Below are positions 1-64,000 of a stretch of DNA of 64,000 bases, one piece after another. Every line of letters begins with the position of its first letter. Position 1 is the stretch's first letter. Under the pieces are notes generated by a model that ran no database searches, was not told the origin of the DNA, and worked only from the letters and a program-made list of their open reading frames with translations. Made by a program: the position numbers and the translations under genes. The DNA comes from Cyanobium sp. PCC 7001 (GTDB taxonomy: Bacteria; Cyanobacteriota; Cyanobacteriia; PCC-6307; Cyanobiaceae). The stretch spans positions 62,001-126,000 of the forward strand of contig NZ_DS990556.1 of the NCBI RefSeq assembly GCF_000155635.1, in the 5' to 3' direction.

Positions 1-1
1 C

Positions 2-1369
2 CTCACCCTGCACCGCCATCAGCCGCCGCTGGTGGTGCTGCCGGAAACCACCCGCCAGGTGTCGGACGTGCTGGCCCTCTGCCACCGCCAGGGGGTGCCG
101 TTCGTGGCCCGGGGCAGCGGCACCGGCCTCTCCGGCGGAGCCGTGGCGGACACGGAGGCCCTGGTGGTGGCCACCAGCCGCATGCGCCGGGTGCTGGACC
201 TCGATCTGCCCAACCGGCGTGTGGTGGTGCAGCCCGGCGTGATCAACAGCTGGGTCACCCGGGCCGTGGCGGGCGACGGCTTCTATTACGCCCCGGATCC
301 CTCCAGCCAGGTGGCCTGCAGCATCGGCGGCAACGTGGCCGAAAACTCCGGCGGCGTGCACTGCCTCAAGTACGGCGTCACCAGCAACCACGTGCTGGGC
401 CTTGAGGTGGTGCTGCCCGATGGCACGGTCACCACCCTGGGGAGCGACCTGGACGAAACCCCCGAACTCGACCTGCGCGGCACCTTCATCGGCAGCGAGG
501 GCACCCTGGGCATCGCCACCGCCATCACCCTGCGGCTGCTGCAGGCCCCCCAGAGCGTGGCGGTGCTGCTGGCCGATTTCACCGCCATGGAGGCCGCCGG
601 CGAAGCGGTGCGGCTGGTGACGGCGGCCGGGGTGATGCCGGCGGGGATGGAAATGATGGACCGCCTCACGATCGAGGCGGTGGACGACTACTTCGGCTAC
701 GACGAGTACCCCCGCGACGCGGCGGCGGTGCTGCTGATCGAGCTGGACGGCCAGCAGCGGGAGGTGGCCGCGGCGGTGGAGCTGGCCACCGCCCTGTGCC
801 GGCAGGCCGGCGCCCGCCAGGTGCGCCAGGCCTGGGATGCGGACGAGCGGGCCCAGCTGTGGAAGGGCCGCAAGTCGGCGATCTCGGCCCTGGGCCGCCG
901 CTTCCCCAGCTACTACCTCCAGGACGGCGTGGTGCCCCGCAGTGCCCTGCCCCGGGTGCTGGCGGCGATCGAGCGGCTCAGCGAGCGCTTCGGACTGCCG
1001 GTGGCCAACGTGTTCCACGCCGGCGACGGCAATCTCCATCCCCTGATCCTCTACCGGGCCGGCGAGCCGGGCATCGGCGAGCGGGTGCAGGAGCTGGGGG
1101 CCGAGATCCTGCGCCTCTGCGTGGAGGCGGGCGGCAGCATCACCGGCGAGCACGGCGTGGGCAGCGACAAGCGCTGCTACCTCGACTGGATGTTCAGTCC
1201 CGACGACCTGGCCACCATGCAGCTGGTGCGGCGGGCCTTCGATCCGGAGGCCAGGGCCAACCCCGGCAAGATCTTCCCCACCCCCCGCACCTGCGCCGAG
1301 TCGGCCCGGCGGGTGGCCGTGCTCGAAGCCCAGGGGTTGAAGCTCCCGGCCGAGGTGGTGGTGGTCTGA
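2..1369 (+). CDS. glcD: Glycolate oxidase subunit GlcD (FAD-linked), 5' end missing
   Basis: FAD-linked oxidase of the GlcD/D-lactate dehydrogenase family, which oxidises glycolate from photorespiration to glyoxylate. The frame is already open at the first bases, so the N-terminus (about 40 residues by comparison with the usual 480-500) lies outside the window. Visible are the FAD-binding stretch ARGSGTGLSGG (from nt 107), GNVAENSGGVHCLKYG near nt 331-378, the GSEGTLGI motif, and the C-terminal GEHGVGSDKR of the FAD-oxidase C domain. It converges on the hydrolase that follows. GlcE and GlcF partners are not in view. D-lactate as substrate cannot be excluded. Confidence 0.93.
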   Translation, partial: LTLHRHQPPLVVLPETTRQVSDVLALCHRQGVPFVARGSGTGLSGGAVADTEALVVATSRMRRVLDLDLPNRRVVVQPGVINSWVTRAVAGDGFYYAPDPSSQVACSIGGNVAENSGGVHCLKYGVTSNHVLGLEVVLPDGTVTTLGSDLDETPELDLRGTFIGSEGTLGIATAITLRLLQAPQSVAVLLADFTAMEAAGEAVRLVTAAGVMPAGMEMMDRLTIEAVDDYFGYDEYPRDAAAVLLIELDGQQREVAAAVELATALCRQAGARQVRQAWDADERAQLWKGRKSAISALGRRFPSYYLQDGVVPRSALPRVLAAIERLSERFGLPVANVFHAGDGNLHPLILYRAGEPGIGERVQELGAEILRLCVEAGGSITGEHGVGSDKRCYLDWMFSPDDLATMQLVRRAFDPEARANPGKIFPTPRTCAESARRVAVLEAQGLKLPAEVVVV

Positions 1370-1377
1370 CCGGTGGT

Positions 1378-3123
1378 TCAGGGGTTCTGTTGGCGGAACG
1401 CCTCGATGTCGTCGGCCACCGCCTGGGAGGAGGCCCCGCTGACCATGAACAGCTTGAAGCGCTGGTCCTTGGCCAGGTACTCGGCGTAGGACGAGCGCAG
1501 AAAGGGGCGGAAGGCGGGGTCCTGGCGGAGGTGGACCCCGAAGAACGGCACCGTGATCGCCTGCATGTAGCTGCCGATCAGCCCCTGGTTGGGGAGGGTG
1601 AGATCGGTGATCGATTTGATCGCCTTGCCGATGCCCGGATCGATCTGGGTGAAGTTCACGTGGGCCTGCCCCTCCACGATCAGCCAGTACTTCTCCGGCG
1701 CCCTGAGCCAGGTGAAGGAGGCCGCCTGCTCCAGGGCCGGCGGGGTGGCCGGGTCGTAGCTGCCCGAGGCCAGCACCACCGGGATCTTGATCTGCTCCAG
1801 TCCCTTGCGGCCGAAGATGGCGCGGTTCACCGGGTTGGCGGCGAACACGGCCACGGCACGGGGATCCTGCAGCCCCTGAAGCTGCTCGGCAGGGAGCCGG
1901 AGGGCCTGGCACTGCAGCAGCAGCGCGATGTCCAGGGCGGCGTAGGGGCGCTCGCACTCCTCCTTCAGATAGGCGGGATCCACCCGGGCGCCGGCGACGG
2001 CCAGGGCCGTGTAGCCCCCGAAGGAGTGGCCGGCGATGCCCACCGACTCCAGCTGCAGCCTGCCCTGGAACGAGCCGGCATTGCGGCGCTCGAGCTCATC
2101 GAGCACGAAGCTGATGTCCTTGGGGCGGTTGACGAAATCGTTGACGTCGAACAGATCGGCGTGGAGGCCCCGCAGCATCTCCTTCAGCCAGATCGTGTCG
2201 CTGCCGGGATGCTGGGGAGCCGCCACCAGATAGCCGTGGGAGGCCATCTGCCGCAGGGCGATGGTGAAGTCCTCCGGCCGGGAGGCCAGGCCATGGGAGA
2301 ACACGATCACCGGGATCGGACCTGAACCGGCGATCGCCGGCCTGTACACGTCCACGTAGAGGCTGCGGTTGCGCTGGGGATCGTTCAGCGTCCACACCTG
2401 CTCGCTCACCGTGTGGGGCCCGGGCCGGCGCGGATCCACGAGGGTGGCGTAGTCCACCGGGGGCTGGGCTTCGGCCTCTTGCGCCGTGAGCTGGCGCATC
2501 GCGGTGTTGAGCTGCTCCGTGGCGGCGATCACGCGCTTGGTGGCCTTCTCGGCGCCGAGCACCTTTTCGCCATGGATCTGGATGTCGGACGGCAACTCCC
2601 TGAGGGTGGAGAGGAGGGTCAGTCCGTCCTCGGAGAAGGCGGCGTTCACCAGGGCGGACCGCAGGGCCAGCTGGCCGTTGCCGCCCCGCAGCAGGGTGAT
2701 GGCCTTGCCGAGCCGCTTCAGCACATCCGCTCCCATGCTGCTGTTGAAGAAGCGGGACACGATCAGCGGATCGACCTCCGCCTTGGTGGTGAGGGCCTTG
2801 CGCAGCATCGGAAGCTGCTCCGGCGGCACGGCCTGCAGGAAGAAGGCGAGATCGTCCTCGATGGCGCCGCTGTCAGCGAAGGTTTCGAGGGAGCTCACCT
2901 TGAGGGAGCGGATCAGCGGCCCGTAGGAGAAGGAGATCGATTCCCCCGCCCGTGCAGCGCCGCCGCCCAGCCACAGGCTGGCGGCCAGGGCGGCGAGCCC
3001 GAGTGCCCGGCCGAAGCCCGGTGCACCGAGGCGCGCTGACGTGCGTTCTGCCGTGCGGTCTGAAGGTGCTGGCCGGATGGAGGAGAACGAAGGATCCCGA
3101 GGCTGGACAAGACCCTCGGCCAT
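1378..3123 (-). CDS. Exported DUF1400 alpha/beta hydrolase
   Basis: Predicted secreted or periplasmic serine hydrolase of 581 residues. A hydrophobic export segment (about residues 40-58, ending GGAARA) is followed by a DUF1400-like helical region (about 60-200) typical of cyanobacteria. The alpha/beta hydrolase core has VIVFSHGLASRPEDF near 272-286 and the nucleophile elbow GHSFGG at 365-370 (Ser367). The core resembles platelet-activating-factor acetylhydrolase-type enzymes, so an ester or lipid substrate is likely but unproven. The ATG at 3123 is the only good start before the export segment, leaving an unusually long charged N-terminus. It is convergent with glcD and co-directional with xth. 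Confidence 0.85.
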   Translation of the reverse strand: MAEGLVQPRDPSFSSIRPAPSDRTAERTSARLGAPGFGRALGLAALAASLWLGGGAARAGESISFSYGPLIRSLKVSSLETFADSGAIEDDLAFFLQAVPPEQLPMLRKALTTKAEVDPLIVSRFFNSSMGADVLKRLGKAITLLRGGNGQLALRSALVNAAFSEDGLTLLSTLRELPSDIQIHGEKVLGAEKATKRVIAATEQLNTAMRQLTAQEAEAQPPVDYATLVDPRRPGPHTVSEQVWTLNDPQRNRSLYVDVYRPAIAGSGPIPVIVFSHGLASRPEDFTIALRQMASHGYLVAAPQHPGSDTIWLKEMLRGLHADLFDVNDFVNRPKDISFVLDELERRNAGSFQGRLQLESVGIAGHSFGGYTALAVAGARVDPAYLKEECERPYAALDIALLLQCQALRLPAEQLQGLQDPRAVAVFAANPVNRAIFGRKGLEQIKIPVVLASGSYDPATPPALEQAASFTWLRAPEKYWLIVEGQAHVNFTQIDPGIGKAIKSITDLTLPNQGLIGSYMQAITVPFFGVHLRQDPAFRPFLRSSYAEYLAKDQRFKLFMVSGASSQAVADDIEAFRQQNP

Positions 3124-3165
3124 GCTGGCTCAGCGGATGAGTGGCCTCACGCTAGGCGTGCGGCA

Positions 3166-4002
3166 TCAGCCGGGCTCGTCCTCCATCGCATCCTCCGGGT
3201 CCTCCTCGGGCCAGGCCAGGTTCACCACCACCGGGGCGTGATCGCTGGGCTGCACGTTGCCGCGGGTGTGCTTGTGGATCCGGCACCCCGTGGCACAGGC
3301 CGCCAGCGTGTCGCAGAGGTAGATGTGATCGATGCGCCAGCCGCGGTCACGGTCCCAGGCGCCGGTGCGGTAGTCCCACCAGCTCCAGTGGCCGGCCTCC
3401 GGCTCGAACAGGCGGAAGGCATCGGTGAGGCGATCGCCGAGGGCCTCGCGCAGGGCCTGGCGTTCCGCCTCGCTGGCCATGATCCCGCCGGTGAGACGGT
3501 CCGGATCGTGGAGGTCGCGGTCTTCCGGACCGATGTTGAAGTCGCCCAGCATGCAGAGGGGATCCCCCTGTTCCTCCTGCACCGCCAGGTAGCGGCGCAG
3601 GCAGGCGAGCCACTGGAGTTTGTAGGCGTACTTCTCGCTCCGGAGGGCGCTGCCGTTGGGCACATACAGGTTCAGCACCCGCACCCCATCCACCAGGGCG
3701 CTGATCACCCTTTTCTGCGTGCTGAGCTCCTGGGCTTCGGCGTCGCCCGGCAGCAGCGCCTCGAAGCCGATCCGCACATCCTCCAGCGGCAGCAGGCTCA
3801 GGATGGCCACGCCGTTGTAGGCCTTCTGGCCGCTGATCGCGGTGGCATACCCCAGCTCCTGGAAGGCGTCGTGGGGAAAGAGCTCGTCGGCCACCTTGGT
3901 TTCCTGCAGGCAGAGCACCTCCGGGCGCTCCTGCTCCAGCCAGGTCGTCACCTGCTCCAGGCGGGTGCGCACCGAGTTCACGTTCCAGCTGGCCAGGCGC
4001 AT
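3166..4002 (-). CDS. xth: Exodeoxyribonuclease III
   Basis: AP endonuclease/3'-5' exonuclease of base-excision repair, 278 residues, full length for the family. It opens with MRLASWNVNSVRTRL and shows LQETK (metal-binding Glu), LGDFNIGPEDRD (catalytic Asp and Asn), WRIDHIY and the C-terminal SDHAPVVV Asp-His pair. The acidic tail after the last motif (EEDPEDAMEDEPG) is a small extension. It lies 42 bases upstream of the hydrolase on the same strand and is divergent from the small exported protein that follows. Confidence 0.96.
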   Translation of the reverse strand: MRLASWNVNSVRTRLEQVTTWLEQERPEVLCLQETKVADELFPHDAFQELGYATAISGQKAYNGVAILSLLPLEDVRIGFEALLPGDAEAQELSTQKRVISALVDGVRVLNLYVPNGSALRSEKYAYKLQWLACLRRYLAVQEEQGDPLCMLGDFNIGPEDRDLHDPDRLTGGIMASEAERQALREALGDRLTDAFRLFEPEAGHWSWWDYRTGAWDRDRGWRIDHIYLCDTLAACATGCRIHKHTRGNVQPSDHAPVVVNLAWPEEDPEDAMEDEPG

Positions 4003-4099
4003 GGGCAGGGAGGCTCCGCCGCGCCATGTTGGGCCACCGGGGCCGGCACAGCCCCTGCCACGCCCTTAGCATCAACTCGATGGCCTGAAGATCCGCCGC

Positions 4100-4504
4100 A
4101 TGGCCCCCACCAGCCCAGCGATCCATCAACCCCTGCTGAGCGGGCCCGCCGCCCGCCGCCGCCCGCTCAGCCGCCCCAAGCTGTTTCAGGGCGGCCTGGT
4201 CGCCCTTGGTGCCGCCCTGCTGCCACTGGCTGGCGTGGCTCCCCATGCCGAAGCCCAGCAGGCCGGCTACGGCCAGACCCTCGGCGGACCGATCGAGGAC
4301 AACGGCCGTGATGTGGGCACCGGGGCCCCCCGCACCAACAGCAACGTGCTCGACGCCACCAATCCGATCGACCTGATGAACCGGCTGCGGCGGGCCACCG
4401 CCCTCGACGACGCCACCCCTCCGGGCGATGCGGTGGACGCCGCCCTCAGGGACTTTGACTCCCAGACGGCGTCGCCGGGGGCGGCTCCCCTGCGTTCTCC
4501 CTGA
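4100..4504 (+). CDS. Small exported hypothetical protein
   Basis: 134 residues, not recognised. An N-terminal basic stretch is followed by a hydrophobic segment (about residues 33-48) and an Ala-rich cleavage-like site near HAEAQQ, so export is likely. The mature part is polar, with GGPIEDNGRDVG and NVLDATNPIDLMNRLRRAT, and has no cysteines. The pattern is typical of cyanobacterial conserved small exported proteins. Its last 59 bases overlap the 3' end of the convergent TPR gene. Codon use is strongly G/C-ending like its neighbours. Confidence 0.7.
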   Translation: MAPTSPAIHQPLLSGPAARRRPLSRPKLFQGGLVALGAALLPLAGVAPHAEAQQAGYGQTLGGPIEDNGRDVGTGAPRTNSNVLDATNPIDLMNRLRRATALDDATPPGDAVDAALRDFDSQTASPGAAPLRSP

Positions 4505-5315
4505 CCGGAGTCTTGGGCGGCTTCGGCCGGATCGCCGCCAGTCCCCAGGCTGCCGCCACCTCATCCAGGCGGGCATCGCCCTTGTCCCCAGCCAGCGCCT
4601 TGGCCTGGGCCAGGGTGCCCTGCGCCGCCTTGGTGTCGCCCCGCTCCTGCTGGATCAGGGCGCGGGCCAGCAGGGGCCTGGGATCCTTGGGGAAGCGGGT
4701 GTTGAGCTTGATCAGCTCGGCCTCGGCCTTGCCGGGCTGGCCGTTGCGCTGGTGCACGTTCGCCAGCAGCAGGCCGATCGGCACGGCGTTCGGCTTCGGC
4801 GTGGGCGTGGTGGCGCGCTTGAGGGCGGCCTCCAGCTGGCTCAGCGCCAAGGCGGTGCGCCCGGTTTCCACCTGGATCAGCGCCATCAGCTGCAGGGCCT
4901 CCACCTGGTCGGGGCGCTGGTTGAGCAACTGGCGCAGTTCCCGCTCGGCGCCGCTGCGGTCACCCTGATCGCGGCGCAGTTCCGCCAGCAGCAGCCGCAG
5001 CGACCAGCGCTCCGGCTGCTGGTCGGCCAGCCGTTCCAGCAGCGGCGTGGCTTCCGCCTTGCGGTCGAGAGCCACCAGCAGCTCCAGCAGCCGTTGCTGC
5101 TCCGCCACGCTGGCTTCACCGCTGTCCAGCCGCCGCCGCAGATCGGCCGCTTGCCGCTCCAGACGGGGACGGGAGGCGCTGCGTTCCGGGATCCCACCAC
5201 CCTGCAGCTGGCCCAGCCACCAGCCTGCGGCCAGGCAGGCACCCGCCAGGCCAGTCGCCGCCAGGCCCAACCAGAGACCTTGACGGCGCGGGGCTGGGGG
5301 CATGGGCGCAGGCAC
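4446..5315 (-). CDS. Membrane-anchored TPR protein
   Basis: 289 residues. Residues 11-37 form a transmembrane anchor (GLWLGLAATGLAGACLAAGWWLG), followed by consecutive helical repeats with TPR features: alternating small and aromatic positions and repeated LLxxLxxLxxxPEA blocks between about residues 50 and 260. The segment around DPRPLLARALIQQERGD is a typical TPR helix pair. The likely role is protein-protein scaffolding at the cell membrane; no partner can be named. It ends tail-to-tail over the small exported protein and is divergent from the 5382 gene. Confidence 0.75.
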   Translation of the reverse strand: MPAPMPPAPRRQGLWLGLAATGLAGACLAAGWWLGQLQGGGIPERSASRPRLERQAADLRRRLDSGEASVAEQQRLLELLVALDRKAEATPLLERLADQQPERWSLRLLLAELRRDQGDRSGAERELRQLLNQRPDQVEALQLMALIQVETGRTALALSQLEAALKRATTPTPKPNAVPIGLLLANVHQRNGQPGKAEAELIKLNTRFPKDPRPLLARALIQQERGDTKAAQGTLAQAKALAGDKGDARLDEVAAAWGLAAIRPKPPKTPVRENAGEPPPATPSGSQSP

Positions 5316-5381
5316 TCGAACCGCTGGGCTCAGTCTGCCTCCCTACCCTCAGTCATTGGCACGACCCCTACATTGGGCGCC

Positions 5382-6161
5382 ATGCGCCAACACCCCATCC
5401 CACCGGTCACGGAGCCGCTGCAGTACCGGGCCATCGGCGTGGTGAGGGGCACCTATGTGCCCACCGACGCGGACCAGCCCACCCGGGGCGCCATCCACAC
5501 CGCCGATGGCAGCACCATCGAGGCGGTGGTGCTGGGCCGCCTGCTCACTCTGATGCGCCGCCATCTCGACCTCGAGCAGCCCCACCTGTGGGTGGTGTAC
5601 CCCCGCTCCCGCGAGCCCGAGGGTCTGCACCTCCAGATGGTGGGGGTGTGGGAGCCCAGCACCCTGGCCGAAGGGGATGGGGATGGGGCCGATGCCGGAA
5701 CCGATGCCGAGACCGAGGCGGAAGCCGCCGCAGCCCCTGCCGATGCGCTGCCCGAGGGCGACGACTATTTCTCCATCCGCGGCGAGCTGATCTACACCCG
5801 CCCCGAATCGGGTGATCTGGTGGTGAAGGTGCGCCAGATGCCCCGCGCCGATGGCAGCAGGCCGATCCCGTTCAAGTTGCAGCTGAAGGGGGAGATCCCC
5901 CTGGACCATCTGCGCCATTTCGTGGCGCTCGACATGCGGCGCCAAGGCGAAGCGCTGCAGCTCGAGGGTTTCGAGGTGCTGGCGCCCGTGGCCCAGCGCG
6001 GCAGCCGTGGCGGCAAGGGCCGCCGCGATGGCGGTGGCGACAAGGGCGACAGCAAGGGTGGCGGCAGCAAGGGTGGCGGCAGAGGAGGGGATGGCGCCGC
6101 ACGGCCAGCGGCGGCCCGTCGCGGTCCGGGCCGCACGGCCGTGATCCGTCCATCCCGCTGA
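5382..6161 (+). CDS. Cyanobacterial conserved hypothetical protein with Gly/Lys-rich tail
   Basis: 259 residues of unknown function. The globular part (about 1-205) contains YRAIGVVRGTYVP, HLWVVYPRS and GDDYFSIRGELIY, separated by an acidic Asp/Glu/Ala linker near residues 95-125 with imperfect base repeats at about 5676-5730. From about residue 210 the protein is a low-complexity Gly/Arg/Lys/Ser tail (RGGKGRRDGGGDKG, GGGSKGGG) that could bind nucleic acid; this is inference. The ATG at 5382 opens the conserved region; the frame is open upstream but that part looks non-coding. It ends 1 base before the DUF554 gene. Confidence 0.72.
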   Translation: MRQHPIPPVTEPLQYRAIGVVRGTYVPTDADQPTRGAIHTADGSTIEAVVLGRLLTLMRRHLDLEQPHLWVVYPRSREPEGLHLQMVGVWEPSTLAEGDGDGADAGTDAETEAEAAAAPADALPEGDDYFSIRGELIYTRPESGDLVVKVRQMPRADGSRPIPFKLQLKGEIPLDHLRHFVALDMRRQGEALQLEGFEVLAPVAQRGSRGGKGRRDGGGDKGDSKGGGSKGGGRGGDGAARPAAARRGPGRTAVIRPSR

Positions 6162-6162
6162 C

Positions 6163-6927
6163 ATGGCCTTCTGGGCCGCCACCAGTGGCACCTGGATCAA
6201 CCTCCTCACCGTGCTGCTGGGCGGAGGGCTGGGCGCCGCCCTCGGTCGTCGCCTGAAGCCGCAACTCACGCGGCAGTGGCAGCAGTGGCTAGGGGTGGTG
6301 ACCCTGCTGTTGGCGATCGAGATGGTGCAGCCCCTCTGGCAGCTGCGGCTTGGCCCCTTCCCCGCGGTGCTCGCCGCTCTGCTGGTGGTGATGCTGGGGG
6401 GAGCCCTCGGCCATGGCCTGGCGCTGGAGCGGCGCCTCGACGGCTGGCTGCGCCGCCTGGGCCAGGCCCATCGGGAGGGCGATGGACAGCTGCAGGAGAG
6501 TTCCCGGCCCCAGCGCCATGCCGCCGAGGTGGTGAGCGGGGCCTTCGTGCTCTTCTGTATCGGCCCGATGACCCTGCTGGGCTGTCTGCGCAACGGAGCC
6601 CTGGGGGATCCGGATCTGCTGCTGGTGAAGGCCGGGCTGGATGGCCTCAGTGCCGCCGTGTTCGCCGCGGCGGTGGGGCTGGTGCTGCTCTGGGTGCTGC
6701 TCCCCCTCGGGGTTCTGCAGTTCGCCCTCTCGGGCGCCGGAGCCCTGGCGGCCAGCGGCTTCAGTGATCCCTCCGGCTCTCCGGTGGTGCTGTTCACCGC
6801 CGCCGTGGGCGGCATCCTCGTGCTCGCCCTGGCCCTGGATCTGCTCGAGCTGCCCCACCCCTCGGTGGTGAACGGCCTGGTGGCCCTCGGCCTGGCCCCG
6901 GCCCTCGGCTGGGCGATGCAGCCATGA
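6163..6927 (+). CDS. DUF554 family membrane protein
   Basis: 254-residue polytopic membrane protein. It begins GTWINLLTVLLGGGLGAALGRRL, the typical DUF554 (YdfK/YqgA-like) N-terminus with a Gly-rich first helix, and has further hydrophobic segments through FVLFCIGPMTLLGCL and the C-terminal GLVALGLAPALGWAM. The family function is unknown; a small-molecule transport role is usually guessed. It starts 1 base after the previous stop and overlaps the next start by 4 bases (ATGA), so the genes are very probably co-translated. Confidence 0.85.
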   Translation: MAFWAATSGTWINLLTVLLGGGLGAALGRRLKPQLTRQWQQWLGVVTLLLAIEMVQPLWQLRLGPFPAVLAALLVVMLGGALGHGLALERRLDGWLRRLGQAHREGDGQLQESSRPQRHAAEVVSGAFVLFCIGPMTLLGCLRNGALGDPDLLLVKAGLDGLSAAVFAAAVGLVLLWVLLPLGVLQFALSGAGALAASGFSDPSGSPVVLFTAAVGGILVLALALDLLELPHPSVVNGLVALGLAPALGWAMQP

Positions 6928-7568
6928 CCTCGCCCCTCGCCGCCGGTGTGGCCGTGGCCCTGGTGAGCCTGCTGGCCGTGCTGGGCCCGCTGCTGGGCCT
7001 CTCGCCCTGGTGGATCGCCCTCACAGCGGGCGTGTCCATCGGCGGGCTCACCGTGGATGCCGCCCGCTTCGGCGGCCGGGGCGGCCATCTGCTGGCCGAA
7101 GCCCTGCCCGGAGGGGAGCGGCGGCTGCGGCGCATCGCCGTCCACGAGGCAGGCCATGTGGTGGTGGCCCGCGCCGAAGCGATGCCCGTGCGCCAGGTGC
7201 TGATCGGCAGCCTGGCCTGCCTGCAGGCAGGTCTCAGCGCCGGGGGCACCACCGAACTCGATCCCCCCGCCAGCGCCAAGCTGCCGCTGGAGGACCTGCG
7301 CCGCTGGAGCCGCGTGCTCCAGGCCGGCATGGCGGCTGAGGAGCTGATCTACGGCGAGAGCCAGGGCGGCGCCGATGACCGCGCCCTGCTCGGCCGGCTC
7401 TGGGGCCTCTCCGGCCACGACGTGGCCACGGCCCAGCGGGAACAGCGCCGGGCCCGGCGGGAGGTGGATCAGGCCCTGCGGCAGAACCGCAGCGATCTGG
7501 AGGGCGAGGCCCAGACGCTGCTGGAGGCTGCGCCGCGCCTGGGTCGGCGGCGGCCGGAGGCCGGCTGA
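6924..7568 (+). CDS. FtsH-type (M41-like) membrane peptidase lacking the AAA domain
   Basis: 214 residues. Two hydrophobic segments (about 5-45) are followed by a peptidase M41-like domain with the zinc motif HEAGH at residues 74-78 (RRIAVHEAGHVVVARA). AAEELIYGESQGGADD then matches the region of FtsH that supplies the third zinc ligand. There is no Walker A/B or SRH motif, so it lacks the ATPase that drives FtsH; it could act alone or with another ATPase. It overlaps the DUF554 gene by 4 bases and larC by 1 base, in a four-gene coupled run. Confidence 0.8.
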   Translation: MTSPLAAGVAVALVSLLAVLGPLLGLSPWWIALTAGVSIGGLTVDAARFGGRGGHLLAEALPGGERRLRRIAVHEAGHVVVARAEAMPVRQVLIGSLACLQAGLSAGGTTELDPPASAKLPLEDLRRWSRVLQAGMAAEELIYGESQGGADDRALLGRLWGLSGHDVATAQREQRRARREVDQALRQNRSDLEGEAQTLLEAAPRLGRRRPEAG

Positions 7569-8797
7569 TGCCCCTGGCGCTGCTGGATTGCCCCACCGGC
7601 CTGGCCGGCAACATGCTGCTGGCGGCCCTGCTCGATCTGGGGGTGCCCGAGGCGGTGATCCACGCGCCGCTGGCGGCGCTGGGGCTGGCGGAGTCGTACC
7701 GGCTGGAGATCAGCGAACGCCGCAGTGGCGGCCTGCGGGGCCTGCACCTGGAGGTGGTGACCCTGGAGCCCGATCCACCCCATCGCCTCTGGTCCAGCCT
7801 CCGCCGCACCCTGGAGCAGGCCCCCTGGCCCAGCTCCCTTCGGGAGCGCGTGCTGGCGGTGTTCGTCCTGCTGGCCGAGGCCGAGGCCGCCGTGCACGGC
7901 CACTCCGCCGAGGCCGTGCACTTCCACGAGGTGGGCGCCCTCGATGCCCTGGTGGATGTGGTGGGGGTGTGCGCCGCCCTGCTCCATCTGGGGGTGGAGC
8001 AGCTGCAGTGCACGCCACCCCCCGCCGGCCATGGCAGCGTGACCACGGCCCATGGCGTGCTGCCGGTGCCGGCGCCGGCGGTGCTGGAGATCGCCCGGCT
8101 CCGGGGTGTGCCCCTGGCCTCCTCGGCCGGCTTTCCGGCGGGCGAACTCACCACCCCCACCGGACTCGCCCTGGCGGCGGTGTGGTGCGAGCGCTTCGGG
8201 CTGCCCCCGGCCCACCGCCCCGAGCGGGTGGGGGTGGGCCTGGGCACGCGCGGGCTCGACCGCCCCAACCTGCTGCGTCTGGTGCTGGCCACCGGCCTGG
8301 CGCCGGCCGGCGCCGGCCAGCCCCACTGCGAAACGGTGCTGGAGCAGCAGGCTCAGATCGACGACCTCACCCCGGAGGATCTGGCGGCCTTCCAGGAGGC
8401 CCTGCGCCGGGCTGGAGCCCTGGAGGTGTTCTGCCAGGCGATCCTGATGAAGAAGGGCCGCCCAGGCTGGCTGGTCACCGCCCTGGCCCAGCCCCACACC
8501 GCCGAGGTCCTGCGCGCCGTGTGGTGGCAGCACAGCAGCACCCTGGGCCTGCGGGAGCGTCACCAGCCACGCTGGGTGCTGCCGCGCCGCAGCCGCGACC
8601 TCTCCACCCCCCTGGGTGCGGTGCGGATCAAGGAGGCGCGGCTGCCCGATGGCCGCTGGCGCAGCAAGCCCGAGCACGACGACCTGCTGGCCCTGGCCGC
8701 CCGCCACGCCCTGCCCCTGGATCAGGTGCGGGCGGTGGTGCAGGGCTGCCTGCGGCAGGAGCCCGCCGGGGAAGCCGGCCCCGCGGAGCTGCCATGA
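7568..8797 (+). CDS. larC: LarC-family nickel-pincer cofactor biosynthesis protein
   Basis: 409 residues, full length for LarC (DUF111). The N-terminus LLDCPTGLAGNMLLAALLDLG corresponds to the LarC opening motif DxxxGxSGDM in a diverged form. VHFHEVGALDALVDVVG is the conserved His/Glu/Asp motif, and GFPAGELTTPTG and VGVGLGTRGLDRPNLLR follow. In Lactobacillus LarC inserts nickel into the pincer cofactor of lactate racemase. LarB and LarE are not in this window. It starts on the last base of the peptidase gene and overlaps the next gene by 4 bases. A single continuous frame is present, without the programmed frameshift known in L. plantarum. Confidence 0.85.
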   Translation: MPLALLDCPTGLAGNMLLAALLDLGVPEAVIHAPLAALGLAESYRLEISERRSGGLRGLHLEVVTLEPDPPHRLWSSLRRTLEQAPWPSSLRERVLAVFVLLAEAEAAVHGHSAEAVHFHEVGALDALVDVVGVCAALLHLGVEQLQCTPPPAGHGSVTTAHGVLPVPAPAVLEIARLRGVPLASSAGFPAGELTTPTGLALAAVWCERFGLPPAHRPERVGVGLGTRGLDRPNLLRLVLATGLAPAGAGQPHCETVLEQQAQIDDLTPEDLAAFQEALRRAGALEVFCQAILMKKGRPGWLVTALAQPHTAEVLRAVWWQHSSTLGLRERHQPRWVLPRRSRDLSTPLGAVRIKEARLPDGRWRSKPEHDDLLALAARHALPLDQVRAVVQGCLRQEPAGEAGPAELP

Positions 8798-9804
8798 CGC
8801 TGCTCGACGCCTGGCAATCCGCTCTGCGCCAGCGGCTGCAGGGGCTGAGGCTGCCGACGCCGCCGGGGGGCCTGGGGCTGTGGTTCACCCTGCTCAGCTT
8901 CGGGTTTCTGCTGGCGGCCCTGGCCAACCACGGCCGCCAGATGCTGCAGCTCAGCCTCGATCTGCAGGGCTGGCTGTGGCTGGTGCTGGGCCTGGGGCTC
9001 AGCCTGCTCAGCCTGGTGGTCAATGGCCTGGGCTTCGCGGTGCTGCTGGCCTGGCTCGGGCTGCGGCCCCGCTGGGCGGCGATCGTGCGGATGTACCTCG
9101 ACACGAACCTGCGCAAGTTCCTGCCGGGCGGCATCTGGCACCTCACCACCCGCCTGAGCCAGTTGCGGGACCCGGCCGGCCCCCTGCGCGGGGGTGCTTC
9201 CTGGCCCCAGGCCCTGGCGGCGGTGCTGCTCGATCCGCTGCTGGCCGCGGCCGCGGCCCTGGCGCTGGTGGCTCTCGATGGCTGGCAGGACGGCCTCGCC
9301 CTGCTGGGCCTCCTCCCCCTGGCGTTGCTGCTGCCCCGCTGGCTGCGGCCGTTGCTCGTCGCCCTGGAGCGCCGCCAGGCCCGCCGCCTGGCCGCTTCAG
9401 CGGAGGAGGCCACGCCCGGCCCCAGCCCTCCGCTGCCCGGCGGCTATCCCTGGCGCCCCCTGCTGGCCCTGCTGGCTTTCGTGCTGCTGCGCTTCAGCGG
9501 TTTCGCCTGTTGTGTGGTGGCCTTCGATCTGCAGGGCTCCCTGGGCTGGACGGGATGGCTGGCGGGGTTCGCCCTGGCCTGGACCGCCGGCCTGCTGGTG
9601 CCGGGAGCTCCCGGCGGCCTCGGGGTGTTCGAGGCGGTGCTGCTGCTGCGGCTGGGCAGCCAGATTCCCGAGGCCCCCCTGCTGGCGATCGCCATCGCCT
9701 ACCGGGTGGTGGTGACCCTGGCCGATCTGCTGGCCGCCCTCACGGCCCGCGCCGATCAGCGCCTGGATCGGCGACTCGACCAGCCCTTGGATCAGCAGCC
9801 CTGA
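8794..9804 (+). CDS. Lysyl-PG synthase/flippase-like integral membrane protein
   Basis: 336-residue polytopic membrane protein resembling the transmembrane domain of lysylphosphatidylglycerol synthases and YbhN/UPF0104 proteins. It shows many hydrophobic helices, a conserved Tyr-Leu-Asp-Thr-Asn...Lys-Phe-Leu-Pro-Gly block (YLDTNLRKFLPGGIWH, about residues 98-113) and VPGAPGGLGVFEAVLLL near 268-284, both family hallmarks. There is no aminoacyl-transferase domain, so lipid or glycoside translocation or an accessory role is more likely. The ATG at 8794 overlaps the larC stop. Its 3' end overlaps the convergent dehydrogenase by 13 bases. Confidence 0.8.
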   Translation: MTLLDAWQSALRQRLQGLRLPTPPGGLGLWFTLLSFGFLLAALANHGRQMLQLSLDLQGWLWLVLGLGLSLLSLVVNGLGFAVLLAWLGLRPRWAAIVRMYLDTNLRKFLPGGIWHLTTRLSQLRDPAGPLRGGASWPQALAAVLLDPLLAAAAALALVALDGWQDGLALLGLLPLALLLPRWLRPLLVALERRQARRLAASAEEATPGPSPPLPGGYPWRPLLALLAFVLLRFSGFACCVVAFDLQGSLGWTGWLAGFALAWTAGLLVPGAPGGLGVFEAVLLLRLGSQIPEAPLLAIAIAYRVVVTLADLLAALTARADQRLDRRLDQPLDQQP

Positions 9805-10739
9805 CGGAAGGCGGCGAGGTGGGCCGCAAGGGTGGCCACCAGCCGCTGCCGCGCCTGCCGTGAGGCCCAGCCGATGTGGGGCGTGAGGATCAGGTTGGGC
9901 ACACCCTTGAGCGGCTCCAGTTCCGGGCCGGGAGGCTCCCGCTCCAGCACATCGAGGGCGGCGCCGGCCAGCGCTCCCTCCTGCAGGGCCCGCACCAGGG
10001 CCGGGGTGTCGATCAGGCCGCCGCGGCCCATGTTCACCAGCACCGCCGAGGCCTTCATCCAGGCCAGCCGTTCGGCGTTGATCAGGTGGCGGCTGGCGGC
10101 GGTGAGGGGGGCATGCAGGCTCACCACGTCGGCCTGGCGCAGGGCCACCTCCAGCTCCTGGGCCGGAGTGCGGCTGGTGATCGGGTGCACGGTCATGCCG
10201 AAGGCGTCACCCACCGCGGCCACGCCCCGGCCGATGTCACCGGCCCCCACCACGGTGAGGTGGCGGCCGGCCAGTTCATCGAAGGCCGGCTCCACCAGGG
10301 CGAACACGGGGCTGCGCTGCCAATCGCCGGCGAGCACCTGCCGGCGGCGCAGCTGCAGCTGGCAGGTGAGCTCCAGGATCAGGGCCCAGGTGATCTGCAC
10401 CACCGAAGGGCGGCTGTAGCGGCCGGCGTGGCGCACCGTGATGCCCCGGGCTTCGCAGGCCTCCAGATCCACCTGGTCGGTGCCGGTGCTGGCGGTGCAG
10501 ATCAGCCGCAGCTGGGGCAGCTGGGCCAGCAGGGGGGCATCAAGGCACACCTTGTTGGTGATCGCCACCGCGGCGCCCTGGAGCCGCGAAAGCCGTTGCT
10601 CAGGACCGGTGCTCGGCCAGCAGGTGAGCTGGGCTTCGGCGGTGATCGGTGCCAGATCCACCGGGCCGAGGCTGAGGGCATCGAGGAACACCGCCCGGGG
10701 GGCGTCGGCGCCTGCGGCAGGGGAGAGGCTGGGCGCCAT
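9792..10739 (-). CDS. D-2-hydroxyacid dehydrogenase, NAD-binding
   Basis: 315 residues from the ATG at 10739 (a TTG at 10754 would add five). The Rossmann motif is VVGAGDIGRGVA (about residues 145-156). The catalytic triad is present: Arg in MGRGGLID, Glu in VLEREPP and His in TPHIGWAS. Substrate contacts fit the SxGTDQ loop (TASTGTDQVDLEA). The family reduces 2-ketoacids such as hydroxypyruvate, glyoxylate or phenylpyruvate; a photorespiratory role is possible but unproven. It is divergent from fur across a short shared promoter region. Confidence 0.88.
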   Translation of the reverse strand: MAPSLSPAAGADAPRAVFLDALSLGPVDLAPITAEAQLTCWPSTGPEQRLSRLQGAAVAITNKVCLDAPLLAQLPQLRLICTASTGTDQVDLEACEARGITVRHAGRYSRPSVVQITWALILELTCQLQLRRRQVLAGDWQRSPVFALVEPAFDELAGRHLTVVGAGDIGRGVAAVGDAFGMTVHPITSRTPAQELEVALRQADVVSLHAPLTAASRHLINAERLAWMKASAVLVNMGRGGLIDTPALVRALQEGALAGAALDVLEREPPGPELEPLKGVPNLILTPHIGWASRQARQRLVATLAAHLAAFRQGC

Positions 10740-10744
10740 GGCGA

Positions 10745-10789
10745 GCCTTCGCAACTGAGCCTATTATTGAGAAGCCGGGGCTGTTTGCG
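10745..10789. promoter_or_regulatory. Short divergent promoter region with weak Fur-like sequence
   Basis: About 50 bases separate the dehydrogenase start from the fur start. The core CTATTATTGAGAAG (10761-10774) is the only AT-rich stretch and includes TTGAGAA, reminiscent of one Fur heptamer. A second heptamer is not clear, so fur autoregulation is only a suggestion. Confidence 0.35.
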
Positions 10790-11314
10790 GTGCCTTCCCC
10801 ATCCAACCTTGGTTCCAACCTCGGGTCGAACCTGGGTTCCAACCTGGGTTCCAAAGCGGGCCCCGCTGCCGGGGACACCACCAGCGAGGGGCTGCGCACC
10901 AGCCTGCACGACCGCGGCCAGCGGCTCACACCCCAGCGCCAGCGGGTGCTGGCCCTGTTCGAGCGCATCGGCGAAGGCACCCACCTCAGCGCCGAGGAGG
11001 TGCACCAGCGGCTGTTGAAGGCCCAGGAGCGGGTGTCGCTGGCCACGGTGTACCGCACCCTGCGCCTGCTGAGCTCCATGGGCCTGCTGCAGGAGCTGGA
11101 GCTGCCGGAAGGGGGCCGCCGCTTCGAGCTGGCCGGCGACACCCACCGGGATCACCACCACCTGGTGTGCGTGCGCTGCGGCCGCACCGAGGAATTCGAG
11201 AACACGGCCGTGCTGGCGGCCGGCGAGGACGCGGCCGCGGCCCATGCCTTCCGCCTGCTCGACTGCGTGCTCACCGTGCGGGCCCTCTGTCCCAGCTGCG
11301 CCGAGAGTGCCTGA
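10790..11314 (+). CDS. fur: Fur-family ferric uptake regulator with N-terminal SNLG repeats
   Basis: 174 residues. From about residue 36 it aligns well with cyanobacterial FurA: LHDRGQRLTPQRQRVL, the DNA-reading helix region SLATVYRTLRLL, HHHLVCVRCGRTEEF (metal ligands) and the C-terminal CPSC. The GTG at 10790 is the only standard start before the winged helix, because no ATG, GTG or TTG occurs in frame between it and the domain. The result is an N-terminal tail of four SNLG tetrapeptides encoded by a 12-base tandem repeat. The sulP gene follows after 10 bases. It probably controls the Fur-like sites at 27198-27252 and 32628-32642 (inference). Confidence 0.88.
   Translation: MPSPSNLGSNLGSNLGSNLGSKAGPAAGDTTSEGLRTSLHDRGQRLTPQRQRVLALFERIGEGTHLSAEEVHQRLLKAQERVSLATVYRTLRLLSSMGLLQELELPEGGRRFELAGDTHRDHHHLVCVRCGRTEEFENTAVLAAGEDAAAAHAFRLLDCVLTVRALCPSCAESA
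10802..10849 (+). repeat. 12-base coding tandem repeat, four copies
   Basis: Four in-frame copies of a unit close to TCCAACCTGGGT encode SNLG four times at the start of Fur. Copies differ at wobble positions (CTT/CTC/CTG, GGT/GGG, TCC/TCG), so the peptide is better conserved than the DNA. This suggests an older, selected repeat rather than recent slippage. Confidence 0.9.
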
Positions 11315-11324
11315 ACCCGCTGCC

Positions 11325-13025
11325 GTGCCGTTGCCCGCCCTCGCCCAGCGCCTGTTGCCCTCCTGGCTGGCGGCGTACCAGCGCCCCTGGCTGAAGCCGG
11401 ATCTGCTGGCCGGACTCACCACCGCCGCCGTGGTGATCCCGAAGGCGCTTGCCTTCGCCACCATCGCCGGCCTGCCGGTGCAGGTGGGCCTCACCACGGC
11501 CCTGGTGCCGATGCTGGTGTACGCCCTGCTCGGCACCTCCAGGCCCCTGAGCGTGAGCACCACCACCACCCTGGCGATCCTGGTGGGCAGCGAGCTGGCT
11601 GTGGGCTCCGGTGGGGAGGCCAGCGGTGCTGCCCTGGCCACCAGTGCCCAGCTCGCCCTGCTGGTGGGGGCGATGCTGATCGGGGCCGGCGTGCTGCGGC
11701 TCGGGTTTCTGGCCAGCTTCATCTCCGAGTCGGTGCTGGTGGGCTTCAAGACCGGCATCGGGCTGGTGATCGTGGTGGATCAACTGCCCAAACTCCTGGG
11801 GGTGTCGATCGAGAAGGCGGGGTTCTTCCGGGATCTGGCGGCCGTGGCGGCCCAGGTTCCAGCCGCGTCCCTGGTCACGGTGGCCCTCTCCGGCCTGCTC
11901 GTGCTGCTGCTGATCGTGCTGCAGCGCCGCTGGCCCCAGCTGCCGGCACCGCTGCTGGTGGTGGCCGCGGCGGTGGTGCTGAGTGCCGCCCTGGGCCTGC
12001 AGCAGCGCGGCATCGCCGTGATCGGTGCCGTGGCCGGAGGGCTGCCCGCCTTCTCCCTGCCGCCGCTGGGCCAGAGCGCCCAGCTGTGGCCCGCTGCCGT
12101 GGGCATCGCGGTGATGAGCTTCACGGAAAGCGCCGCCGCCGCCCGGGCCTTCCGGGGCCCGGAGGAGCCTCCCCCCAATGCCAACCGGGAGCTGCTGGCC
12201 CTGGGGGCCGCCAATGCCCTGGGGGCCTGCTTCGGCGCCATGGCGGCCGGTGGCGGTACGTCCCAGACGGCCGTGAACCGGCAGGCGGGGGCCCGCACCC
12301 AGCTGGCCGCCCTGGTCACGGCCGCCGCCGCGCTGGCCACCCTGCTGGTGCTGGCGCCGCTGATTGCCGTGATGCCCCAGGCCGCCCTGGCTGTGGTGGT
12401 GGTGGTCTACGCCCTGCCGATGATCGCGCCGGCCGAGTTCCTGGCGATCCGCCGGGTGCGGCATGCGGAGTTCCGCTGGGCCCTGGTGGCCTTCCTGGGG
12501 GTGGTGCTGCTGGGCACCCTCAAGGGAATCCTGGTGGCGGTGATTCTCTCCCTGGTGGCCCTGGTGCAGCAGGAGATCAACCCGCCCGTGTATGCCATCG
12601 GCCGCAAGCCCGGCACTGACGTGTTCCGCCCCCTCTCGCTCCGCCACAGCAGCGATGAGGCCTGGCCCGGCCTGCTGTTGGTGCGGGCTGAGGGGCGCCT
12701 CTTCTTCGCCAATGCCGACGGTGTTGCCGCCCGGATCCGCCGCCTGATCGACCAGCACCGCCCCCGGGTGGTGGTGCTCGATGGCAGCGCCCTGATCGAC
12801 CTGGAGTACACCGCCCTCAAGGCCCTCACCCAGGCGGAGCGGCAGCTGCAGCAGAAGGGCATCGAGCTGTGGCTGGCGGGCCTGAACCCGGCCGTGCTGG
12901 CGGTGGTGCGGCGCTCGGAGCTGGGGCAACGCCTGGGGCGGCCGAGGATGCGCCGCAATGTGGAACGGGCGGTGGAGCACTATCTGCGCACGGCCGGAGC
13001 CGGAGAGACGGCCGCTGGCGCCTGA
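11325..13025 (+). CDS. SulP-family anion transporter with STAS domain
   Basis: 566 residues from the GTG at 11325, 10 bases after the fur stop. The membrane domain begins WLKPDLLAGLTTAAVVIPKALAFATIAGLPVQVGL, the SulP signature, and contains AGGGTSQTAVNRQAGARTQLA. The C-terminal STAS domain (about 430-555) has VVVLDGSALIDLEYTALKAL. SulP proteins carry sulfate, bicarbonate, chloride or dicarboxylates. The N-terminus differs from BicA, so bicarbonate should not be assumed. Sulfate would fit the nearby sulfatase genes, but that is inference. Confidence 0.88.
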   Translation: MPLPALAQRLLPSWLAAYQRPWLKPDLLAGLTTAAVVIPKALAFATIAGLPVQVGLTTALVPMLVYALLGTSRPLSVSTTTTLAILVGSELAVGSGGEASGAALATSAQLALLVGAMLIGAGVLRLGFLASFISESVLVGFKTGIGLVIVVDQLPKLLGVSIEKAGFFRDLAAVAAQVPAASLVTVALSGLLVLLLIVLQRRWPQLPAPLLVVAAAVVLSAALGLQQRGIAVIGAVAGGLPAFSLPPLGQSAQLWPAAVGIAVMSFTESAAAARAFRGPEEPPPNANRELLALGAANALGACFGAMAAGGGTSQTAVNRQAGARTQLAALVTAAAALATLLVLAPLIAVMPQAALAVVVVVYALPMIAPAEFLAIRRVRHAEFRWALVAFLGVVLLGTLKGILVAVILSLVALVQQEINPPVYAIGRKPGTDVFRPLSLRHSSDEAWPGLLLVRAEGRLFFANADGVAARIRRLIDQHRPRVVVLDGSALIDLEYTALKALTQAERQLQQKGIELWLAGLNPAVLAVVRRSELGQRLGRPRMRRNVERAVEHYLRTAGAGETAAGA

Positions 13026-13035
13026 TCGGGTTGTG

Positions 13036-14031
13036 ATGCTCCGTAGCCTGATCCCCACCCTGCTGCTCTCCCCGCTGATCTGGATGGCCCCGTTCACCGC
13101 CGCGCTCGCCGGCCAGCCCCTTCCCTCCTGGCGTGCTGGCGATGCGCGGCAGCGGATCCTGGCCTTCGTGGCCGCTGTCACCACGCCGGGCGCCCCGGGC
13201 TACGTGCCCCCGGCGGAGCGGATCGCCGTGTTCGACAACGACGGCACGCTCTGGTCGGAGCAGCCGATGTACATCCAGCTCGCCTTCGCCATCGACCGGG
13301 CCCGGGAGCTGGCCGCCGCCGATCCGAAGCTGCTGGAGAGCCCCGCCATCGCCAGGGCCGTGGCCCCCGGCCATGACACCGATCTCCGCAGCCTCGGCAT
13401 GGCCGGGATCCTGGAACTGGTGGGCGTGACCCATGCCGGCCTCACCACCGAGGCCTTCAGCGCGGTGGTGCGCGACTGGTTCGCCACGGCGCGTCACCCC
13501 CGCACGAACCTCCCGTACCGGGCGATGGTCTATCTGCCGATGCAGGAGCTGCTCGCCTACCTGCGCAGCCAGGGCTTCCGCACCATCATCGTGTCGGCCG
13601 GAGGCACCGCCTTCATGCGCGTGGTGGCCGAGGAGCTCTACGGCGTGCCGCCCGAGCAGGTGATCGGCTCCCTGATCAAAACCGAGTATGTGATGAAGAA
13701 CGGTGCCGTGTCGATCGTGCGCCTGCCCGAACCCCAGCTGATCAATGACGGGGCCGCCAAACCGCAGGCCATCGAGGCCCTGATCGGCCGCCGGCCGCAG
13801 GCGGCCTTCGGCAACTCCGATGGGGATTTCGAGATGCTGGAGTGGACCACCGCCGGTGATGGTCCGCGCCTCGGCGTGCTGGTGCACCACGATGATGCCG
13901 AGCGGGAAGTGGCCTACGACCGGGCCAGCGCCACCGGAAGGCTGGACCGCGGCCTCAGCGAGGCGTCGCAGCGGGGCTGGACCGTGGTGAGCATGCGACG
14001 AGACTGGCAGCAGGTATTCCCGGATTCCTAA
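13036..14031 (+). CDS. Exported HAD-family phosphatase (phosphoserine phosphatase-like)
   Basis: 331 residues. A signal peptide (about 1-26, ending ALAG) precedes a HAD fold with the nucleophile motif FDNDGTLW (Asp67, Asp69), a Ser motif in TIIVSAGGTAF, Lys in AAKPQAI and the metal-binding GNSDGDFEML. These are the four HAD motifs, so it should be an active periplasmic phosphatase. The start is ATG at 13036 (GTG one codon earlier is equally possible). It follows sulP by 10 bases. Such exported HADs commonly neighbour arylsulfatases, as here, suggesting release of phosphate beside sulfate from organic esters. Confidence 0.85.
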   Translation: MLRSLIPTLLLSPLIWMAPFTAALAGQPLPSWRAGDARQRILAFVAAVTTPGAPGYVPPAERIAVFDNDGTLWSEQPMYIQLAFAIDRARELAAADPKLLESPAIARAVAPGHDTDLRSLGMAGILELVGVTHAGLTTEAFSAVVRDWFATARHPRTNLPYRAMVYLPMQELLAYLRSQGFRTIIVSAGGTAFMRVVAEELYGVPPEQVIGSLIKTEYVMKNGAVSIVRLPEPQLINDGAAKPQAIEALIGRRPQAAFGNSDGDFEMLEWTTAGDGPRLGVLVHHDDAEREVAYDRASATGRLDRGLSEASQRGWTVVSMRRDWQQVFPDS

Positions 14032-15029
14032 GAGGATTGAGCCGGCCAGAGGGCGTTCGCGGGGTCTGCTGCAGTCCACCAGGGTGTCGGAGGCCGCTCC
14101 CGAACAGCTCGGCGTACTGCCCGGGCGAGTGGCCCGGGTGAGAAAGCCCCAGTCGCGCGAGCGCGCTGATCGTAGTCCGACTGGGTCGGCTCCAGCAGTG
14201 CCCGGCGGATGCCGTGCAGCCGCTGCAGCCGCAGGTAGCTGATCGGGCCCATCCCCAGGTGCTCCCGGAATCCCTGGATCAGGCTGCGCCGGCTCGTGTG
14301 CACCTCCCGGCAGAGGCCCTCCAGGTGAATGGGCTGGCCGGGGTGGGCCTCCATCCACCGCTGGGCCGCCTTCACCAGCTCGATCCGTGAGGGCGGCCGG
14401 CACAGCCCGGCGCTGGCCTCTCCGCCGTGCACGAGGGCTTCCAGCACCAGGGCGATCAGATCGCCGCTCACCAGCCGCGCGAACCCGGCCGGCTGCTCAA
14501 GGGTGGGGTCGGCCTGCAGCGCCGTGAACAGCTGGCACAGCCGGCGCCGTAACCGCGTGAACCGCAGGGGATCCACGCTGAGCCAGTTGCGGGCCAGCGC
14601 TTCCTCCAGCACCGGACAGCCGAGCAGCTCGGCCCGGCGCAGGAATTCCTCCCGCTCGAGCATCACCAGGGCCAGGTCGCACGGGCCGAAGGTGGTGAGG
14701 TGGATCTCACCGGCGGTGGAGAGGCCGAACAGGGCCGTGGGCAGCAGGGGTTGGCCGTGGCTGCGGATGCTGGGCACCGATGGCGCGCCCCCATCCAGGT
14801 GCCCGTTCAGATCGAGCGTGATCAGCTGCCGGTCGCCGGGCTTGGGGCCGGCGGCGTGGATCGCCCGGTCGAGGTGGAGGCGCAGCAGCTTCAGCGGGCC
14901 CAGCCGCAGGGGAAGCAGCTCGCCACGCAGCCTGCCCGTGGTGAGTTGGGTGATCGTGAGCGGCAGGTCTGCGCCGAGCAGCAGGCCCTGCAGGTCCTCG
15001 ATGCCGTCGATGCTGCGGGAGCGAGCCAT
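14028..15029 (-). pseudogene. AraC-family regulator with frame-shifted C-terminal helix-turn-helix
   Basis: The frame from the ATG at 15029 encodes a ligand-binding half and the first AraC helix-turn-helix (LEGLCREVHTSRRSLIQGFREHLGMGPISYLRLQRLHGIRRALLEP). After SDYDQ (near 14170) it turns into low-quality sequence. The missing second helix is readable in other frames: ISALAR then SHPGH and QYAELFG (14099-14116) in the +1 frame, DWGF in the third frame, and a SDTLV-like end again shifted. At least one and probably several indels therefore break the DNA-binding domain. It lies divergent from the arylsulfatase, which it probably once controlled. Sequencing error is the alternative. Confidence 0.8.
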
Positions 15030-15112
15030 CCCAAAAATTTCGCACTTTCCGAGTGTTCGCCCGGGCCATCCCTGGCCACAGTTCGGGAGTCCCCACGGCA
15101 TCCCTCCCCGCC

Positions 15113-16615
15113 ATGCCCAACGGCAAGCCCAACATCCTCATCCTCTGGGGCGACGACATCGGCCAGAGCAACCTGAGCTGCTACAGCGACGGCCTGATGG
15201 GGTACCAGACCCCCAACATCGACCGGGTGGCCAAGGAGGGGGGGCGCTTCATCCACTACTACGCCGAGCAGAGCTGCACCGCTGGCCGGGCCGCCTTCAT
15301 CTCCGGCCAGAGCGTGTTCCGCACCGGCCTCTCCAAGGTGGGCCTGCCCGGCGCCCCCCTCGGCTTCCGCCCGGAGGATCCCACCATCGCCGGCCTGCTC
15401 AAGCCGCTGGGCTACCGCACCGGCCAGTTCGGCAAGAACCACTTCGGCGACCGCGACGAGCATCTGCCGACGATGCACGGCTTCGACGAGTTCTTCGGCA
15501 ATCTGTACCACCTCAATGCCGAGGAGGAGCCGGAACTGCGCGACTATCCGCAGCCGGAGGATTTCCCCAACTTCAAGAAGAACTACGGTCCCCGCGGCGT
15601 GCTGCACTGCTGGGCCAACGGCGACGGCACCCAGCGGATCGAGAACACCGGCCCGCTCACCAAGAAGCGGATGGAGACGGCCGACGAGGAGTTCATGAAG
15701 GAGGCCAAGCGGTTCATCCGTGACGCGGTGGCCTCCGGCGAGCCCTTCTTCGTGTGGTTCAACACCACCCACATGCACTTCCGTACCCATGCCCGGCCCC
15801 AGGATCTCGGGCAGTCGGGCCGCTGGCAGTCGGAATACCACGACGTGATGATCTATCACGACAACTGCATCGGCGAGATGCTCAACCTGGTCGACGAGCT
15901 GGGCATCGCCGACGACACGATCGTGATGTACAGCACCGACAACGGGCCGCACATGAACAGCTGGCCCGATGCCGGCATGACCCCCTTCCGCAACGAGAAG
16001 AACTCCAACTGGGAGGGCGCCTACCGGGTGCCGGCCCTGGTGCGCTGGCCCGGCAAGATCGCGCCCGGCACGCTCTACACCGAGATCGTGAGCCACCTTG
16101 ACTGGCTGCCCACCCTGCTGGCCGCCGCCGGAGAGCCTGAGATCAAGGAGAAGCTCAAGGCCGGCCATCAGGCCGGCAGTCAGCACTACCACGTGCATCT
16201 GGACGGCTACAACATGCTCGACTACTGGACGGGCCAGACGGACAAGAGCCCGCGGGTGGAGTTCTTCTACTTCTCCGACGACGGTGACCTCACCGCCCTG
16301 CGCTACGACAACTGGAAGATGGTGTTCATGGAGCAGCGCGCCACCGGCACGCTGCAGATCTGGGCGGAACCCTTCGTGGCTCTGCGGGTGCCGAAGATCT
16401 TCAACCTCAAGACCGACCCCTACGAGCGGGCCGACATCACCTCCAACACCTACTGGGACTGGATTCTCGACCACGTGTTCCTGTTGGTGCCGGCCCAGGC
16501 CTACGTGGCCCAGTTCCTCGCCACCTTCCAGGAGTTCCCGCCACGCCAGAAGGCCGCCAGCTTCTCGCTGCAGGAGGTGATGGAGAAGATGACCAGCACC
16601 ACCGGCCACTCCTGA
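15113..16615 (+). CDS. Arylsulfatase, formylglycine type
   Basis: 500 residues. It opens PNILILWGDDIGQSNLSCY, the metal-binding Asp pair of type I sulfatases. The modification site is CTAGR at residues 55-59, a C-x-A-x-R variant of the C-x-P-x-R signature whose Cys becomes formylglycine. Further motifs are GKNHFGD and STDNGPHMNSWP with the second metal site. The enzyme hydrolyses sulfate esters; the natural substrate is unknown. No signal peptide is visible. The start was set at the ATG before PNGKPN. The activating enzyme is at 21619, and no other sulfatase is in the window. Confidence 0.93.
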   Translation: MPNGKPNILILWGDDIGQSNLSCYSDGLMGYQTPNIDRVAKEGGRFIHYYAEQSCTAGRAAFISGQSVFRTGLSKVGLPGAPLGFRPEDPTIAGLLKPLGYRTGQFGKNHFGDRDEHLPTMHGFDEFFGNLYHLNAEEEPELRDYPQPEDFPNFKKNYGPRGVLHCWANGDGTQRIENTGPLTKKRMETADEEFMKEAKRFIRDAVASGEPFFVWFNTTHMHFRTHARPQDLGQSGRWQSEYHDVMIYHDNCIGEMLNLVDELGIADDTIVMYSTDNGPHMNSWPDAGMTPFRNEKNSNWEGAYRVPALVRWPGKIAPGTLYTEIVSHLDWLPTLLAAAGEPEIKEKLKAGHQAGSQHYHVHLDGYNMLDYWTGQTDKSPRVEFFYFSDDGDLTALRYDNWKMVFMEQRATGTLQIWAEPFVALRVPKIFNLKTDPYERADITSNTYWDWILDHVFLLVPAQAYVAQFLATFQEFPPRQKAASFSLQEVMEKMTSTTGHS

Positions 16616-16619
16616 CGGG

Positions 16620-16679
16620 ATCACGGTGGTGGCTCCCCTGCGACATGGTCACGCTGAGAACCGTGATGGTCACGCTGTG
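16620..16679. repeat. Inverted and direct repeats downstream of the sulfatase
   Basis: ATCACGGT (16620-16627) is exactly inverted as ACCGTGAT (16660-16667), and ATGGTCACGCTG occurs twice (16645-16656 and 16668-16679). The inverted arms could form a long-loop hairpin just after the sulfatase stop. There is no T-run, so a terminator is not convincing. Confidence 0.5.
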
Positions 16680-16748
16680 AATCCTGTCCGGTGGGGCCAC
16701 CGCCAGCTTCTCCACACCGCCCCCGCCGTGGGTGTTCGACGGCATGGG

Positions 16749-17468
16749 CTACCGGGAGCGGGAACGCACCCCGGCTGACGCCGGCCCACCCGCGGGGATC
16801 ACCCTGCTCTCCGGCAACCCCAGCCTCGAGGACGGCGTGCCGCTGCCGACCACCCCATAGGGGCCGATGGCACGGAAGGTGAGGTTGATGCGCGCGGCCA
16901 CCGGGCGCGCGGTTTTCGGCAGACAGTGCTGCCAGTGCTCCTGCGTGGACCCCGCCATCCAGAGCAGCGAGCCATGGCTCAGCTGGAACGCGCGCCGATG
17001 GCGGTGATCGGCCTTGCGGCGCATCAGAAACCGCCGCGTGGCGCCGAGGCTCAGGCTGGCGATCACCGGATGGGCCCCGAGTTCGGGTTCGTCATCGGAA
17101 TGCCAGGCCACCGAATCGCGGCCATCGCGGTAGAGGTTGGCCAGGGCCGTGTTGAACGGCACGCCACTGGCCTCCCGCAGGCGCTGCAGCACCGGTTACA
17201 GAGCATCCGGAAACGGCTCGGGCCGCATCACCAGCCCCGACCAGCGATAGGTCTGGCTGGAGAGGGCGAACCAGCGGTGCAGCCTGGGCAAGGGATGCGT
17301 CCGGCCGTACAGCTGGATCGTGTCCTGCCGCCAGCCCGGCAGCGCCAGCAGGGTGCGAAAGAGGGCCGCGGCTTCGGCTGCCTCCAACCCATGGGGCTCC
17401 AGATGCACCTCCCACGACTCGGACCCGTGGGGGGGCGGGTCGGCCCGGAACAGGGGGCGGGTCGGCAT
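16749..17468 (-). pseudogene. alkB: AlkB-like 2-oxoglutarate/Fe(II) dioxygenase interrupted by an in-frame stop
   Basis: Read from the ATG at 17468 (PTRPLFRADPPPHG), the frame gives a normal AlkB N-terminal half with YGRTHPLPR and YRWSGLVM. A TAA then falls at 17196-17198 after PEPFPDAL. The same frame continues at once with the rest of the domain: LYRDGRDSVAWHSDDEPELG (iron ligands His and Asp), SLGATRRFLMRRK, EHWQHCLPKT (distal His) and RINLTFR (2-oxoglutarate Arg). All catalytic residues are intact, so one substitution separates two good halves. After NLTFR the frame runs on about 40 unusual residues, so the true end may have been near 16870. Intact homologues repair alkylated DNA. Confidence 0.85.
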
Positions 17469-17546
17469 GGTGGCGATGGGTACATCGACCGATTGCAGCA
17501 GGCTCTCACGCCCTCTTAAAACCTTAAGAGAATCTATAAAGCGTTC

Positions 17547-17696
17547 ATGGCTGCCATCTGGACCAAGGACCTCCATCTCGTGTATCTGGATCACCGCCCG
17601 TTCGCCAGCTGCGTGGACCGGCATGAGGCCGTGATGCTGCAACAGGCGCTGCTGCGCACCCATCACTCCCGCCGGGTGCACCTGTTGAGGGGCTGA
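17547..17696 (+). CDS. Small hypothetical protein, 49 residues
   Basis: The frame begins MAAIWTKDLHLVYLDHRPF and ends RRVHLLRG. It has G/C-rich third positions and few rare codons, like the genuine genes around it, and it lies divergent from alkB. An AT-rich stretch with CTTAAG and TCTATAAA (17521-17540) sits just upstream and could be its promoter, although no clear Shine-Dalgarno is seen. There is no known domain and no membrane segment; it has one Cys and several His. Confidence 0.5.
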   Translation: MAAIWTKDLHLVYLDHRPFASCVDRHEAVMLQQALLRTHHSRRVHLLRG

Positions 17697-17726
17697 GGCA
17701 CTGCTGGCGGAGGAGGATCCTCAGTC

Positions 17727-17751
17727 ACGGGACCCCCTGCATTGGTCCCGT
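17727..17751. terminator. Perfect 8-bp hairpin between convergent genes
   Basis: ACGGGACC (17727-17734) pairs with GGTCCCGT (17744-17751) around a 9-base loop. It lies between the 3' ends of the small plus-strand gene and the first MscS gene, so a bidirectional terminator is plausible. The following bases are TCC rather than a T-run, which weakens the case. Confidence 0.45.
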
Positions 17752-17830
17752 TCCAGAGCCACCCTCGACCCCAGCCCATGTGCGACTTATGTCAGTGTTG
17801 CCATACGGCTGCACCGCTACCGCCGTTCGC

Positions 17831-19531
17831 TCAGGCCTCTAGCGATGGCGGCGTGTTCTTCGGCACGGTGCTGGGATTGCCGTTGCGCACGGCGTGATAG
17901 CCGGGGGAGAGGATTTCCACGCCGGCTTCGGCGAACTTGTCCTGCAGGGCCCCATGCAACTGGGAGAGGCTCAGGCGGTAGGTGTTGGCGTCCCGCAGAA
18001 ACGCGGTGAGCTCGTAACTGATGTGGAAGTCGTTCAGGGCGGTCTGCAGTACGAACGGCTCCATCTCATCCGTCACCCCCTCCACGCTGCGCGCAGCGGC
18101 CAGCATCAGTTCCTCCACTTGGCGCCAGGGCACGTCGTAGCCGATGGTGATCGTGCAGGCCAGCGCCACGGGTTGGCGGATCTCGCGGCGGGAGAAGCTG
18201 TAGTTCGCCACCGCATTGCTGATCACGGTGGCATTGGGAATGCTCACCAGCTGGTTGTGGGGGGTCTGCACCCGCGTCACCAGCAGGGTGCGGTCCTGCA
18301 CCGTGCCCAGCACCCCGTTCAGTTCCACGAAATCCCCTTCCCGGAAGGCCCGCGTGTAAATCAGCAGCAGACCGCTGATGATGTTGGCGGCCACGGCACT
18401 GGAGCCCAGCGCCGCGAACACCCCCACGAACAGTCCGGCACCCTGGAACGCCCTGCTGCTGGATCCGGGGATGTAGGGAAAGGCGATCACCAGGGTGGCC
18501 ACAGCGATCAGCATCGCCACCAGTCGCGCCGTTGGCCGCGCCCATTCGCGGTAGAAGCCCGGGATGCGCAGGCGGCCGAGCCGCAGGGCCTCGAACACAC
18601 TGTTGCTCGCACGGGCCACCAGCACTCCCAGGCCGATGATCACCACGATCGAGAGCAGATTCGGAATGGCGGCCACCACCCCGTCCAGCAGGCCCAGGGT
18701 GAGCTGGCGCAGCTGCAGCCTCAGCCCACTGGCGATGCCCTGGGTGGGCGGAAAGAACCCCAGCAGCAATGGCAGCAGCAGGTAGCTGATCAGCAGCAGC
18801 AGGCCCCAGTGAACGGCGCTGCGCAGGCCCTGCAGCAGCCGCCGCACCTGGGCCGGCTCCAGCAGGGCGGAAAGCCCGAGTCGGGCCAGCTGCTGCAGCA
18901 GGAACCGGTCGCGGCTGGCGATCAGCTGCCGGATCCGTGCGTTGAGGCGGAACTGCAGCCGCAGCCACACCACATACACCGCCAGCACCAGGGCGGCCAG
19001 GGCGCTGCCCCGCAGCCACGAGTCCAGGGAATGGGCCTGTCGGTAGCGCACCATCGCGGCGCGGATCTGATCGCGGGTGAGCTCTGCCAGCCGTTGCGGC
19101 TCCATGCCGTAGCAGCCGGCGATGCGCTGGTTCAGCATCCCCAGCCGCCGCACGGGTTGTCCTTTCTGCTGCAGCAGGATGAAGCTCTCGCCATCCAGGT
19201 GTTTCACCGCGATGTCGTCGGGGGCGATCGCGAGGTTCCGGGCCAGTTCCTGCAGGGTCTGGCTGCCCCGCTTCGCCGCGCTGGTGATGCTCTCGGCACC
19301 GGCGGTGCCGCGCACCTCCAGTACTGTCTGGCCGTCGAGGCTGATGGCGGCCGGCTCCGCCGCACAGCCCTCGGGCAGCGTCTTCTGGTCGGCCGAATCG
19401 AGCTGATCGAGCCGGAGGAAGCTCTGGGCCGGTGGTGCGAGGCCAATCAGGAGCACCGCGGTCAGCGTGGCGAACGCGAGGGCCAGCCGCCCGAACCTGG
19501 CCGGGGGCCGAGAACGATCACGCTGGCGCAT
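17831..19531 (-). CDS. MscS-family mechanosensitive channel with long exported N-terminal domain
   Basis: 566 residues. A signal peptide (about 13-38) leads to a periplasmic domain of about 130 residues, then five or so membrane helices. The pore helix and beta domain of MscS follow: GLFVGVFAALGSSAVAANIISGLLLIYTRAFREGDFVELNGVLGTVQDRTLLVTRVQTPHNQLVSIPNATVISNAVANYS. The C-terminal cage region is shorter than in E. coli MscS. It should release solutes on osmotic downshift. It is followed on the same strand by nothing close and is preceded by a second MscS gene 153 bases upstream. Confidence 0.88.
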   Translation of the reverse strand: MRQRDRSRPPARFGRLALAFATLTAVLLIGLAPPAQSFLRLDQLDSADQKTLPEGCAAEPAAISLDGQTVLEVRGTAGAESITSAAKRGSQTLQELARNLAIAPDDIAVKHLDGESFILLQQKGQPVRRLGMLNQRIAGCYGMEPQRLAELTRDQIRAAMVRYRQAHSLDSWLRGSALAALVLAVYVVWLRLQFRLNARIRQLIASRDRFLLQQLARLGLSALLEPAQVRRLLQGLRSAVHWGLLLLISYLLLPLLLGFFPPTQGIASGLRLQLRQLTLGLLDGVVAAIPNLLSIVVIIGLGVLVARASNSVFEALRLGRLRIPGFYREWARPTARLVAMLIAVATLVIAFPYIPGSSSRAFQGAGLFVGVFAALGSSAVAANIISGLLLIYTRAFREGDFVELNGVLGTVQDRTLLVTRVQTPHNQLVSIPNATVISNAVANYSFSRREIRQPVALACTITIGYDVPWRQVEELMLAAARSVEGVTDEMEPFVLQTALNDFHISYELTAFLRDANTYRLSLSQLHGALQDKFAEAGVEILSPGYHAVRNGNPSTVPKNTPPSLEA

Positions 19532-19684
19532 GGAGGGAAAGCTGAGCGTGGGGCAGGGCCATGCAGGCTCCGGCCCTGGTGCTCCCAGCGTGGAGAAGCC
19601 GCCTCTCCCTGTCAGTGTCTGGCGTGGCGGGCGGTGCAGATTCGTGATGCTGGCGCCGATCCCTTCGGCCTCACACCGCTCGGA

Positions 19685-21502
19685 TCAGGCCTGGAGCGAG
19701 AGGCGCTGGGGGATGCCGGGTTCGATGCCGGCCGCATCGAGGGCCGCCTTCAGCCGCCTTCGGTACTCGCGAGCCACGCTCCATTGCTTGAGGGGCTGGG
19801 TCTTGATCCAGAGCTTGAGGCGCACACCGCTCTGGTCGAGCTGCTCCACCCCCAGCAGCTGGGGCTCCTCCAGGATCAGGGCGTTCCACTCCGGATCGGC
19901 GGCCAGCTCCGTGGCCACCGCCTGCAGCAGCGCGGAGGCCCTGGCGAGATCGCTGCGCCAGGCGATGTCCACCTCGAAGTTCACCCGGGCCCAGTCCTTG
20001 CTGCGGTTCTCACACTCCCGGATGGCGCCGTTGGGCAGGCTGATCAGTTCACCGCCGCCACCACGCAGCTGGGTGTAGAGCAGGTTCATGCCCTCCACCA
20101 GGCCGGCATGGCCGTTGGCGGCGATGGAATCACCGACGGCATAGAGGTCGGCACTGAGGATCCGTACGCCGCCGATCAGATCCTCCACCAGCCCCCGGGC
20201 CAGGAAACCCACGGCCACCGCCACGATGCCGGCCCCGGCCAGGATCTGGGGGGTGATCCCGAACGCCAGCAGGGTGAGGTAGAGGCCCAGCAGCGTTGTG
20301 CCGGTGCCGATCGTGCCCTTGAGCACTCCGAGATTGGTGCCGAGCCGCAGCTGCGGCCGGCGCGAGTTCGGCTCCGCCAGCTGGGCCTGGTCGGCCCACT
20401 GGTTGAGCCGACGCGCCAGGGCCCAGCTCAGCACACCTTCCAGCAGGATCATCGTGCCCCAGATCAGCGGGATCGAGGCCGAGAGGCGCAGCAGGGCGAG
20501 GCCCAGCAGCCGGCTGCCGGGCACCACGAACAGCGCCAGGATCGCCGCCATCACCACCACGGTGATCCGCAGCATCCGGATCAGCTTGATCGCCAGGTTG
20601 CGGTGACGCTGGGCGCGCTCCAGCCGCTGCACCTGCTTCAGCTGCTGCTTGTCCGTGGCCTCCTCGCTGCCAGGGCTGGGGGCATGGCGGCCGTCTGAGC
20701 GGGTCTGCTGCAGGGCGACCAGCTGCCGGCCCAGCTCCATGGCCTGATCGCGTCGCCGCGCCACGGCGCGGCTGCACAGCAGCACCCCGCCGCCGCCCAG
20801 CACGACGGCCAGGGCCACCACCACCGGTCGGGCCCACGGGAAGACGCGATCGAAGCTGGCGCCCCAGAGCGCTTCGCTGAGGGTGCGCTCCAGGATGGTC
20901 TTCCAGCGCTGGGCCAGGGCCTCGGTGTCGAGGCCATTGGCGAGGCTGTCAGGCTCGGTGAGGGTGATCAGCGTCACCTGGGGTGTGCGGTTGCCGGCAT
21001 CCGCCGGCAGGTAGATCACCGGGTTGTTGTTCTTGGTGCCGATCGCCAGCGTTGGGGTGCGTGGGTGGCGGGGTTTCAGCTGCCGGTTGAGCCACAGCCC
21101 GGAGCCGAGGGTGGGGGGAGGCTCCGGGGCGTTCTGCACGCTGGCCTCCAGCTGCCTGGCCAGATCCTTCAGGCTGGTGGCCACCGCCGTGGAGCGGGCC
21201 TCCACCCGGGCGGCGGTGTCCTGGGCGGTGCTCCCATCACCGCCCGCCACGGCCAGGCGGATGCGCGATTCGCCCGGGCCGAGCGGGATGTGGGGACTCA
21301 CCACCAGGCTGCACCAGAAGCGGCCGCAGGGTCGGCCCCGATCGAGATCCCACCAGTTCCTGCGGGCCGCCAGCCCCGGCGCGGCACCGGAATCCGGGTC
21401 GCTGGCCCTCGCAGGCCCCAGGTTGCCGCCCAACACCACCAGAGCCAGGCCCAGAACAGCCAGGGCAAACCAGCGACGCCATGGTCGTGTCTCCAATCCC
21501 AT
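19685..21502 (-). CDS. Second MscS-family mechanosensitive channel
   Basis: 605 residues from the ATG at 21502. A signal or first membrane segment (about 10-32) is followed by a soluble exported part with two Cys (GRPCGRFWCSLV), then membrane helices. The MscS core reads GAGIVAVAVGFLARGLVEDLIGGVRILSADLYAVGDSIAANGHAGLVEGMNLLYTQLRGGGGELISLPNGAI. A charged, possibly coiled-coil cytoplasmic loop (EEATDKQQLKQVQRLERAQRHR) lies midway. It differs enough from the 17831 protein that the pair is not a recent duplication. It is divergent from the formylglycine-generating enzyme gene. Confidence 0.87.
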   Translation of the reverse strand: MGLETRPWRRWFALAVLGLALVVLGGNLGPARASDPDSGAAPGLAARRNWWDLDRGRPCGRFWCSLVVSPHIPLGPGESRIRLAVAGGDGSTAQDTAARVEARSTAVATSLKDLARQLEASVQNAPEPPPTLGSGLWLNRQLKPRHPRTPTLAIGTKNNNPVIYLPADAGNRTPQVTLITLTEPDSLANGLDTEALAQRWKTILERTLSEALWGASFDRVFPWARPVVVALAVVLGGGGVLLCSRAVARRRDQAMELGRQLVALQQTRSDGRHAPSPGSEEATDKQQLKQVQRLERAQRHRNLAIKLIRMLRITVVVMAAILALFVVPGSRLLGLALLRLSASIPLIWGTMILLEGVLSWALARRLNQWADQAQLAEPNSRRPQLRLGTNLGVLKGTIGTGTTLLGLYLTLLAFGITPQILAGAGIVAVAVGFLARGLVEDLIGGVRILSADLYAVGDSIAANGHAGLVEGMNLLYTQLRGGGGELISLPNGAIRECENRSKDWARVNFEVDIAWRSDLARASALLQAVATELAADPEWNALILEEPQLLGVEQLDQSGVRLKLWIKTQPLKQWSVAREYRRRLKAALDAAGIEPGIPQRLSLQA

Positions 21503-21618
21503 GCCTGGTTCTTCCTGGTCTGTCCTGATGGTGGCGGCTGGCTGGCCATCACGCCGCGTCACCGCCGTTGCGGAGCTCTGGAGGGGTCATCACACTGCAG
21601 GCAGACCGAACTGGCTGC

Positions 21619-22632
21619 ATGACCCTGAGCCCCGATCGCGCCAGTACCCATGGCTCCGGCACCGTTTTCGGCAAGGTGTCCGGCCGCCCCTGCCCCGGGC
21701 GGCCCCCAGCCCGGGACATGGTGTGGATCCCCGGTGGCAGCTTCACGATGGGCTCGAATCACCACTACCCAGAGGAGGCCCCGGCCCATCAGCGCCAGGT
21801 GGAGGGGTTCTGGATCGACCGGGCTCCGGTGACCAATGCCCAGTTCCGCAAGTTCGTCAAGGCCACCGGCCACGTGACCTTGGCGGAGCGGGCCGCGGAT
21901 CCGGCCGATTACCCCGATGCGCTGCCCGAGCTGCTGGCACCCGCCTCGATCGTGTTCGTGCCGCCTTCCGGTCCCGTGGGCACGGGCGATCCCTACCGCT
22001 GGTGGCAGTACATCCCTGGCGCCAACTGGCGGCACCCCGAGGGGCCGGGCTCCTCGATCAAGGGCCGCGACCATCACCCCGTGGTGCATGTGGCCCACGA
22101 GGATGCCCTGGCCTATGCCGTGTGGGCGGGCAAGCAGCTGCCCACGGAGGCCGAGTGGGAGTTCGCCGCCTGGGGAGGTCTGGGTGGCACCGAATTCGCC
22201 TGGGGCCATGAACTCCACCCGGGAGGGCGCGCCATGGCGAACACCTTCCAGGGCGAGTTCCCGCACCACAACAGCCGCCTCGTCGGCTACGAGCGCACCT
22301 CCCCCGTGGGCGCCTTCGCGGCCAACGGCTATGGCCTCGTGGACATGATCGGCAACGTGTGGGAGTGGACCGACACCTGGTATGGCGAGCACGGTGCGGC
22401 GGGGCCAGGGGGTGAGGCCGCACCGGAGGGTGGCTGCTGTGCCAGTGCCGCCCGGGAGGCCAGCATCGATCGCAACTCCCAGCATGGCGCCATCCCCCGC
22501 AAGGTGGTGAAGGGAGGCTCGTTCCTCTGCGCGCCCAGCTACTGCCGCCGCTACCGTCCGGCCGCTCGCATGGCCCAGGGCATCGACACCTCCACCTGCC
22601 ATATGGGGTTCCGTTGCGTGGTGAGGGTCTGA
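21619..22632 (+). CDS. Formylglycine-generating enzyme (SUMF1/FGE)
   Basis: 337 residues. MVWIPGGSFTMGSNHHYPEEAP opens the FGE-sulfatase domain, followed by FWIDRAPVTNAQFRKFV, LPTEAEWEFAA and IGNVWEWT. The C-terminal SFLCAPSYCRRYRPAAR keeps both catalytic copper-binding cysteines (Cys304 and Cys309 from this start), which separates true FGE from the many non-catalytic SUMF1 homologues. It converts the sulfatase Cys to formylglycine, so the arylsulfatase at 15113 is its probable client. The ATG at 21619 was chosen; a start at 21568 is also open. Four bases separate it from the DUF1622 gene. Confidence 0.92.
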   Translation: MTLSPDRASTHGSGTVFGKVSGRPCPGRPPARDMVWIPGGSFTMGSNHHYPEEAPAHQRQVEGFWIDRAPVTNAQFRKFVKATGHVTLAERAADPADYPDALPELLAPASIVFVPPSGPVGTGDPYRWWQYIPGANWRHPEGPGSSIKGRDHHPVVHVAHEDALAYAVWAGKQLPTEAEWEFAAWGGLGGTEFAWGHELHPGGRAMANTFQGEFPHHNSRLVGYERTSPVGAFAANGYGLVDMIGNVWEWTDTWYGEHGAAGPGGEAAPEGGCCASAAREASIDRNSQHGAIPRKVVKGGSFLCAPSYCRRYRPAARMAQGIDTSTCHMGFRCVVRV

Positions 22633-22635
22633 GCC

Positions 22636-23088
22636 ATGGCCGCGCTTCCCCTGGAGAGCTGGTTGGAGGTGGGCGCGGGCTCCCTGCGCGTGGTGCTGGA
22701 GTTCATCTCCGTGGTGTGCGTGGGGATCGGCTTGCTGGTCACCCTGCGCCAGTCGCTGCGGCTGCGGCTGCGGCGCCGGGTGGGGGCGCGGCCCTTCAAC
22801 AGAATCCGGCTCACCTTCGGCAGCTGGCTGTCGATGGCCCTGGAGTTTCAGCTGGCGGCTGACATCGTTTCGACCACCACGGCACCGTCCAATGAAAACC
22901 TGATCAAGCTCGCTGTGGTGGCCGTGATCCGAACCTTCCTCAACGTGTTCCTGGCCAGGGAAGTGGAAGCGGAGCAGAAGTTCGAGGACGAGCACCGGCA
23001 GAGCGCTGAGCGCCGTTCGGCCGACGGTGAGCTGCCTCCATCCAGGCCCTCCGGTTCCGGTGCCTCCTTGCCCTTTGAGGCCCAATGA
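22636..23088 (+). CDS. DUF1622 family membrane protein
   Basis: 150 residues. Membrane helices lie at about 18-38 (VVLEFISVVCVGIGLLVTL) and near 85-110, with the DUF1622 core RLTFGSWLSMALEFQLAADIVSTTTAPS and LIKLAVVAVIRTFLNVFLAREVE. The polar tail after residue 115 is not conserved in the family. The function is unknown. It directly follows the FGE gene, and its family often occurs beside small DUF202 proteins, as here. Confidence 0.87.
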   Translation: MAALPLESWLEVGAGSLRVVLEFISVVCVGIGLLVTLRQSLRLRLRRRVGARPFNRIRLTFGSWLSMALEFQLAADIVSTTTAPSNENLIKLAVVAVIRTFLNVFLAREVEAEQKFEDEHRQSAERRSADGELPPSRPSGSGASLPFEAQ

Positions 23089-23167
23089 TCTGAAGTGCAC
23101 CACCCATCCAGAGCAGGCCGTGCCACGTCAGCGGCTGCCTCCCAACCCCGGATCCTGATCACGGCCC

Positions 23168-23554
23168 ATGCCCAATCTCACCAACGAACTGGCCAAGGAG
23201 CGCAACCGGGCCGCCGCGGAGCGCACGATGATGGCCTGGATCCGCACCTGCCTCTCGCTGATCAGCTTCGGCTTCGGTCTGGACAAGATCATCGGTGCCA
23301 TCAACCGCAGCCGCTTCGACGGCAGTGCCCATGCCGGGCTGAGCGTGCGCCTGGTGGCGATGGGCTTCGTGCTCATCGGCATCCTGGCGATGGCGGCGGC
23401 CACCCGGCAGCACCTGCGTACGCTCAAGCTGATTCGCCGCGATGACTTCGTGTATGTGGATCAGAGGTCGATCACCGTGTTCACGGCCGTGGCCCTCACG
23501 CTCATCGGAACCGTGGCGTTTTTTCTGCTCGTGAACGGCACTTCAGGAGTCTGA
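23168..23554 (+). CDS. DUF202 (YidH-like) membrane protein
   Basis: 128 residues with three predicted membrane helices (about 30-45, 62-80 and 103-122). The signature NELAKERNRAAAERTMMAWIRTCLSLISFGFG is the DUF202 N-terminal helix. The function is unknown; in E. coli YidH and YidG neighbour a sulfatase-like and maturase-like pair, which parallels the setting here. It lies 79 bases after DUF1622 and 5 bases before the transporter gene, so it is probably in one operon with them. Confidence 0.88.
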   Translation: MPNLTNELAKERNRAAAERTMMAWIRTCLSLISFGFGLDKIIGAINRSRFDGSAHAGLSVRLVAMGFVLIGILAMAAATRQHLRTLKLIRRDDFVYVDQRSITVFTAVALTLIGTVAFFLLVNGTSGV

Positions 23555-23559
23555 CGGCC

Positions 23560-24459
23560 ATGCCCCCGATTGCCGCGTGGCTGGCCACGGCCACCATCAC
23601 CCTGCTCATGTTCAGCCTTGGGCTGGGCCTGAAGGAGTACCCGTTCGTGCTGCTGCGGGATCGCCCGGCTTTCCTCTGGCGCGTGGTGCTGGCCACCTGC
23701 TTCCTGGTGCCCCTGGCTGGCTTGGTTCTGGTGCTGCTCCCCTTCCATGCCCTGCTCTCAAGGCCCGCCTGGGTGGCCATGGCCCTGATGCTGGGCTGCC
23801 CCAGCGCTCCGCTCATCCTGTTCCGGGTGCGCAGCAGTGGCGGCACCGCCGAGCTGGCGGCACGGCTGCAGATCAGCGCGGCGCTGCTGGCCATCCTCTC
23901 CATCCCCCTGATGGCGATCCTGTTCAAGGCCAGTGCCGGCATTCAGGGCTGGGAGGTGAGCGGCTGGGAGGTGAGCGGCTGGGAGATCAGGCCGATCGGC
24001 GTGGCGGTGCAGGTGCTGAAGGTGCAGGTGGTACCGGTGCTCGCCGGCGTTGCCCTGGGCCTGTGGCGACCGGGACTGGCTCGGCGCTGCAGCGGCGTGC
24101 TGGGCACGCTCGCCACCCTGATGCTGGCTGCTCTGATGCTGGCGCTGCTGGTGATGAGTGCTCGCCACCTCGGCCCTTTTCTTCAGCGGAACCTGGTCGG
24201 ACTGGCTGGAATGGCCGCCCTCAGCCTGCTCAGCCTGGCGATGGGATACGGCCTGGCGGGCCCTGATCCCCTGGAGCGTCGCACCGTGGGGCTGGTGATC
24301 GGCATGCGCAACACCGGCCTGGCCGCCGACCTGGCCCTCACCTATGCCCCACCCTCGGTGCTGCCCGAACTGATTCCCGGCATCCTGTCCTACGTGCTGA
24401 TCACCGTGATCGTGTCCACTGTGTTTCTGCGCTGGCAGCAGCGGGAACTGGCCAGCTGA
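23560..24459 (+). CDS. BASS-type sodium/organic anion symporter-like protein
   Basis: 299 residues with about eight or nine membrane helices. The family features are FSLGLGLKEYPFVLLRDRPAFLWRVVLATCFLVPLAG near the start, LGCPSAPLILFRVRSSGGTAELAARLQISAALLAIL, and RNTGLAADLALTY late in the protein, resembling the second BASS crossover. The substrate is unknown; its place in a sulfatase/phosphatase block suggests uptake of the desulfated product or another organic anion (inference). A polar insert of repeated GWEVS pentapeptides interrupts the loop near residues 130-143. Confidence 0.78.
   Translation: MPPIAAWLATATITLLMFSLGLGLKEYPFVLLRDRPAFLWRVVLATCFLVPLAGLVLVLLPFHALLSRPAWVAMALMLGCPSAPLILFRVRSSGGTAELAARLQISAALLAILSIPLMAILFKASAGIQGWEVSGWEVSGWEIRPIGVAVQVLKVQVVPVLAGVALGLWRPGLARRCSGVLGTLATLMLAALMLALLVMSARHLGPFLQRNLVGLAGMAALSLLSLAMGYGLAGPDPLERRTVGLVIGMRNTGLAADLALTYAPPSVLPELIPGILSYVLITVIVSTVFLRWQQRELAS
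23947..23991 (+). repeat. 15-base coding tandem repeat in the BASS-like gene
   Basis: Two exact copies and one diverged copy of GGCTGGGAGGTGAGC encode GWEVS-GWEVS-GWEIR in an apparent loop. The exact identity of the first two copies points to recent slippage, so copy number may vary between strains. Confidence 0.9.
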
Positions 24460-24480
24460 GGCTGGCCAGGCAGGAGGCCT

Positions 24481-25434
24481 CTAGAAGAAGAACTTCACCC
24501 CCAGCTCGATGCCGTTCTGATAGCTGCGGATGCCGCTGGGGCGCTCATCCCCGTTGCTGTAGTTGATGCCCAGATAGCGCCACGACAGGTTGATGTCGGT
24601 GTTGTTGCCCACGGCGTAGCCCAGGCCGAGCTGGGCGTTGCCGCTGTAGTTCTTGGCGCCGGAGAAATCGAAGCCGCCGATGTCGGCCCTGGCGAAGGCC
24701 CGCAGCTTGGGGGAGAGAAAGTAGGTGGCCTGGAAGCCCAGGAGCGGCTGGGCCCAGGTGCGGCCGAAGGAGCGCTCCGCCTCAAGGCGGCGGGTGCCAT
24801 CCACCTCGCGGATCTCCGCCTGCACATCCAGGCCCATGTCCAGCACCCGCACGCCCGCGTAGGGCATGAAGGTGAAGGCGCCGGGTTCCGCGATCGCCGT
24901 CTCCTCTGCCCCGGCGCGGTAGCGCAGGGCGAAGTCGTAGATCCCCTGCGTGGTGGATACCTTGGTGTTGCCGGTGAAGCGGCCGCGCGGCCCCGTCGTG
25001 CCGTCCTCGCCGGACAGCTTCACGTAGCTCAGGTCTGTGAGCAGGCCCCAGCGGCCCTTTTCCACGCTGGCCCGCACGAAGGTGGCCCAGTCGAGGGCGG
25101 AGAGGATGTCGCCGAGATCGGAGTCCACATCGCTCTCGAAGCCGCGGATCGTGACGCTGCCGGTGGCGCGCAGCGGCGCGAACCCATAGAGCTCCACCGT
25201 GCCGCGCCAGTCGGATTCCGGCACCGTTTCGCTCGCCTGCTCCACCGGCAGCTCGACCGGCTCCGACGGCATCGAAGGCTCCTCTGGGCCCTCGAAGCCA
25301 TCACTGCCGCTGCCCTGAGCGGCGGCGGGGTTGGCCTCGGCGCGGGCTGGCGGGCTGCCCGCGAGCTGCGCCACCAGCGGCAGCGTTACGGCGGCAAGGG
25401 CCCACCGCGAGACACCGGCAACCTGGTTGAACAT
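24481..25434 (-). CDS. Outer-membrane beta-barrel protein
   Basis: 317 residues from the ATG at 25434. The signal peptide (about 1-32) ends PARAEA. A Pro/Glu-rich linker follows, then alternating amphipathic strands with frequent aromatic ends (WGLLTDLSYVKLSG, FMPYAGVRVLDMGLDVQAEI, INLSWRYLGINYSNG). The chain finishes GVKFFF, and a C-terminal Phe is the outer-membrane insertion signal. It resembles small OmpA-like or OmpW-like barrels; no specific function can be assigned. It is convergent with the BASS-type gene, 22 bases between stops. Confidence 0.82.
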   Translation of the reverse strand: MFNQVAGVSRWALAAVTLPLVAQLAGSPPARAEANPAAAQGSGSDGFEGPEEPSMPSEPVELPVEQASETVPESDWRGTVELYGFAPLRATGSVTIRGFESDVDSDLGDILSALDWATFVRASVEKGRWGLLTDLSYVKLSGEDGTTGPRGRFTGNTKVSTTQGIYDFALRYRAGAEETAIAEPGAFTFMPYAGVRVLDMGLDVQAEIREVDGTRRLEAERSFGRTWAQPLLGFQATYFLSPKLRAFARADIGGFDFSGAKNYSGNAQLGLGYAVGNNTDINLSWRYLGINYSNGDERPSGIRSYQNGIELGVKFFF

Positions 25435-25506
25435 CGAAGCAGGAGGAGCGGAGCTCCGGACGGGCCGTCCGAAGCTACCCGCTCCCACAGGGGCTGACCA
25501 CGGACC

Positions 25507-26517
25507 TCAGACCGAGCCGTAGGCCACCTGGCAGGCGGCATTGAGCAGTTCGGCCTCCGCAGCGGTGTTCGGCCGGCTGCCGTTGAGCGTGCCGTCGCTG
25601 CAGTCGGCTTCCATCGTGATCGTGGTGTCACCCGAGATGGCCTCGAACGACACCGACTCGGTGCCCACCGGCTCGACGGTGCCGTAGAGCAGCCCGTAGT
25701 CGCTGTTCGGCACCGTGATGTAGGTGGTGTGGTTGCTCACGGCATTGTCCACGGCCGAGTTGATCACGGCGGCTGTGGCCAGGCTGGAGACTCCCCAGGC
25801 GGCCGCGCTGGCGCCCCACCAGCCCCAACTTGGACTGGACCAGCCGCCGTACCAGCCGTAGTTCCACGGGCGTGCATAGCCCCAACCCGGGCGCGCCCAG
25901 CCGGGATAGCGATCCCAGCGGTCATCCCAGCGGTCCCAGCGCCGGTCGACCCGATCCCAGCGATCGTCGCGGCGATCGTCCCACCGATCCCAACGGTCAT
26001 CACGGCGATCGTCCCGCCAGTCGCGGCGGTCCTCGGCTCGGTCCCGCCGGTCCTCACGATTGCGGTCCCTGTTGCGGTCGCTGTTGCGATCCCGGTTGCG
26101 GTTCGAAGCCGTGCGGTTGCGGTCCTCGTTGCGATTCCGGTTGCGGTTGGACGCCGTTCGGTTGCGGTCGTTGCTTCCGCTCTTGCGCTTGCCAGAACCC
26201 TTCGCGGATTTGCGGTTCAGCGAAGGGTTGCCGCTCTTGCGGGCGTTCTTCTTGTAGCCACCTTTGGGTTTCTTGGAGCCGCGGCTGAGACCGGAACTGC
26301 TGTTCTTGAAGCCGCTCTTGCTCCTGCTCTTGCCGCTCTTCTTGCGGCCTCCGCCCTTCCTGCCGCCCTTCTTGCCGCCTTTGCGGGCCAGCAGTTCGGG
26401 CTGGCTGGTGGTGGCGGTGGGATCTCCGCTCACCTCCAGAGCGGCCAGGGCAGGCACCCCCGGCAAGGCCAGCACGCCTGCCAGCAGCAGGCCGAACAGG
26501 GATCGTGAGCGCCGCAT
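25507..26517 (-). CDS. Exported low-complexity Arg/Asp/Asn-rich protein
   Basis: 336 residues. The signal peptide ends VPALAA near residue 27. A Lys/Gly/Ser-rich basic tract (about 45-110: KKGGRKGGGRKKSGKSRSK) follows, then an Arg/Asn then Arg/Asp repeat (about 110-205: SNRNRNRNEDRNRT and RRDDRWDRWDDRRDDRWDR). Next is a Trp/Tyr/Gly stretch with one likely membrane helix (SAAAWGVSSLATAAVINSAV), and a small folded C-terminus with two Cys. The function is unknown; surface or polyanion binding is possible. Its ATG overlaps the upstream stop (TGATG), so it is probably translationally coupled to the 26517-27053 gene. Confidence 0.75.
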   Translation of the reverse strand: MRRSRSLFGLLLAGVLALPGVPALAALEVSGDPTATTSQPELLARKGGKKGGRKGGGRKKSGKSRSKSGFKNSSSGLSRGSKKPKGGYKKNARKSGNPSLNRKSAKGSGKRKSGSNDRNRTASNRNRNRNEDRNRTASNRNRDRNSDRNRDRNREDRRDRAEDRRDWRDDRRDDRWDRWDDRRDDRWDRVDRRWDRWDDRWDRYPGWARPGWGYARPWNYGWYGGWSSPSWGWWGASAAAWGVSSLATAAVINSAVDNAVSNHTTYITVPNSDYGLLYGTVEPVGTESVSFEAISGDTTITMEADCSDGTLNGSRPNTAAEAELLNAACQVAYGSV

Positions 26518-27053
26518 CACTTCACCTCCTCACAGCCTTCGTCCCAGCAGGTGATCACCACCCGCCCGTCAGCGCCGAACTTCACCCCCACCAGATCGCG
26601 CCCGGCAGAGGCGTCGGGGTTGTCCTCCCGCACGCTGTTGAGGTAGTTGGGGTTCACGACGCAGAGCTCCCCGCCGTTGAAGCAGATCGTGTTGGTGGAG
26701 AAGCGGGCGTGGGCCTGGCCCAGCTGCACCCAGCTGCTGCTTCCCGGCGCCATGGCGCTCATGGTGAGCGGGGCATCGTCGCTGACCCGGATCGAGAAGT
26801 CCGAGCCGCCAAGGCTGTGCAGGTAGGTGGTGACGCCCTCCTCCTCGTCGTCCATCGCCTTCACCACGCAGGGCTGGGGCTGCCCGCCCTTGACCGTGCA
26901 GGTGGTTTCGAGGGTGTAGAGCTCGGTGGTCTCGGCCTTGACCGGATCGGCAGGCAGGGCTGCGGCCAGGACTGTGGCGGAAGCCGCCAGCAGCAACAGC
27001 CTGCCAAGGGAGTCCTTGGTACTGGGTCGACAGATCGGGGTGTGGCTCGCCAT
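26517..27053 (-). CDS. Exported hypothetical protein with conserved cysteines
   Basis: 178 residues from the ATG at 27053. The signal peptide (about 15-41) ends DPVKAE. The mature part has TTCTVKGGQPQPCVVK, FSIRVSDDAPLTM, NTICFNGGELCVVNPNYL and CWDEGCEEVK, giving six Cys that could form three disulfides. No family is recognised. It is the first gene of a coupled pair with the Arg/Asp-rich protein, which also has a two-Cys C-terminal region beginning with a similar VSFEAISGDTTITMEADCSD-like stretch. The two may share a fold (inference). Confidence 0.75.
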   Translation of the reverse strand: MASHTPICRPSTKDSLGRLLLLAASATVLAAALPADPVKAETTELYTLETTCTVKGGQPQPCVVKAMDDEEEGVTTYLHSLGGSDFSIRVSDDAPLTMSAMAPGSSSWVQLGQAHARFSTNTICFNGGELCVVNPNYLNSVREDNPDASAGRDLVGVKFGADGRVVITCWDEGCEEVK

Positions 27054-27194
27054 GAAGGGTCTGTCCCCAACGGATTGTGGGATTTCCACTCATCCTGAGC
27101 AGGGGCGTGGCCGATGTCAGTCTGCTGTTGCGGAGTGCTGCACGACCCCGGCGGTGGCCAGGCCCGCAGCGGCCAGACTCGCAGCAGTCACTCG

Positions 27195-27255
27195 CTATTG
27201 AGAATCGCTTGCAAAAGTCGCAGTGATTGTTTAGCTTGCGAGTCATTCGCAATAG
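27195..27255. promoter_or_regulatory. Two Fur-like operators upstream of the Crp/Fnr regulator
   Basis: TTGAGAATCGCTTGCAA (27198-27214) and TTGCGAGTCATTCGCAA (27236-27252) match at 12 of 17 positions and start 38 bases apart. Both resemble the Fur 7-1-7 pattern TGAnAAT-n-ATTnTCA: the first has a perfect left heptamer (TGAGAAT), the second a near-perfect right heptamer (ATTCGCA). The outer arms 27195-27214 and 27236-27255 are also inverted repeats of each other (16 of 20). The second site ends 18 bases before the regulator start. It is the most AT-rich stretch for several kilobases. Confidence 0.65.
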
Positions 27256-27270
27256 GCCCCGTTCCTGGCC

Positions 27271-27867
27271 ATGTCCTTCCGCCTGCTTCCGGATGCCGCC
27301 CTGAGCGCCGTGCGCCTTCCCGCCGGCCATTCGGTGCTGCTGGATCCGTCCCGCCGCGGTGATGGTGGCTGCATCGAAGTGCTCGACGGCGTCGCCCGCG
27401 TGTACTGCCCCTGCGAGGAAACCGAGGGGATGACCCTGGCCTTTCTTCAGCCCGGGGATCAGCTGCAGACCAGCCGCCTCTGCAGCGATGGCGTCTGCGT
27501 CGAGGCGCTCACGCCGCTCTGCTTCAGCACCTCCGCCGAGGTGGAAGCGGCGCCGGGCCTCGACCCGGTGAACGAGTGGACCCTGCAGCTGCTGCGGATC
27601 CGCCATCTCGGCAGCGCCGAGCAGCGCCTCCATGCCCTGCTCGCCCTGCTGGTGCGGCGCATGGGGCGCCGCTGCGGCTCCTGGTGCGACCTGCCGTTCC
27701 GCCTCACCCACGAGCGCATCGGCGAACTGATCGGCACCACCCGCGTCACCACCACCCGGCTGATGTCGCGGATCCGCCAGGCCCAGCTGATCGAGGTGCC
27801 CGCCGGCGAGCCGGGCCTGCGCCTGGCGCCGGCCCTGGTGGAGTCGGCCCCGCTGGCCAGCGCCTGA
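27271..27867 (+). CDS. Crp/Fnr-family transcription regulator, probably iron-linked
   Basis: 198 residues. The N-terminal cyclic-nucleotide-type beta roll has LPAGHSVLLDP and EGMTLAFLQPGDQLQTSRLC. The C-terminal winged helix contains LPFRLTHERIGELIGTTRVTTTRLMSRIRQAQLI, a clear Crp helix-turn-helix. Five Cys occur (CPCEE, RLCSDGVCVEA, CGSWCDL), so redox or metal sensing is possible. Two Fur-like operators lie immediately upstream, and the FutA/FutB genes sit just beyond on the other strand. Crp-like genes next to futA/idiA are known in marine Synechococcus. Confidence 0.85.
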   Translation: MSFRLLPDAALSAVRLPAGHSVLLDPSRRGDGGCIEVLDGVARVYCPCEETEGMTLAFLQPGDQLQTSRLCSDGVCVEALTPLCFSTSAEVEAAPGLDPVNEWTLQLLRIRHLGSAEQRLHALLALLVRRMGRRCGSWCDLPFRLTHERIGELIGTTRVTTTRLMSRIRQAQLIEVPAGEPGLRLAPALVESAPLASA

Positions 27868-27958
27868 GCCCGCCCTGCCGGACGCTCGCTTCGCTCCCAT
27901 CCGGCTCTCCCCTCCACTTGTTCCCTTTTCCCTTTCCTTTCTCTCCCTTCGCCGCACC

Positions 27959-28099
27959 ATGGCCCAGCCGATCGGTCCCGCCAACGACCAACCCGATGCC
28001 GCCGCCCGCCGTGGCCTCTCCCAGTCCAAGAAGAAGGGCTGCAAGAAAACCAAGTGCTCCAACTGGAAAGGCGGCAAGTGCCGCTGCGGCCGCGACTGA
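27959..28099 (+). CDS. Cys/Lys-rich microprotein, 46 residues
   Basis: Starting at the ATG at 27959, the product begins MAQPIGPANDQPDAAARRG and ends with a basic core containing KKKGCKKTKCSNWKGGKCRCGRD. The four Cys are spaced C-x4-C and C-x-C, with nine Lys, suggesting a metal or nucleic-acid binding knuckle. The preceding 90 bases are a pyrimidine-rich leader (CCCTTTTCCCTTTCC). It lies between the Crp/Fnr-type regulator and futB and is convergent with futB, 3 bases between stops. Similar small genes seem to occur in related cyanobacteria, from memory. Confidence 0.7.
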   Translation: MAQPIGPANDQPDAAARRGLSQSKKKGCKKTKCSNWKGGKCRCGRD

Positions 28100-28102
28100 G
28101 CC

Positions 28103-29650
28103 TCAGCTGCTCGTCTCGTCCAGGCTCGGCACCAGGGCCAGGGAGGCGACCAGCCCCAGAGCGAGAATCAGCAGGGCCGGAATCAGCGCCGCCCCGACGC
28201 GTTCATCGCCGGCGTACTGGTAGACCCGCACCGCCAGGGTGTCGAAATCGAAGGGGCGCAGGGCAAAGGTGAGGGGAAGCTCCTTCACCGTGTCCACGAA
28301 CACCAGCAGGGCCCCCACCAGCAGCGGGCCCCGCAGCAGGGGGAGGTGCACCCGGCCCAGCACCTGGATCCAGCTGCAGCCCAGTCCGGTGGCGGCCTCA
28401 TCCACGCTCGGCGGGATGCGTTCCAGCCCGGCATCGAGGCCCCCCTTGCCCACGGCCAGGAACCGGTCGCTGTAGCCCCAGAGCAGCAGCAGCAGAGGGC
28501 TCAGGCCCAAGGGCCCCCCCAGCAGCATCAAGGCCAGGGCGAGCACGGTGCCCGGCACCGCGTAGCCCATGCCGGCCACGAACGTGAGCTGCTGGATCAG
28601 GGGCTGAGGAATCCAGCGCCGCGCGATGGCCAGCACCAGGCCCACGGCCATGGTCATCCCCGCCGCCACCAGCGCCAGCAGCAGCGTGCGCCCGCTGAGG
28701 CCCGCCAGTTCGGCCACCGATTCCCCCTGCAGCTGATCCCAGCTCATGGCGGTCCAGAGCAGGGGCAGCCCCAGGGTGGCCAGGGGGGGGAGGGCCGTGA
28801 GCAGCTGGGCCACCAGCGCCCGCCAGCCGTGCAGCGTCCAGGGGGCGAGCCGATCGCCCCGGCTGCCGAGCAGCCAGCGCCGGCTGCGGCGGCGCAGCAG
28901 CCGCTCGGCCCCCACCAGCAGGCTCACGATCACCAGGGCCACCAGGGCCAGGGCCACGGCACCCTGGGGATCCCCCTGGTTCTGCCAGCGCTGCAGGATG
29001 CCGCTGGAGAGGGTGGGGACCCCCAGCAGTTCCACCGCCCCCAGCTCGTTCACCACTTCCATGCCGCTGAGGGCGATGCCGGCGCCGATGGCAGGCAGGG
29101 CCATCGGCAGGGCCACGCGGCGGAAGCTGCCCCAGGGGCCGATGCCCAGGGAGCGGCAGGCCTCCAGCTGGCGCTTGCCGCTCACGGCGAAGCTCTCGGT
29201 GCTGAGCAGGAACACATAGCTGTAGGTGGCCAGGGTGAGCACGGCCACGGCCCAGCCCAGCCCATGCACCCGCCAGCTCAGGCGGCTGCCCAGGTCGATG
29301 GCGGTGGCGGCCAGCAGATAGGTGGGCGTGGCCAGGGGCAGCAGCTGGGCGATGCGCAGCCAGCGGCGCCCCGGGAACTGGCAGTTGGCCGTGAGCCAGC
29401 CCGTGGCGGTGCCGAGCGCGGCGCCGAGCACCCCCACGCTCGCCACCAGCAACAGGGTGTTGCGGATCTGGGCGGCGCCCTCGTGGCCGAGGGTGAGCCG
29501 ATCGAGCCCCCCATCCACGGCTGCGAAGGCCACGAGGGCCAGCACCGGCAGCAGCGCCAGCCCACTGAGCACCAGCACCCCAGCGCTCAGCAGGGAGCGC
29601 TGGGGCAGGGTCTGGCCCGAGGGGCCCCAGGCGGCAGGCTCGGCGATCAC
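28103..29650 (-). CDS. futB: Iron(III) ABC transporter permease
   Basis: 515 residues with about twelve membrane helices, the double-length FbpB/FutB type. Two EAA-type loops are visible: ACRSLGIGPWGSFRRVALPMALPAIGAG in the first half and EAATGLGCSWIQVLGRVHLPLLRGPLLVG in the second. It forms the inner-membrane channel for iron delivered by FutA. Its ATG overlaps the futA stop by 4 bases, so the two are co-translated. The FutC ATPase is not adjacent in the window. Confidence 0.92.
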   Translation of the reverse strand: MIAEPAAWGPSGQTLPQRSLLSAGVLVLSGLALLPVLALVAFAAVDGGLDRLTLGHEGAAQIRNTLLLVASVGVLGAALGTATGWLTANCQFPGRRWLRIAQLLPLATPTYLLAATAIDLGSRLSWRVHGLGWAVAVLTLATYSYVFLLSTESFAVSGKRQLEACRSLGIGPWGSFRRVALPMALPAIGAGIALSGMEVVNELGAVELLGVPTLSSGILQRWQNQGDPQGAVALALVALVIVSLLVGAERLLRRRSRRWLLGSRGDRLAPWTLHGWRALVAQLLTALPPLATLGLPLLWTAMSWDQLQGESVAELAGLSGRTLLLALVAAGMTMAVGLVLAIARRWIPQPLIQQLTFVAGMGYAVPGTVLALALMLLGGPLGLSPLLLLLWGYSDRFLAVGKGGLDAGLERIPPSVDEAATGLGCSWIQVLGRVHLPLLRGPLLVGALLVFVDTVKELPLTFALRPFDFDTLAVRVYQYAGDERVGAALIPALLILALGLVASLALVPSLDETSS

Positions 29651-30723
29651 TGCCAGCCGTTGGCTTGCATCAGTTCCACCGCCTCCTTGTTCTTGGCTCC
29701 CATCTGCTCGGCGGACACGTCATCGGCGCGGAAGGTGCCGAAATCCTTCAGCAGGGCATTGTCGCCGTAGCCGGTGAGGGGGTACTCGTTGTTGGCCTCG
29801 GCATACCCCTTGCCGCCGGTGGGAGAGGCGAGAAACTCCAGCAGCCGCAGGGCGCCAGCGGGGTTGCTGGCGTAGCGGGTCACGCCGGCGCCGCTGATGT
29901 TCACGTGGGCCGGATCGGGGAACACCACCTTGAGCCCGCTGGCCAGGGTCTTGTCCTCAGCGCCGTTGTCGCCGGAGAGCATGCGGGCCACGTAGTAGGT
30001 GTTCACCACGCCGACGCCGCAATCCCCCTTGGCCACCGCCCGGGCCAGGGGCGTGTCGGAGGTGAAGAAGGGCTGGCTGGTGTTGGCCACCATGCCCTTC
30101 ACCCAGTCGCGGGTGGCGGCGTTGCCGCGCTGGATCAGCTGGTCAGCCACCAGCGACTGGTTGTAGACGCTCTTGCTGTTGCGCAGGCAGAGCTTGCCCT
30201 TGAGAGCCGGGTTGGCCAGATCGGCGTAGGTGCGGATCGTGCTCGGATCCACCTGGTCGGGGTTGACGATGGCGGCCCGCACCCGGCGGGTGAGGCCGAA
30301 CCAGCGGCCCTGGGAGTCCCGCAGGTTGGCGGGCACATCCTTGTCGAGCTCGGCGGAGTCGGACGGCTGGAACAGGTTCATCCGGGTGGCCTTGTCGAGA
30401 CGGGCCGCGTCCACCAGCACCAGCAGATCCGCCGGGGTGTTCTGGCCTTCGGTGCGCAGCCGCTCGATCAGGGCATCATCCTTGGCCTCCAGCAGGTTCA
30501 CCTTGATGCCGGTGCGGCGGGTGAACTCCCTGTAGAGCTCCTTGTCGGTGTTGTAGTGACGGCCGGAGTAGACACCCACCTCGGTGCCCGCCAGATCACG
30601 GTTGCCGCCGTCGCCCTCCGTGGCCCTCGGCTGCTGGCCGCCGCAGCCGACGGCTGCGAACGCGGTGAGCAGCAGCGCCAGGCAGGAGCGCGCTGGCAGG
30701 CGAAGGCGTTGAAGGCTCATCAT
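29647..30723 (-). CDS. futA: Iron(III) ABC transporter substrate-binding lipoprotein
   Basis: 358 residues. A lipobox AVGC puts the mature N-terminal Cys at about residue 27. The FutA/IdiA signature VYSGRHYNTDKELYREFTRRTGIKVNLLEAKDDALIERLR follows, along with VFPDPAHVNISGAGVTRYASNP near the C-terminal lobe. The Tyr cluster that coordinates iron in this family is expected here. Two ATG codons at 30723 and 30720 are equivalent starts. It is the first gene of the futA-futB operon. No strong Fur box was seen in the 140 bases upstream. Confidence 0.93.
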   Translation of the reverse strand: MMSLQRLRLPARSCLALLLTAFAAVGCGGQQPRATEGDGGNRDLAGTEVGVYSGRHYNTDKELYREFTRRTGIKVNLLEAKDDALIERLRTEGQNTPADLLVLVDAARLDKATRMNLFQPSDSAELDKDVPANLRDSQGRWFGLTRRVRAAIVNPDQVDPSTIRTYADLANPALKGKLCLRNSKSVYNQSLVADQLIQRGNAATRDWVKGMVANTSQPFFTSDTPLARAVAKGDCGVGVVNTYYVARMLSGDNGAEDKTLASGLKVVFPDPAHVNISGAGVTRYASNPAGALRLLEFLASPTGGKGYAEANNEYPLTGYGDNALLKDFGTFRADDVSAEQMGAKNKEAVELMQANGWQ

Positions 30724-30863
30724 CCAGGAGGCGAAGCATCACGTGCACGCCCCAGAACCTAAAGATGGCCTCGGAACCATCTCCGACCAAAGGAGTCAGA
30801 GCGGTGTAGCAAATGTCACCACGTCAGGGTGATGCTGCCCCGGATCCCTTTGCTCAGCCCTGC

Positions 30864-31007
30864 TCAGTCGTAACGACGCACCCGCACGGGAATGAGCACG
30901 GGTTGCATCATGCCGCCGCCGCCGTTGTCGTCATCGGAATCGGTGGTGAGCCAGAAGGCCAGTCCGAGCATCCCGAGAACACCGATACACAACAGCGCTT
31001 CAGCCAT
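30864..31007 (-). CDS. Membrane microprotein, 47 residues
   Basis: The frame begins MAEALLCIGVLGMLGLAFWL, a single hydrophobic helix, then turns acidic and Gly-rich (TTDSDDDNGGGGMM) and ends with a basic tail VLIPVRVRRYD. Helix, acidic hinge and basic tail are typical of small membrane subunits or regulators. It sits alone between futA and the SLH porin on the same strand, in a region linked to iron. No family is recognised. Confidence 0.65.
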   Translation of the reverse strand: MAEALLCIGVLGMLGLAFWLTTDSDDDNGGGGMMQPVLIPVRVRRYD

Positions 31008-31089
31008 GAAGTTCCCGGCAATGCTCGGATGCTAGCCAGAACGTCCGGGTGTGGTGTTGTGACGGCCACCGTTGCAGCAGAACAGGCCT

Positions 31090-31109
31090 CGGAAGCCTTC
31101 TGGCCTCCG
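31090..31109 (-). terminator. Possible terminator hairpin after the porin gene
   Basis: On the minus strand CGGAGGCC and GGCTTCCG pair with one G-T wobble around an AGAA tetraloop, 13 bases beyond the porin stop. It is GC-rich but followed by AGGCCTGTTC rather than a T-run, so intrinsic termination is only probable. Confidence 0.45.
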
Positions 31110-31121
31110 ACGCCTTGCTCC

Positions 31122-32585
31122 TCAGAAGGAGAAGGTGGTTTTCAGCATGCCGCCGAAGCTGTCATCCGCCCCGGTGTTCTCGATGTAGAAGAAGGCGGGT
31201 GTCACGGCGATGTTGTCGGTGACCTGCCAGTTGTACCAGAGCTCGTAGGCCAGGTTGTCGTCACCGTCCGCGCCGTCGACCCAGAGGCTGTTGCTGCAGG
31301 TTCCCACCGTGCCGCACTTGCCCCCGTCCACCACTCCGACACTGCCGAGGGCCATGCCGAGGCTGTTGCCCTTGATGAACACGTCATCCCAGGTGAGGCC
31401 CACCATCCAGCTCCAGGCCTCGTCGCTGGAGCGACGGTCGATGTCCGACCAGCCGAGCCCGGCGCTGATGGAGGGTGCCCAGCCGGCTTCCATCGGCTGC
31501 CAGTAGCCGCTGACGGCCACGTTGTTGCTGGAGCTGGTGGGGAAGACCTCGAACGGATCCGAGTCTGAGTAGGTGTAGGCGATGGCACCGCCCCAGTTCT
31601 CCCCGATGTAGCCGCCCTGTGCGGTCACGATGAAGTCGCGCCCGGCGCCGACGCTGGAGTCGGAGGCGGCACCGATGTCAGAGACGTAGGCCAGGGTGAA
31701 GGCCCAGCCTTCCCTCTGCCACTGCAGGCCGGCCCCAGCACCCTGGGTCTTGTTGTAGGTGGCCTGGGCGCCGGCGTAGTTGAAGATGTCGAGGCCCATG
31801 TCCACCGGATAGGCGGTGGGCCAGAGCACGATGTCGTCCTGGGCGACGTTGGCACCCACGGTGGCGATGACGTTCTCGCCAATGGGGAACTGATAGAAGA
31901 GGCGATCGATGAAGACGGAGTCGGCGGCGTCTTCCTCACCGAAGCTGATGCCCAGGGCGGAGTTGCCATTGCCGAACACCGAGCTGCCGAAGTTGCCGGC
32001 TCGTAGGGTGGTGCGCAGCAGGTCCTTGCCGCTGAAGCTGGTGTCGAAGCTCAGCTGCACGTCGTAGTTGGCGGTGACGTTGTCGCCGAAACCGGTGTTG
32101 CCGACGCCGCCGAGCACCATCGTGGCCTGGCCGCTGAGCTTGGTGGTGGTGGAGAACTGGCTGGCCTCCAGTTCACCCACCTTGGCCTCGAGGCCGTCGA
32201 CGCGGCCCTTGAGGATGGCGAGCTCCTTCTCGAACTCGGCCATCAGGCGCTTGAGCTCATCGGTCACCTCGGTGACGCGATCGAGGCAGGCGTTGAGCAG
32301 GGCGGCCGCCTCGAAACGTGTCATGGCCCGCTGGCCCTTGTAGGTGCCGTCGGGATAGCCGGCGACGCAGCCGTAGCGCTCGATCAGGTTCGAGAGGGCC
32401 TGGTAGGCCCAGTCGGTGGGCTGAACGTCGGAAAACTGGGAGATGCTGGTGACCTGCTCCTGGGAGGCGTACTGGTTGACGCCGTCCATGTTGAGCTCGG
32501 TCCTGATCTCAGAAGCCGTGGCGGCCACGGGGGCCAGCAGGCCCAGAGCTGCGGGGGCCAGGAGCAGGCGGTGGAATCGGTTCAT
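31122..32585 (-). CDS. SomA-like SLH-domain outer-membrane porin
   Basis: 487 residues. The signal peptide ends AATASE. An SLH domain (about 48-105: FSDVQPTDWAYQALSNLIERYGCVAGYPDGTYKGQRAMTRFEAAALLNACL) anchors it to the wall, then a coiled coil (about 107-148), then an OprB-type barrel ending TTFSF. These porins are the major outer-membrane channels of cyanobacteria, and some mediate iron or inorganic ion uptake. A strong Fur box lies 43 bases upstream of the start, which argues for an iron-regulated porin. It shares its strand and neighbourhood with futA/futB. Confidence 0.92.
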   Translation of the reverse strand: MNRFHRLLLAPAALGLLAPVAATASEIRTELNMDGVNQYASQEQVTSISQFSDVQPTDWAYQALSNLIERYGCVAGYPDGTYKGQRAMTRFEAAALLNACLDRVTEVTDELKRLMAEFEKELAILKGRVDGLEAKVGELEASQFSTTTKLSGQATMVLGGVGNTGFGDNVTANYDVQLSFDTSFSGKDLLRTTLRAGNFGSSVFGNGNSALGISFGEEDAADSVFIDRLFYQFPIGENVIATVGANVAQDDIVLWPTAYPVDMGLDIFNYAGAQATYNKTQGAGAGLQWQREGWAFTLAYVSDIGAASDSSVGAGRDFIVTAQGGYIGENWGGAIAYTYSDSDPFEVFPTSSSNNVAVSGYWQPMEAGWAPSISAGLGWSDIDRRSSDEAWSWMVGLTWDDVFIKGNSLGMALGSVGVVDGGKCGTVGTCSNSLWVDGADGDDNLAYELWYNWQVTDNIAVTPAFFYIENTGADDSFGGMLKTTFSF

Positions 32586-32627
32586 GGGAAGGGACCACCC
32601 GGGAAGCGCCCAGGGCGAATCACAGAA

Positions 32628-32642
32628 TGATAATGGTTCTCA
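32628..32642. promoter_or_regulatory. Fur box upstream of the porin gene
   Basis: TGATAATGGTTCTCA matches the Fur 7-1-7 consensus TGAnAAT-n-ATTnTCA at 13 of 14 defined arm positions except one (left heptamer perfect, right GTTCTCA). It lies 43 bases before the porin ATG, where a repressor would block transcription, in an AT-rich patch of an otherwise GC-rich region. Confidence 0.75.
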
Positions 32643-32652
32643 GTTGATGCGT

Positions 32653-32671
32653 CACCGGATCGGGTCCGGTG
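32653..32671. terminator. Perfect 7-bp hairpin between cobW and the porin promoter
   Basis: CACCGGA (32653-32659) and TCCGGTG (32665-32671) flank a 5-base loop. It is downstream of cobW on the minus strand and just upstream of the Fur box, so it may insulate the porin promoter from readthrough. No T-run follows. Confidence 0.4.
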
Positions 32672-32784
32672 GCTCCTCCGGCCCAGCCACGGGGCACTCC
32701 AAGCTGGGGCCACTGCGCAGGCGGCGCCTGGGCCATGAGGCTGAAGCCGCCGTGACCAACGGGGATCGCCGCAGCGGTGAACCC

Positions 32785-33960
32785 TCAGCCGAAGCCCTTG
32801 CCGGCGTCCCTGGCCACACAGGCCTGGAGCTGGCGGCGCAGCTGGGCGTGGTCGAGATCCTTGCCGATCAGCACGATCTGGTTCTTGCGCGCGGCGCTGG
32901 GCCAGTCGGAATCGTCGATCGAGAAGCGCTTGCCGGCCAGGTGGAACACATGCCGCCGCTCGCTCTCGTTGAACCAGAGGATGCCCTTGGCCCGGAAGAT
33001 GCCTGCGGGCAGCTGGTTGTCGAGAAAGTTCTGGAACTTGCGCAGGGCGAAGGGCCCTTCGCTCTCGAACGAGAGGGAGGTGAAACCCTCGATCGCGGCA
33101 TGGTCGGCAGCGGACCCGTGCTGGTGGTCATCCCCATGGGCATGGTCGTGCTCACAGTGGCCATGGTCGTGATCGCAGCCGCTGTGATCGGCATGGTCGT
33201 GACTGTGGTCGTGCCCGTGGTCATGGCTGTGGTCATGGCCGTGGTCATGGGCTGTGGATGCGGTCTGCTGGGCCACCACCCGGTCGCTTTCGAACAGGCC
33301 CACGCTCAGCAGCAGCGGCAGGGGCACCTCCCCCTTCACCGACCGCAGGATGCGGGCGTCGGTCTTGATCTGGCGCAGCTCGTCCTCCAGAGCGTCCAGC
33401 CGCTGGTCATCGACCAGATCGCACTTGTTCAGCAGGATCATGTCGCTGTACACCACCTGGGCCCGGGCCACCTCCCCGTCGAGAATCTCCGGGCCGAAGT
33501 TCTCGGCATCCACCAGGGTGATGATCGAGTCGAGCCGGGTGGTGTCCCGCAGGTCGCTGCCCAGGAAGGTCATGGCCACCGGCAGCGGATCGGCCAGGCC
33601 GGTGGTTTCCACCACCAGATAGTCGACCGGGTCGGGGCGATCGAGGATCCGGTAGACGGCATCCAGCAGCTCGCCGTTGATCGAGCAGCAGATGCAGCCG
33701 TTGCTGAGCTCCACCATGTCGTCGCCGGTGGCCACGACCAGATCGTTGTCGATGCCGATCTCGCCGAACTCATTCACCAGCACGGCGGTCTTGAGCCCCT
33801 GCTGATTGCAGAGGATGTGGTTGAGGAGTGTGGTCTTGCCGGCCCCGAGAAAGCCCGTGAGGATCGTCACCGGCAGGGGACTCGGCGGGCTCTCGGCAAC
33901 GGCGCCTGGGGCCGTGCCCGTTTGGGGGCTCTCCTGGGAGCTGGCGGTGGAAGAGGGCAT
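32785..33960 (-). CDS. CobW/COG0523 G3E GTPase with long His-rich tract
   Basis: 391 residues from the ATG at 33960. The P-loop is GFLGAGKTT (36-44), the metal motif NGCICC (87-92) gives Cys89, Cys91 and Cys92, and NKCD is the guanine-specificity motif. Between the GTPase and the C-terminal CobW domain is a tract of alternating His-Asp-His-Gly (about 225-290) with two Cys, able to bind many Zn, Co or Ni ions. Next to a Zur-type regulator, a zinc chaperone (ZNG1/YciC-like) is the best reading. It is the last gene of the minus-strand metal block. Confidence 0.9.
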   Translation of the reverse strand: MPSSTASSQESPQTGTAPGAVAESPPSPLPVTILTGFLGAGKTTLLNHILCNQQGLKTAVLVNEFGEIGIDNDLVVATGDDMVELSNGCICCSINGELLDAVYRILDRPDPVDYLVVETTGLADPLPVAMTFLGSDLRDTTRLDSIITLVDAENFGPEILDGEVARAQVVYSDMILLNKCDLVDDQRLDALEDELRQIKTDARILRSVKGEVPLPLLLSVGLFESDRVVAQQTASTAHDHGHDHSHDHGHDHSHDHADHSGCDHDHGHCEHDHAHGDDHQHGSAADHAAIEGFTSLSFESEGPFALRKFQNFLDNQLPAGIFRAKGILWFNESERRHVFHLAGKRFSIDDSDWPSAARKNQIVLIGKDLDHAQLRRQLQACVARDAGKGFG

Positions 33961-33985
33961 GGATGGAGGGAAACTGCGGGGGCGT

Positions 33986-34447
33986 CTAGAGGCTGAATTC
34001 AGCGATGCCGCCACCGATCAGCACATCGCGGTAGGTGTTGTCGGAATTCTTCCAGCGCCCGAAGGCGTTGGGGTTGAAATAGAGATGGACGAACTTCTGG
34101 CTGGCTTCGAGGCTCGGCTCGGCCCGGCGGTATCCGGGTGTGCCGGCGGGCAGCCAGTTGCGGTATTTGGCCCGCTGACCGGAGGACCAACCGAAACGGC
34201 CGGTGCGGTTGTTGCGCTTGAGGCCGATCCAGAGTCCGCAGTCATCGGCGGCGATGGGCGAGAAGCGCTTGGTGAGGAAGCGGTTCTCCCTGCGGTTGTT
34301 CACCGTGGCGAGATCGCCCCCCAACCGACGGGCCCGCTTGCGGGCCTTCTTCCAGCTCAGGGGGCCTTCGAGCAGAACGTAAGCGCTGCGCTTGCGGGTG
34401 AACACCCGGAAGCCGCGACCGGTGAGCCGGTCAACAACCTCGCTCAT
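33986..34447 (-). CDS. C-type-lectin-like domain protein
   Basis: 153 residues. Residues 21-140 follow a C-type lectin fold: YVLLEGPLSWKKARKRARRLGGDLATVNNRRENRFL (strand 1, helix 1, helix 2), LWIGLKR (73-79, the WIGL motif), FGWSSGQRAKYRNWLPAGTPGYR and FVHLYFNPNAFGRWKNSDNT. The usual disulfide Cys are absent (one Cys at 70) and no signal peptide is visible, so it may act inside the cell. Calcium and sugar binding cannot be claimed. It lies 25 bases upstream of cobW and 53 bases after the Zur-like gene, on the same strand. Confidence 0.78.
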   Translation of the reverse strand: MSEVVDRLTGRGFRVFTRKRSAYVLLEGPLSWKKARKRARRLGGDLATVNNRRENRFLTKRFSPIAADDCGLWIGLKRNNRTGRFGWSSGQRAKYRNWLPAGTPGYRRAEPSLEASQKFVHLYFNPNAFGRWKNSDNTYRDVLIGGGIAEFSL

Positions 34448-34500
34448 GCTGCGACGCCCATGCTGCTGAGCCCGAAACCTACGACGACGCTCCCCTCAGG

Positions 34501-34920
34501 CTAGGAGCTGCGGGATGGAGAAAGCGGTGGAGAAGAGGCATAGCCCTGGCGCTGCTGGCAGGCCTGGCACAGACCGAAGAACTCCAGGGTGTGGAACAGG
34601 GGCAGGAATCCCCCGAGCTCGCCCTGGGGCAACGTCAGGCCGTGCACCGGGCAGCGGTCCAGGCGCTGGGTGTGGCCGCAGTCCACGCAGGTGAGGTGGT
34701 GATCGTCGCGCTCGGTGGGGGCGAACAGGGCCTCGCCGCTGGGCAGATGGCGGCAGCGCACCAGTCCCCACTGCTGCAGCTGGCGGTACACCGTGGCCAG
34801 CCCCATCGGCGTGGCGCCCGCCCGCAGCAGGGCGTGGAGATCCTGGCCCGACAGCTCCTCTCCGGCCTGGCGCAGCGCGTCCAGCAACCGGCTCTGCCTG
34901 GCATTGAGCTTCGGACCCAC
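34501..34920 (-). CDS. Fur-family regulator, Zur-like
   Basis: 139 residues. Winged-helix features are LNARQSRLLDALR and GLATVYRQLQQWGLVR. The sensory part has DDHHLTCVDCGHTQRLDRCPV (Cys78, Cys81) and LCQAC (Cys118, Cys121), the structural zinc site of Zur proteins. It is shorter and clearly different from the Fur at 10790. Its place between TIGR03943/DUF318 transport genes and a CobW GTPase points to zinc rather than iron or peroxide. PerR cannot be excluded on sequence alone. Confidence 0.85.
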   Translation of the reverse strand: MGPKLNARQSRLLDALRQAGEELSGQDLHALLRAGATPMGLATVYRQLQQWGLVRCRHLPSGEALFAPTERDDHHLTCVDCGHTQRLDRCPVHGLTLPQGELGGFLPLFHTLEFFGLCQACQQRQGYASSPPLSPSRSS

Positions 34921-34944
34921 GGACCTGCGATCAGTGGAGCCGTT

Positions 34945-36309
34945 CTAGCCCGCAGGCAGCCATTGCACCTGACTCACCGGCCTGGGCAGCGGGCGCAGTT
35001 CCAGGCTGGCCGCGTCGATCAGCACGGGCTGGGCCGGGGCCGGTGGGGCGTCGATCCCCCCGAGCGGGCGCAGGGCCGCCAGCAGCTGCTCGCTGCTCGG
35101 GTCGTACTGCAGTCCGGTTCCGGGCTCCAGTTCCCAGCCCTCGAGCCGGCGGCGGGCCAGCTCCGTGCCGCGGCGGTCCAGCACCAGGATGGAGAGCTCG
35201 GGTTCGCCTCGGCCCTCCACCAGCAGGGCCCAGACCCGCTCGCCGCCACGGCTGCAGGCACTGGCCACCACCGCCTGGCTGCCGAGCCACAGCTGCTGCG
35301 GGGCCCGGCCCGGCTCCACCAGCTCGAGGGAGCGGCGGAAATCCGGCCAGTGCCGCAGCAGCACCGCCCGGCCCGCCTGCGGGCAGAAGCTGCTCAGATC
35401 GCGGCTGCCGGGCAGGGTCTGGCGGCGGGGCGGGCGCGGCGGCAGGGTTTCGAGATGGAGTCCGTCGGTGTCCGGCACCACCACGGCGCCACCCCCCGGC
35501 AGCAGCAGCATCGGCCCGCTTGCCTGCCACGGGAGCGGCCTGCTGCGCCCCTGGGGCCGCCCATCTCCCCTGGGGCGCAACAGCAGGGCCGTGCTGCCAG
35601 CCTCCTCGAGGCTGCCGCTCTGCACCAGGAGCTCGCCGCGGCGGTTGCTGCTCAGATGGGCGAACGTCACGGCCGGGTCGCCCAGGGGCTGGGGCGGCTC
35701 CACCTGCAGGGTCACCAGGCCCTGGTCCTGGCTGGCCAGATTCCGCTGCCGCAGGGCGATGGTCCACAGCCGCAGCTGCCCCGAGGGGTCGCGGCTGGCG
35801 GCGGCCACGCCGGATCCATCGCCCAGGGGCACGGCCACGGGGATGGCGGGCCACACCGGGCTGATCGGTGTCCAGCGGCCATCGTGATCCCGGACCTGAA
35901 GCTGCTCTCCGCCGGGTTGGCTCACCACCGCCAGCAGCCGCGGCCGTGGATCCCACAGCCAGCGGCTGGCGGGCAGGGCCAGGCCCCGGCGATCCCTGCC
36001 CGACAGGTCGAGCTGCAGCGGCTGGCGCAGGGTCTGCCCTTCGGCGAGGCTGAGCAGCAGGCTGTCGCCGCTGCCGAGCCAGCGGTGCGCGAGCGGCGGA
36101 TCGAGGCGGCTGCCGCTCTGGAGGCTGGCCGGATCCATCGGCCGGCTGAAGCGCGCCTGCAGGGCGGCGGGCCCGGAACTGGCCGGCGCATTGCCGAGCC
36201 CCTCCAGCCTCGGTGGCAGCCGCAGCAGCAGTTGCTGCTGGATCACCGCCAGCACGGCCGGCACGGCCAGCGCCGCCAGCAGCGGCCGATGGGGTGGGGC
36301 GATCGGCAT
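34945..36309 (-). CDS. Exported Ig-like and propeller-type protein in the zinc block
   Basis: 454 residues. An N-terminal hydrophobic anchor (about 9-26) precedes a domain with FSRPMDPASLQSGSRLDPPL (about 45-110), typical of SbsA/Big_5 Ig-like modules. The rest is rich in repeated strand-turn-strand units with WTIALRQ, LLVQSGS, LSSFCPQAGRAVLLRHW and VWALLVEG, consistent with a beta propeller. Function unknown. Its ATG overlaps the TIGR03943 stop by 4 bases, so it belongs to the permease operon and may be an extracytoplasmic partner of it (inference). Confidence 0.75.
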   Translation of the reverse strand: MPIAPPHRPLLAALAVPAVLAVIQQQLLLRLPPRLEGLGNAPASSGPAALQARFSRPMDPASLQSGSRLDPPLAHRWLGSGDSLLLSLAEGQTLRQPLQLDLSGRDRRGLALPASRWLWDPRPRLLAVVSQPGGEQLQVRDHDGRWTPISPVWPAIPVAVPLGDGSGVAAASRDPSGQLRLWTIALRQRNLASQDQGLVTLQVEPPQPLGDPAVTFAHLSSNRRGELLVQSGSLEEAGSTALLLRPRGDGRPQGRSRPLPWQASGPMLLLPGGGAVVVPDTDGLHLETLPPRPPRRQTLPGSRDLSSFCPQAGRAVLLRHWPDFRRSLELVEPGRAPQQLWLGSQAVVASACSRGGERVWALLVEGRGEPELSILVLDRRGTELARRRLEGWELEPGTGLQYDPSSEQLLAALRPLGGIDAPPAPAQPVLIDAASLELRPLPRPVSQVQWLPAG

Positions 36310-36977
36310 CAGGGCTCCAGCGGCCGTTCCGGCCGCGGAATCGGGCGGATCTCTTCCGGCACCACCACCAGGCGGCCGGAGTCCACCGCCATGGTGCCCT
36401 TGATCGCCAGCCACTGGTCCGCCTGGGGCAGGGGCTCGCCGGCAGGCCAGCGCACCGGCAGCCCCACCGGGGTGGCATCGGCCAGGCAGCAGCGCACCAG
36501 CAGGCGGGCCAGCTGGGGCGCCTCGCCGGGCACCGGCAGCACGAAGCCGCTGATCCGGGCGGGATCGCCGGCGAACAGGGCCGGATCGGGCTGGCTGCGC
36601 AGCAGCCGCACCCAGTCGGTGAGGCTGCGCTGGGCCGGCGGCAGCACGAAGCTGAGCTCCGCCTCGGCCGTTTCATCGCTCGGTCGCTGACTGGCCAGAT
36701 CGGCGAAGGAGGGGTTGGGGGGGAGCAGCAGCAGCAATGCGGCCATGGCAGCGGTGAGCAGGTCGCGCCAGGCCGTGCCGCGTTCCGGCCGCTCGGTGGG
36801 GCCGGCCAACCGCAACAGGGCCAGGGCCAGCAGCAGCAGCCCCGCGCCCCACACCAGCGGATGGAAGGCTTCGCGCAGCAGGAGATCCAGGCGCCCGTCG
36901 GCGGCGCTGCGCAGCAGCACGGCGGCCCAGAGGGCCAGGGGCACGGCTTGCAGCAGTCGGCCCGCGAACCTCCCCAT
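36309..36977 (-). CDS. TIGR03943 family permease-associated protein
   Basis: 222 residues. Two or three N-terminal membrane helices (to about 90) are followed by an extracytoplasmic domain with ISGFVLPVPGEAPQLARLLVRCCLADATPVGLPVRW and DQWLAIKGTMAV, the TIGR03943/DUF1980 signature with a Cys pair. The family pairs with DUF318 permeases (YcgR/YcgQ of Bacillus), as here. A role in metal homeostasis fits the Zur and CobW neighbours. It overlaps both flanking genes by 4 bases. Confidence 0.87.
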   Translation of the reverse strand: MGRFAGRLLQAVPLALWAAVLLRSAADGRLDLLLREAFHPLVWGAGLLLLALALLRLAGPTERPERGTAWRDLLTAAMAALLLLLPPNPSFADLASQRPSDETAEAELSFVLPPAQRSLTDWVRLLRSQPDPALFAGDPARISGFVLPVPGEAPQLARLLVRCCLADATPVGLPVRWPAGEPLPQADQWLAIKGTMAVDSGRLVVVPEEIRPIPRPERPLEP

Positions 36978-37939
36978 CACAGCCTCCAGAGGTTGATCCA
37001 CTGCCCGATCAGCAGCACCAGCAGGCTGGCTCCGGCCGCCGTGAGCACCAGGCCCCGGGGCCGGAACAGCAGTCCGAGCAGGCCGACCAGCTTCAGGTCG
37101 ATCACCGGACCCAGCAGCAGAAAGGCCAGCAGCGCGCCGGGGGTGACCTGGGCGGCGAAGCCCAGGGCGAGGAAGGCATCCACGCTGGAGCACACCGACA
37201 CCACCAGGCTGAGCAGCATCAGCGCCAGGATCGACAGGGTGGGGGCGGCTCCCACCGCCAGCAGCCACTGGCGCGGCAGCAGGCTCTGCACCAGGGCGGC
37301 GATGGCGCAGCCCATCACCAGCAGCAGGGCCAGGTCGGTGAACTCCCGGCTGCCGTGCCGCAACACCGTGGCCCAGCTGGGCCGCTGCACGGGTTCCGGC
37401 GGCGCCATCGGGGCGGTGAGGCCCACCAGGCCGGTGCGCCGCTCCAGCAGGCTCACCTGGCTCAGGGGCTGGTTGATGCGCCGTTCCTCCAGCAGGTCGG
37501 CGCGGAACAGCTCCCCCTCCGGCAGCTGGCGCAGCACCAGGGCCAGTCCGAGGGCCAGCACCACTGCCCCGAGGGGGCGGGCCAGCAGCATCCAGGGCTG
37601 GTCGGGAAAGGCCGCCCAGGTGCTGGCCAGCACGATCGGGTTGAGCACCGGCGCGGCGAACAGAAATCCCAGGCCTGTGCCCACCGGTGCCCCCCCCACC
37701 AGCAAGCGCCGCGCCACCGGCACGTTGCCGCACTCGCAGGCCGGCAGGGCGAAGCCCAGGGCCGCTCCGGCCAGCGGGCCCCACACGGGGTGGGAGGGCA
37801 GTCGCCGCAGCCACCTCCCGCCGGGCGCGAAGCGCCGGGCCAGGGAGGCGATCGCCACCCCGATCAGCAGGAAGGGCAGCGCCTCCAGCAGCAACCCCTG
37901 GAACAGGGCCCAGGCGGTGGCCAGGCGGGTGAGGCTCAC
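36977..37939 (-). CDS. DUF318/UPF0718 permease
   Basis: 320 residues with about eight membrane helices. ALPACECGNVPVARRLLVGGAPVGTGLGFLFAAPVLNPIV and SVCSSVDAFLALGFAAQVTPGALLAFLLLGPVIDLK are the two diagnostic DUF318 blocks with conserved Cys pairs. Cys in the first block suggests metal or thiol chemistry. The GTG at 37939 overlaps the QueD-like stop by 4 bases and gives a normal family length. The partner TIGR03943 gene follows directly. Confidence 0.88.
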   Translation of the reverse strand: MSLTRLATAWALFQGLLLEALPFLLIGVAIASLARRFAPGGRWLRRLPSHPVWGPLAGAALGFALPACECGNVPVARRLLVGGAPVGTGLGFLFAAPVLNPIVLASTWAAFPDQPWMLLARPLGAVVLALGLALVLRQLPEGELFRADLLEERRINQPLSQVSLLERRTGLVGLTAPMAPPEPVQRPSWATVLRHGSREFTDLALLLVMGCAIAALVQSLLPRQWLLAVGAAPTLSILALMLLSLVVSVCSSVDAFLALGFAAQVTPGALLAFLLLGPVIDLKLVGLLGLLFRPRGLVLTAAGASLLVLLIGQWINLWRL

Positions 37940-38403
37940 GGCTGGAACCAGGAGGGCACGGCCTCGTAGCAGGCGGCATTGCGGCTGTTCTCCCGCGCCT
38001 CGGTCCTCCAGCAGCAGGTGCGGCCGCCGTCCCGCTCCAGCAGCAGCGCATTTGCCCACTCCCACACCAGGGCGGCACTGGCTTCCATGCCCACGTTCTC
38101 CATCACCCGCAGATCCAGGGCCCCGGCCGCATGCAGAGCCTGCCATTGCTCCAGCAGGGGATCGTCGGCATTGGCCAGGAAGGTGTGGTCGAACTGGGCG
38201 GCCAGCTGCGCCTCCAGGGGCCTGAGGCTGGAGAAATCCACCACGAAGCCGCAGGCATCGAGGCGATTGGCGGCGAACCAGAAGGTGAAGCCGCGGCTGT
38301 AGCCGTGCACGAAGCGGCAGTGCCCGGGATGGCGCCACTGCCGGTGGCAGCAGGGGTAGCCCCGGAAGGTCTTGCTGCAGCTGTGGGCCGCGGGAGACGG
38401 CAT
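37936..38403 (-). CDS. QueD-like 6-pyruvoyl-tetrahydropterin synthase family enzyme
   Basis: 155 residues. The segment CCHRQWRHPGHC (18-29) and FVHGYSRGFTFWFAA contain His ligands and the HG motif of PTPS/QueD proteins. The usual HGHN is HGYS here, the form of a distinct subfamily seen outside the standard queuosine operon. VDFSSLRPLEAQLAAQFDHTFL is the conserved second motif. It overlaps the DUF318 permease gene, so it is the head of the metal operon. Paralogues of zinc enzymes such as QueD2 are known companions of COG0523/Zur systems. It is divergent from hisIE with 29 bases between. Confidence 0.82.
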   Translation of the reverse strand: MPSPAAHSCSKTFRGYPCCHRQWRHPGHCRFVHGYSRGFTFWFAANRLDACGFVVDFSSLRPLEAQLAAQFDHTFLANADDPLLEQWQALHAAGALDLRVMENVGMEASAALVWEWANALLLERDGGRTCCWRTEARENSRNAACYEAVPSWFQP

Positions 38404-38432
38404 GGAGGAGGATTGCCGCAAGCGGCAGAGCG

Positions 38433-39158
38433 GTGGCCTTGGCAGCACCATTTCAGCGTGACCCACGGTCTGCCGAGGGGTCGACGGGCCCCTGGCCATC
38501 GGCCGACGCCCTGGCGCAGGTGCTGCGCTTCAACGCCGACGGCCTGATCCCCGCCGTGGCCCAGGACTGGCTGGATGGGGCCGTGCTGATGGTGGCCTGG
38601 ATGAACCGGGAGGCGCTGGAGCGCACCCTGGCCACCGGGGAGGTGCACTACTGGAGCCGCTCCCGTCAGGAGCTCTGGCACAAGGGCGCCACCAGCGGCC
38701 ACATCCAGCGGCTGCGGGGGCTCCGCTACGACTGCGATGCCGACGTGCTGCTGCTCAGCATCGAGCAGGCCGGCCAGGTTGCCTGCCACACCGGCGCCCG
38801 CAGCTGCTTCTACGAGCAGGGCCCGCTGCCCACCGAGGGCGGTGCCGCCGCCCCGCCGCCGCCGGCGGATGTGTGCACCGAGCTGATGCGGGTGATCGAG
38901 GGTCGCCGCGACCGTCCCGAGCCCGGGAGCTACACCAACAAGCTGCTGGAGGGCGGCGCCAACCGCATCCTCAAGAAGATCGGCGAGGAGAGCGCCGAGT
39001 TCGTGATGGCCTGCAAGGACGACCAGGCCGACGCCATCGCCGGAGAGGCGGCCGACCTGGTGTTCCACCTGCAGGTGGCCCTGGCCCACCACGGCGTGAG
39101 CTGGCGCCAGGTGCAGCAGGTGCTGGCGGCGCGGCGTGGGGCCCCGCGAAGGCCCTGA
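38433..39158 (+). CDS. hisIE: Bifunctional phosphoribosyl-AMP cyclohydrolase/phosphoribosyl-ATP pyrophosphatase
   Basis: 241 residues, histidine biosynthesis steps 2 and 3. The HisI half (about 30-130) has VLMVAWMNREALERTL, HYWSRSRQELWHKG, DCDADVLLL (metal Asp/Cys) and CHTGARSCFY. The HisE half (about 145-235) has SYTNKLLEGGANRILKKIGEESAEFVMACK with the Glu cluster of the pyrophosphatase. A GTG at 38433 is the likely start. HisI needs zinc, which is suggestive beside the divergent metal operon but hisIE here looks like the housekeeping copy. Confidence 0.95.
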   Translation: MALAAPFQRDPRSAEGSTGPWPSADALAQVLRFNADGLIPAVAQDWLDGAVLMVAWMNREALERTLATGEVHYWSRSRQELWHKGATSGHIQRLRGLRYDCDADVLLLSIEQAGQVACHTGARSCFYEQGPLPTEGGAAAPPPPADVCTELMRVIEGRRDRPEPGSYTNKLLEGGANRILKKIGEESAEFVMACKDDQADAIAGEAADLVFHLQVALAHHGVSWRQVQQVLAARRGAPRRP

Positions 39159-39213
39159 CCAGCAGGCGGCGGAGTGATCCCGATCACACGCCCGGGGCGC
39201 GACGATCACTGGC

Positions 39214-40029
39214 TCATCGGTCGGAGCCTGAGTCCATCCGCCAGGGGCGCCCCTCCCCGCCGCCGGGTCGTTTCTGCTCCTGCGCAGGCTCCGGCGGGCG
39301 TACCGCGCCTGAACCTGCGCCCAGAGCCGGTTGCTGCTGCAGCCACAGCAGGGTGGCGCGATCCCGGGCGCTGAGCACCAGCACGGGCTGGGCCCCGGGC
39401 ACGGCGGCCATCGCGTCGGTGGCCACATCGCTGTGGCCCCACAGGCCAAAGGCATGGCCGAGTTCATGCAGTGCCGTGGCCTGGGTGGCTTCCAGCCGTT
39501 GGGCCGGACTGATGCTCACCAGAACCCGCGGCTCCAGGGCCCAGCGCTCGTCGCGCTGAACCTTCCACAGCTCCAGTTCGGCGCGGCCATGGCTGGCACG
39601 GCCACCCCGCAACGGCGGCCGGCGGCGCAGCACCTGCACCTGGGCGCGCTGCGGGTCGTCCACCACGACGATCGGCAGCAGGCTGCTCCATTCGTTCAGG
39701 GCCGCATCCACCGCCTGGCGCCAGCGTCTGTCCCAGCGGGCAGCTGGGCCGTCACTGGCGCCCGGTTCGATCCACACGCACCAGATGTCGCGGCGCGGCC
39801 AGCCGAGATGGGTCGGGCGGATCCGGTGGCGGTAGTCGCTGGCCTGGACGGCCGCTGGAGCCCCAGGGCGGGAACCCGGCTCGGGCGGAGGCACCGGCAG
39901 GCTCTGCTGCAACCGCGGGCAGGCTTGAGCGGCCCGGGCCTGCTGCGGGGCTGCGACAGCCGCAAGCAAGAAGGCCGGAAGCACCAAGCCCGTGAGGCCC
40001 AGCAGCGGAGACAGCCGGCGAAGCAGCAT
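39214..40029 (-). CDS. Exported matrixin-type (M10-like) metalloprotease
   Basis: 271 residues with a signal peptide ending ARAAQ. The zinc motif HELGHAFGLWGHS (188-200) is the complete HExxHxxGxxH of metzincins. An upstream AVDAALNEWSSLLPIVVVDDP gives the typical helix before the beta sheet. The C-terminal tail after about 235 is Pro/Gly/Arg-rich and disordered. It is predicted to act in the periplasm or outside; substrate unknown. There are no propeptide Cys-switch residues, so latency would be controlled differently from animal MMPs. Confidence 0.85.
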   Translation of the reverse strand: MLLRRLSPLLGLTGLVLPAFLLAAVAAPQQARAAQACPRLQQSLPVPPPEPGSRPGAPAAVQASDYRHRIRPTHLGWPRRDIWCVWIEPGASDGPAARWDRRWRQAVDAALNEWSSLLPIVVVDDPQRAQVQVLRRRPPLRGGRASHGRAELELWKVQRDERWALEPRVLVSISPAQRLEATQATALHELGHAFGLWGHSDVATDAMAAVPGAQPVLVLSARDRATLLWLQQQPALGAGSGAVRPPEPAQEQKRPGGGEGRPWRMDSGSDR

Positions 40030-40089
40030 CGGCGGGGTGTCAGGAAGGTGAAGGGGAGCGAAACGCCCATCCCTGCATGCAGGACAAGC

Positions 40090-40596
40090 TCAGCCGGCGG
40101 CTGGCAGCCCCACCCCCCTCGCCATCAGGGTGGCCAGCAGCGGAATCAGGGCGAACCCGGCCAGCTCGATGTTCAGAATCCAGCCGAGGCGAACGGCCAG
40201 GGCCTCGCTCACCTGGGGCAGCTCGCCCTTGCGCAGGGGGATGGCCCAGAGGATGTAGGTGATCGTGGGGTACAGCGACAGGGCACCCACCGAGAGGTAG
40301 AGGCCCACCTTCCACCAGAACAGCGGATTTTCGGTGTAGAAGCTGCTTCCCTGGCCGTACACCAGCACCCGCAGGATGCCGCTGCCCAGCAGGGCAAGGG
40401 CGGCGAGGCCGTACACGATGTCCGTGATCACCATCAAGGTGGCGTTCTGCCGGCTGGGGTTGGGCGCGATCAGCCGGCGCTCGAGCACCAGGGCGCCGAA
40501 GCACACCATGAAGCTGAGGTAGTGCACATAGGCCACCCCGGCTCTGGGCAGGACACCGTCAGGCAGGTCGAAGGGAAGTGCGGCCAGCAGTGCCAT
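40090..40596 (-). CDS. DUF2214 membrane protein
   Basis: 168 residues with four predicted membrane helices. It matches the DUF2214 pattern: VAYVHYLSFMVCFGALVLERRLI, ITDIVYGLAALALLGSGILRVLVYGQGSSFYTENPLFWWKVGLYL and LSLYPTITYILW. The arrangement of conserved His, Arg, Glu and Lys resembles heme- or quinone-associated small membrane proteins, but no function is established. It is upstream of the matrixin gene on the same strand, 60 bases apart, and divergent from the sigma factor gene. Confidence 0.87.
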   Translation of the reverse strand: MALLAALPFDLPDGVLPRAGVAYVHYLSFMVCFGALVLERRLIAPNPSRQNATLMVITDIVYGLAALALLGSGILRVLVYGQGSSFYTENPLFWWKVGLYLSVGALSLYPTITYILWAIPLRKGELPQVSEALAVRLGWILNIELAGFALIPLLATLMARGVGLPAAG

Positions 40597-40777
40597 CCCA
40601 GGGTTGTGAACAGCGTGGGATGTTAGCGGTTGCTTCCGATCTGCGTTGGTGCGCGTGGCCGTGTGATGCTGAAGTGTTGCTGAAATTCAGCACTAGATCG
40701 GAAAGTTGGAAGCTTTTCCGCTGGTTTCTTGTTTGGCCTGAAAAGTCCGTAGCTTCATTTCATTGGGTACGGAAACC
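40597..40777. promoter_or_regulatory. AT-rich promoter region between DUF2214 and the sigma factor
   Basis: This 181-base gap has much lower GC than its surroundings, with TGTTGCTGAAATTCAGCACTA (CTGAA/TTCAG inverted repeat near 40680-40692) and TTTTCCGCTGGTTTCTTG. It must hold divergent promoters. Specific boxes cannot be assigned with confidence. Confidence 0.5.
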
Positions 40778-41698
40778 ATGGCTAGCTCGTTGAGCGCTTA
40801 TCTGGGTGAGATCGGCAGGCATCAGCTGCTCACACCCGAACAGGAGCTCACCCTGGGCCGCAAGGTGCAGGCCATGGCCGTGCTGCAGGAGCGTTGCCGC
40901 GAAGCCGGCGGTCAGGGACCTGCCTGCGAGTACGACGACAGGGAGAAGCGCGTGCTGCGGTTGGGGGAGCGGGCCAAAAATCAGATGATCACGGCGAATC
41001 TCCGGCTCGTGGTGAACCTGGCCAAGCGCTACCAGAACAAAGGTCTGGACCTGCTGGATCTGATCCAGGAGGGCACCCTCGGCCTCACCCGCGCCGTGGA
41101 GAAGTACGACCCCACCCGCGGTCACCGTTTCAGCACCTACGCCTACTGGTGGATCCGCCAGGGACTCAACCGGGCGCTCTCCACCCAGAGCCGCACGATT
41201 CGGATTCCCGTCAATGTGAACGAAAAGCTCACCCGCCTTCGCGCCGCCAAGGCCCGTTACCTCCAGTCGCACGGGGTGTCGCCGAGCCCGAAGGCTCTGG
41301 CAGGGGAGATGCAGCTGCCGCTGGCGGAGGTGGAGGAACTGCTGGGCTGCGAACTGCGCAGCATCACCGTGAGCCTGCAGGGGGTGGTGAAGTCGAAGGC
41401 AGATCCCTCCGAACTGGTGGATGTGCTGCCCAGTCCGGAACTGGCTCCGATGGAGCGGGCCGAACTGGCCGAGCGCAGCGCCTCGGTGTGGAAGCTGCTG
41501 GAATCCTCCAACCTCACGCCGAAGGAGCGCACGGTGGTGATGCTGCGCTTCGGTCTGGATGGGAGCCACGAATGGCGCACGCTGGCTGAAGTGGCTCGCC
41601 AGCTCGACTGCAGCCGCGAATATTGCCGGCAGGTGGTGCAGCGGGCGCTGCGCAAACTGCGGAAAACCGGCATCGAGTGCGGCCTGGTGGAGGCCTGA
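40778..41698 (+). CDS. Group 2 sigma-70 factor (RpoD-like)
   Basis: 306 residues. It starts LSAYLGEIGRHQLLTPEQEL (region 1.2), then NLRLVVNLAKRYQNKGLDLLDLIQEGTLGLTRAVEKYDPTRGHRFSTYAYWWIRQGLNRAL (regions 2.1-2.4), region 3, and LTPKERTVVMLRFGLDG with AEVARQLDCSREYCRQVVQRALRKLR (region 4.2). Region 1.1 is absent, so it is a non-essential group 2 factor like cyanobacterial SigB-SigE rather than the principal one. ATG at 40778 was chosen because region 1.2 begins at once. Confidence 0.93.
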   Translation: MASSLSAYLGEIGRHQLLTPEQELTLGRKVQAMAVLQERCREAGGQGPACEYDDREKRVLRLGERAKNQMITANLRLVVNLAKRYQNKGLDLLDLIQEGTLGLTRAVEKYDPTRGHRFSTYAYWWIRQGLNRALSTQSRTIRIPVNVNEKLTRLRAAKARYLQSHGVSPSPKALAGEMQLPLAEVEELLGCELRSITVSLQGVVKSKADPSELVDVLPSPELAPMERAELAERSASVWKLLESSNLTPKERTVVMLRFGLDGSHEWRTLAEVARQLDCSREYCRQVVQRALRKLRKTGIECGLVEA

Positions 41699-41738
41699 GG
41701 GCCCCCCACAATGTGAAGGTCGGCCGCTGCTGCTGTCC

Positions 41739-42104
41739 GTGTCCCAGTCTGTTGAATCCGAGGTGCTCGAGGGCGAAGTTCTCGAGAGCACCGTGGTGGA
41801 TGAAGCCCTGCTGCTGAAGCTGTTGCGCCGGGCAGGCCGCAGCCTGGCGCGGCCGGCCCTCGAGTGCCTCGAACTGCTGCTGGATGACGACACGCCCGCC
41901 CCGGCCAAGCTCACGGTGCTGGCGGCCCTCACCTATCTGCTGGTGCCGCTCGATCTGATTCCCGATTTCATTCCTGTGGCTGGATTCAGCGATGACCTCG
42001 TGGCCCTCACCGCCCTCCTGGGCATCTGCGGCCGCCATCGCACCGAGGCGATCCGGCTGCGGGCGCAGCGCAGACTGGATCGCTGGTTTCCCCTGGGCCG
42101 CTGA
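41739..42104 (+). CDS. DUF1232 (YkvA-like) small membrane protein
   Basis: 121 residues from the GTG at 41739. AKLTVLAALTYLLVPLDLIPDFIPVAGFSDDLVALTALL is the full DUF1232 signature. The N-terminus is acidic (SVESEVLEGEVLESTVVDE). The function is unknown. It lies 40 bases after the sigma factor and overlaps the next gene by one base (TGATG). Confidence 0.88.
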   Translation: MSQSVESEVLEGEVLESTVVDEALLLKLLRRAGRSLARPALECLELLLDDDTPAPAKLTVLAALTYLLVPLDLIPDFIPVAGFSDDLVALTALLGICGRHRTEAIRLRAQRRLDRWFPLGR

Positions 42105-42448
42105 TGCCGATGGCCAGCCTCAGTCCTGATCAGCTCGACGAGCTTCAGGCCTTCCTCAAGGACTGGTTGCGCCACACCGGCCGCACCCAGGCGGATCTGC
42201 GCCGGGCGCTGCAGGCCAGTTCGATCCGGATGCCGGTGCTGCTGGAGACGCTCCAGCGCACCTATGCCGGTGAGGGACTGGCGGGTCTGGCAGGCCGGTT
42301 GTGTGCGATCGAGGAGCGCTGGCAGCGTGAAGCCGCTGAAGGGGTGTCCGGATCATCGGCCCCAGGCCCCACCGGCGGGATCGAAGAAACCTCGCTGGGC
42401 CAGCTCGATCTGTTGTTGCAGGAAATCCGCGGGGAGCTGCACGACTGA
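42104..42448 (+). CDS. Small conserved hypothetical protein, possibly DNA-binding
   Basis: 114 residues. The first 60 residues are helical with LRHTGRTQADLRRALQASSIRMPVLLETLQRTY, which looks like a helix-turn-helix (TQADLRRAL...MPVLLETLQ). The rest is a linker and a short C-terminal helix LGQLDLLLQEIRGEL. It is coupled to the DUF1232 gene by a TGATG overlap. No family name can be given. Confidence 0.72.
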   Translation: MPMASLSPDQLDELQAFLKDWLRHTGRTQADLRRALQASSIRMPVLLETLQRTYAGEGLAGLAGRLCAIEERWQREAAEGVSGSSAPGPTGGIEETSLGQLDLLLQEIRGELHD

Positions 42449-42490
42449 ACCGGTTTCGCCAGAGTGGGGCCATCGCGGTGTCTACCGGTC

Positions 42491-42739
42491 ATGGTTGCCT
42501 TCAATGCCCTGCTGCTCGCCAGCCTGATGGTTGCCGGGGCTCTGCTGGCGCCCCGCCATGGTCTGGCCCAGACCGAGAGCTTCCTGCTGGGGCCTGGAAG
42601 CACGGTGGGCCCCTCCACCAAGGTGAAACCCACCAATTGCGTCACCGCGCCGGATGGTGCCATCACCTGTGACACCGAGCTGGAGAATCCGCCCGGCGAC
42701 ACCCAGGCCCGCCCCCAGTACGAGCTGTTCCAGAACTGA
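42491..42739 (+). CDS. Small exported hypothetical protein
   Basis: 82 residues. A clear signal peptide (about 1-27, ending GLAQ) is followed by a polar chain with two Cys (PTNCVTAPDGAITCDTELEN) that could form one disulfide. The sequence ends ARPQYELFQN. The function is unknown. It resembles the small exported protein at 4100 in size and style but not in sequence. Confidence 0.75.
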   Translation: MVAFNALLLASLMVAGALLAPRHGLAQTESFLLGPGSTVGPSTKVKPTNCVTAPDGAITCDTELENPPGDTQARPQYELFQN

Positions 42740-42794
42740 ACGGCTGAGCCGGCAACCCCGGAGTGTTGATGCAAGATATGGGCGCCGTCGCCCC

Positions 42795-43305
42795 ATGACC
42801 CCTGCCCCGGTTTCGTTCCCTGGTCAAACGGCTGTTTGACGACGTCAACTACCTCTATGTGATCGATCGCGCCGAACAGCAGCTCGCCAAGCTGCTGGGC
42901 CTGGTGCTGGTGGTGGTGATGGCGGCCGCCACCTGTCAGTTGATCTGGCAGGTGGTTCTGGCGCTGAGCGTTCCGGAGACGCCGTGGCTCGGCGACAAGC
43001 TCAACCGGGTGCTGGGTGATCTGCTCAACCTGCTCATTGCGGTGGAGGTGCTGCAGAACATCACCTCCTATCTGCGCCGTCATGTGGTGCAGATCGAGCT
43101 GGTGCTGCTCACGGCGATGACCGCCGTGGCCCGGAAGGTGATCGTGCTGCCGGCCGGTGCCGAGAGCAAGCCCCAGTTGCTGGCGGGCCTGGGCGTTGCG
43201 GTGCTGGCCCTGGCCGCGGCCTACTGGCTGGTGCGGTCCCTCACCCTGCGGAAGCCTCCTGAAAGAACAGGGCCAGCCATACGGATCCGGGGGCGGGGTC
43301 AGTAG
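42795..43305 (+). CDS. PsiE-like phosphate-starvation-inducible membrane protein, start region frame-shifted
   Basis: From the GTG at 42859 the frame gives 148 residues with four membrane helices: GLVLVVVMAAATCQLIWQVVLAL, LLNLLIAVEVLQNITSYL, VVQIELVLLTAMTAVARKVIVLP and LGVAVLALAAAYWLV, as in PsiE proteins. Good coding sequence runs further upstream in the same frame (FRSLVKRLFDDVNYLYVIDRAEQQ) but meets a stop at 42796-42798 with no standard start. The ATG at 42795 lies in another frame; removing one C from the CCCC run at about 42804-42808 would join them. So a single-base insertion or a non-canonical start is likely. Confidence 0.7.
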
Positions 43306-43783
43306 CCACCACCCGGTGGCGCCGGTGCGGAGCGATCAGAACGCTGTCACCAGGGCCCAGGCTGCGGGGCACCTCCTCATCGGCGAACTGGAGCAGGGCC
43401 GATCCCTGCAGCAGGGTCACCCATTCGCTCTCCGGCTGGTCGTACCACTGACCGGGGGGTGTGGAGGCCGTGCAGGAATGGATCCGTTCCAGTCTCCAGC
43501 CCTCGCCCTGGACCAGCACCTCGGTGCATTCCTGGCCTTCGGGAGGGCAGGGACCACGCAGCAGGTTGGAGCCGGCGGGCAACGGAGCCCGCTGCTCCCC
43601 CCAGCGCCGACCGATCTCGAAGCCACAGTCGCGGGCCAGGGCCACCACCTCGTGGTGATGGGAGCAGTCCCTCAGAGCGTCACGCAGGGCCGGGTCCGCC
43701 TCGGTGAGCGCCACGAAGGCATTCAGCTGGCGCACTTTCTGGAGAAATTGCTGCAGTTGGGCTTCAGCCACGGCTGGGGTCAC
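43241..43783 (-). CDS. Nif11-domain and cupin fusion protein
   Basis: 180 residues. Residues 5-62 (AEAQLQQFLQKVRQLNAF... ALRDCSHHHEVVALARDCGFEIG) follow the Nif11 leader-peptide domain: helix, then xVVALAxxxGFxI. Residues 65-175 form a cupin with EGWRLERIHSCTASTPPG and SEWVTLLQGSALLQFADEEVPRSLGPGDSVLIAPHRRHRVV. There is no double-Gly cleavage site, so this is not a peptide precursor. The function is unknown. It overlaps the acetyltransferase gene by 20 bases and is convergent with the PsiE-like gene (65 bases overlap). Confidence 0.82.
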   Translation of the reverse strand: MTPAVAEAQLQQFLQKVRQLNAFVALTEADPALRDALRDCSHHHEVVALARDCGFEIGRRWGEQRAPLPAGSNLLRGPCPPEGQECTEVLVQGEGWRLERIHSCTASTPPGQWYDQPESEWVTLLQGSALLQFADEEVPRSLGPGDSVLIAPHRRHRVVATDPAPGSVWLALFFQEASAG

Positions 43784-44273
43784 CGCCAGCAGGCAGGAGA
43801 GACAGGGGCTTGATCATCCGCCACCGGAGGAACTGTTCGCCCCCGAGTTCCACGTTTTCCTCCGCCTCCATGGTCCAGCCCCGCCGGAGCAGCAACGGCC
43901 TCGAGAGCTGGCTGGCTTCGGTGCGCAGTTGGGGAACGCCAGCAGCGCGGGCGTGGGCTTCCAGCCGCTCCAGAATGGCCGTGGCGTGCCCCTGCCGGCA
44001 GGCTGAACCCCGGCAGTAGAGCAGAGCGAGGCGATCGGAGGGATGGAGGATGCCGAATGCTTCCAGGCAGGACGGATTGCCCTCCCTGTGGATGCCCAGG
44101 CCGTAGCCCGCCGCCAGGCAGCGGGCGATCACATTGCTGCGCTGGGCATGGCCTGACCAGGCCGCAATCTGAAGGGGTGTGTAGAGGTCAACGGCCTGGG
44201 TCGACACCGCGTCCTGATACACCGCCAGCAATTGATTCAGATCCCTGGCTTCCAGGATGCGCAAGCGGTTCAT
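43764..44273 (-). CDS. GNAT-family N-acetyltransferase
   Basis: 169 residues. The acetyl-CoA site is the weak variant YCRGSACRQGHATAILERLEAHARAAGVPQLRTEAS, matching motif A (RxxGxG/A) and the following helix. N-terminal RILEARDLNQLLAVYQDAV is the typical GNAT start. The target is unknown. It overlaps the Nif11-cupin start, so the two are likely co-expressed. Confidence 0.82.
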   Translation of the reverse strand: MNRLRILEARDLNQLLAVYQDAVSTQAVDLYTPLQIAAWSGHAQRSNVIARCLAAGYGLGIHREGNPSCLEAFGILHPSDRLALLYCRGSACRQGHATAILERLEAHARAAGVPQLRTEASQLSRPLLLRRGWTMEAEENVELGGEQFLRWRMIKPLSLLPAGGDPSRG

Positions 44274-44382
44274 CCACCCGGGGGGTGCTGGCCGTGTTCT
44301 ATCACCTGGCGCACCCTCCTGCTTGTCGGGGGCCTACGCCGGGGTGAATTTCTGTTCCGCCAGCCATGCTCTCTCACGATCC

Positions 44383-44410
44383 TTGTCATGCGCATGCGGT
44401 GATGTACATT
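44383..44410 (+). promoter_or_regulatory. Sigma-70 type promoter of cyAbrB
   Basis: TTGTCA (44383-44388) and TACATT (44405-44410) are spaced by 16 bases, 46 bases before the cyAbrB ATG. The spacer includes the palindrome GCGCATGC, a possible operator. Confidence 0.6.
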
Positions 44411-44455
44411 TGAGATGTCACAGAGGGAAGATTCCCCCTACTGCCACCCCGATCG

Positions 44456-44821
44456 ATGCTCACCGGATCTGAACTGCTCGCCAAGGTCAAGGAACTTGGT
44501 GATGTGACCAAATCGGAGATCGTCCGCGCCTGCGGTTACGTCTCCACCAAGAAGGATGGGGGAGAGCGCCTCAACTTTACGGCGTTCTATGAAGCCCTGC
44601 TGGAGGCCAAGGGTGTTGAGCTCGGCGGTTCCGGCAAGGTCGGCAAGGGTGGACGCAAGCTCAGCTACGTGGCCACCGTTCAGGGCAACGGCAACCTGCT
44701 GATCGGCAAGGCCTACACCGCCCTGCTGGACCTGAAGCCCGGTGACGAGTTCGAGATCAAGCTGGGCCGCAAGCAGATCCGCCTCATCCCCGCCGGCTCC
44801 ACCGACGAAGACGAGGATTGA
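44456..44821 (+). CDS. cyAbrB-family transcription regulator
   Basis: 121 residues, typical length. The N-terminal half LTGSELLAKVKELGDVTKSEIVRACGYVSTKKDGGERLNFTAFYEALLEAKG is the cyanobacterial extension, and the C-terminal AbrB swapped-hairpin DNA-binding part is in LLIGKAYTALLDLKPGDEFEIKLGRKQIRLIP. These proteins are global regulators of carbon/nitrogen balance in cyanobacteria. A single promoter and a strong terminator flank it, so it is a monocistronic gene. Confidence 0.95.
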   Translation: MLTGSELLAKVKELGDVTKSEIVRACGYVSTKKDGGERLNFTAFYEALLEAKGVELGGSGKVGKGGRKLSYVATVQGNGNLLIGKAYTALLDLKPGDEFEIKLGRKQIRLIPAGSTDEDED

Positions 44822-44860
44822 TCCGTCCCACTCCCTGACATCCGGCCGGGAGCCGGCGCC

Positions 44861-44900
44861 GCCTGCCAGTCGCCACCGGGCTTCTGGCAGGCTTTGTTGT
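44861..44900 (+). terminator. Intrinsic terminator of cyAbrB
   Basis: GCCTGCCAG (44861-44869) pairs perfectly with CTGGCAGGC (44884-44892) and is followed by TTTGTTGT. It sits 40 bases after the cyAbrB stop and is the clearest rho-independent terminator in the window. Confidence 0.85.
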
Positions 44901-44922
44901 GGTTCTGGAGCTTCGGCCCGTG

Positions 44923-45276
44923 ATGCAGTCCTGGTTCAGACGCGCCGCCGTGGCGCTGCTCATCATCGGTCTGGTTGTGTCGCTTCCGGTGCAGGCCGCT
45001 TCAGCAGCGCTGCCTGCGGCCGATGGAGCCAGGCTGTTTGAGAATCATTGCGCCGGTTGTCACCTCAACGGCGGCAACATCATCCGCCGCCGCAAGACTC
45101 TCCGGCTGGCTGCCCTGGAGCGCCAGGGGGTGGCTTCGGAGCAGGCGATCGCGGCCATCGCCGCGGCCGGTGTGGGCCAGATGGGTGGCTACGGCGATGT
45201 GCTCGGAGACGACGGCGTTGTGGCCGTGGCCCGCTGGGTGTGGGAGCAGGCCCAGGCGGGCTGGCCGCGCAGCTGA
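44923..45276 (+). CDS. Class I c-type cytochrome, c6-like
   Basis: 117 residues from the ATG at 44923. The signal peptide ends AASA (about 28). The heme site is CAGCH (43-47) and the likely distal Met is in GVGQMGGYGD (Met87). GGNIIRRRKTLRLAALERQG follows the cytochrome c6 family pattern. It should be a lumenal or periplasmic electron carrier. The basic RRRKTLR differs from standard PetJ, so it may be a c6B/c6C variant rather than the plastocyanin substitute. Confidence 0.87.
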   Translation: MQSWFRRAAVALLIIGLVVSLPVQAASAALPAADGARLFENHCAGCHLNGGNIIRRRKTLRLAALERQGVASEQAIAAIAAAGVGQMGGYGDVLGDDGVVAVARWVWEQAQAGWPRS

Positions 45277-45299
45277 CAGCCGCGGCAGACCTCGCGGAT

Positions 45300-45569
45300 T
45301 CAGAACGCCTGAATCCAGGGATGCACCTCCAGCCGGGTCCAGATCCCCTGGCGCCAGTACACATCGTTGTGCAGCAGCGCCTCCACCTGCTCGCGGGACT
45401 CCGCCTCGTAGATGCCGAACACATGGGTGCTGCCTTCCGTCGGCCCCAGGGTGATCAGGGTGCCGGCTTCCTGTTGCTGCTTCAGGCCGGCGAGGTGTTC
45501 CTCGCGGAAGGGAGCGCGTTTCTCCAGGGCATTGTCGCAGTAGGTGCCCCACAGGACGAAGCGGGCCAT
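45300..45569 (-). CDS. YciI-like protein
   Basis: 89 residues. RFVLWGTYCDNALEKRAPFREEHLAGLKQQQEAGTLITLGP and VFGIYEAESREQVEALLHNDVYWRQGIW follow the YciI ferredoxin-like fold with the conserved His-Asp region. The enzymatic activity of the family is uncertain. It lies tail-to-tail with the cytochrome gene, 23 bases apart. Confidence 0.85.
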   Translation of the reverse strand: MARFVLWGTYCDNALEKRAPFREEHLAGLKQQQEAGTLITLGPTEGSTHVFGIYEAESREQVEALLHNDVYWRQGIWTRLEVHPWIQAF

Positions 45570-45698
45570 GGCAGCGTTGTGGCTCCGCTGACCCTATCGG
45601 GGCCGGTCTGGAAAGCGGAACGAGGTGGCGGCCCGCCGTTCGGTTCGCTGGCCTGGCAGTGATAGGACTGGTCTCACTGTTGTCCCGTCTGCGAACCG

Positions 45699-45974
45699 AT
45701 GCCCAAGTCCAAGCACGTTGCCGCTCTGATCATTCTGGTCGCCGGCGTCTTGGCGTCCGGGTTGCCGGCCCGGGCCAACATGATGGACTTCATGATCCGC
45801 AAGTACTGCCTGGCAGCCGTGAATGATGAGGTGAAAGCCTCCGGCAAGCCTGCTCCAGCCGGCATGGCCGACTACACCTGCGACTGCGTGGTGCAGGAGA
45901 TGAAGAACCGCAAGACCCAGGAACAGGCCAAGGCGATCTGCAAGGCCCGCACGGCCAAGAAGTACAACCTCTGA
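45699..45974 (+). CDS. Small exported protein with four conserved-type cysteines
   Basis: 91 residues. Signal peptide about 1-26 (ending ARAN). The mature part has RKYCLAAVNDEV, YTCDCVVQEMKNRKTQEQAKAICKA, giving four Cys in a helical array. The function is unknown; similar small exported Cys proteins are common in cyanobacteria. A 6-bp inverted repeat CAGTGA/TCACTG at 45658-45680 lies just upstream. Confidence 0.75.
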   Translation: MPKSKHVAALIILVAGVLASGLPARANMMDFMIRKYCLAAVNDEVKASGKPAPAGMADYTCDCVVQEMKNRKTQEQAKAICKARTAKKYNL

Positions 45975-46014
45975 TCGTCCTGAACGCCGGGGTTCCTCCG
46001 GCAGGGAACCGGCC

Positions 46015-47337
46015 ATGCTGAGCGGGAATGGGGGGCTGCCCGGCGGCCCGGGGCCGGCAGCCCGGCTTGCCGGGGTGCTGAGTCCGGTGATTCCTGAGCT
46101 GGCCGCCCTGGTGTCCCGCACGCCAGGCACTCTCTCCCTGGCCCAGGGCATGGTGGGCTGGGGGCCCCCGAAGGCCGTGGCCGAAGCGGTGGTGCATGCG
46201 GTTGATCCCGCCATGGCCGAAGCCACACCCGGGGCCTCGGGCTCTGGAGCCAGCCTGGATCGCTACGGCGCGGTGGCGGGTGATCCGGAGCTGCTGGCCG
46301 CCATCGCCGCCAGTTTCACCACGCATCACGGCCTCGACCTTCAGGCCAGCACCCTGATGGTCACCGCCGGCAGCAACATGGCGTTCCACGCCATCGCCCA
46401 GGTGATCTGCGACAGCGGCTCGGAGGTGATCCTGCCGCTGCCCTACTACTTCAATCACGTGATGGCGATCCAGCTGGCGGGTGGTCGGCCCCTGACCGTG
46501 GACGCCGGCCTGATCCCCGACCCCGAGCGCCTGGCCGCCGCCATCACGCCGCGGACCCGGGCGATCGTGACCGTGTCACCCAACAACCCCAGCGGCGCGG
46601 TGATGCCCAGGCCGGTGATGGAGGCGATCAATGCCCTCTGCGCCCACCACGGCCTGCTGCACATCGCCGACGAGGCCTACGCCCTGTTCGTGCATGGCCG
46701 CGAACCCCATTGGAGTCCCGGCTCTCTTCCGGGCAGTGGGGCCCACACGGTGACCCTGCAGACCCTCTCCAAGGCGTATGGCATGGCCGGCTGGCGGCTG
46801 GGCTTCATGGCGGTGCCGCGTCAGCTGGCCGAGGCCCTGGCCAAGGTGCAGGACACCGTGCTGATCTGTCCGCCACGGCTAATGCAGCGGGCGGCGGTGG
46901 CGGCCCTGCGCGCCGGCCCGGCCTGGTGTGCCCCGCGCATCGGTGCACTGCAGCATCGGCGCCGTCAGCTGCTTGACGCCGTGGCCCGGGCCCGGCAGGA
47001 GGGGCTGCCCGTGCGGCTGCTGGGTGACCCGGACGGGGCGTTCTACGGGCTTCTGGCCGTGGAGCCGGGGCGCTCGGCGGGAGCATCCCGGGCGGCTGGA
47101 GCAACCGTGCCGGCCGGTCGCGGTCTGGCCCTGATGCGGCGGCTGGTGCTGGAGCACCGGGTGGCCACCATCGCGGGCGAGTGCTTCGGTCTCGAGGGCG
47201 GGGTCGCGGGGCTGCCGGTGGATGGCGCCGTTCTTCGGATCAGCTACGGGCTGTTGTCCGCCTCCGAGCTGGAGGAGGCCCTGCGGCGTCTGTTTTCCGG
47301 CGTGCGGGCACTGCTGCGGCAGCGGTCCGAGCAGTAG
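46015..47337 (+). CDS. Class I/II PLP-dependent aminotransferase
   Basis: 440 residues. Motifs: [58 protein letters not shown] and the Schiff-base Lys in [16 protein letters not shown] (about residue 253). This is the aspartate aminotransferase fold I type. The start follows a weak purine stretch. The substrate is not clear; aromatic or branched-chain acids are possible. Its 3' end overlaps the convergent DUF2256 gene by 94 bases. Confidence 0.9.
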
Positions 47338-47453
47338 CGCACCTCCTCCCAGACGGCCTTCCACTTGCGGCGCCACTGGAAGGGGCGGCCGCAGAAGGCG
47401 CAGAGCTTGGTGGGGCGGTCCTGGTGGTGGGGCATGGAGGCCGAGGGCTTCAT
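47244..47453 (-). CDS. DUF2256 small zinc-ribbon protein
   Basis: 69 residues. [33 protein letters not shown] is the DUF2256 zinc ribbon with C-x2-C and C-x3-C. The tail after CRS is basic/Ser-rich and lies in the overlap with the aminotransferase gene. A start at 47435 would give 63 residues. It overlaps the damaged methyltransferase stop by 4 bases. Confidence 0.82.
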
Positions 47454-48230
47454 GCCGCCGGGGCGGCTGGGGGCAGCGTGCCCCACCGTCCCATGAACGG
47501 CCAGCGCAGAACGAGGGCCTCGCTGCCCTGGCCTGGCCACAGCGGCTCCAGGCTCTCCTGAAGGGGGCTGAGCAGGTCGAGGCCATCGCCGCGGCTGCGC
47601 TGCACCGCGGAGGTGGTGCCGAGATGGGCTATCAGCTCGGGGAGCGTCCAGTGGCGCTCGATCCAGAGGTCGGAGGGGAAGGGCTCTTCCCGGGCCGGGA
47701 AGGGCAGAGTGCGGTAGGCGGTGTCCACCCAGGCGCAGGACGGGGCCCACCAGGGGGCCAGGGTGACGGTGCGGAAGTGCTCGAGGGCCTGCTGCAGGTC
47801 CGGATGCGCCAGCGTGAGCGGTAGGTAGCCGATCCAGGCCAGCAGGGCTCCCGGTCTGGCCACGCGCCGCACCTCGACGTTGAAGCGCTCAGGTCAAACC
47901 AGTGCAGCGCCGCCGCCACAACCACCGCGTCGACGCTGGCCGGCGCGAGGCCGCTGGCCTCGGCCCTGGCCTGGCGATAGCGCACCAAGGGATGGGCGCG
48001 GGCGGCCGCGAGCTGATCGGCGCTGGCATCGGTGGCGATCACGGCGAGGTTCCCGGCGGCCAGATCAAGAGCGGCCTGGCCGCTGCCGCAGCCGCAGTCC
48101 CACACCACGGCCCCGGCGGGCAGGCGTGCGGCGAAAGCGTCTAAAAAGCGGGGGGGTAGCTGATGCGATAGCGCGCATAAGCCGCCGCCCCCGCCCCGAA
48201 CACTGCGCTCGGATCGCTGGGCTGGCTCAT
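47450..48230 (-). pseudogene. Class I SAM methyltransferase with two frameshifts
   Basis: From the ATG at 48230 the frame reads MSQPSDPSAVFGAGAAAYARYRISYPP then hits a stop. The next frame resumes at once with RFLDAFAARLPAGAVVWDCGCGSGQAALDLA (SAM motif I) to [11 protein letters not shown] third frame then gives [22 protein letters not shown] to the end. Each junction needs one inserted base: one in the C7 run (48150-48156) and one near 47890. The parts otherwise match a complete UbiE/Methyltransf_11 type enzyme. The gene overlaps DUF938 upstream and DUF2256 downstream. Either a decaying gene or two assembly errors. Confidence 0.85.
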
Positions 48231-48853
48231 CCGCGGCGCTCCCAGATCAGGATCCGGTTGTTGGCCGGCATCGCCACATCTGCCCGTGACTCCAATCCGT
48301 GCTCGCCTGCCAGGCCGTGCAGGTCCACCGTGTCGCGGACCCCCATGGCCGGATCCAGGCTGCGCAGATGGGCGTCGAAGGCCGCATTGCTCTCCGCCGT
48401 GTGCACGCCGTTGTCGCAGAAGGGGCCGTAGAGCAGCAGCAGGCCGCCCGGGCCCAGCACCCGGGCACTGCCGGCGATGAGGGCCGCCACGGCGGTTTCA
48501 GCCATGATGTGGGCGGTGTTGGCGCTGAACACCGCGTCGTAGGGGCCGGCCGGCCAGGCGTGGTCGTCGTCCACGCTGAGGGTCAGGGCCGGCAGCAGCC
48601 GGGACCCGGGGGCGGGCCGTAACGCCCCCTCCAGCGCGATCCGCTCCTGCAGGGGATCCAGGCCGGCGGCCTGGTCGCTCGGCTGCCAGGTGAGCCCAGG
48701 CAGCTGCTGGGTGAAGAACACGCCATGCTGACCGCTGCCGGAACCGACCTCCAGCACGGTGATCCCGGCTGGGGGGCTTCCGGCTGGCAACCACTGGCGC
48801 AGCACCGCCAGGATCGGTTCCCGGTTGCGTTCACAGGCCGGAGAGAACAGCAT
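48227..48853 (-). CDS. DUF938 SAM-dependent methyltransferase-like protein
   Basis: 208 residues. SPACERNREPILAVLRQWLP opens the DUF938 family, and VLEVGSGSGQHGVFFTQQLPGLTWQPSD is SAM motif I. YDAVFSANTAHIM and LLLYGPFCDNGVHTAESNAAFD are conserved family blocks. The substrate is unknown. It overlaps the frameshifted methyltransferase by 4 bases and follows trpA by 25 bases. Confidence 0.88.
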   Translation of the reverse strand: MLFSPACERNREPILAVLRQWLPAGSPPAGITVLEVGSGSGQHGVFFTQQLPGLTWQPSDQAAGLDPLQERIALEGALRPAPGSRLLPALTLSVDDDHAWPAGPYDAVFSANTAHIMAETAVAALIAGSARVLGPGGLLLLYGPFCDNGVHTAESNAAFDAHLRSLDPAMGVRDTVDLHGLAGEHGLESRADVAMPANNRILIWERRG

Positions 48854-48878
48854 CGCCGTGGTTGAGAGGGGGGCGGCT

Positions 48879-49694
48879 TCAGCCGTCCAGTCCGCTCCGC
48901 AGCGTGGAGCAGAACCGGCCGGCGGCGGCGCCCACATCGTTCCCATCGGCATGGGCTGCGGCCATCACCTTCACCAGGGCGCTGCCCACGATGGCGCCGT
49001 CGGCGCCCCAGTCGCGCACCTGCCGTGCCTGCTCGGGTCCCGAGATTCCGAAGCCCACCGCCACCGGCGTATCCCCCTGGGCCTTGAGCTGCTGCACCAG
49101 GGGCCCCACGCGGGATTCCAGGCTGCTGCGCACGCCCGTCACGCCGGTGACACTCACCAGATAGGTGAAGCCTCGGCTGGCATGGTGAATCCGCACCATG
49201 CGCTCGGCGGGCGTGGTGGGGGCCACCAGCAGCACCAGATCCAGCCCTTCCGCGGTGGCGATGCCGGAGAGTTTCTCCGCCTCCTCCAGGGGCAGATCCG
49301 GCACCACCAGTCCGGCGGCCCCGGCGGCGGCAGCGTCGCGGCAGAAGGCCTCCATGCCCCGGTTGAGCAGGGGATTGCTGTAGGTGAACAGCACCACAGG
49401 CAGCGTGAGTTCCCCCCGAAGCCCCGCCAGCATCTCCAGGACCCCGGCCGGGGTGGTGGCGGCGGCCAGAGCCCGGCTGGCGGCGGCCTGGATCACGGGC
49501 CCATCAGCGAGCGGGTCGCTGTAGGGAATGCCCAGCTCCACCAGGTCGGCTCCGGCGGCCTGCAGGGCCAGCAGGGTGGATCGGGTGGTGGCCAGGTCGG
49601 GATCGCCCGCCATCAGGAAGGGCATCAGGGCACAGCGGCCCTGCCCCCGCAGCTGGTTGAAACGCTCTTGGATCGGGGTGGGAGCGGCGGACAC
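48879..49694 (-). CDS. trpA: Tryptophan synthase alpha subunit
   Basis: 271 residues. [14 protein letters not shown], the catalytic Glu in [16 protein letters not shown] and the Asp just after, [18 protein letters not shown], and [13 protein letters not shown] with the phosphate-binding Gly are all present. It splits indole-3-glycerol phosphate into indole and G3P, feeding TrpB. In cyanobacteria it commonly follows ndhL and DUF3007, as here. Confidence 0.97.
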
Positions 49695-49722
49695 AGCGGC
49701 GGATGGGCTTCGGCCAGTGAGC

Positions 49723-50079
49723 CTATGCCTCGCCCTGGGCGGGGCTGCCCTCAGGCTCGGCCGGCAGCTGGCCGGTTTCGCGCAGCAGCCGCAGCTGCTC
49801 GTCCGGACTTAGGGCCTCGAATTTCCGCTCCAGTTCCTCTGTGGTGGCGGCGTCGTAGGCGGCGCGATAGGTGCGGCGCTGCTGCATGTAGGTCATGTTG
49901 CCGCTCAGGGCACGGAAGAGGTAGCTGGCCGTCCAGCCCACCACCAGCACCATGAGCAGTGCCGAGGCGCCGATGCCGGCGGACAAGCCCTCGAAGCCGT
50001 TGGCCTGGAACACGGCATAGCCGATGGCCCCCAGCCCCAGAACCGCCAGACCCAGCAGCAGGGATTGCCCCTTTGTCAT
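49723..50079 (-). CDS. DUF3007 cyanobacterial membrane protein
   Basis: 118 residues. Two membrane helices (about 7-25 and 35-55) are followed by [39 protein letters not shown], the DUF3007 core. The function is unknown but the gene is conserved beside ndhL in cyanobacteria, which suggests a link with NDH-1. It overlaps ndhL by 4 bases. Confidence 0.9.
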
Positions 50080-50339
50080 CGGGTGGCCTGGCCGGCCATG
50101 CGCAGGTTGATGAACGGGGCAAAAAGAATCAGCCCCGGGAAGAAGAGAAACACCAGTCCGTAGACCCCGAACCGCTCGACCTTGCCCATCACGGTCCAGC
50201 GCTTGACCATCCAGGCGTAGAGGGCTAGGGGGATGGCCACCAGATAGGCCCCGGCCAGGGCGAGGTAAAGACCGAGCACCAGGAGGCTTTCAGGGGAGAT
50301 GGAACCGAGGAGGGCGCCGAAGACAGCGGGGTGGAGCAC
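50076..50339 (-). CDS. ndhL: NAD(P)H-quinone oxidoreductase subunit L
   Basis: 87 residues with two membrane helices. [61 protein letters not shown] is the NdhL signature. This oxygenic-photosynthesis-specific subunit sits at the thylakoid NDH-1 and is needed for CO2 uptake and cyclic electron flow. It heads the ndhL-DUF3007-trpA cluster. Confidence 0.95.
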
Positions 50340-50382
50340 AGCCGCAGTGGCGGGGGTGAGGCAAATCTAAAGTGCCCGGGCC

Positions 50383-50469
50383 GGGGGTATGGCGGAATAG
50401 GTAGACGCAGCGGACTTAAAATCCGCAGACCGCGAGGTTGTGGGGGTTCAAGTCCCCCTGCCCCCACCA
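50383..50469 (+). tRNA. tRNA-Leu (UAA), CCA encoded
   Basis: Class II tRNA. The acceptor arm GGGGGTA pairs with TGCCCCC (one G-T wobble), followed by A and an encoded CCA. The anticodon stem GCGGA/TCCGC holds the loop CTTAAAA with anticodon TAA. A long variable arm precedes the T arm GGGGGTTCAAGTCCCCC. No group I intron is present, unlike tRNA-Leu(UAA) in many other cyanobacteria. Confidence 0.97.
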
Positions 50470-50549
50470 CACCTCCTCTGGTTCACGCTGCATGGACCCG
50501 GCCGGTCGCTCCCACTAGGGTCGAAGACAAGCCCAGGCAGTCCGTCGTG

Positions 50550-51449
50550 ATGCAGAGAATCCCAGTCCAGAAGCCAGCCTTCGTCTCCTCAGGGGGTGCC
50601 GGTTCAGCCGCGGCTTTCCGGGCTGCGGTCCGCGGCCCACGGGCTCTGACGGCGATGGCTCTGCTGGCCATCACCACGGCGAGCGGGGTTGTGCTCGAGG
50701 GCGTGCTCCACGCCCCCGCGTTGGGTCAGGCACAGCCGGCGGCCAAGGCTCGCACCGTCACGGTGAAGGAGGGCGACACCCTGGAGGTGCTCGCCGGACG
50801 CTACGGCGTATCGGTGGAAGCTCTGCAGAAGCTCAACGGCATCACCGATCCCCGTGCCCTCCAGATCGACCAGGTGCTCAAGCTGCCGCCGGCCTCCAAG
50901 CCCAAGGCGGCGGAGGCCAAACCTGCGACGAAGCCCGCTCAGAAGCCTGCTCAACAGCCTGCTCAGAAGCCGGCGCAGCAGACCTCGCCCAAGCCCTCCA
51001 CCAAGCCCGCCACCCAGCCGGAGTCGAAGCCGGCCGACCAACCCGCCGACACACCCGACCCACAGCCTGCCCAGCAACCTGCCCCGCAGCCCAGCGAGAC
51101 GCCGGCGGCCGCCACCGCCGATCCGGCCCAGCCCTCGGCCGGCCGCTGGCGCTACTTCGGCAACACCCTGGTGGACTGGGGGGGCTGGAAGCTCCACCCC
51201 GGCGGTCTGAGGGTCACGGTGGTGCAGCCCTCCCCGGAGGACGTGGGCGTGGTGCGGGCCAAGGCCACGGCCGTGGCCGTGCAGTGCAGCACCCTGCGCC
51301 AGACCTGGCGCGTGGATGGAGCCTGGCAGGAGTGGAGCGTGCCCGAACCCCGCTCGGTGGCCCAGCAGATCGTGCTGGACCTCTGCGAGCAGGTGAAGCA
51401 GCCCGCCGACAGCAGCATTCCGCCACCGGCTGCCGGCCCGGGCCTCTGA
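50550..51449 (+). CDS. LysM-domain exported or membrane protein with Pro/Ala/Lys-rich linker
   Basis: 299 residues. A hydrophobic segment (about 30-55) precedes one LysM domain (TVTVKEGDTLEVLAGRYGVSVEALQKLNGITDPRALQIDQVLKLP, about 70-115). A 90-residue low-complexity linker of KPAQKPAQQ type follows, then a C-terminal domain of about 90 residues (WRYFGNTLVDWGGWKLHPGG to the end) with two Cys, unknown. It should bind peptidoglycan. It lies 80 bases after the tRNA and precedes a transglycosylase-like gene. Confidence 0.82.
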   Translation: MQRIPVQKPAFVSSGGAGSAAAFRAAVRGPRALTAMALLAITTASGVVLEGVLHAPALGQAQPAAKARTVTVKEGDTLEVLAGRYGVSVEALQKLNGITDPRALQIDQVLKLPPASKPKAAEAKPATKPAQKPAQQPAQKPAQQTSPKPSTKPATQPESKPADQPADTPDPQPAQQPAPQPSETPAAATADPAQPSAGRWRYFGNTLVDWGGWKLHPGGLRVTVVQPSPEDVGVVRAKATAVAVQCSTLRQTWRVDGAWQEWSVPEPRSVAQQIVLDLCEQVKQPADSSIPPPAAGPGL

Positions 51450-51506
51450 CCCTGGCGGGCCTCCCGGCGGACCGATACCGTTCCGGCGAGCTCCAGGCCT
51501 GCGGCC

Positions 51507-51920
51507 ATGTCCACCCCTGCGGTCCGCTCCCCAGACCTCCCGCGCCGATCCGGCGGGGGCCTGCTGGTGGCGCTGCTGCTCTCGCTCGCCGTGGGCGCCA
51601 GCGGCACACCGCGGCCCGTGGTGGCCCGGGAGACCCCCCGCAGCGATGCTCTGGAGGCCATCCGTCAGGTGTGGCCGGATGAGCATGAGGACAGCGCCAT
51701 CCGGCTGGCCCACCTCGAGAGTGGTCTCAAACCCATGGCCCGGGGCTGCGGTGGCGACTGCTTCGGCCTGTTCCAGATCCATTACGCCGCCAACCGCGGC
51801 CTCCTGGCCTCGATGGGAATCCGCAGCCCCGAGGAGCTCCTCGATCCGGTGGTGAACAGCAGCGTGGCCTACGCGATCTTCCGCCAGTCAGGCTGGACGC
51901 CCTGGGGGGTTCAGCCCTGA
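51507..51920 (+). CDS. Exported transglycosylase-like (SLT/lysozyme fold) protein
   Basis: 137 residues. The signal peptide ends near PVVARE. The domain has IRLAHLESGLKPMARGCGGDCFGLFQIHYAANRG, the Glu-Ser-Gly of lytic transglycosylases followed by the GLFQI motif, and AYAIFRQSGWTPWGV at the end. It should cut peptidoglycan glycan strands. Two Cys (GCGGDC) may form a disulfide. It follows the LysM gene by 57 bases, consistent with shared cell-wall work. Confidence 0.83.
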   Translation: MSTPAVRSPDLPRRSGGGLLVALLLSLAVGASGTPRPVVARETPRSDALEAIRQVWPDEHEDSAIRLAHLESGLKPMARGCGGDCFGLFQIHYAANRGLLASMGIRSPEELLDPVVNSSVAYAIFRQSGWTPWGVQP

Positions 51921-51954
51921 GCCCGCCTCCAGCCCGTTCCATACCAGCGTTCCC

Positions 51955-52311
51955 ATGCCCCTGATCTCGGTGCGCACCTCCTGCCCGGCCCCGCCCGCCG
52001 CCACGGTGGACGCCCTCCTGCTCGACCTCTCGGCCCGGGTGGCCCGCCACCTCGGCAAGCCGGAGGCCTATGTGATGACGGCCTTCGAGGCCGACGTGCC
52101 GATGACCTTCGCCGGCAGCCGGGACGAACCGGTCTGCTACCTGGAACTCAAAAGTGTGGGCGGTTTCTCGCCGGCCACCACGGCGGCGGTCAGTGCCGAC
52201 CTCTGTGGCCTGATCGAGGCCAGTCTGGGGGTGCCGCCCCAGCGCACCTACATCGAGTTCGGCGCCGCCGAGGGCTACCTCTGGGGCTGGAACGGCCGCA
52301 CCTTCGGCTGA
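51955..52311 (+). CDS. MIF-like tautomerase family protein
   Basis: 118 residues, the length of macrophage migration inhibitory factor. The catalytic Pro2 follows the initiator Met (MPLISVRTS), and ISVRTS, YVMTAFEADVPMTFAGS, CYLELKSVGGF and NRT-type ending (WNGRTFG) match the MIF/phenylpyruvate tautomerase family. Cyanobacterial MIF homologues have weak tautomerase activity. It overlaps the NUDIX gene by one base. Confidence 0.9.
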   Translation: MPLISVRTSCPAPPAATVDALLLDLSARVARHLGKPEAYVMTAFEADVPMTFAGSRDEPVCYLELKSVGGFSPATTAAVSADLCGLIEASLGVPPQRTYIEFGAAEGYLWGWNGRTFG

Positions 52312-52751
52312 TGTCGGCACCATCGGTGGAGGTGGCCCTGGCGGTGCTGGAGCGGCAGGGGCGCTGGCTGCTGCAGCTGCGCGACGACGTGCCTGGCATC
52401 GTGGCGCCAGGGGCCTGGGGGCTCTTCGGCGGCCATCTCGATCCGGGCGAAAGCCCCCAACAGGCCGTGCGCCGGGAGCTGCTGGAGGAGATCCGCTGGT
52501 GGCCCCCCACTCCCCTGCCCCTCTGGTTCCGGCACACCAACGCCCAGCGGGTGGCCCATGTCTTCCGCTCGCCCCTGCCCCTCCCTCTGACCGAGCTGGC
52601 GCTGCAGGAGGGGCAGGACATGGTGCTGGCCAGTCCGGAGGAGCTGCGCGGTGGCAGGCTCTGGAGTCCCCGCCTGCTGCAGCATCGCTCGCTGGCCGCC
52701 TCGCTGCTCTGTGCCCTGCAGCGGTATGACCAGGACGCTGCCCGAGCCTGA
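52311..52751 (+). CDS. NUDIX hydrolase
   Basis: 146 residues. The NUDIX box is complete: GHLDPGESPQQAVRRELLEEIRW. The fold starts VEVALAVLERQGRWLLQLRDD. It cleaves nucleoside diphosphate derivatives; the exact substrate is unknown. It is coupled to the MIF-like gene by TGATG. Confidence 0.88.
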   Translation: MSAPSVEVALAVLERQGRWLLQLRDDVPGIVAPGAWGLFGGHLDPGESPQQAVRRELLEEIRWWPPTPLPLWFRHTNAQRVAHVFRSPLPLPLTELALQEGQDMVLASPEELRGGRLWSPRLLQHRSLAASLLCALQRYDQDAARA

Positions 52752-52763
52752 GGCTGGCGGGGC

Positions 52764-53348
52764 TCAGAACTGGGATCCGGGCTCCTGGAGGAAGCTCAGC
52801 TCCTCCGGTGTCGAGGGGCGGCCCAGCACGGCGTTGCGGTGGGGGAACCGGCCGAACCGCTCGATCACATCCCTGTGCCTGCGGGCGTAGGCCGCCGTGC
52901 GGGGATCGCACAGGCGTTCGAACAGTGGCACCGCGGCGCGCTGCACCTGAACGTCTTCACTGTGCATCTGGGGCATCAGCCAGAACTGGCGCCGGGCCTG
53001 CTCCGTTTCCTGCTCCACCCATCCTTCGGCTGTCGCCCGGAGACTGAGGGCCAGGGCGGCAGGGTCACCCGCAAACGCCCGGGGGTCGTCCCGCCAGATC
53101 TGGCGGGGCATCTGGTCGAGCAGCAGCACGAGAGCCAGGCCTGGGCTCGGATGGTTGGACCATGGGCTCAGCTGGCCTGCCAGAGCCTTGTGGGTGAGCG
53201 TGAGGAAACGGCGCCGAACCTCCGCGTCGAAGTCCGGATCCTTCCGGAACCACTGCCCCGGTGCCGTGGTCTCGAACCAGAAGCGAAGCACCGCATCGGC
53301 GTCGTCGTCGGCCCCTGGCGTGGGAGGTGGCGTGGCAGGTGGTGCCAT
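52764..53348 (-). CDS. DUF924 family protein
   Basis: 194 residues. VLRFWFETTAPGQWFRKDPDFDAEVRRRF, ALVLLLDQMPRQIWRDDPRAFAGD and RRHRDVIERFGRFPHRNAVLGRPSTPEELSFL are the DUF924 blocks; a TPR-like helical fold is known for the family. The biochemical role is unknown. It is 5 bases after the next minus-strand gene. Confidence 0.93.
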   Translation of the reverse strand: MAPPATPPPTPGADDDADAVLRFWFETTAPGQWFRKDPDFDAEVRRRFLTLTHKALAGQLSPWSNHPSPGLALVLLLDQMPRQIWRDDPRAFAGDPAALALSLRATAEGWVEQETEQARRQFWLMPQMHSEDVQVQRAAVPLFERLCDPRTAAYARRHRDVIERFGRFPHRNAVLGRPSTPEELSFLQEPGSQF

Positions 53349-53353
53349 GGCCC

Positions 53354-53671
53354 TCAGCCGCAGCCGATCGGCTGGGGTTTGCAGCCCAGTCTGCGGCTGC
53401 TGCGGCTGCCCGCTTCCAACGCCGCTCCGGAGCGGATGCGCACACGCCAGGAGGCGTGGGCGTGGCCGAAGTGCTGAATCAGCGCCTCCCGCGCCTCGTG
53501 GTGGAGCTCCTCACGGGAGGGTGCCGTGATCGTGAGCACGGGGTCATCCGCCCGAGCCTCCAGGAGGCCGGGTTGCTCGCTGAGTACCCGGAACACGATC
53601 TCGCGCATGGGTCCTGTGACCTCCTCCCACCACCCTGGCGCGACCGGGCCAGAACGGAGGTGATCGGCCAT
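53354..53671 (-). CDS. Conserved hypothetical protein, 105 residues
   Basis: From the ATG at 53671. The core VTGPMREIVFRVLSEQPGLLEARADDPVLTITAPSREELHHEAREALIQHFGHAHASWRVRI is compact alpha/beta, resembling small cyanobacterial proteins of unknown function. The C-terminus is low-complexity. It is directly upstream of the DUF924 gene on the same strand and probably co-transcribed. Confidence 0.7.
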   Translation of the reverse strand: MADHLRSGPVAPGWWEEVTGPMREIVFRVLSEQPGLLEARADDPVLTITAPSREELHHEAREALIQHFGHAHASWRVRIRSGAALEAGSRSSRRLGCKPQPIGCG

Positions 53672-53714
53672 ACGGGAACCCGATGCCTGCGCCACACCCC
53701 CAGGGGTGCAGCCG

Positions 53715-53742
53715 TTGTTTTCCCCAGGTTCTGATCTATAGT
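53715..53742 (+). promoter_or_regulatory. Sigma-70 type promoter
   Basis: TTGTTT (53715-53720) and TATAGT (53737-53742) are 16 bases apart, the best -35/-10 pair in this gap. It would give a transcript starting near 53750, about 195 bases before the next small gene. Confidence 0.6.
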
Positions 53743-53748
53743 GCGGGA

Positions 53749-53780
53749 GCCGGCAGAAGCTGGCGGATCCGAAGATCCGC
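53749..53780 (+). ncRNA. Two tandem stem-loops in the 5' leader, possible regulatory RNA
   Basis: GCCGGC-AGAA-GCTGGC (53749-53764, one G-T pair) and GCGGATC-CGAA-GATCCGC (53763-53780, perfect) are adjacent, share two bases, and both close tetraloops of NGAA type. They begin just after the predicted start of transcription. They could be the 5' hairpins of a leader or of a small RNA. No T-run follows, so an end cannot be assigned. Confidence 0.45.
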
Positions 53781-53943
53781 GCACGCCGAGCACCAGCACC
53801 AAGCCGTTCCCTGTGCTTCCTGGGAACTCCTCATCTGCTCACTTGTCCTGAATGGACTCGGCCTGTGCGATTCCCGCTCTTGGCCGGGATGGCAGTCCTG
53901 GGTGCGTCGTTCATATCTCCCACTCAAGCGATCAGACCACACC

Positions 53944-54117
53944 ATGTCCATCACCCCATCGTTCCGCTCCAACCGTCAGCACCACTTCCAGGGCAGCGGC
54001 CGTGGCCGGACCCTGGCCTATCCCAGCTGCCCCCTGCCGGGAGGTGGCCGTCAGGGCTCGGCCCAGGCCACGCCGGCCCAGCCCCTCACCTGGGAAGAGC
54101 TGCTGGGGCAGCGTTGA
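53944..54117 (+). CDS. Small conserved-type hypothetical protein, 57 residues
   Basis: Begins MSITPSFRSNRQHHFQGSGRG and ends LTWEELLGQR. It is basic in the first half, Pro/Gly-rich in the middle. It has its own promoter candidate at 53715-53742 and a structured leader. Codon use is G/C-ending like neighbours. A role is unknown. Confidence 0.65.
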   Translation: MSITPSFRSNRQHHFQGSGRGRTLAYPSCPLPGGGRQGSAQATPAQPLTWEELLGQR

Positions 54118-54130
54118 GGCCGCTCCGGCC

Positions 54131-54523
54131 TCAGCCCAGCTCCCGGATCGCCCCCACCAGGGCCAGCACGAGCAGCGCGGCACTGCTGAGAAGGCTGATG
54201 CCGAACCCAGGCCCCCGCCGTTCGGGGGCCTGCAGGTAGCCCACCGCATAGGCGATGCGGCCCGCTACCCACACGATTCCCAGGCCGTTGGCCCAACCCG
54301 AGGCCCCCCACAGGTTGGCCAGCCAGAAGCAAGGCAGGAAGAACACCAGCTGCTCCAGGGTGTTCTGCTGCACCCGCACGGCCCGTTCGAACGGTTCCGG
54401 TCCGGTCATGGCCGGCGGCTTCACCTGGTGCCGCGCCCGGGCCCGGCCCACGTTGAGTCCGGTGCCCTGGTAGAGCGTCACGGCGGCGAGCGTCACCAGG
54501 GCGGGAAGGGCCAGGTTCGTCAT
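54131..54523 (-). CDS. MAPEG-family membrane protein
   Basis: 130 residues with four membrane helices. TGLNVGRARARHQVKPPAMTGPEPFERAVRVQQNTLEQLVFFLPCFWLA is the MAPEG signature (glutathione transferase/LTC4 synthase-like) with the ERxxxxQxNxxE motif. It should act on lipophilic peroxides or glutathione conjugates. It is convergent with the small gene above, 13 bases apart, and divergent from the antiporter. Confidence 0.92.
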   Translation of the reverse strand: MTNLALPALVTLAAVTLYQGTGLNVGRARARHQVKPPAMTGPEPFERAVRVQQNTLEQLVFFLPCFWLANLWGASGWANGLGIVWVAGRIAYAVGYLQAPERRGPGFGISLLSSAALLVLALVGAIRELG

Positions 54524-54602
54524 GGTGCAACCGGATGCAAGGGCTCGGAGTCATCCTCTTGCATCGGTTCAGAATCGGCTCGAGCCCCGATGCCAGTCGC
54601 GC

Positions 54603-55673
54603 GTGACCTCCCTCCTCCCCAGCGCCCTCCAGATCGTGCTGGGCATCCTGCTGCTGTTCGGCGGAGGGGAGCTGTTCGTGACGGGATCCACCGCGGTGGC
54701 GCTGCTTCTGGGCATTCCCCAGATCGTCATCGGTCTCACGGTGGTGTCCCTCGGCACCAGTGCGCCGGAGCTGTTCGTGAGCCTGATCTCCACCCTTCAG
54801 GGAAACGACGCGATCGCCCTCAGCAACGTGGTGGGCAGCAACATCTTCAACGTGCTTGTGGTGCTCGGCATGAGTGCCCTGGTGGTGCCCCTGAGTGTCC
54901 GCAGCCGCCTGGTGCGGCGCGATGTGCCGCTGCTGCTGGCGGTGTCGATGGCGGTATGGGGCATGGCCTCGGGAAGCCGGCTCACCTGGCAGGCCGGGCT
55001 GGCGTTGCTGGTGGGCCTAGGGATCAACCTGGTGTGGGAGATCCGCACGGCCGGGGAGAATCCCGATGAGGTGGAGGGCTTCGATGCCAGCGAGCGGCTG
55101 GCACCGCTGCCGGCCGGCCTTCGCCTCCTGGCCGGTCTGGTGCTGTTGGTGCTGGGGTCCCAGGTGCTGGTGCGGGGTGCCACCACCGCCGCCCTTGCCC
55201 TCGGGGTGAGCCAGACGGTGGTGGGTCTCACCATCGTGGCGGCGGGCACCTCCATGCCCGAGCTGGTCACCTCGCTGGTGGCGACCTACCGGGGCCGGGT
55301 GGACCTGGCCATCGGCAACGTGGTGGGCAGCAACCTGCTCAATCTGTTCGTCATCCTCGGGCTGTGCGCCGTGGCCTCCGGGGCGCGGGGGCTCGAGGTG
55401 GACCCCACCCTGGTGAGCCGGGATCTGCCGATCATGGTGGCCACCACCATGGCCTGCCTGCCGATTTTCTGGAGCCATGGCCAGATCACACGGCTGGAGG
55501 GGGGCATCCTGGTGACGCTCTACGGCCTCTACCTGGCGGAACAGGTGCTCACCAACACCCTGCCCTCCCTCACGGAGGACTTCCGCCTGGTCACCCTCAC
55601 GCTGGTGCTGCCGCTGGTGCTGATGGTGCTGGTGTGGCAGACCGTGCGCTGGTGGCAGCAGCGCCGCACCTGA
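54603..55673 (+). CDS. CaCA-family cation/calcium antiporter
   Basis: 356 residues from the GTG at 54603, with ten membrane helices. The two alpha repeats are VSLGTSAPELFVSLIST...SNVVGSNIFNVLVVLG and VAAGTSMPELVTSLVATY...IGNVVGSNLLNLFVILG, diagnostic of YrbG/NCX-type exchangers. An acidic cytoplasmic loop lies between halves (ENPDEVEGFDASE). It probably extrudes Ca2+ using Na+ or H+. It converges on the SLC13-type permease gene, 31 bases between stops. Confidence 0.93.
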   Translation: MTSLLPSALQIVLGILLLFGGGELFVTGSTAVALLLGIPQIVIGLTVVSLGTSAPELFVSLISTLQGNDAIALSNVVGSNIFNVLVVLGMSALVVPLSVRSRLVRRDVPLLLAVSMAVWGMASGSRLTWQAGLALLVGLGINLVWEIRTAGENPDEVEGFDASERLAPLPAGLRLLAGLVLLVLGSQVLVRGATTAALALGVSQTVVGLTIVAAGTSMPELVTSLVATYRGRVDLAIGNVVGSNLLNLFVILGLCAVASGARGLEVDPTLVSRDLPIMVATTMACLPIFWSHGQITRLEGGILVTLYGLYLAEQVLTNTLPSLTEDFRLVTLTLVLPLVLMVLVWQTVRWWQQRRT

Positions 55674-55704
55674 ACTGGATTCGGTTGGTGAGCCGGATGC
55701 CGGC

Positions 55705-57522
55705 TCAGATCCCGAACTGGCGGCACACCAGCCAGGGCACCAGCAGGGTCATCACCACGGTGAGGGGGAATCCGTAGCGGGTCACATCCAGGAAGCGGTA
55801 CCGCCCCGGCCCGAACACCATCAGGTTGGTCTGGTAGCCCACCGGGCTGAGGAAGCTCTGGCTGGCGCCGAACAGCACGGTGAAGATGCCGGCCATGGGG
55901 GGCATGCCCAGCCCCAGGGCCAGCTTGGCGGCGATCGGGATCACGATCGCCAGGGTGGCCGCGTTGCTCATCACCTCGGTGAGCAGCGTGGTGAACAGAA
56001 ACACGATGGCCAGGGCCCAGTACAGAGGCCAGCTGTCCAGACCGCTGATCAGGGCCTGGGCCAGGGCCTCGGCCACCCCGGTCTTCTCCAGGGCCACACT
56101 GAAGCTGGCCAGCGAACCCAGCAGCAGAATCACATCCAGCCGGATCGAGCGCTGCAGCTCCCCCGGCCGCAGGCAGCCGCTGGCCACCATCGCCACGGTG
56201 CCCAGCAGCACGGCGGCCACCAGCGGCAGCACCTTGAAGCTGGGCAGCAGAATCGCCAGCACGGCGATGACGACGGCCAGGCGCTTGCGGCTCATGGTGG
56301 GCAGGTCGTCCTCGAGCTGCTCGAGCACCACCAGATCGTTGCTGGCCTGCAGACCGCGGATGGCATCCTTCGGTCCCTGCAGCAGCAGCACATCGCCCTC
56401 CTGCAGCGTGGCCTTGCCCAGGCGCTCCCGCAGCACGGCGTTGCCACGGCGCAGGGCCAGCACGGTGGCGTTGTAGCGCTGGCGGAAGCGCAGATCCCGC
56501 AGGCAGCTGCCCGCCAGGGTGGAGCCCGAGGGCAGCAGCACCTCCACCATCGGCTGGCCGTTGCCCACCTCGCTGCCGCTCGGCAGGTCGGGGTCCTCCT
56601 CGGGGGTGGGGGCCAGCACCACCGTGTGCTCCTGCTGCAGCCGCAGCAGGTCCTCCCGGGTGCAGCGCAGCACCAGCCGGTCCCCCAGCTCGAGGCGACG
56701 ATCCGCCAGGGGCGGCAGGAACCGCTCCCGCCCCCGGTGCAGCTCCAGCACGTCCACATCGAAGCGTCGCTGCAGCCGGCTCCGGTGCAGCGACTGCCCC
56801 ACCAGCTCGGAGCGGGGCGGAATCTCCACCTCCGTGAGGTAACCGCTGTTGGAGAAGCTGCGCACCAGGTCGTCGTCGTTGGTGCCGCGATCCGGCAGCC
56901 AGCGATCCGAGAGCAGCACCATCACCAGGCTGCCGGCGATCCACACCCCGAGGCCGATCGGAGTGAAGGCGAACAGATCGAAGGCGCCGTAGCCGAGCTT
57001 GTTGCTCACCTCACTGGCCAGCAGGTTCACCGAACTGCCCAGCAGGGTGAGGGTGCCGCCGAGCACCGTGGCGAAGGACAGGGGCAGCAGCACCTTGGAC
57101 GGGGAGATGCGGCGGCGGTGGCACCAGCCCTCGATCACCGGCAGCAGGGAGGCCACGATCGGCGTGTTGGGCACAAAGGCCGACACGGGCCCCACCAGGG
57201 CGGTGAGCAGCAGGATCATGCGCCGCGGTGTGCGGATGGCGTCGGAACCGATCAGGCCCCGCAGCCGATCCAGCCCGCCGGAGCGGAACAGGCCGGCCGA
57301 GAGGGCAAACAGTCCCATCAGCGTGAGCAGCGCGGGGCTGCCGAAGCCCTCGACGGCCTCGGCGGGCTTGAGCACCCCCGAGGCCATCAGCAGGCCCATG
57401 GCCAGCAGTCCCGTGATCTCCGGCGGCAGCCAGCCGCCGATGAACAGCACCACCGACAGGGCCATCACCCCCAGGGTGATGAGGGGCTGCGGAGCGAGCA
57501 CAGCCTCAAGCAGGGGCGACAA
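55705..57522 (-). CDS. SLC13-type permease with two TrkA-C domains
   Basis: 605 residues. N-terminal helices with GSPALLTLMGLFALSAGLFRSG and PFNTPIVASLLPV-like FVPNTPIVASLLPVI are DASS/ArsB type. Two cytoplasmic RCK-C domains follow (about 215-285 and 315-385: EIPPRSELVGQSLHRS and VEVLLPSGSTLAGSCLRDL), then the second helix set with TEVMSNAATLAIVIPIAAKLA. Such proteins carry sulfate or other anions with Na+. In cyanobacteria this gene precedes ktr genes, as here, suggesting Na+ coupling. Confidence 0.88.
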   Translation of the reverse strand: MSPLLEAVLAPQPLITLGVMALSVVLFIGGWLPPEITGLLAMGLLMASGVLKPAEAVEGFGSPALLTLMGLFALSAGLFRSGGLDRLRGLIGSDAIRTPRRMILLLTALVGPVSAFVPNTPIVASLLPVIEGWCHRRRISPSKVLLPLSFATVLGGTLTLLGSSVNLLASEVSNKLGYGAFDLFAFTPIGLGVWIAGSLVMVLLSDRWLPDRGTNDDDLVRSFSNSGYLTEVEIPPRSELVGQSLHRSRLQRRFDVDVLELHRGRERFLPPLADRRLELGDRLVLRCTREDLLRLQQEHTVVLAPTPEEDPDLPSGSEVGNGQPMVEVLLPSGSTLAGSCLRDLRFRQRYNATVLALRRGNAVLRERLGKATLQEGDVLLLQGPKDAIRGLQASNDLVVLEQLEDDLPTMSRKRLAVVIAVLAILLPSFKVLPLVAAVLLGTVAMVASGCLRPGELQRSIRLDVILLLGSLASFSVALEKTGVAEALAQALISGLDSWPLYWALAIVFLFTTLLTEVMSNAATLAIVIPIAAKLALGLGMPPMAGIFTVLFGASQSFLSPVGYQTNLMVFGPGRYRFLDVTRYGFPLTVVMTLLVPWLVCRQFGI

Positions 57523-57594
57523 GGGCCTGGCCGCGAATCAGGGCCGAATTTACGGGGGCGTGCTGAGGGGGGGCGTGCCGAGGGGGGTGCCGCC

Positions 57595-58299
57595 TCAGCG
57601 GCCGGGCAGTTTGGCCAGATCCTCGCTGGCCCCCATCACCACCAGCAGCTCATCGCGCTGCACCACATGGGTGGCGGGGGGGTTCACCGTGAGCTGGTTG
57701 TCCGGTCCGGCGGCCAGCACGCTCACATGGAAGCTCTTGCGCAGGTTGATGTCCCGCAGGGACTTGCCGATGAACTCCTCGGGCACCCGGATCTCCTCGA
57801 TGCTGGTGCGGTCGTCCAGCCGCAGCCGGTCGAGCAGGTTGGGCCGCACCAGTTCCTGGCCCAGCCGCTGACCCTGCATCTTGGAGGGAAAGATCACCCG
57901 GTCGGCGCCCACCCGCTGCAGCATCTTCATGTGGAGGTCGTTGGTGGCCCGGGCGATCACCCGCTCCACCCGGCTGCCGCTGCTGTCCTTGGCGATCAGG
58001 GTCACCGTGATGCTCACCTCGATCGGCTCGCTCATGGCCACCACCACGGTGTGCACATCGAGCACGCCCGCCTCCCGCAGGGCCTCTTCGTCGGTGCTGT
58101 CCACCTTGCGGGCCGTGATCGAGGGATCCAGCTTGTTGAGCCGGTCCACGGCGCCGGGGTCATTGTCGATGGCCAGCACATCCGCGCCCGCCTTGCTCAG
58201 CTCCAGGCACAGCGCGGTGCCGAAGCGGCCCACGCCGATCACGGCGAAGCTGCCCAGGGCCCGGTTCTCGGGGGGATTCCAGTTCCACCAGTTGCTCAT
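57595..58299 (-). CDS. ktrA: Potassium uptake regulator KtrA/TrkA
   Basis: 234 residues. The RCK-N Rossmann motif is FAVIGVGRFGTALCLELSKAGADVLAIDND (about 16-45), followed by the RCK-C domain (RTSIEEIRVPEEFIGKSLRDINLRKSFHVSVLA, about 150-215). It forms the cytoplasmic gating ring of the Na+-dependent K+ transporter, binding nucleotides. It lies 125 bases downstream of ktrB on the same strand. Confidence 0.93.
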   Translation of the reverse strand: MSNWWNWNPPENRALGSFAVIGVGRFGTALCLELSKAGADVLAIDNDPGAVDRLNKLDPSITARKVDSTDEEALREAGVLDVHTVVVAMSEPIEVSITVTLIAKDSSGSRVERVIARATNDLHMKMLQRVGADRVIFPSKMQGQRLGQELVRPNLLDRLRLDDRTSIEEIRVPEEFIGKSLRDINLRKSFHVSVLAAGPDNQLTVNPPATHVVQRDELLVVMGASEDLAKLPGR

Positions 58300-58423
58300 C
58301 GTTGCTGGACAGAGGAATGAGAGAGATGCGGGAGTGGGGCGGGGTCGACCTCCCGGTCAGGGGCCGGGAGCAACCGGTGCAGCTTCCCAGACAGGCGGCC
58401 GGGAGGGTTCTCCGGGAGGCTCC

Positions 58424-59881
58424 TCAGATATAGAGCTCCTCGCGGGGGTAGCCCACCCGGGTCGGGGGCCGGTTGCCGTAGAGCGCCGAGAGCAGCAGCA
58501 GGATGCCGAGCCGCCCCACGAACATGCCCACCATCAGCACCAGCTGCCCCCAGCGGTTCAGCTTGTCGGTGACCCCGAGGTCGAGCCCCACGGTGCCGAA
58601 GGCCGACATGCAGGTGAACAGCTTCTCCAGGAAGCTGAACTTGAGCTGGCTTGACTCACCCGAGGCCGTCGGCCCCAGACCGAGCAGCAGCGCCATCAGC
58701 AGCACGAAGATCAGGGAGGCGATCGTCACGCCGATGGCGCGCAGCACCACCCGGTCGGGGATCTGACGGTTGTGGATCACCACGTCCTCCCGGCCCTTGA
58801 GGGTGGAGCGGGTGGTGGCCATCAAGGTGGCGAAGGTGGTGGTCTTGATCCCGCCGCCCGTGCCGCCCGGGCTGGCGCCGATGAACATGAGCACGATCAC
58901 CAGCAGCAGCCCCGCATCCGAGAAGGTGGCAGCCGAGAGGGGCACGGTGTTGAAGCCGGCGGTGCGGGTGGTGATCGACTGGAACAGGGTGACCTGCAGC
59001 TTCTGGATCCCGGCCAGGGGTTCGATCACACCGCCGATGGCGAAGTGCTCGGTGAAGAGCAGTCCCAGGCTGCCGAACAGGATCAGCAGCACGGTGGAGC
59101 GGATCACCAGCCGCGAATGGAGGCTCAGCTTGCGGAACGGCTTGCTGCTGCGGCGGTTGGCCCACAGGTCGTTGATCACGCGCCAGCCGATGCCCCCCAC
59201 CACGATCATGGAGGCGATCACGGTGTTCACCACCGCGTTGTCGCGGTAGCGCTCCAGGCTGTCGCTCCAGAGGCCGAAGCCGGCATTGTTGTAGGCGCTG
59301 ATCGCGTGGAACAGGGAAGCCCAGAGCCGCTCCAGCGGATCGCTGATGTCGGTGAAGCCGAAGAAATAGAGCACCGCGGTGCCCAGGCCCATCATCCAGC
59401 TGCCGGCCACCAGGATGCTGTTGAAGGTGGGGCCGATGCCCCCCACGCCGAAGTCATCGAGGGCCCGCCCCTTGTCGAGCCTGGCCCGCAGGCCCGAATG
59501 GCCCTGCACGAAGCCCTGCAGGAAGGTGGTGATCGCCATCAGGCCGAGACCGCCGGTGATGATCAGCCCCGCCAGCGCCACCTGGCCGAAGGGGGTGAGT
59601 TCCGTGCCGATGTCGATCACCGACAACCCCGTGACGGTGATGGCCGAGGTGACGGTGAACAGGGCCTCCCACAGTCCCACCGTTTCGGTGGAGCACAGCG
59701 GTGTGGAGAGCACCAGCGTGCCGGCGGCGATCACGAGGGCACCGGTGATCACGGTGAACTGGGGCACCGTGAGCCGGTGACGCCAGCGCTGCAGGGCCTC
59801 CCAGGCCCGGGAAGGAGCGGCACGGCGCGCACGGCCGCCAGCGGACGGGATGTTCGAGCGGTGAATGTCGGGAGGCTGCAT
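58424..59881 (-). CDS. ktrB: Potassium transporter KtrB/TrkH
   Basis: 485 residues from the ATG at 59881. Four pore regions are visible: SAITVTGLSVIDIG, HAISAYNNAGFGLW, SITTRTAGFNTVPL and SAFGTVGLDLG, each with the selectivity-filter Gly (the first segment has TGL, the others AGF or VGL). The charged N-terminus is longer than in bacteria. With KtrA it imports K+ for osmotic and salt adaptation, relevant beside the MscS channels upstream in the window. Confidence 0.93.
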   Translation of the reverse strand: MQPPDIHRSNIPSAGGRARRAAPSRAWEALQRWRHRLTVPQFTVITGALVIAAGTLVLSTPLCSTETVGLWEALFTVTSAITVTGLSVIDIGTELTPFGQVALAGLIITGGLGLMAITTFLQGFVQGHSGLRARLDKGRALDDFGVGGIGPTFNSILVAGSWMMGLGTAVLYFFGFTDISDPLERLWASLFHAISAYNNAGFGLWSDSLERYRDNAVVNTVIASMIVVGGIGWRVINDLWANRRSSKPFRKLSLHSRLVIRSTVLLILFGSLGLLFTEHFAIGGVIEPLAGIQKLQVTLFQSITTRTAGFNTVPLSAATFSDAGLLLVIVLMFIGASPGGTGGGIKTTTFATLMATTRSTLKGREDVVIHNRQIPDRVVLRAIGVTIASLIFVLLMALLLGLGPTASGESSQLKFSFLEKLFTCMSAFGTVGLDLGVTDKLNRWGQLVLMVGMFVGRLGILLLLSALYGNRPPTRVGYPREELYI

Positions 59882-60009
59882 CGCGGCAGCGGCCGTGCCG
59901 GGGGTGGGTAACCTAGACCCCATGTCCCCAGTGGGATCTGGCATCCCGGCCCCCAGGGATGGCTCCCCCCACCATCCCCCGGACGGCACCCGGACGGTGC
60001 CCGCTCAGC

Positions 60010-60042
60010 ACCTCAACGTCACCTCAACGTCACCTCAACGGC
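60010..60042 (+). repeat. Three 11-base direct repeats upstream of dedA
   Basis: ACCTCAACGTC occurs twice exactly and then as ACCTCAACGGC, at 60010, 60021 and 60032, ending 17 bases before the dedA ATG. The 11-base period is one helical turn, as in Pho-box type response regulator sites. The unit itself does not match a consensus I know. Confidence 0.85.
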
Positions 60043-60059
60043 ACCGAGCCGGCACCTTG

Positions 60060-60713
60060 ATGGACGACCTGCCGGCCTGGATCCTCAACGCGGTGGTGAA
60101 CGCGGTGGACACCAACCCCTGGCTCGGCTACGGCGCCATCGCCACCGCCATGCTGCTGGAGAACGTGATCCCGCCGGTGCCTTCCGAGGTGCTGCTGCCG
60201 ATGGCCGGCTACCTCGTGTGGCGCGGCCAGCTCCTGCTGGTGCCCACCGTGGCGGCGGCCCTGCTGGGCACGGTGACGGGCGCCTGGTTCTGGTACTGGA
60301 TCGGTCGGCTGGTGCACCCCCGACGGCTGGAGCAGTGGCTGCAGCGCCATGGCCGGCGGCTGGGTCTGGTGGTGGACGACCTCGCCCGCAGCCGCCGCTG
60401 GTTCCTGCGGCACGGAGCTGCGCTGGTGTTCTGGGGGCGGATGGTGCCTGGCCTGCGCACGTTGATCTCCGTGCCGGCGGGGCTCGAGCGCATGCCCCAG
60501 CCGGTTTTCCTCGCCTGGACCACGGCGGGGAGCCTGATCTGGACCACGGCGCTGATCCTGGTGGGCCGGGCCCTGGGGGAGGGCTACCGGCGGGTGCAGC
60601 CCTGGCTGGAGCCCTACGCCCAGGCCCTGAAGCTGGCCCTGGTGGCGGCCCTGGGTCTCGGCGTGCTGGTGCTGCTGCTGCGGGCCGTGCGTGCCGGCCG
60701 CCAGCCTGGCTGA
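60060..60713 (+). CDS. DedA-family membrane protein
   Basis: 217 residues. NPWLGYGAIATAMLLENVIPPVPSEVLLPMAGYLVWRG is the DedA/SNARE-associated start, GTVTGAWFWYWIGRLV and FWGRMVPGLRTLISVPAGLERMPQPVF the second block with the conserved Arg and Gly-Pro-Gly. DedA proteins are lipid scramblases/undecaprenyl-phosphate flippases. The ATG at 60060 follows three 11-base repeats. Confidence 0.92.
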   Translation: MDDLPAWILNAVVNAVDTNPWLGYGAIATAMLLENVIPPVPSEVLLPMAGYLVWRGQLLLVPTVAAALLGTVTGAWFWYWIGRLVHPRRLEQWLQRHGRRLGLVVDDLARSRRWFLRHGAALVFWGRMVPGLRTLISVPAGLERMPQPVFLAWTTAGSLIWTTALILVGRALGEGYRRVQPWLEPYAQALKLALVAALGLGVLVLLLRAVRAGRQPG

Positions 60714-60997
60714 TCACCCCTGCTTGATCGAGTCATAGGACATTCCTTTCGCGGGCCGCTTCAGAACCCCTGGGGCCACGCTTAAGGTTTCGCTCACACT
60801 CAGAGAGACCCCATGATTGCCGCGCCGGGGACCCGTCTCCGCCTTTCATTCCCTGAGCGGGGACGGCCCAGGCGTTCTGTTCCCCTGCCCACGGCGAGAA
60901 CGCCCACCCATGCAGTGGTCGAACGGCGCGTGAGGTCGTCTGTTCGGATGACGTTGCCGTTCACGTCTTCACAGTCACTGTCACAGTTGCTGAACCC
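60714..60997. promoter_or_regulatory. Leader and promoter region of the ndhF4 operon
   Basis: This 284-base gap holds no convincing gene. A 62-codon frame (60813-61001) overlaps the ndhF start but has mixed third positions and no domain. CTTAAGG (60782-60788) and a CACAGTCACTGTCACAG direct repeat near 60970-60985 are the noticeable signals. Low-CO2 regulation by a LysR-type factor is expected from homologues, but no clear site was found. Confidence 0.45.
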
Positions 60998-62917
60998 ATG
61001 AATGTCCTGTTTCTGGAGACAGCCTGGCTGGTACCCGTCTACCCGCTGGTTGCCGCCATCCTCTCCCTTGCCTGGTCTCCCGGGGTGATCTCCCGCACCG
61101 GCCCACGCCCCTGCGGCTACATGAATCTGCTGCTGGTCACCGTGTCCTTCGTGCACAGCGTGCTGGCTCTGATCACCCTGCACAGCAATGCCAAGGCCGG
61201 TGCAGCGGCGCTGTACGCCCCCATCACATTCAGCTGGACCTGGCTGAACACCGCTGGCCTCAGGATCGGGGTCGACGGCCTGATCACCGAACCGGCACTG
61301 ATCGCGATGACCGTGATCACCGGTCTCCACATTCTCGTTCAGCTCTATTCGATCGGCTACATGGAGAGGGACTGGGGCTGGGCCCGGTTCTTCGGCTCCC
61401 TCAGCTTCTTCGAGGCCGGTCTGTGCGCCCTGGTGATCACCGATTCGCTGTTCTTCAGCTACGTGATTCTCGAGCTGCTCACCCTCGGCACCTACCTGAT
61501 CGTGGGCACCTGGTACAACCAGCCCCTCGTGGTCAAGGGGGCGCGGGATGCCTTCCTCACCAAGCGGATCGGTGACCTCATCCTGCTGGCCGGCGTGATC
61601 GCCCTGCTGCCGGTGACGGGCACCTGGAACTTCCACGGCCTGCAGGCCTGGGCGGCCCAGCAGATGGCGGCTGCCCCCGGCAACCCCAGCCCCCTGCCCC
61701 TGGGCCAGACCCTGATCCTGCTGGCCCTGATCGCCGGACCGATGGGCAAGTGCGCCCAGATCCCTCTCCACCTGTGGCTGGACGAGGCCATGGAAAGTCC
61801 CCTGCCTTCCACGGTGCTGCGCAATTCCGTGGTGGTGACGGGCGGTGCCTGGGTGCTGCTTCGCCTCGAACCTCTGCTGGAGCTCAGCCCCTTCGTGCGG
61901 GCCGTGCTGGTGGTGGTGGGGGGCTCCACCGCCGTGGTGAGCTCCCTGATCGCCCTCGCCCAGGTGGACATCAAACGGGCCCTCTCCTTCCTGGTGAGCA
62001 GCTGGCTGGGCCTTCTGTTCGTTGCGGTGGGGCTGGCGGGAACGAGCGTGGCCGACCACCTGCTGCTGGTGTACCCGCTGCCGATGGCCCTGATGCTGAT
62101 GGCCCTGGGCACGGTGATCGTGAGCAACATCACCCAAGACCTCACCCAGCTGGGCGGACTGTGGAGCCGGCGTCCGGTGATGGGCATCGCCTTCCTGGTG
62201 GGCGCGGCCGGTCTTGTGGGCCTGCCCCCGTTCGGAGGCTTCTCGGCCCTGCGGGAGCTGCTCGATCTCACCGCCGCCAGCAATCACCCCGTGCTGCTCT
62301 CGAGCCTGGTGCTGGTCACCAATGCTCTGATCGCCGGTGGCCTGATCCGGGTGTTCGGGCTGATCTGGGCCGGAGAGCCCTCGGTGTTCACGATCCGTTC
62401 GGCCGAGGTGCTCTGGCTGATGGTGCTGCCGACCACAGTGCTGATGGGCATGGTGCTGCACCTGCCCGTGCTCCTGGCTCTGAACCATGTGTTCCCCCTC
62501 AACCCGATCCTGGACTGGGGCCCCACGGGTGTGCTGCTGCTGATCAGCACCCTGGTGGGCGGAGGGCTGTCGGCCGTGTTCTATCTGCGGCCCCATCCCC
62601 TCGCCAAGCTTCCCGCCATGCTCGGCGGCCTCCAGGCCTGGCTCGCCGAGGACATGCAGACCGAGCGCTTCTACCACCGCACCGTGGTGGCCATGGTGCT
62701 GGCCCTCGCCCGGTTCGGGGCCTGGAGCGATGCCCGGCTGGTGGATGGCTTCAGCAGCGGCACCGGTGCGGCTGCCATGGCGGGGGCCCGGCGCCTCAGC
62801 TTCACCACCTCAGGCCGTTCCCAGGCCTATGCCCTCACCCTGGTGCTCGGCGTGCTGCTGATGGCGGCCTGGCTGATCGCCGGCGGCGGCCAGCCCGTTC
62901 CCCAGACCCTGCCCTGA
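60998..62917 (+). CDS. ndhF4: NDH-1 CO2-uptake subunit NdhF4
   Basis: 639 residues with about 16 membrane helices. IGVDGLITEPALIAMTVITGLHILVQLYSIGYM is the NuoL/NdhF core start. In the third quarter, GPMGKCAQIPLHLWLDEAMESPLPSTVLRNSVVV replaces the usual LIHAA segment by LRNSV, as in the CO2-hydrating NdhF3/F4 forms rather than respiratory NdhF1. The ndhD partner follows 9 bases later. Together with a CupB-type protein (outside the window) it would form NDH-1MS', the constitutive low-affinity CO2 uptake complex of marine Synechococcus. Confidence 0.9.
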   Translation: MNVLFLETAWLVPVYPLVAAILSLAWSPGVISRTGPRPCGYMNLLLVTVSFVHSVLALITLHSNAKAGAAALYAPITFSWTWLNTAGLRIGVDGLITEPALIAMTVITGLHILVQLYSIGYMERDWGWARFFGSLSFFEAGLCALVITDSLFFSYVILELLTLGTYLIVGTWYNQPLVVKGARDAFLTKRIGDLILLAGVIALLPVTGTWNFHGLQAWAAQQMAAAPGNPSPLPLGQTLILLALIAGPMGKCAQIPLHLWLDEAMESPLPSTVLRNSVVVTGGAWVLLRLEPLLELSPFVRAVLVVVGGSTAVVSSLIALAQVDIKRALSFLVSSWLGLLFVAVGLAGTSVADHLLLVYPLPMALMLMALGTVIVSNITQDLTQLGGLWSRRPVMGIAFLVGAAGLVGLPPFGGFSALRELLDLTAASNHPVLLSSLVLVTNALIAGGLIRVFGLIWAGEPSVFTIRSAEVLWLMVLPTTVLMGMVLHLPVLLALNHVFPLNPILDWGPTGVLLLISTLVGGGLSAVFYLRPHPLAKLPAMLGGLQAWLAEDMQTERFYHRTVVAMVLALARFGAWSDARLVDGFSSGTGAAAMAGARRLSFTTSGRSQAYALTLVLGVLLMAAWLIAGGGQPVPQTLP

Positions 62918-62926
62918 TCCGCGGCC

Positions 62927-64000
62927 ATGTCGTTCCTGATCCTCCTGTTCGTCGTTCCCCTGCTGGCGGGGCTTCTGGTGTCCGTGCTGCCACCGGAAGG
63001 CACCCTCAGGCCACGGCCCACCGCCCTGGCGGCCGCCTTGATCCAGCTGGCGCTGGTCCTGCTCTGCTGGCGCTATCCGCCCGAACCCCTCCACCTGGCC
63101 TGGCTGCCGAAGCTGGGGCTCGGGCTTGAGCTGGGCCTCGACGGCCTCTCCCTGCCGCTGATGGTGCTCACCAGCCTGCTCACGGCCCTGTCGGTGCTGG
63201 CCTCCCCGGTGAACCAGAGTCGCCCGCGGCTGTACTTCGCCCTGATCCTCGCCACCAACCTGGGCCTGGTGGGGGCGTTCCTGGCCACCAACGCCCTTCT
63301 GTTCCTGCTCGCCTTCGAGCTGGTGCTGATCCCCACCACCCTGCTGGTGGCGACCTGGGGCAAGGAGAGACGCGCCGCCGCCGCGGTCCGCTACCTCCTC
63401 TACGGCGCCGTGTCCGGGCTGGCCCTGCTTGCCGGCGTGCTGGCGATCGGCTGGTACTCGGCCCAGAGCCCCTCGGGCATCGCCATGGCCAGCGATGGCT
63501 CGGCCCTCACCCTGTTCAGCTACCAGACCCTGGAGGCGGCCGAGATCCCCTCCGGCGTGGGCACCGTGATCCTTGGGCTGCTGGTGCTCAGCTTCGGGTT
63601 GAAGCTGCCGGTGGTTCCGCTGCACGGCTGGCAGCCGATCAGCTACGCCGAGGCGCCCATTCCGGTGGTCATGCTGCTGAGCGGGGCCGTGTCCAAGCTG
63701 GCGGCCTACGGTCTGCTTCGCTTCGGGGTGGGGTTCCTGCCCGAGGCCTGGGCCAACCTCTCGCCCTGGATTGCCGCCATCGCCGCCATCAGCGCGGTGT
63801 ACGGGGCCATGACCGCCATCGCCCAGACCGACATCCGCCGGCTGATGGCCTACAGCTCGCTGGGTCACATGGGTCTGCTCACGCTGGCCCTGGCGGCGGC
63901 CACACCGCTGAGCCTCCAGGGGGCGGTGGCCCAGGTGATCGCCCATGGCCTGATCTCCGCCCTGCTGTTCTCCTGCGTGGGCCTGATCGAGCGCAAGACC
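62927..64000 (+). CDS. ndhD4: NDH-1 subunit NdhD4, 3' end cut by the window
   Basis: 358 codons are visible, ending in frame at ERKT without a stop. The N-terminus is SFLILLFVVPLLAGLLVSVL and proton-channel motifs are LELGLDGLSLPLMVLTSLLT, LLFLLAFELVLIPTTLLVATWG (channel Glu) and GLKLPVVPLHGWQPISYAEAPIPVVMLLSGAVSKLAAYGLLRF (Lys, His). IRRLMAYSSLGHMGLLTLAL is the NdhD hallmark. It follows ndhF4 in one operon. The rest of the gene and probably the cupB/chpX gene lie downstream. Confidence 0.92.
   Translation, partial: MSFLILLFVVPLLAGLLVSVLPPEGTLRPRPTALAAALIQLALVLLCWRYPPEPLHLAWLPKLGLGLELGLDGLSLPLMVLTSLLTALSVLASPVNQSRPRLYFALILATNLGLVGAFLATNALLFLLAFELVLIPTTLLVATWGKERRAAAAVRYLLYGAVSGLALLAGVLAIGWYSAQSPSGIAMASDGSALTLFSYQTLEAAEIPSGVGTVILGLLVLSFGLKLPVVPLHGWQPISYAEAPIPVVMLLSGAVSKLAAYGLLRFGVGFLPEAWANLSPWIAAIAAISAVYGAMTAIAQTDIRRLMAYSSLGHMGLLTLALAAATPLSLQGAVAQVIAHGLISALLFSCVGLIERKT

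What the first reader, a model, noticed from the sequence alone, without database searches (positions are those of the whole stretch)
43241..43783. Nif11-type leader domain fused to a cupin
Nif11 domains normally lead peptide natural products. Here the domain lacks a processing site and is joined to a sensing or enzyme-type cupin and overlaps a GNAT gene. This may be a recruited recognition domain or an enzyme acting on Nif11-type peptides.
Basis: partly seen in the sequence, partly recalled or inferred. Interest (0 to 1): 0.65.

Follow-up and report, generated by a model that had tools for sequence, protein, structure and literature searches.

The report
Known Nif11-cupin fusion protein, non-RiPP
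The gene encodes an ordinary, already catalogued cyanobacterial protein made of a small helical Nif11 domain joined to a cupin barrel; it is not a peptide-antibiotic precursor, and its most interesting aspect is that many Prochlorococcus genomes have dropped the cupin but kept the Nif11 half as a 60-residue protein.

Summary
The minus-strand ORF 43783..43241 has a Nif11 domain (PF07862, E 2.6e-11, residues 7-61) followed by a cupin (PF07883). The whole protein matches an existing curated family, NCBIfam TIGR03890 "nif11_cupin" (228.8 bits, cut-off 159), so the fusion is already known. The protein lacks the leader C-terminal half and double-Gly site, and its genome has no LanM. Of 126 sampled genomes with the fusion, 108 lack LanM. 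The gene sits in a fixed slot among ordinary genes. The GNAT neighbour is present at only 12 of 21 loci. Comparative genomics gives three architectures: a cupin alone in other cyanobacteria, the fusion in Synechococcus/Cyanobium and some Prochlorococcus, and Nif11 alone (about 60 aa, ending at GFEIGRRWGE) in most small-genome Prochlorococcus. One Nif11-only gene sits in the fusion's own chromosomal slot. No genome in the fully listed sample has both. I read the Nif11 part as a stand-alone, non-RiPP interaction module joined to an ancestral small cupin with a Gln-Glu-His triad instead of the usual His-x-His metal site. Function is inferred, not shown. The cupin-free form is the part worth following.

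The parts
   Evidence: TIGR03890 E 3e-68; orthologues start MAEAQLQQF
43601..43765 (-). Nif11 domain, residues 7-61 (180-aa numbering), predicted three helices
   Evidence: PF07862 2.6e-11; AlphaFold2: helices 3-25, 27-34, 39-48 in 176-aa numbering
43595..43612 (-). GRRWGE motif (residues 58-63) that closes the Nif11 part in fusions and is the C-terminus of the Nif11-only proteins
   Evidence: G-R-R-W-G invariant in A2
43568..43594 (-). short variable linker, residues 64-72
   Evidence: gapped, variable; pLDDT falls to 67
43262..43567 (-). cupin unit, residues 73-174, homologous over its length to cupin-only proteins of other cyanobacteria and to PDB 2OPK
   Evidence: 2opk TM 0.89 by target; 5e-33
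43424..43447 (-). altered cupin motif 1, WYDQPESE (residues 113-120): Y114 and Q116 where classical cupins have His-x-His; E120 kept; H156 in motif 2 kept
   Evidence: Q and E invariant in 49 fusions and 20 cupin-only proteins; first His position is Y/M/Q/C/L
43764..44273 (-). upstream co-directional GNAT-like acetyltransferase, stop codon overlapping the GTG start (GTGGCTGA)
   Evidence: weak GNAT matches; present in 12 of 21 fusion loci
42859..43305 (+). PsiE-like membrane protein, convergent, 3' ends overlapping by 65 bp
   Evidence: PF06146 1.3e-29; found near the fusion in 19 of 21 loci

Best explanation
This is the Cyanobiaceae Nif11-cupin protein (TIGR03890): a vertically inherited, unprocessed protein, presumably cytosolic, with no link to RiPP biosynthesis. 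Shown: a distinctive three-helix Nif11 domain (extra residues before the 'H..VV.LA..WGFEIGRRWGE' core, no leader C-terminal half, no GG) is joined by a short variable linker to an entire ancestral single-domain cupin whose His-x-His metal motif is replaced by (Y/M)-x-Q, leaving an invariant Q-E-H triad. Shown: the cupin occurs alone in other cyanobacterial families, and the Nif11 domain occurs alone, ending at GRRWGE, in small-genome Prochlorococcus. Inferred: the Nif11 domain is a protein-binding module, with the GRRWGE segment as the likely contact, whose own function is retained without the cupin. Inferred: the cupin is a small-molecule-binding or weakly catalytic barrel that the fusion ties to the Nif11 partner.
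For: Family. Three architectures and taxonomy. In the fully listed, 21 genomes have the fusion, 15 have Nif11 only, and none has both. A Nif11-only gene (L056, Prochlorococcus sp. AG-409-J16) lies in the fusion's own slot with no cupin remnant found in the 130 bp before the next gene. Nif11-only proteins match TIGR03890 at about 1e-17 to 1e-26, against about 1e-2 to 1e-5 for the leader model, and group with the fusions against other Nif11 proteins at 99/97 support. Purifying selection: median dN/dS 0.29 for Nif11-only; 0.24 (Nif11 half) and 0.35 (cupin half) in fusions. Cupin fold and metal-motif loss. No RiPP link.
Against: No ligand, partner or phenotype is known. Neighbours of the Nif11-only genes differ between clades (Pcb antenna, fibrillin, fatty-acid desaturase), so context gives no function. 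The 58-column tree cannot fix the direction: holding the fusions, or the Nif11-only proteins, as one clade is not rejected (AU p 0.66 and 0.73). The order fusion-then-cupin-loss rests on taxonomy and on the L056 slot. Fold search with the Nif11 model found nothing.
Confidence: 0.6

Rival explanations
1. An enzyme or adaptor that acts on Nif11-type RiPP peptides, the fused Nif11 domain serving as mimic or docking module.
For: Nif11 leaders serve as RiPP precursor leaders (PMC2887384). A 2023 survey listed a 'Nif11 domain/cupin' locus among putative RiPP clusters (PMC10783134).
Against: 108 of 126 fusion genomes lack LanM, including this one. No maturase is in the conserved neighbourhood. The four other Nif11 ORFs of this genome show no GG site plus Cys/Ser/Thr core in their translations. 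The cupin exists without Nif11 in other cyanobacteria.
Confidence: 0.07
2. Two functionally unlinked domains: an accidental fusion of a small cupin and a Nif11 protein, each doing its own job.
For: Each half occurs alone in related lineages; the linker is short and variable; pTM of the two-domain model is only 0.64.
Against: The fusion is retained in 126 of 250 sampled genomes of the order, across many genera, with both halves under constraint.
Confidence: 0.25
3. The Nif11-only Prochlorococcus proteins are separate paralogues, not the fusion gene minus its cupin.
For: Most lie at different genome positions in each clade; the short tree does not settle direction.
Against: L056 is in the fusion's slot. 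Shared insert and GRRWG motif, and a much stronger match to TIGR03890 than to the leader model. No genome carries both forms.
Confidence: 0.1
4. A RiPP precursor whose 'core' is the C-terminal part.
For: The protein just exceeds the TIGR03798 cut-off (33.3 vs 32.3 bits), so automatic annotation could call it a precursor.
Against: The C-terminal part is a folded, conserved cupin; the profile's GG half is missing.
Confidence: 0.01

Closest known systems
NCBIfam TIGR03890 nif11_cupin (hypothetical equivalog)
   Same: Whole-length match 6-174 at 3e-68, both domains in the same order
   Different: Nothing; this is an ordinary member. The cupin-free Prochlorococcus form scores below the model's cut-off
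NCBIfam TIGR03798 Nif11-like leader / prochlorosin precursors
   Same: Shares the N-terminal helical Nif11 core (33.3 bits)
   Different: Lacks profile positions 44-68 with the double-Gly site, has an insert in the domain and a cupin in place of a core peptide
Single-domain cupins of the 2OPK kind (Reut_A1446, 'putative mannose-6-phosphate isomerase')
   Same: Same barrel, 36% identity, rmsd 1.4 A, same lack of His-x-His
   Different: No Nif11 domain; 2OPK has S where the cyanobacterial family has an invariant Q
Unk10 of the CA4 chromatic-acclimation island (PMC3877281)
   Same: A Nif11-domain protein whose described context is the chromatic-acclimation/phycobilisome region, not a RiPP cluster
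   Different: 107-118 aa, no cupin reported

Membership tests
TIGR03890 nif11_cupin | Score above the curated cut-off over the full profile | tested here: met
   228.8 bits vs 159.45, profile 1-171/171
TIGR03890 nif11_cupin | Nif11 then cupin in one chain | tested here: met
   PF07862 7-61, PF07883 116-167, both above gathering
Nif11-type RiPP precursor (TIGR03798) | Score above the curated cut-off | tested here: met
   33.3 vs 32.3 bits, barely
Nif11-type RiPP precursor (TIGR03798) | Leader C-terminal half with double-Gly cleavage site (motif ELSDEELEAVAGG in PMC2887384) | tested here: not met
   only profile 3-43 of 68; sequence reads GFEIGRRWGEQRAPLP instead
Nif11-type RiPP precursor (TIGR03798) | Short core peptide plus modifying enzyme nearby or in genome | tested here: not met
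   C-terminus is a cupin; no PF13575 in the genome. Maturases other than LanM were not searched genome-wide
Classical metal cupin (3His/1Glu) | His-x-His...Glu in motif 1 and His in motif 2 | tested here: not met
   first His is Y/M/Q/C/L, second is invariant Q; Glu and motif-2 His kept. Metal binding itself not tested
2OPK-like single-domain cupin family | Full-length sequence and fold similarity | tested here: met

The most novel reading that the evidence does not exclude
Prochlorococcus keeps a 60-residue, cupin-free Nif11 protein, descended from the Nif11-cupin fusion, as a free-standing non-RiPP protein; the Nif11 fold therefore has a conserved cellular function of its own in very small phototroph genomes, and is not merely a leader peptide.
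Probability: 0.65. Interest if true: 0.5.

Novelty: already known. Interest (0 to 1): 0.3.

Why it matters
The fusion is catalogued, so finding it here changes little. The comparison does give a clean natural experiment on the open question of what Nif11 domains do outside RiPP pathways: one lineage has the cupin only, one the fusion, one the Nif11 domain only. In streamlined Prochlorococcus genomes the Nif11 half is the one kept. It also warns that automatic RiPP mining can call such proteins precursors: this one passes the TIGR03798 cut-off, and a 2023 survey placed a Nif11/cupin locus among putative RiPP clusters.

Tried and rejected
RiPP function: looked for LanM in 250 genomes, conserved maturases beside the gene, and GG/core features; rejected. 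GNAT partnership as part of the system: rejected as general, 12 of 21 loci. Neighbour-based function for the cupin-only and Nif11-only genes: no gene conserved across clades. NtcA (GTAN8TAC) box: none in the 200 bp upstream of 39 genes. Fold search for the Nif11 domain: no match. Phage carriage: none. Tree direction from 58 columns: not resolvable. No paper found for TIGR03890 or Reut_A1446.

Full report
Observation. The ORF at 43783..43241 (-) encodes 180 residues. Pfam gives Nif11 at residues 7-61 (2.6e-11) and Cupin_2 at 116-167 (8.7e-7). NCBIfam gives a whole-length match to TIGR03890, 'Nif11 domain/cupin domain-containing protein', 3e-68, 228.8 bits against a cut-off of 159. Orthologues begin MAEAQLQQF, so the GTG at 43771 is the likelier start; it overlaps the stop of the upstream GNAT ORF in the 8-bp string GTGGCTGA.

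Not a leader. The leader model TIGR03798 aligns only to positions 3-43 of 68. In place of the ELSDEELEAVAGG part of leaders (PMC2887384) the protein reads GFEIGRRWGE. Compared with other Nif11 proteins of the same genomes the domain carries an insert before that core: 55-57 residues for 45-47 profile positions. LanM (PF13575) is absent here and present in only 19 of 250 genomes of the order; 108 of the 126 genomes with the fusion have none. LanM-positive genomes are nearly all fusion-positive (18 of 19, Fisher p 4e-5), but LanM is confined to larger genomes and a few genera, so I read this as shared phylogeny. The other four Nif11 ORFs of this genome show no double-Gly site followed by a Cys/Ser/Thr core, although they also pass the TIGR03798 cut-off.

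Context. Across 20 further fusion loci the neighbourhood is largely stable: DUF1232 protein, sigma factor and PsiE-like protein on one side of the fusion, cytochrome c, YCII and AbrB-like genes on the other, with trpA, DUF3007 and ndhL further on. PsiE is found near the fusion in 19 of 21 loci; GNAT is upstream in 12 of 21. Nothing suggests a biosynthetic cluster, although a 2023 survey listed a Nif11 domain/cupin locus among putative RiPP clusters (PMC10783134).

Three architectures. Outside Cyanobiaceae, TIGR03890 matches only its cupin half, in free-standing proteins of about 102-127 aa, most of which begin with NLF.LP-like sequence and correspond to residue 73 onward of the fusion. In Synechococcus, Cyanobium and some Prochlorococcus (MIT 0701 among them) the fusion is found; 126 of 250 sampled genomes score above cut-off. 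In most small-genome Prochlorococcus there is only a protein of about 60 aa ending at GRRWGE. About 100 further genomes of the order have best E-values between 6e-26 and 7e-12, and all those whose matches were listed cover only the first 60-73 profile positions. All 15 cupin-free loci among the named records come from records titled Prochlorococcus. In the fully listed phylum sample, 21 genomes have the fusion, 15 the Nif11-only form and none both.

Descent. Nif11-only proteins match TIGR03890 at about 1e-17 to 1e-26 and the leader model only at about 1e-2 to 1e-5. Fusion and Nif11-only domains group together against other Nif11 proteins (99/97). In L056 (Prochlorococcus sp. AG-409-J16) the 61-aa gene occupies exactly the fusion's slot, and only about 130 bp without recognisable cupin separate it from the next gene. 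The other Nif11-only genes lie elsewhere. A 58-column tree cannot prove the direction: neither monophyly constraint is rejected. That the cupin was lost rests on taxonomy and on L056. The Nif11-only genes are under purifying selection (median dN/dS 0.29; mostly 0.1-0.3 among close pairs), as are both halves of the fusion (0.24 and 0.35); many of these pairs have high dS, so the medians are rough.

Cupin. The AlphaFold2 model (mean pLDDT 93, pTM 0.64) shows three helices, a less certain linker and a barrel. The nearest solved structure is 2OPK, 36% identical, rmsd 1.4 A (profile E 5e-33); no paper on it was found. The two motif-1 histidines of metal cupins are replaced by a variable residue (mostly Y or M) and an invariant Q; E and the motif-2 H are kept. 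A classical metal enzyme is therefore unlikely, but metal binding was not tested.

Mechanism. My reading is that the Nif11 domain is a protein-binding module with the GRRWGE segment as the likely contact, and that the fusion ties a ligand-binding cupin to that partner. Sequence, distribution and constraint are shown; binding, ligand and partner are inferred. The Nif11 half being the one kept in streamlined genomes argues that it carries a function of its own.

Verdict. Ordinary member of a known family; the cupin-free Prochlorococcus form is the part that I did not find described and that would be worth an experiment.

Noticed in passing
L098-L106, L108, L110: A second conserved non-prochlorosin Nif11 family in Cyanobiaceae (STADDVAQIALKLGYEFSGDELLRFSGKKVGRVTV.K.D.PG); genome G047 (1.7 Mb) has just this one and the GRRWG protein. 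A family of this description (-D/ELL, -GEYH/N-) is mentioned with unknown function in PMC10783134.
   Followed up: partly
L001, L003, L004, L005: The four other Nif11 ORFs of this genome pass the TIGR03798 RiPP-precursor cut-off although none shows a double-Gly site with a core; automatic annotation would over-call precursors.
   Followed up: partly
L058 (7871-8062) and L059 (7902-8087): In two Prochlorococcus-like genomes the Nif11-only gene lies next to genes of one cluster, a PSII/Pcb-type chlorophyll-binding antenna protein (the L059 copy is PF00421); L058 has one on each side.
   Followed up: no
L094, L095 (own genome C1:1624089, C1:1612142): Two C39-peptidase matches in the genome, one in a 721-aa frame and one with an internal stop; their cargo is unknown.
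   Followed up: no
L180: A contig labelled Bifidobacterium breve MAG carries the picocyanobacterial gene; probably a mislabelled or contaminated bin.
   Followed up: no
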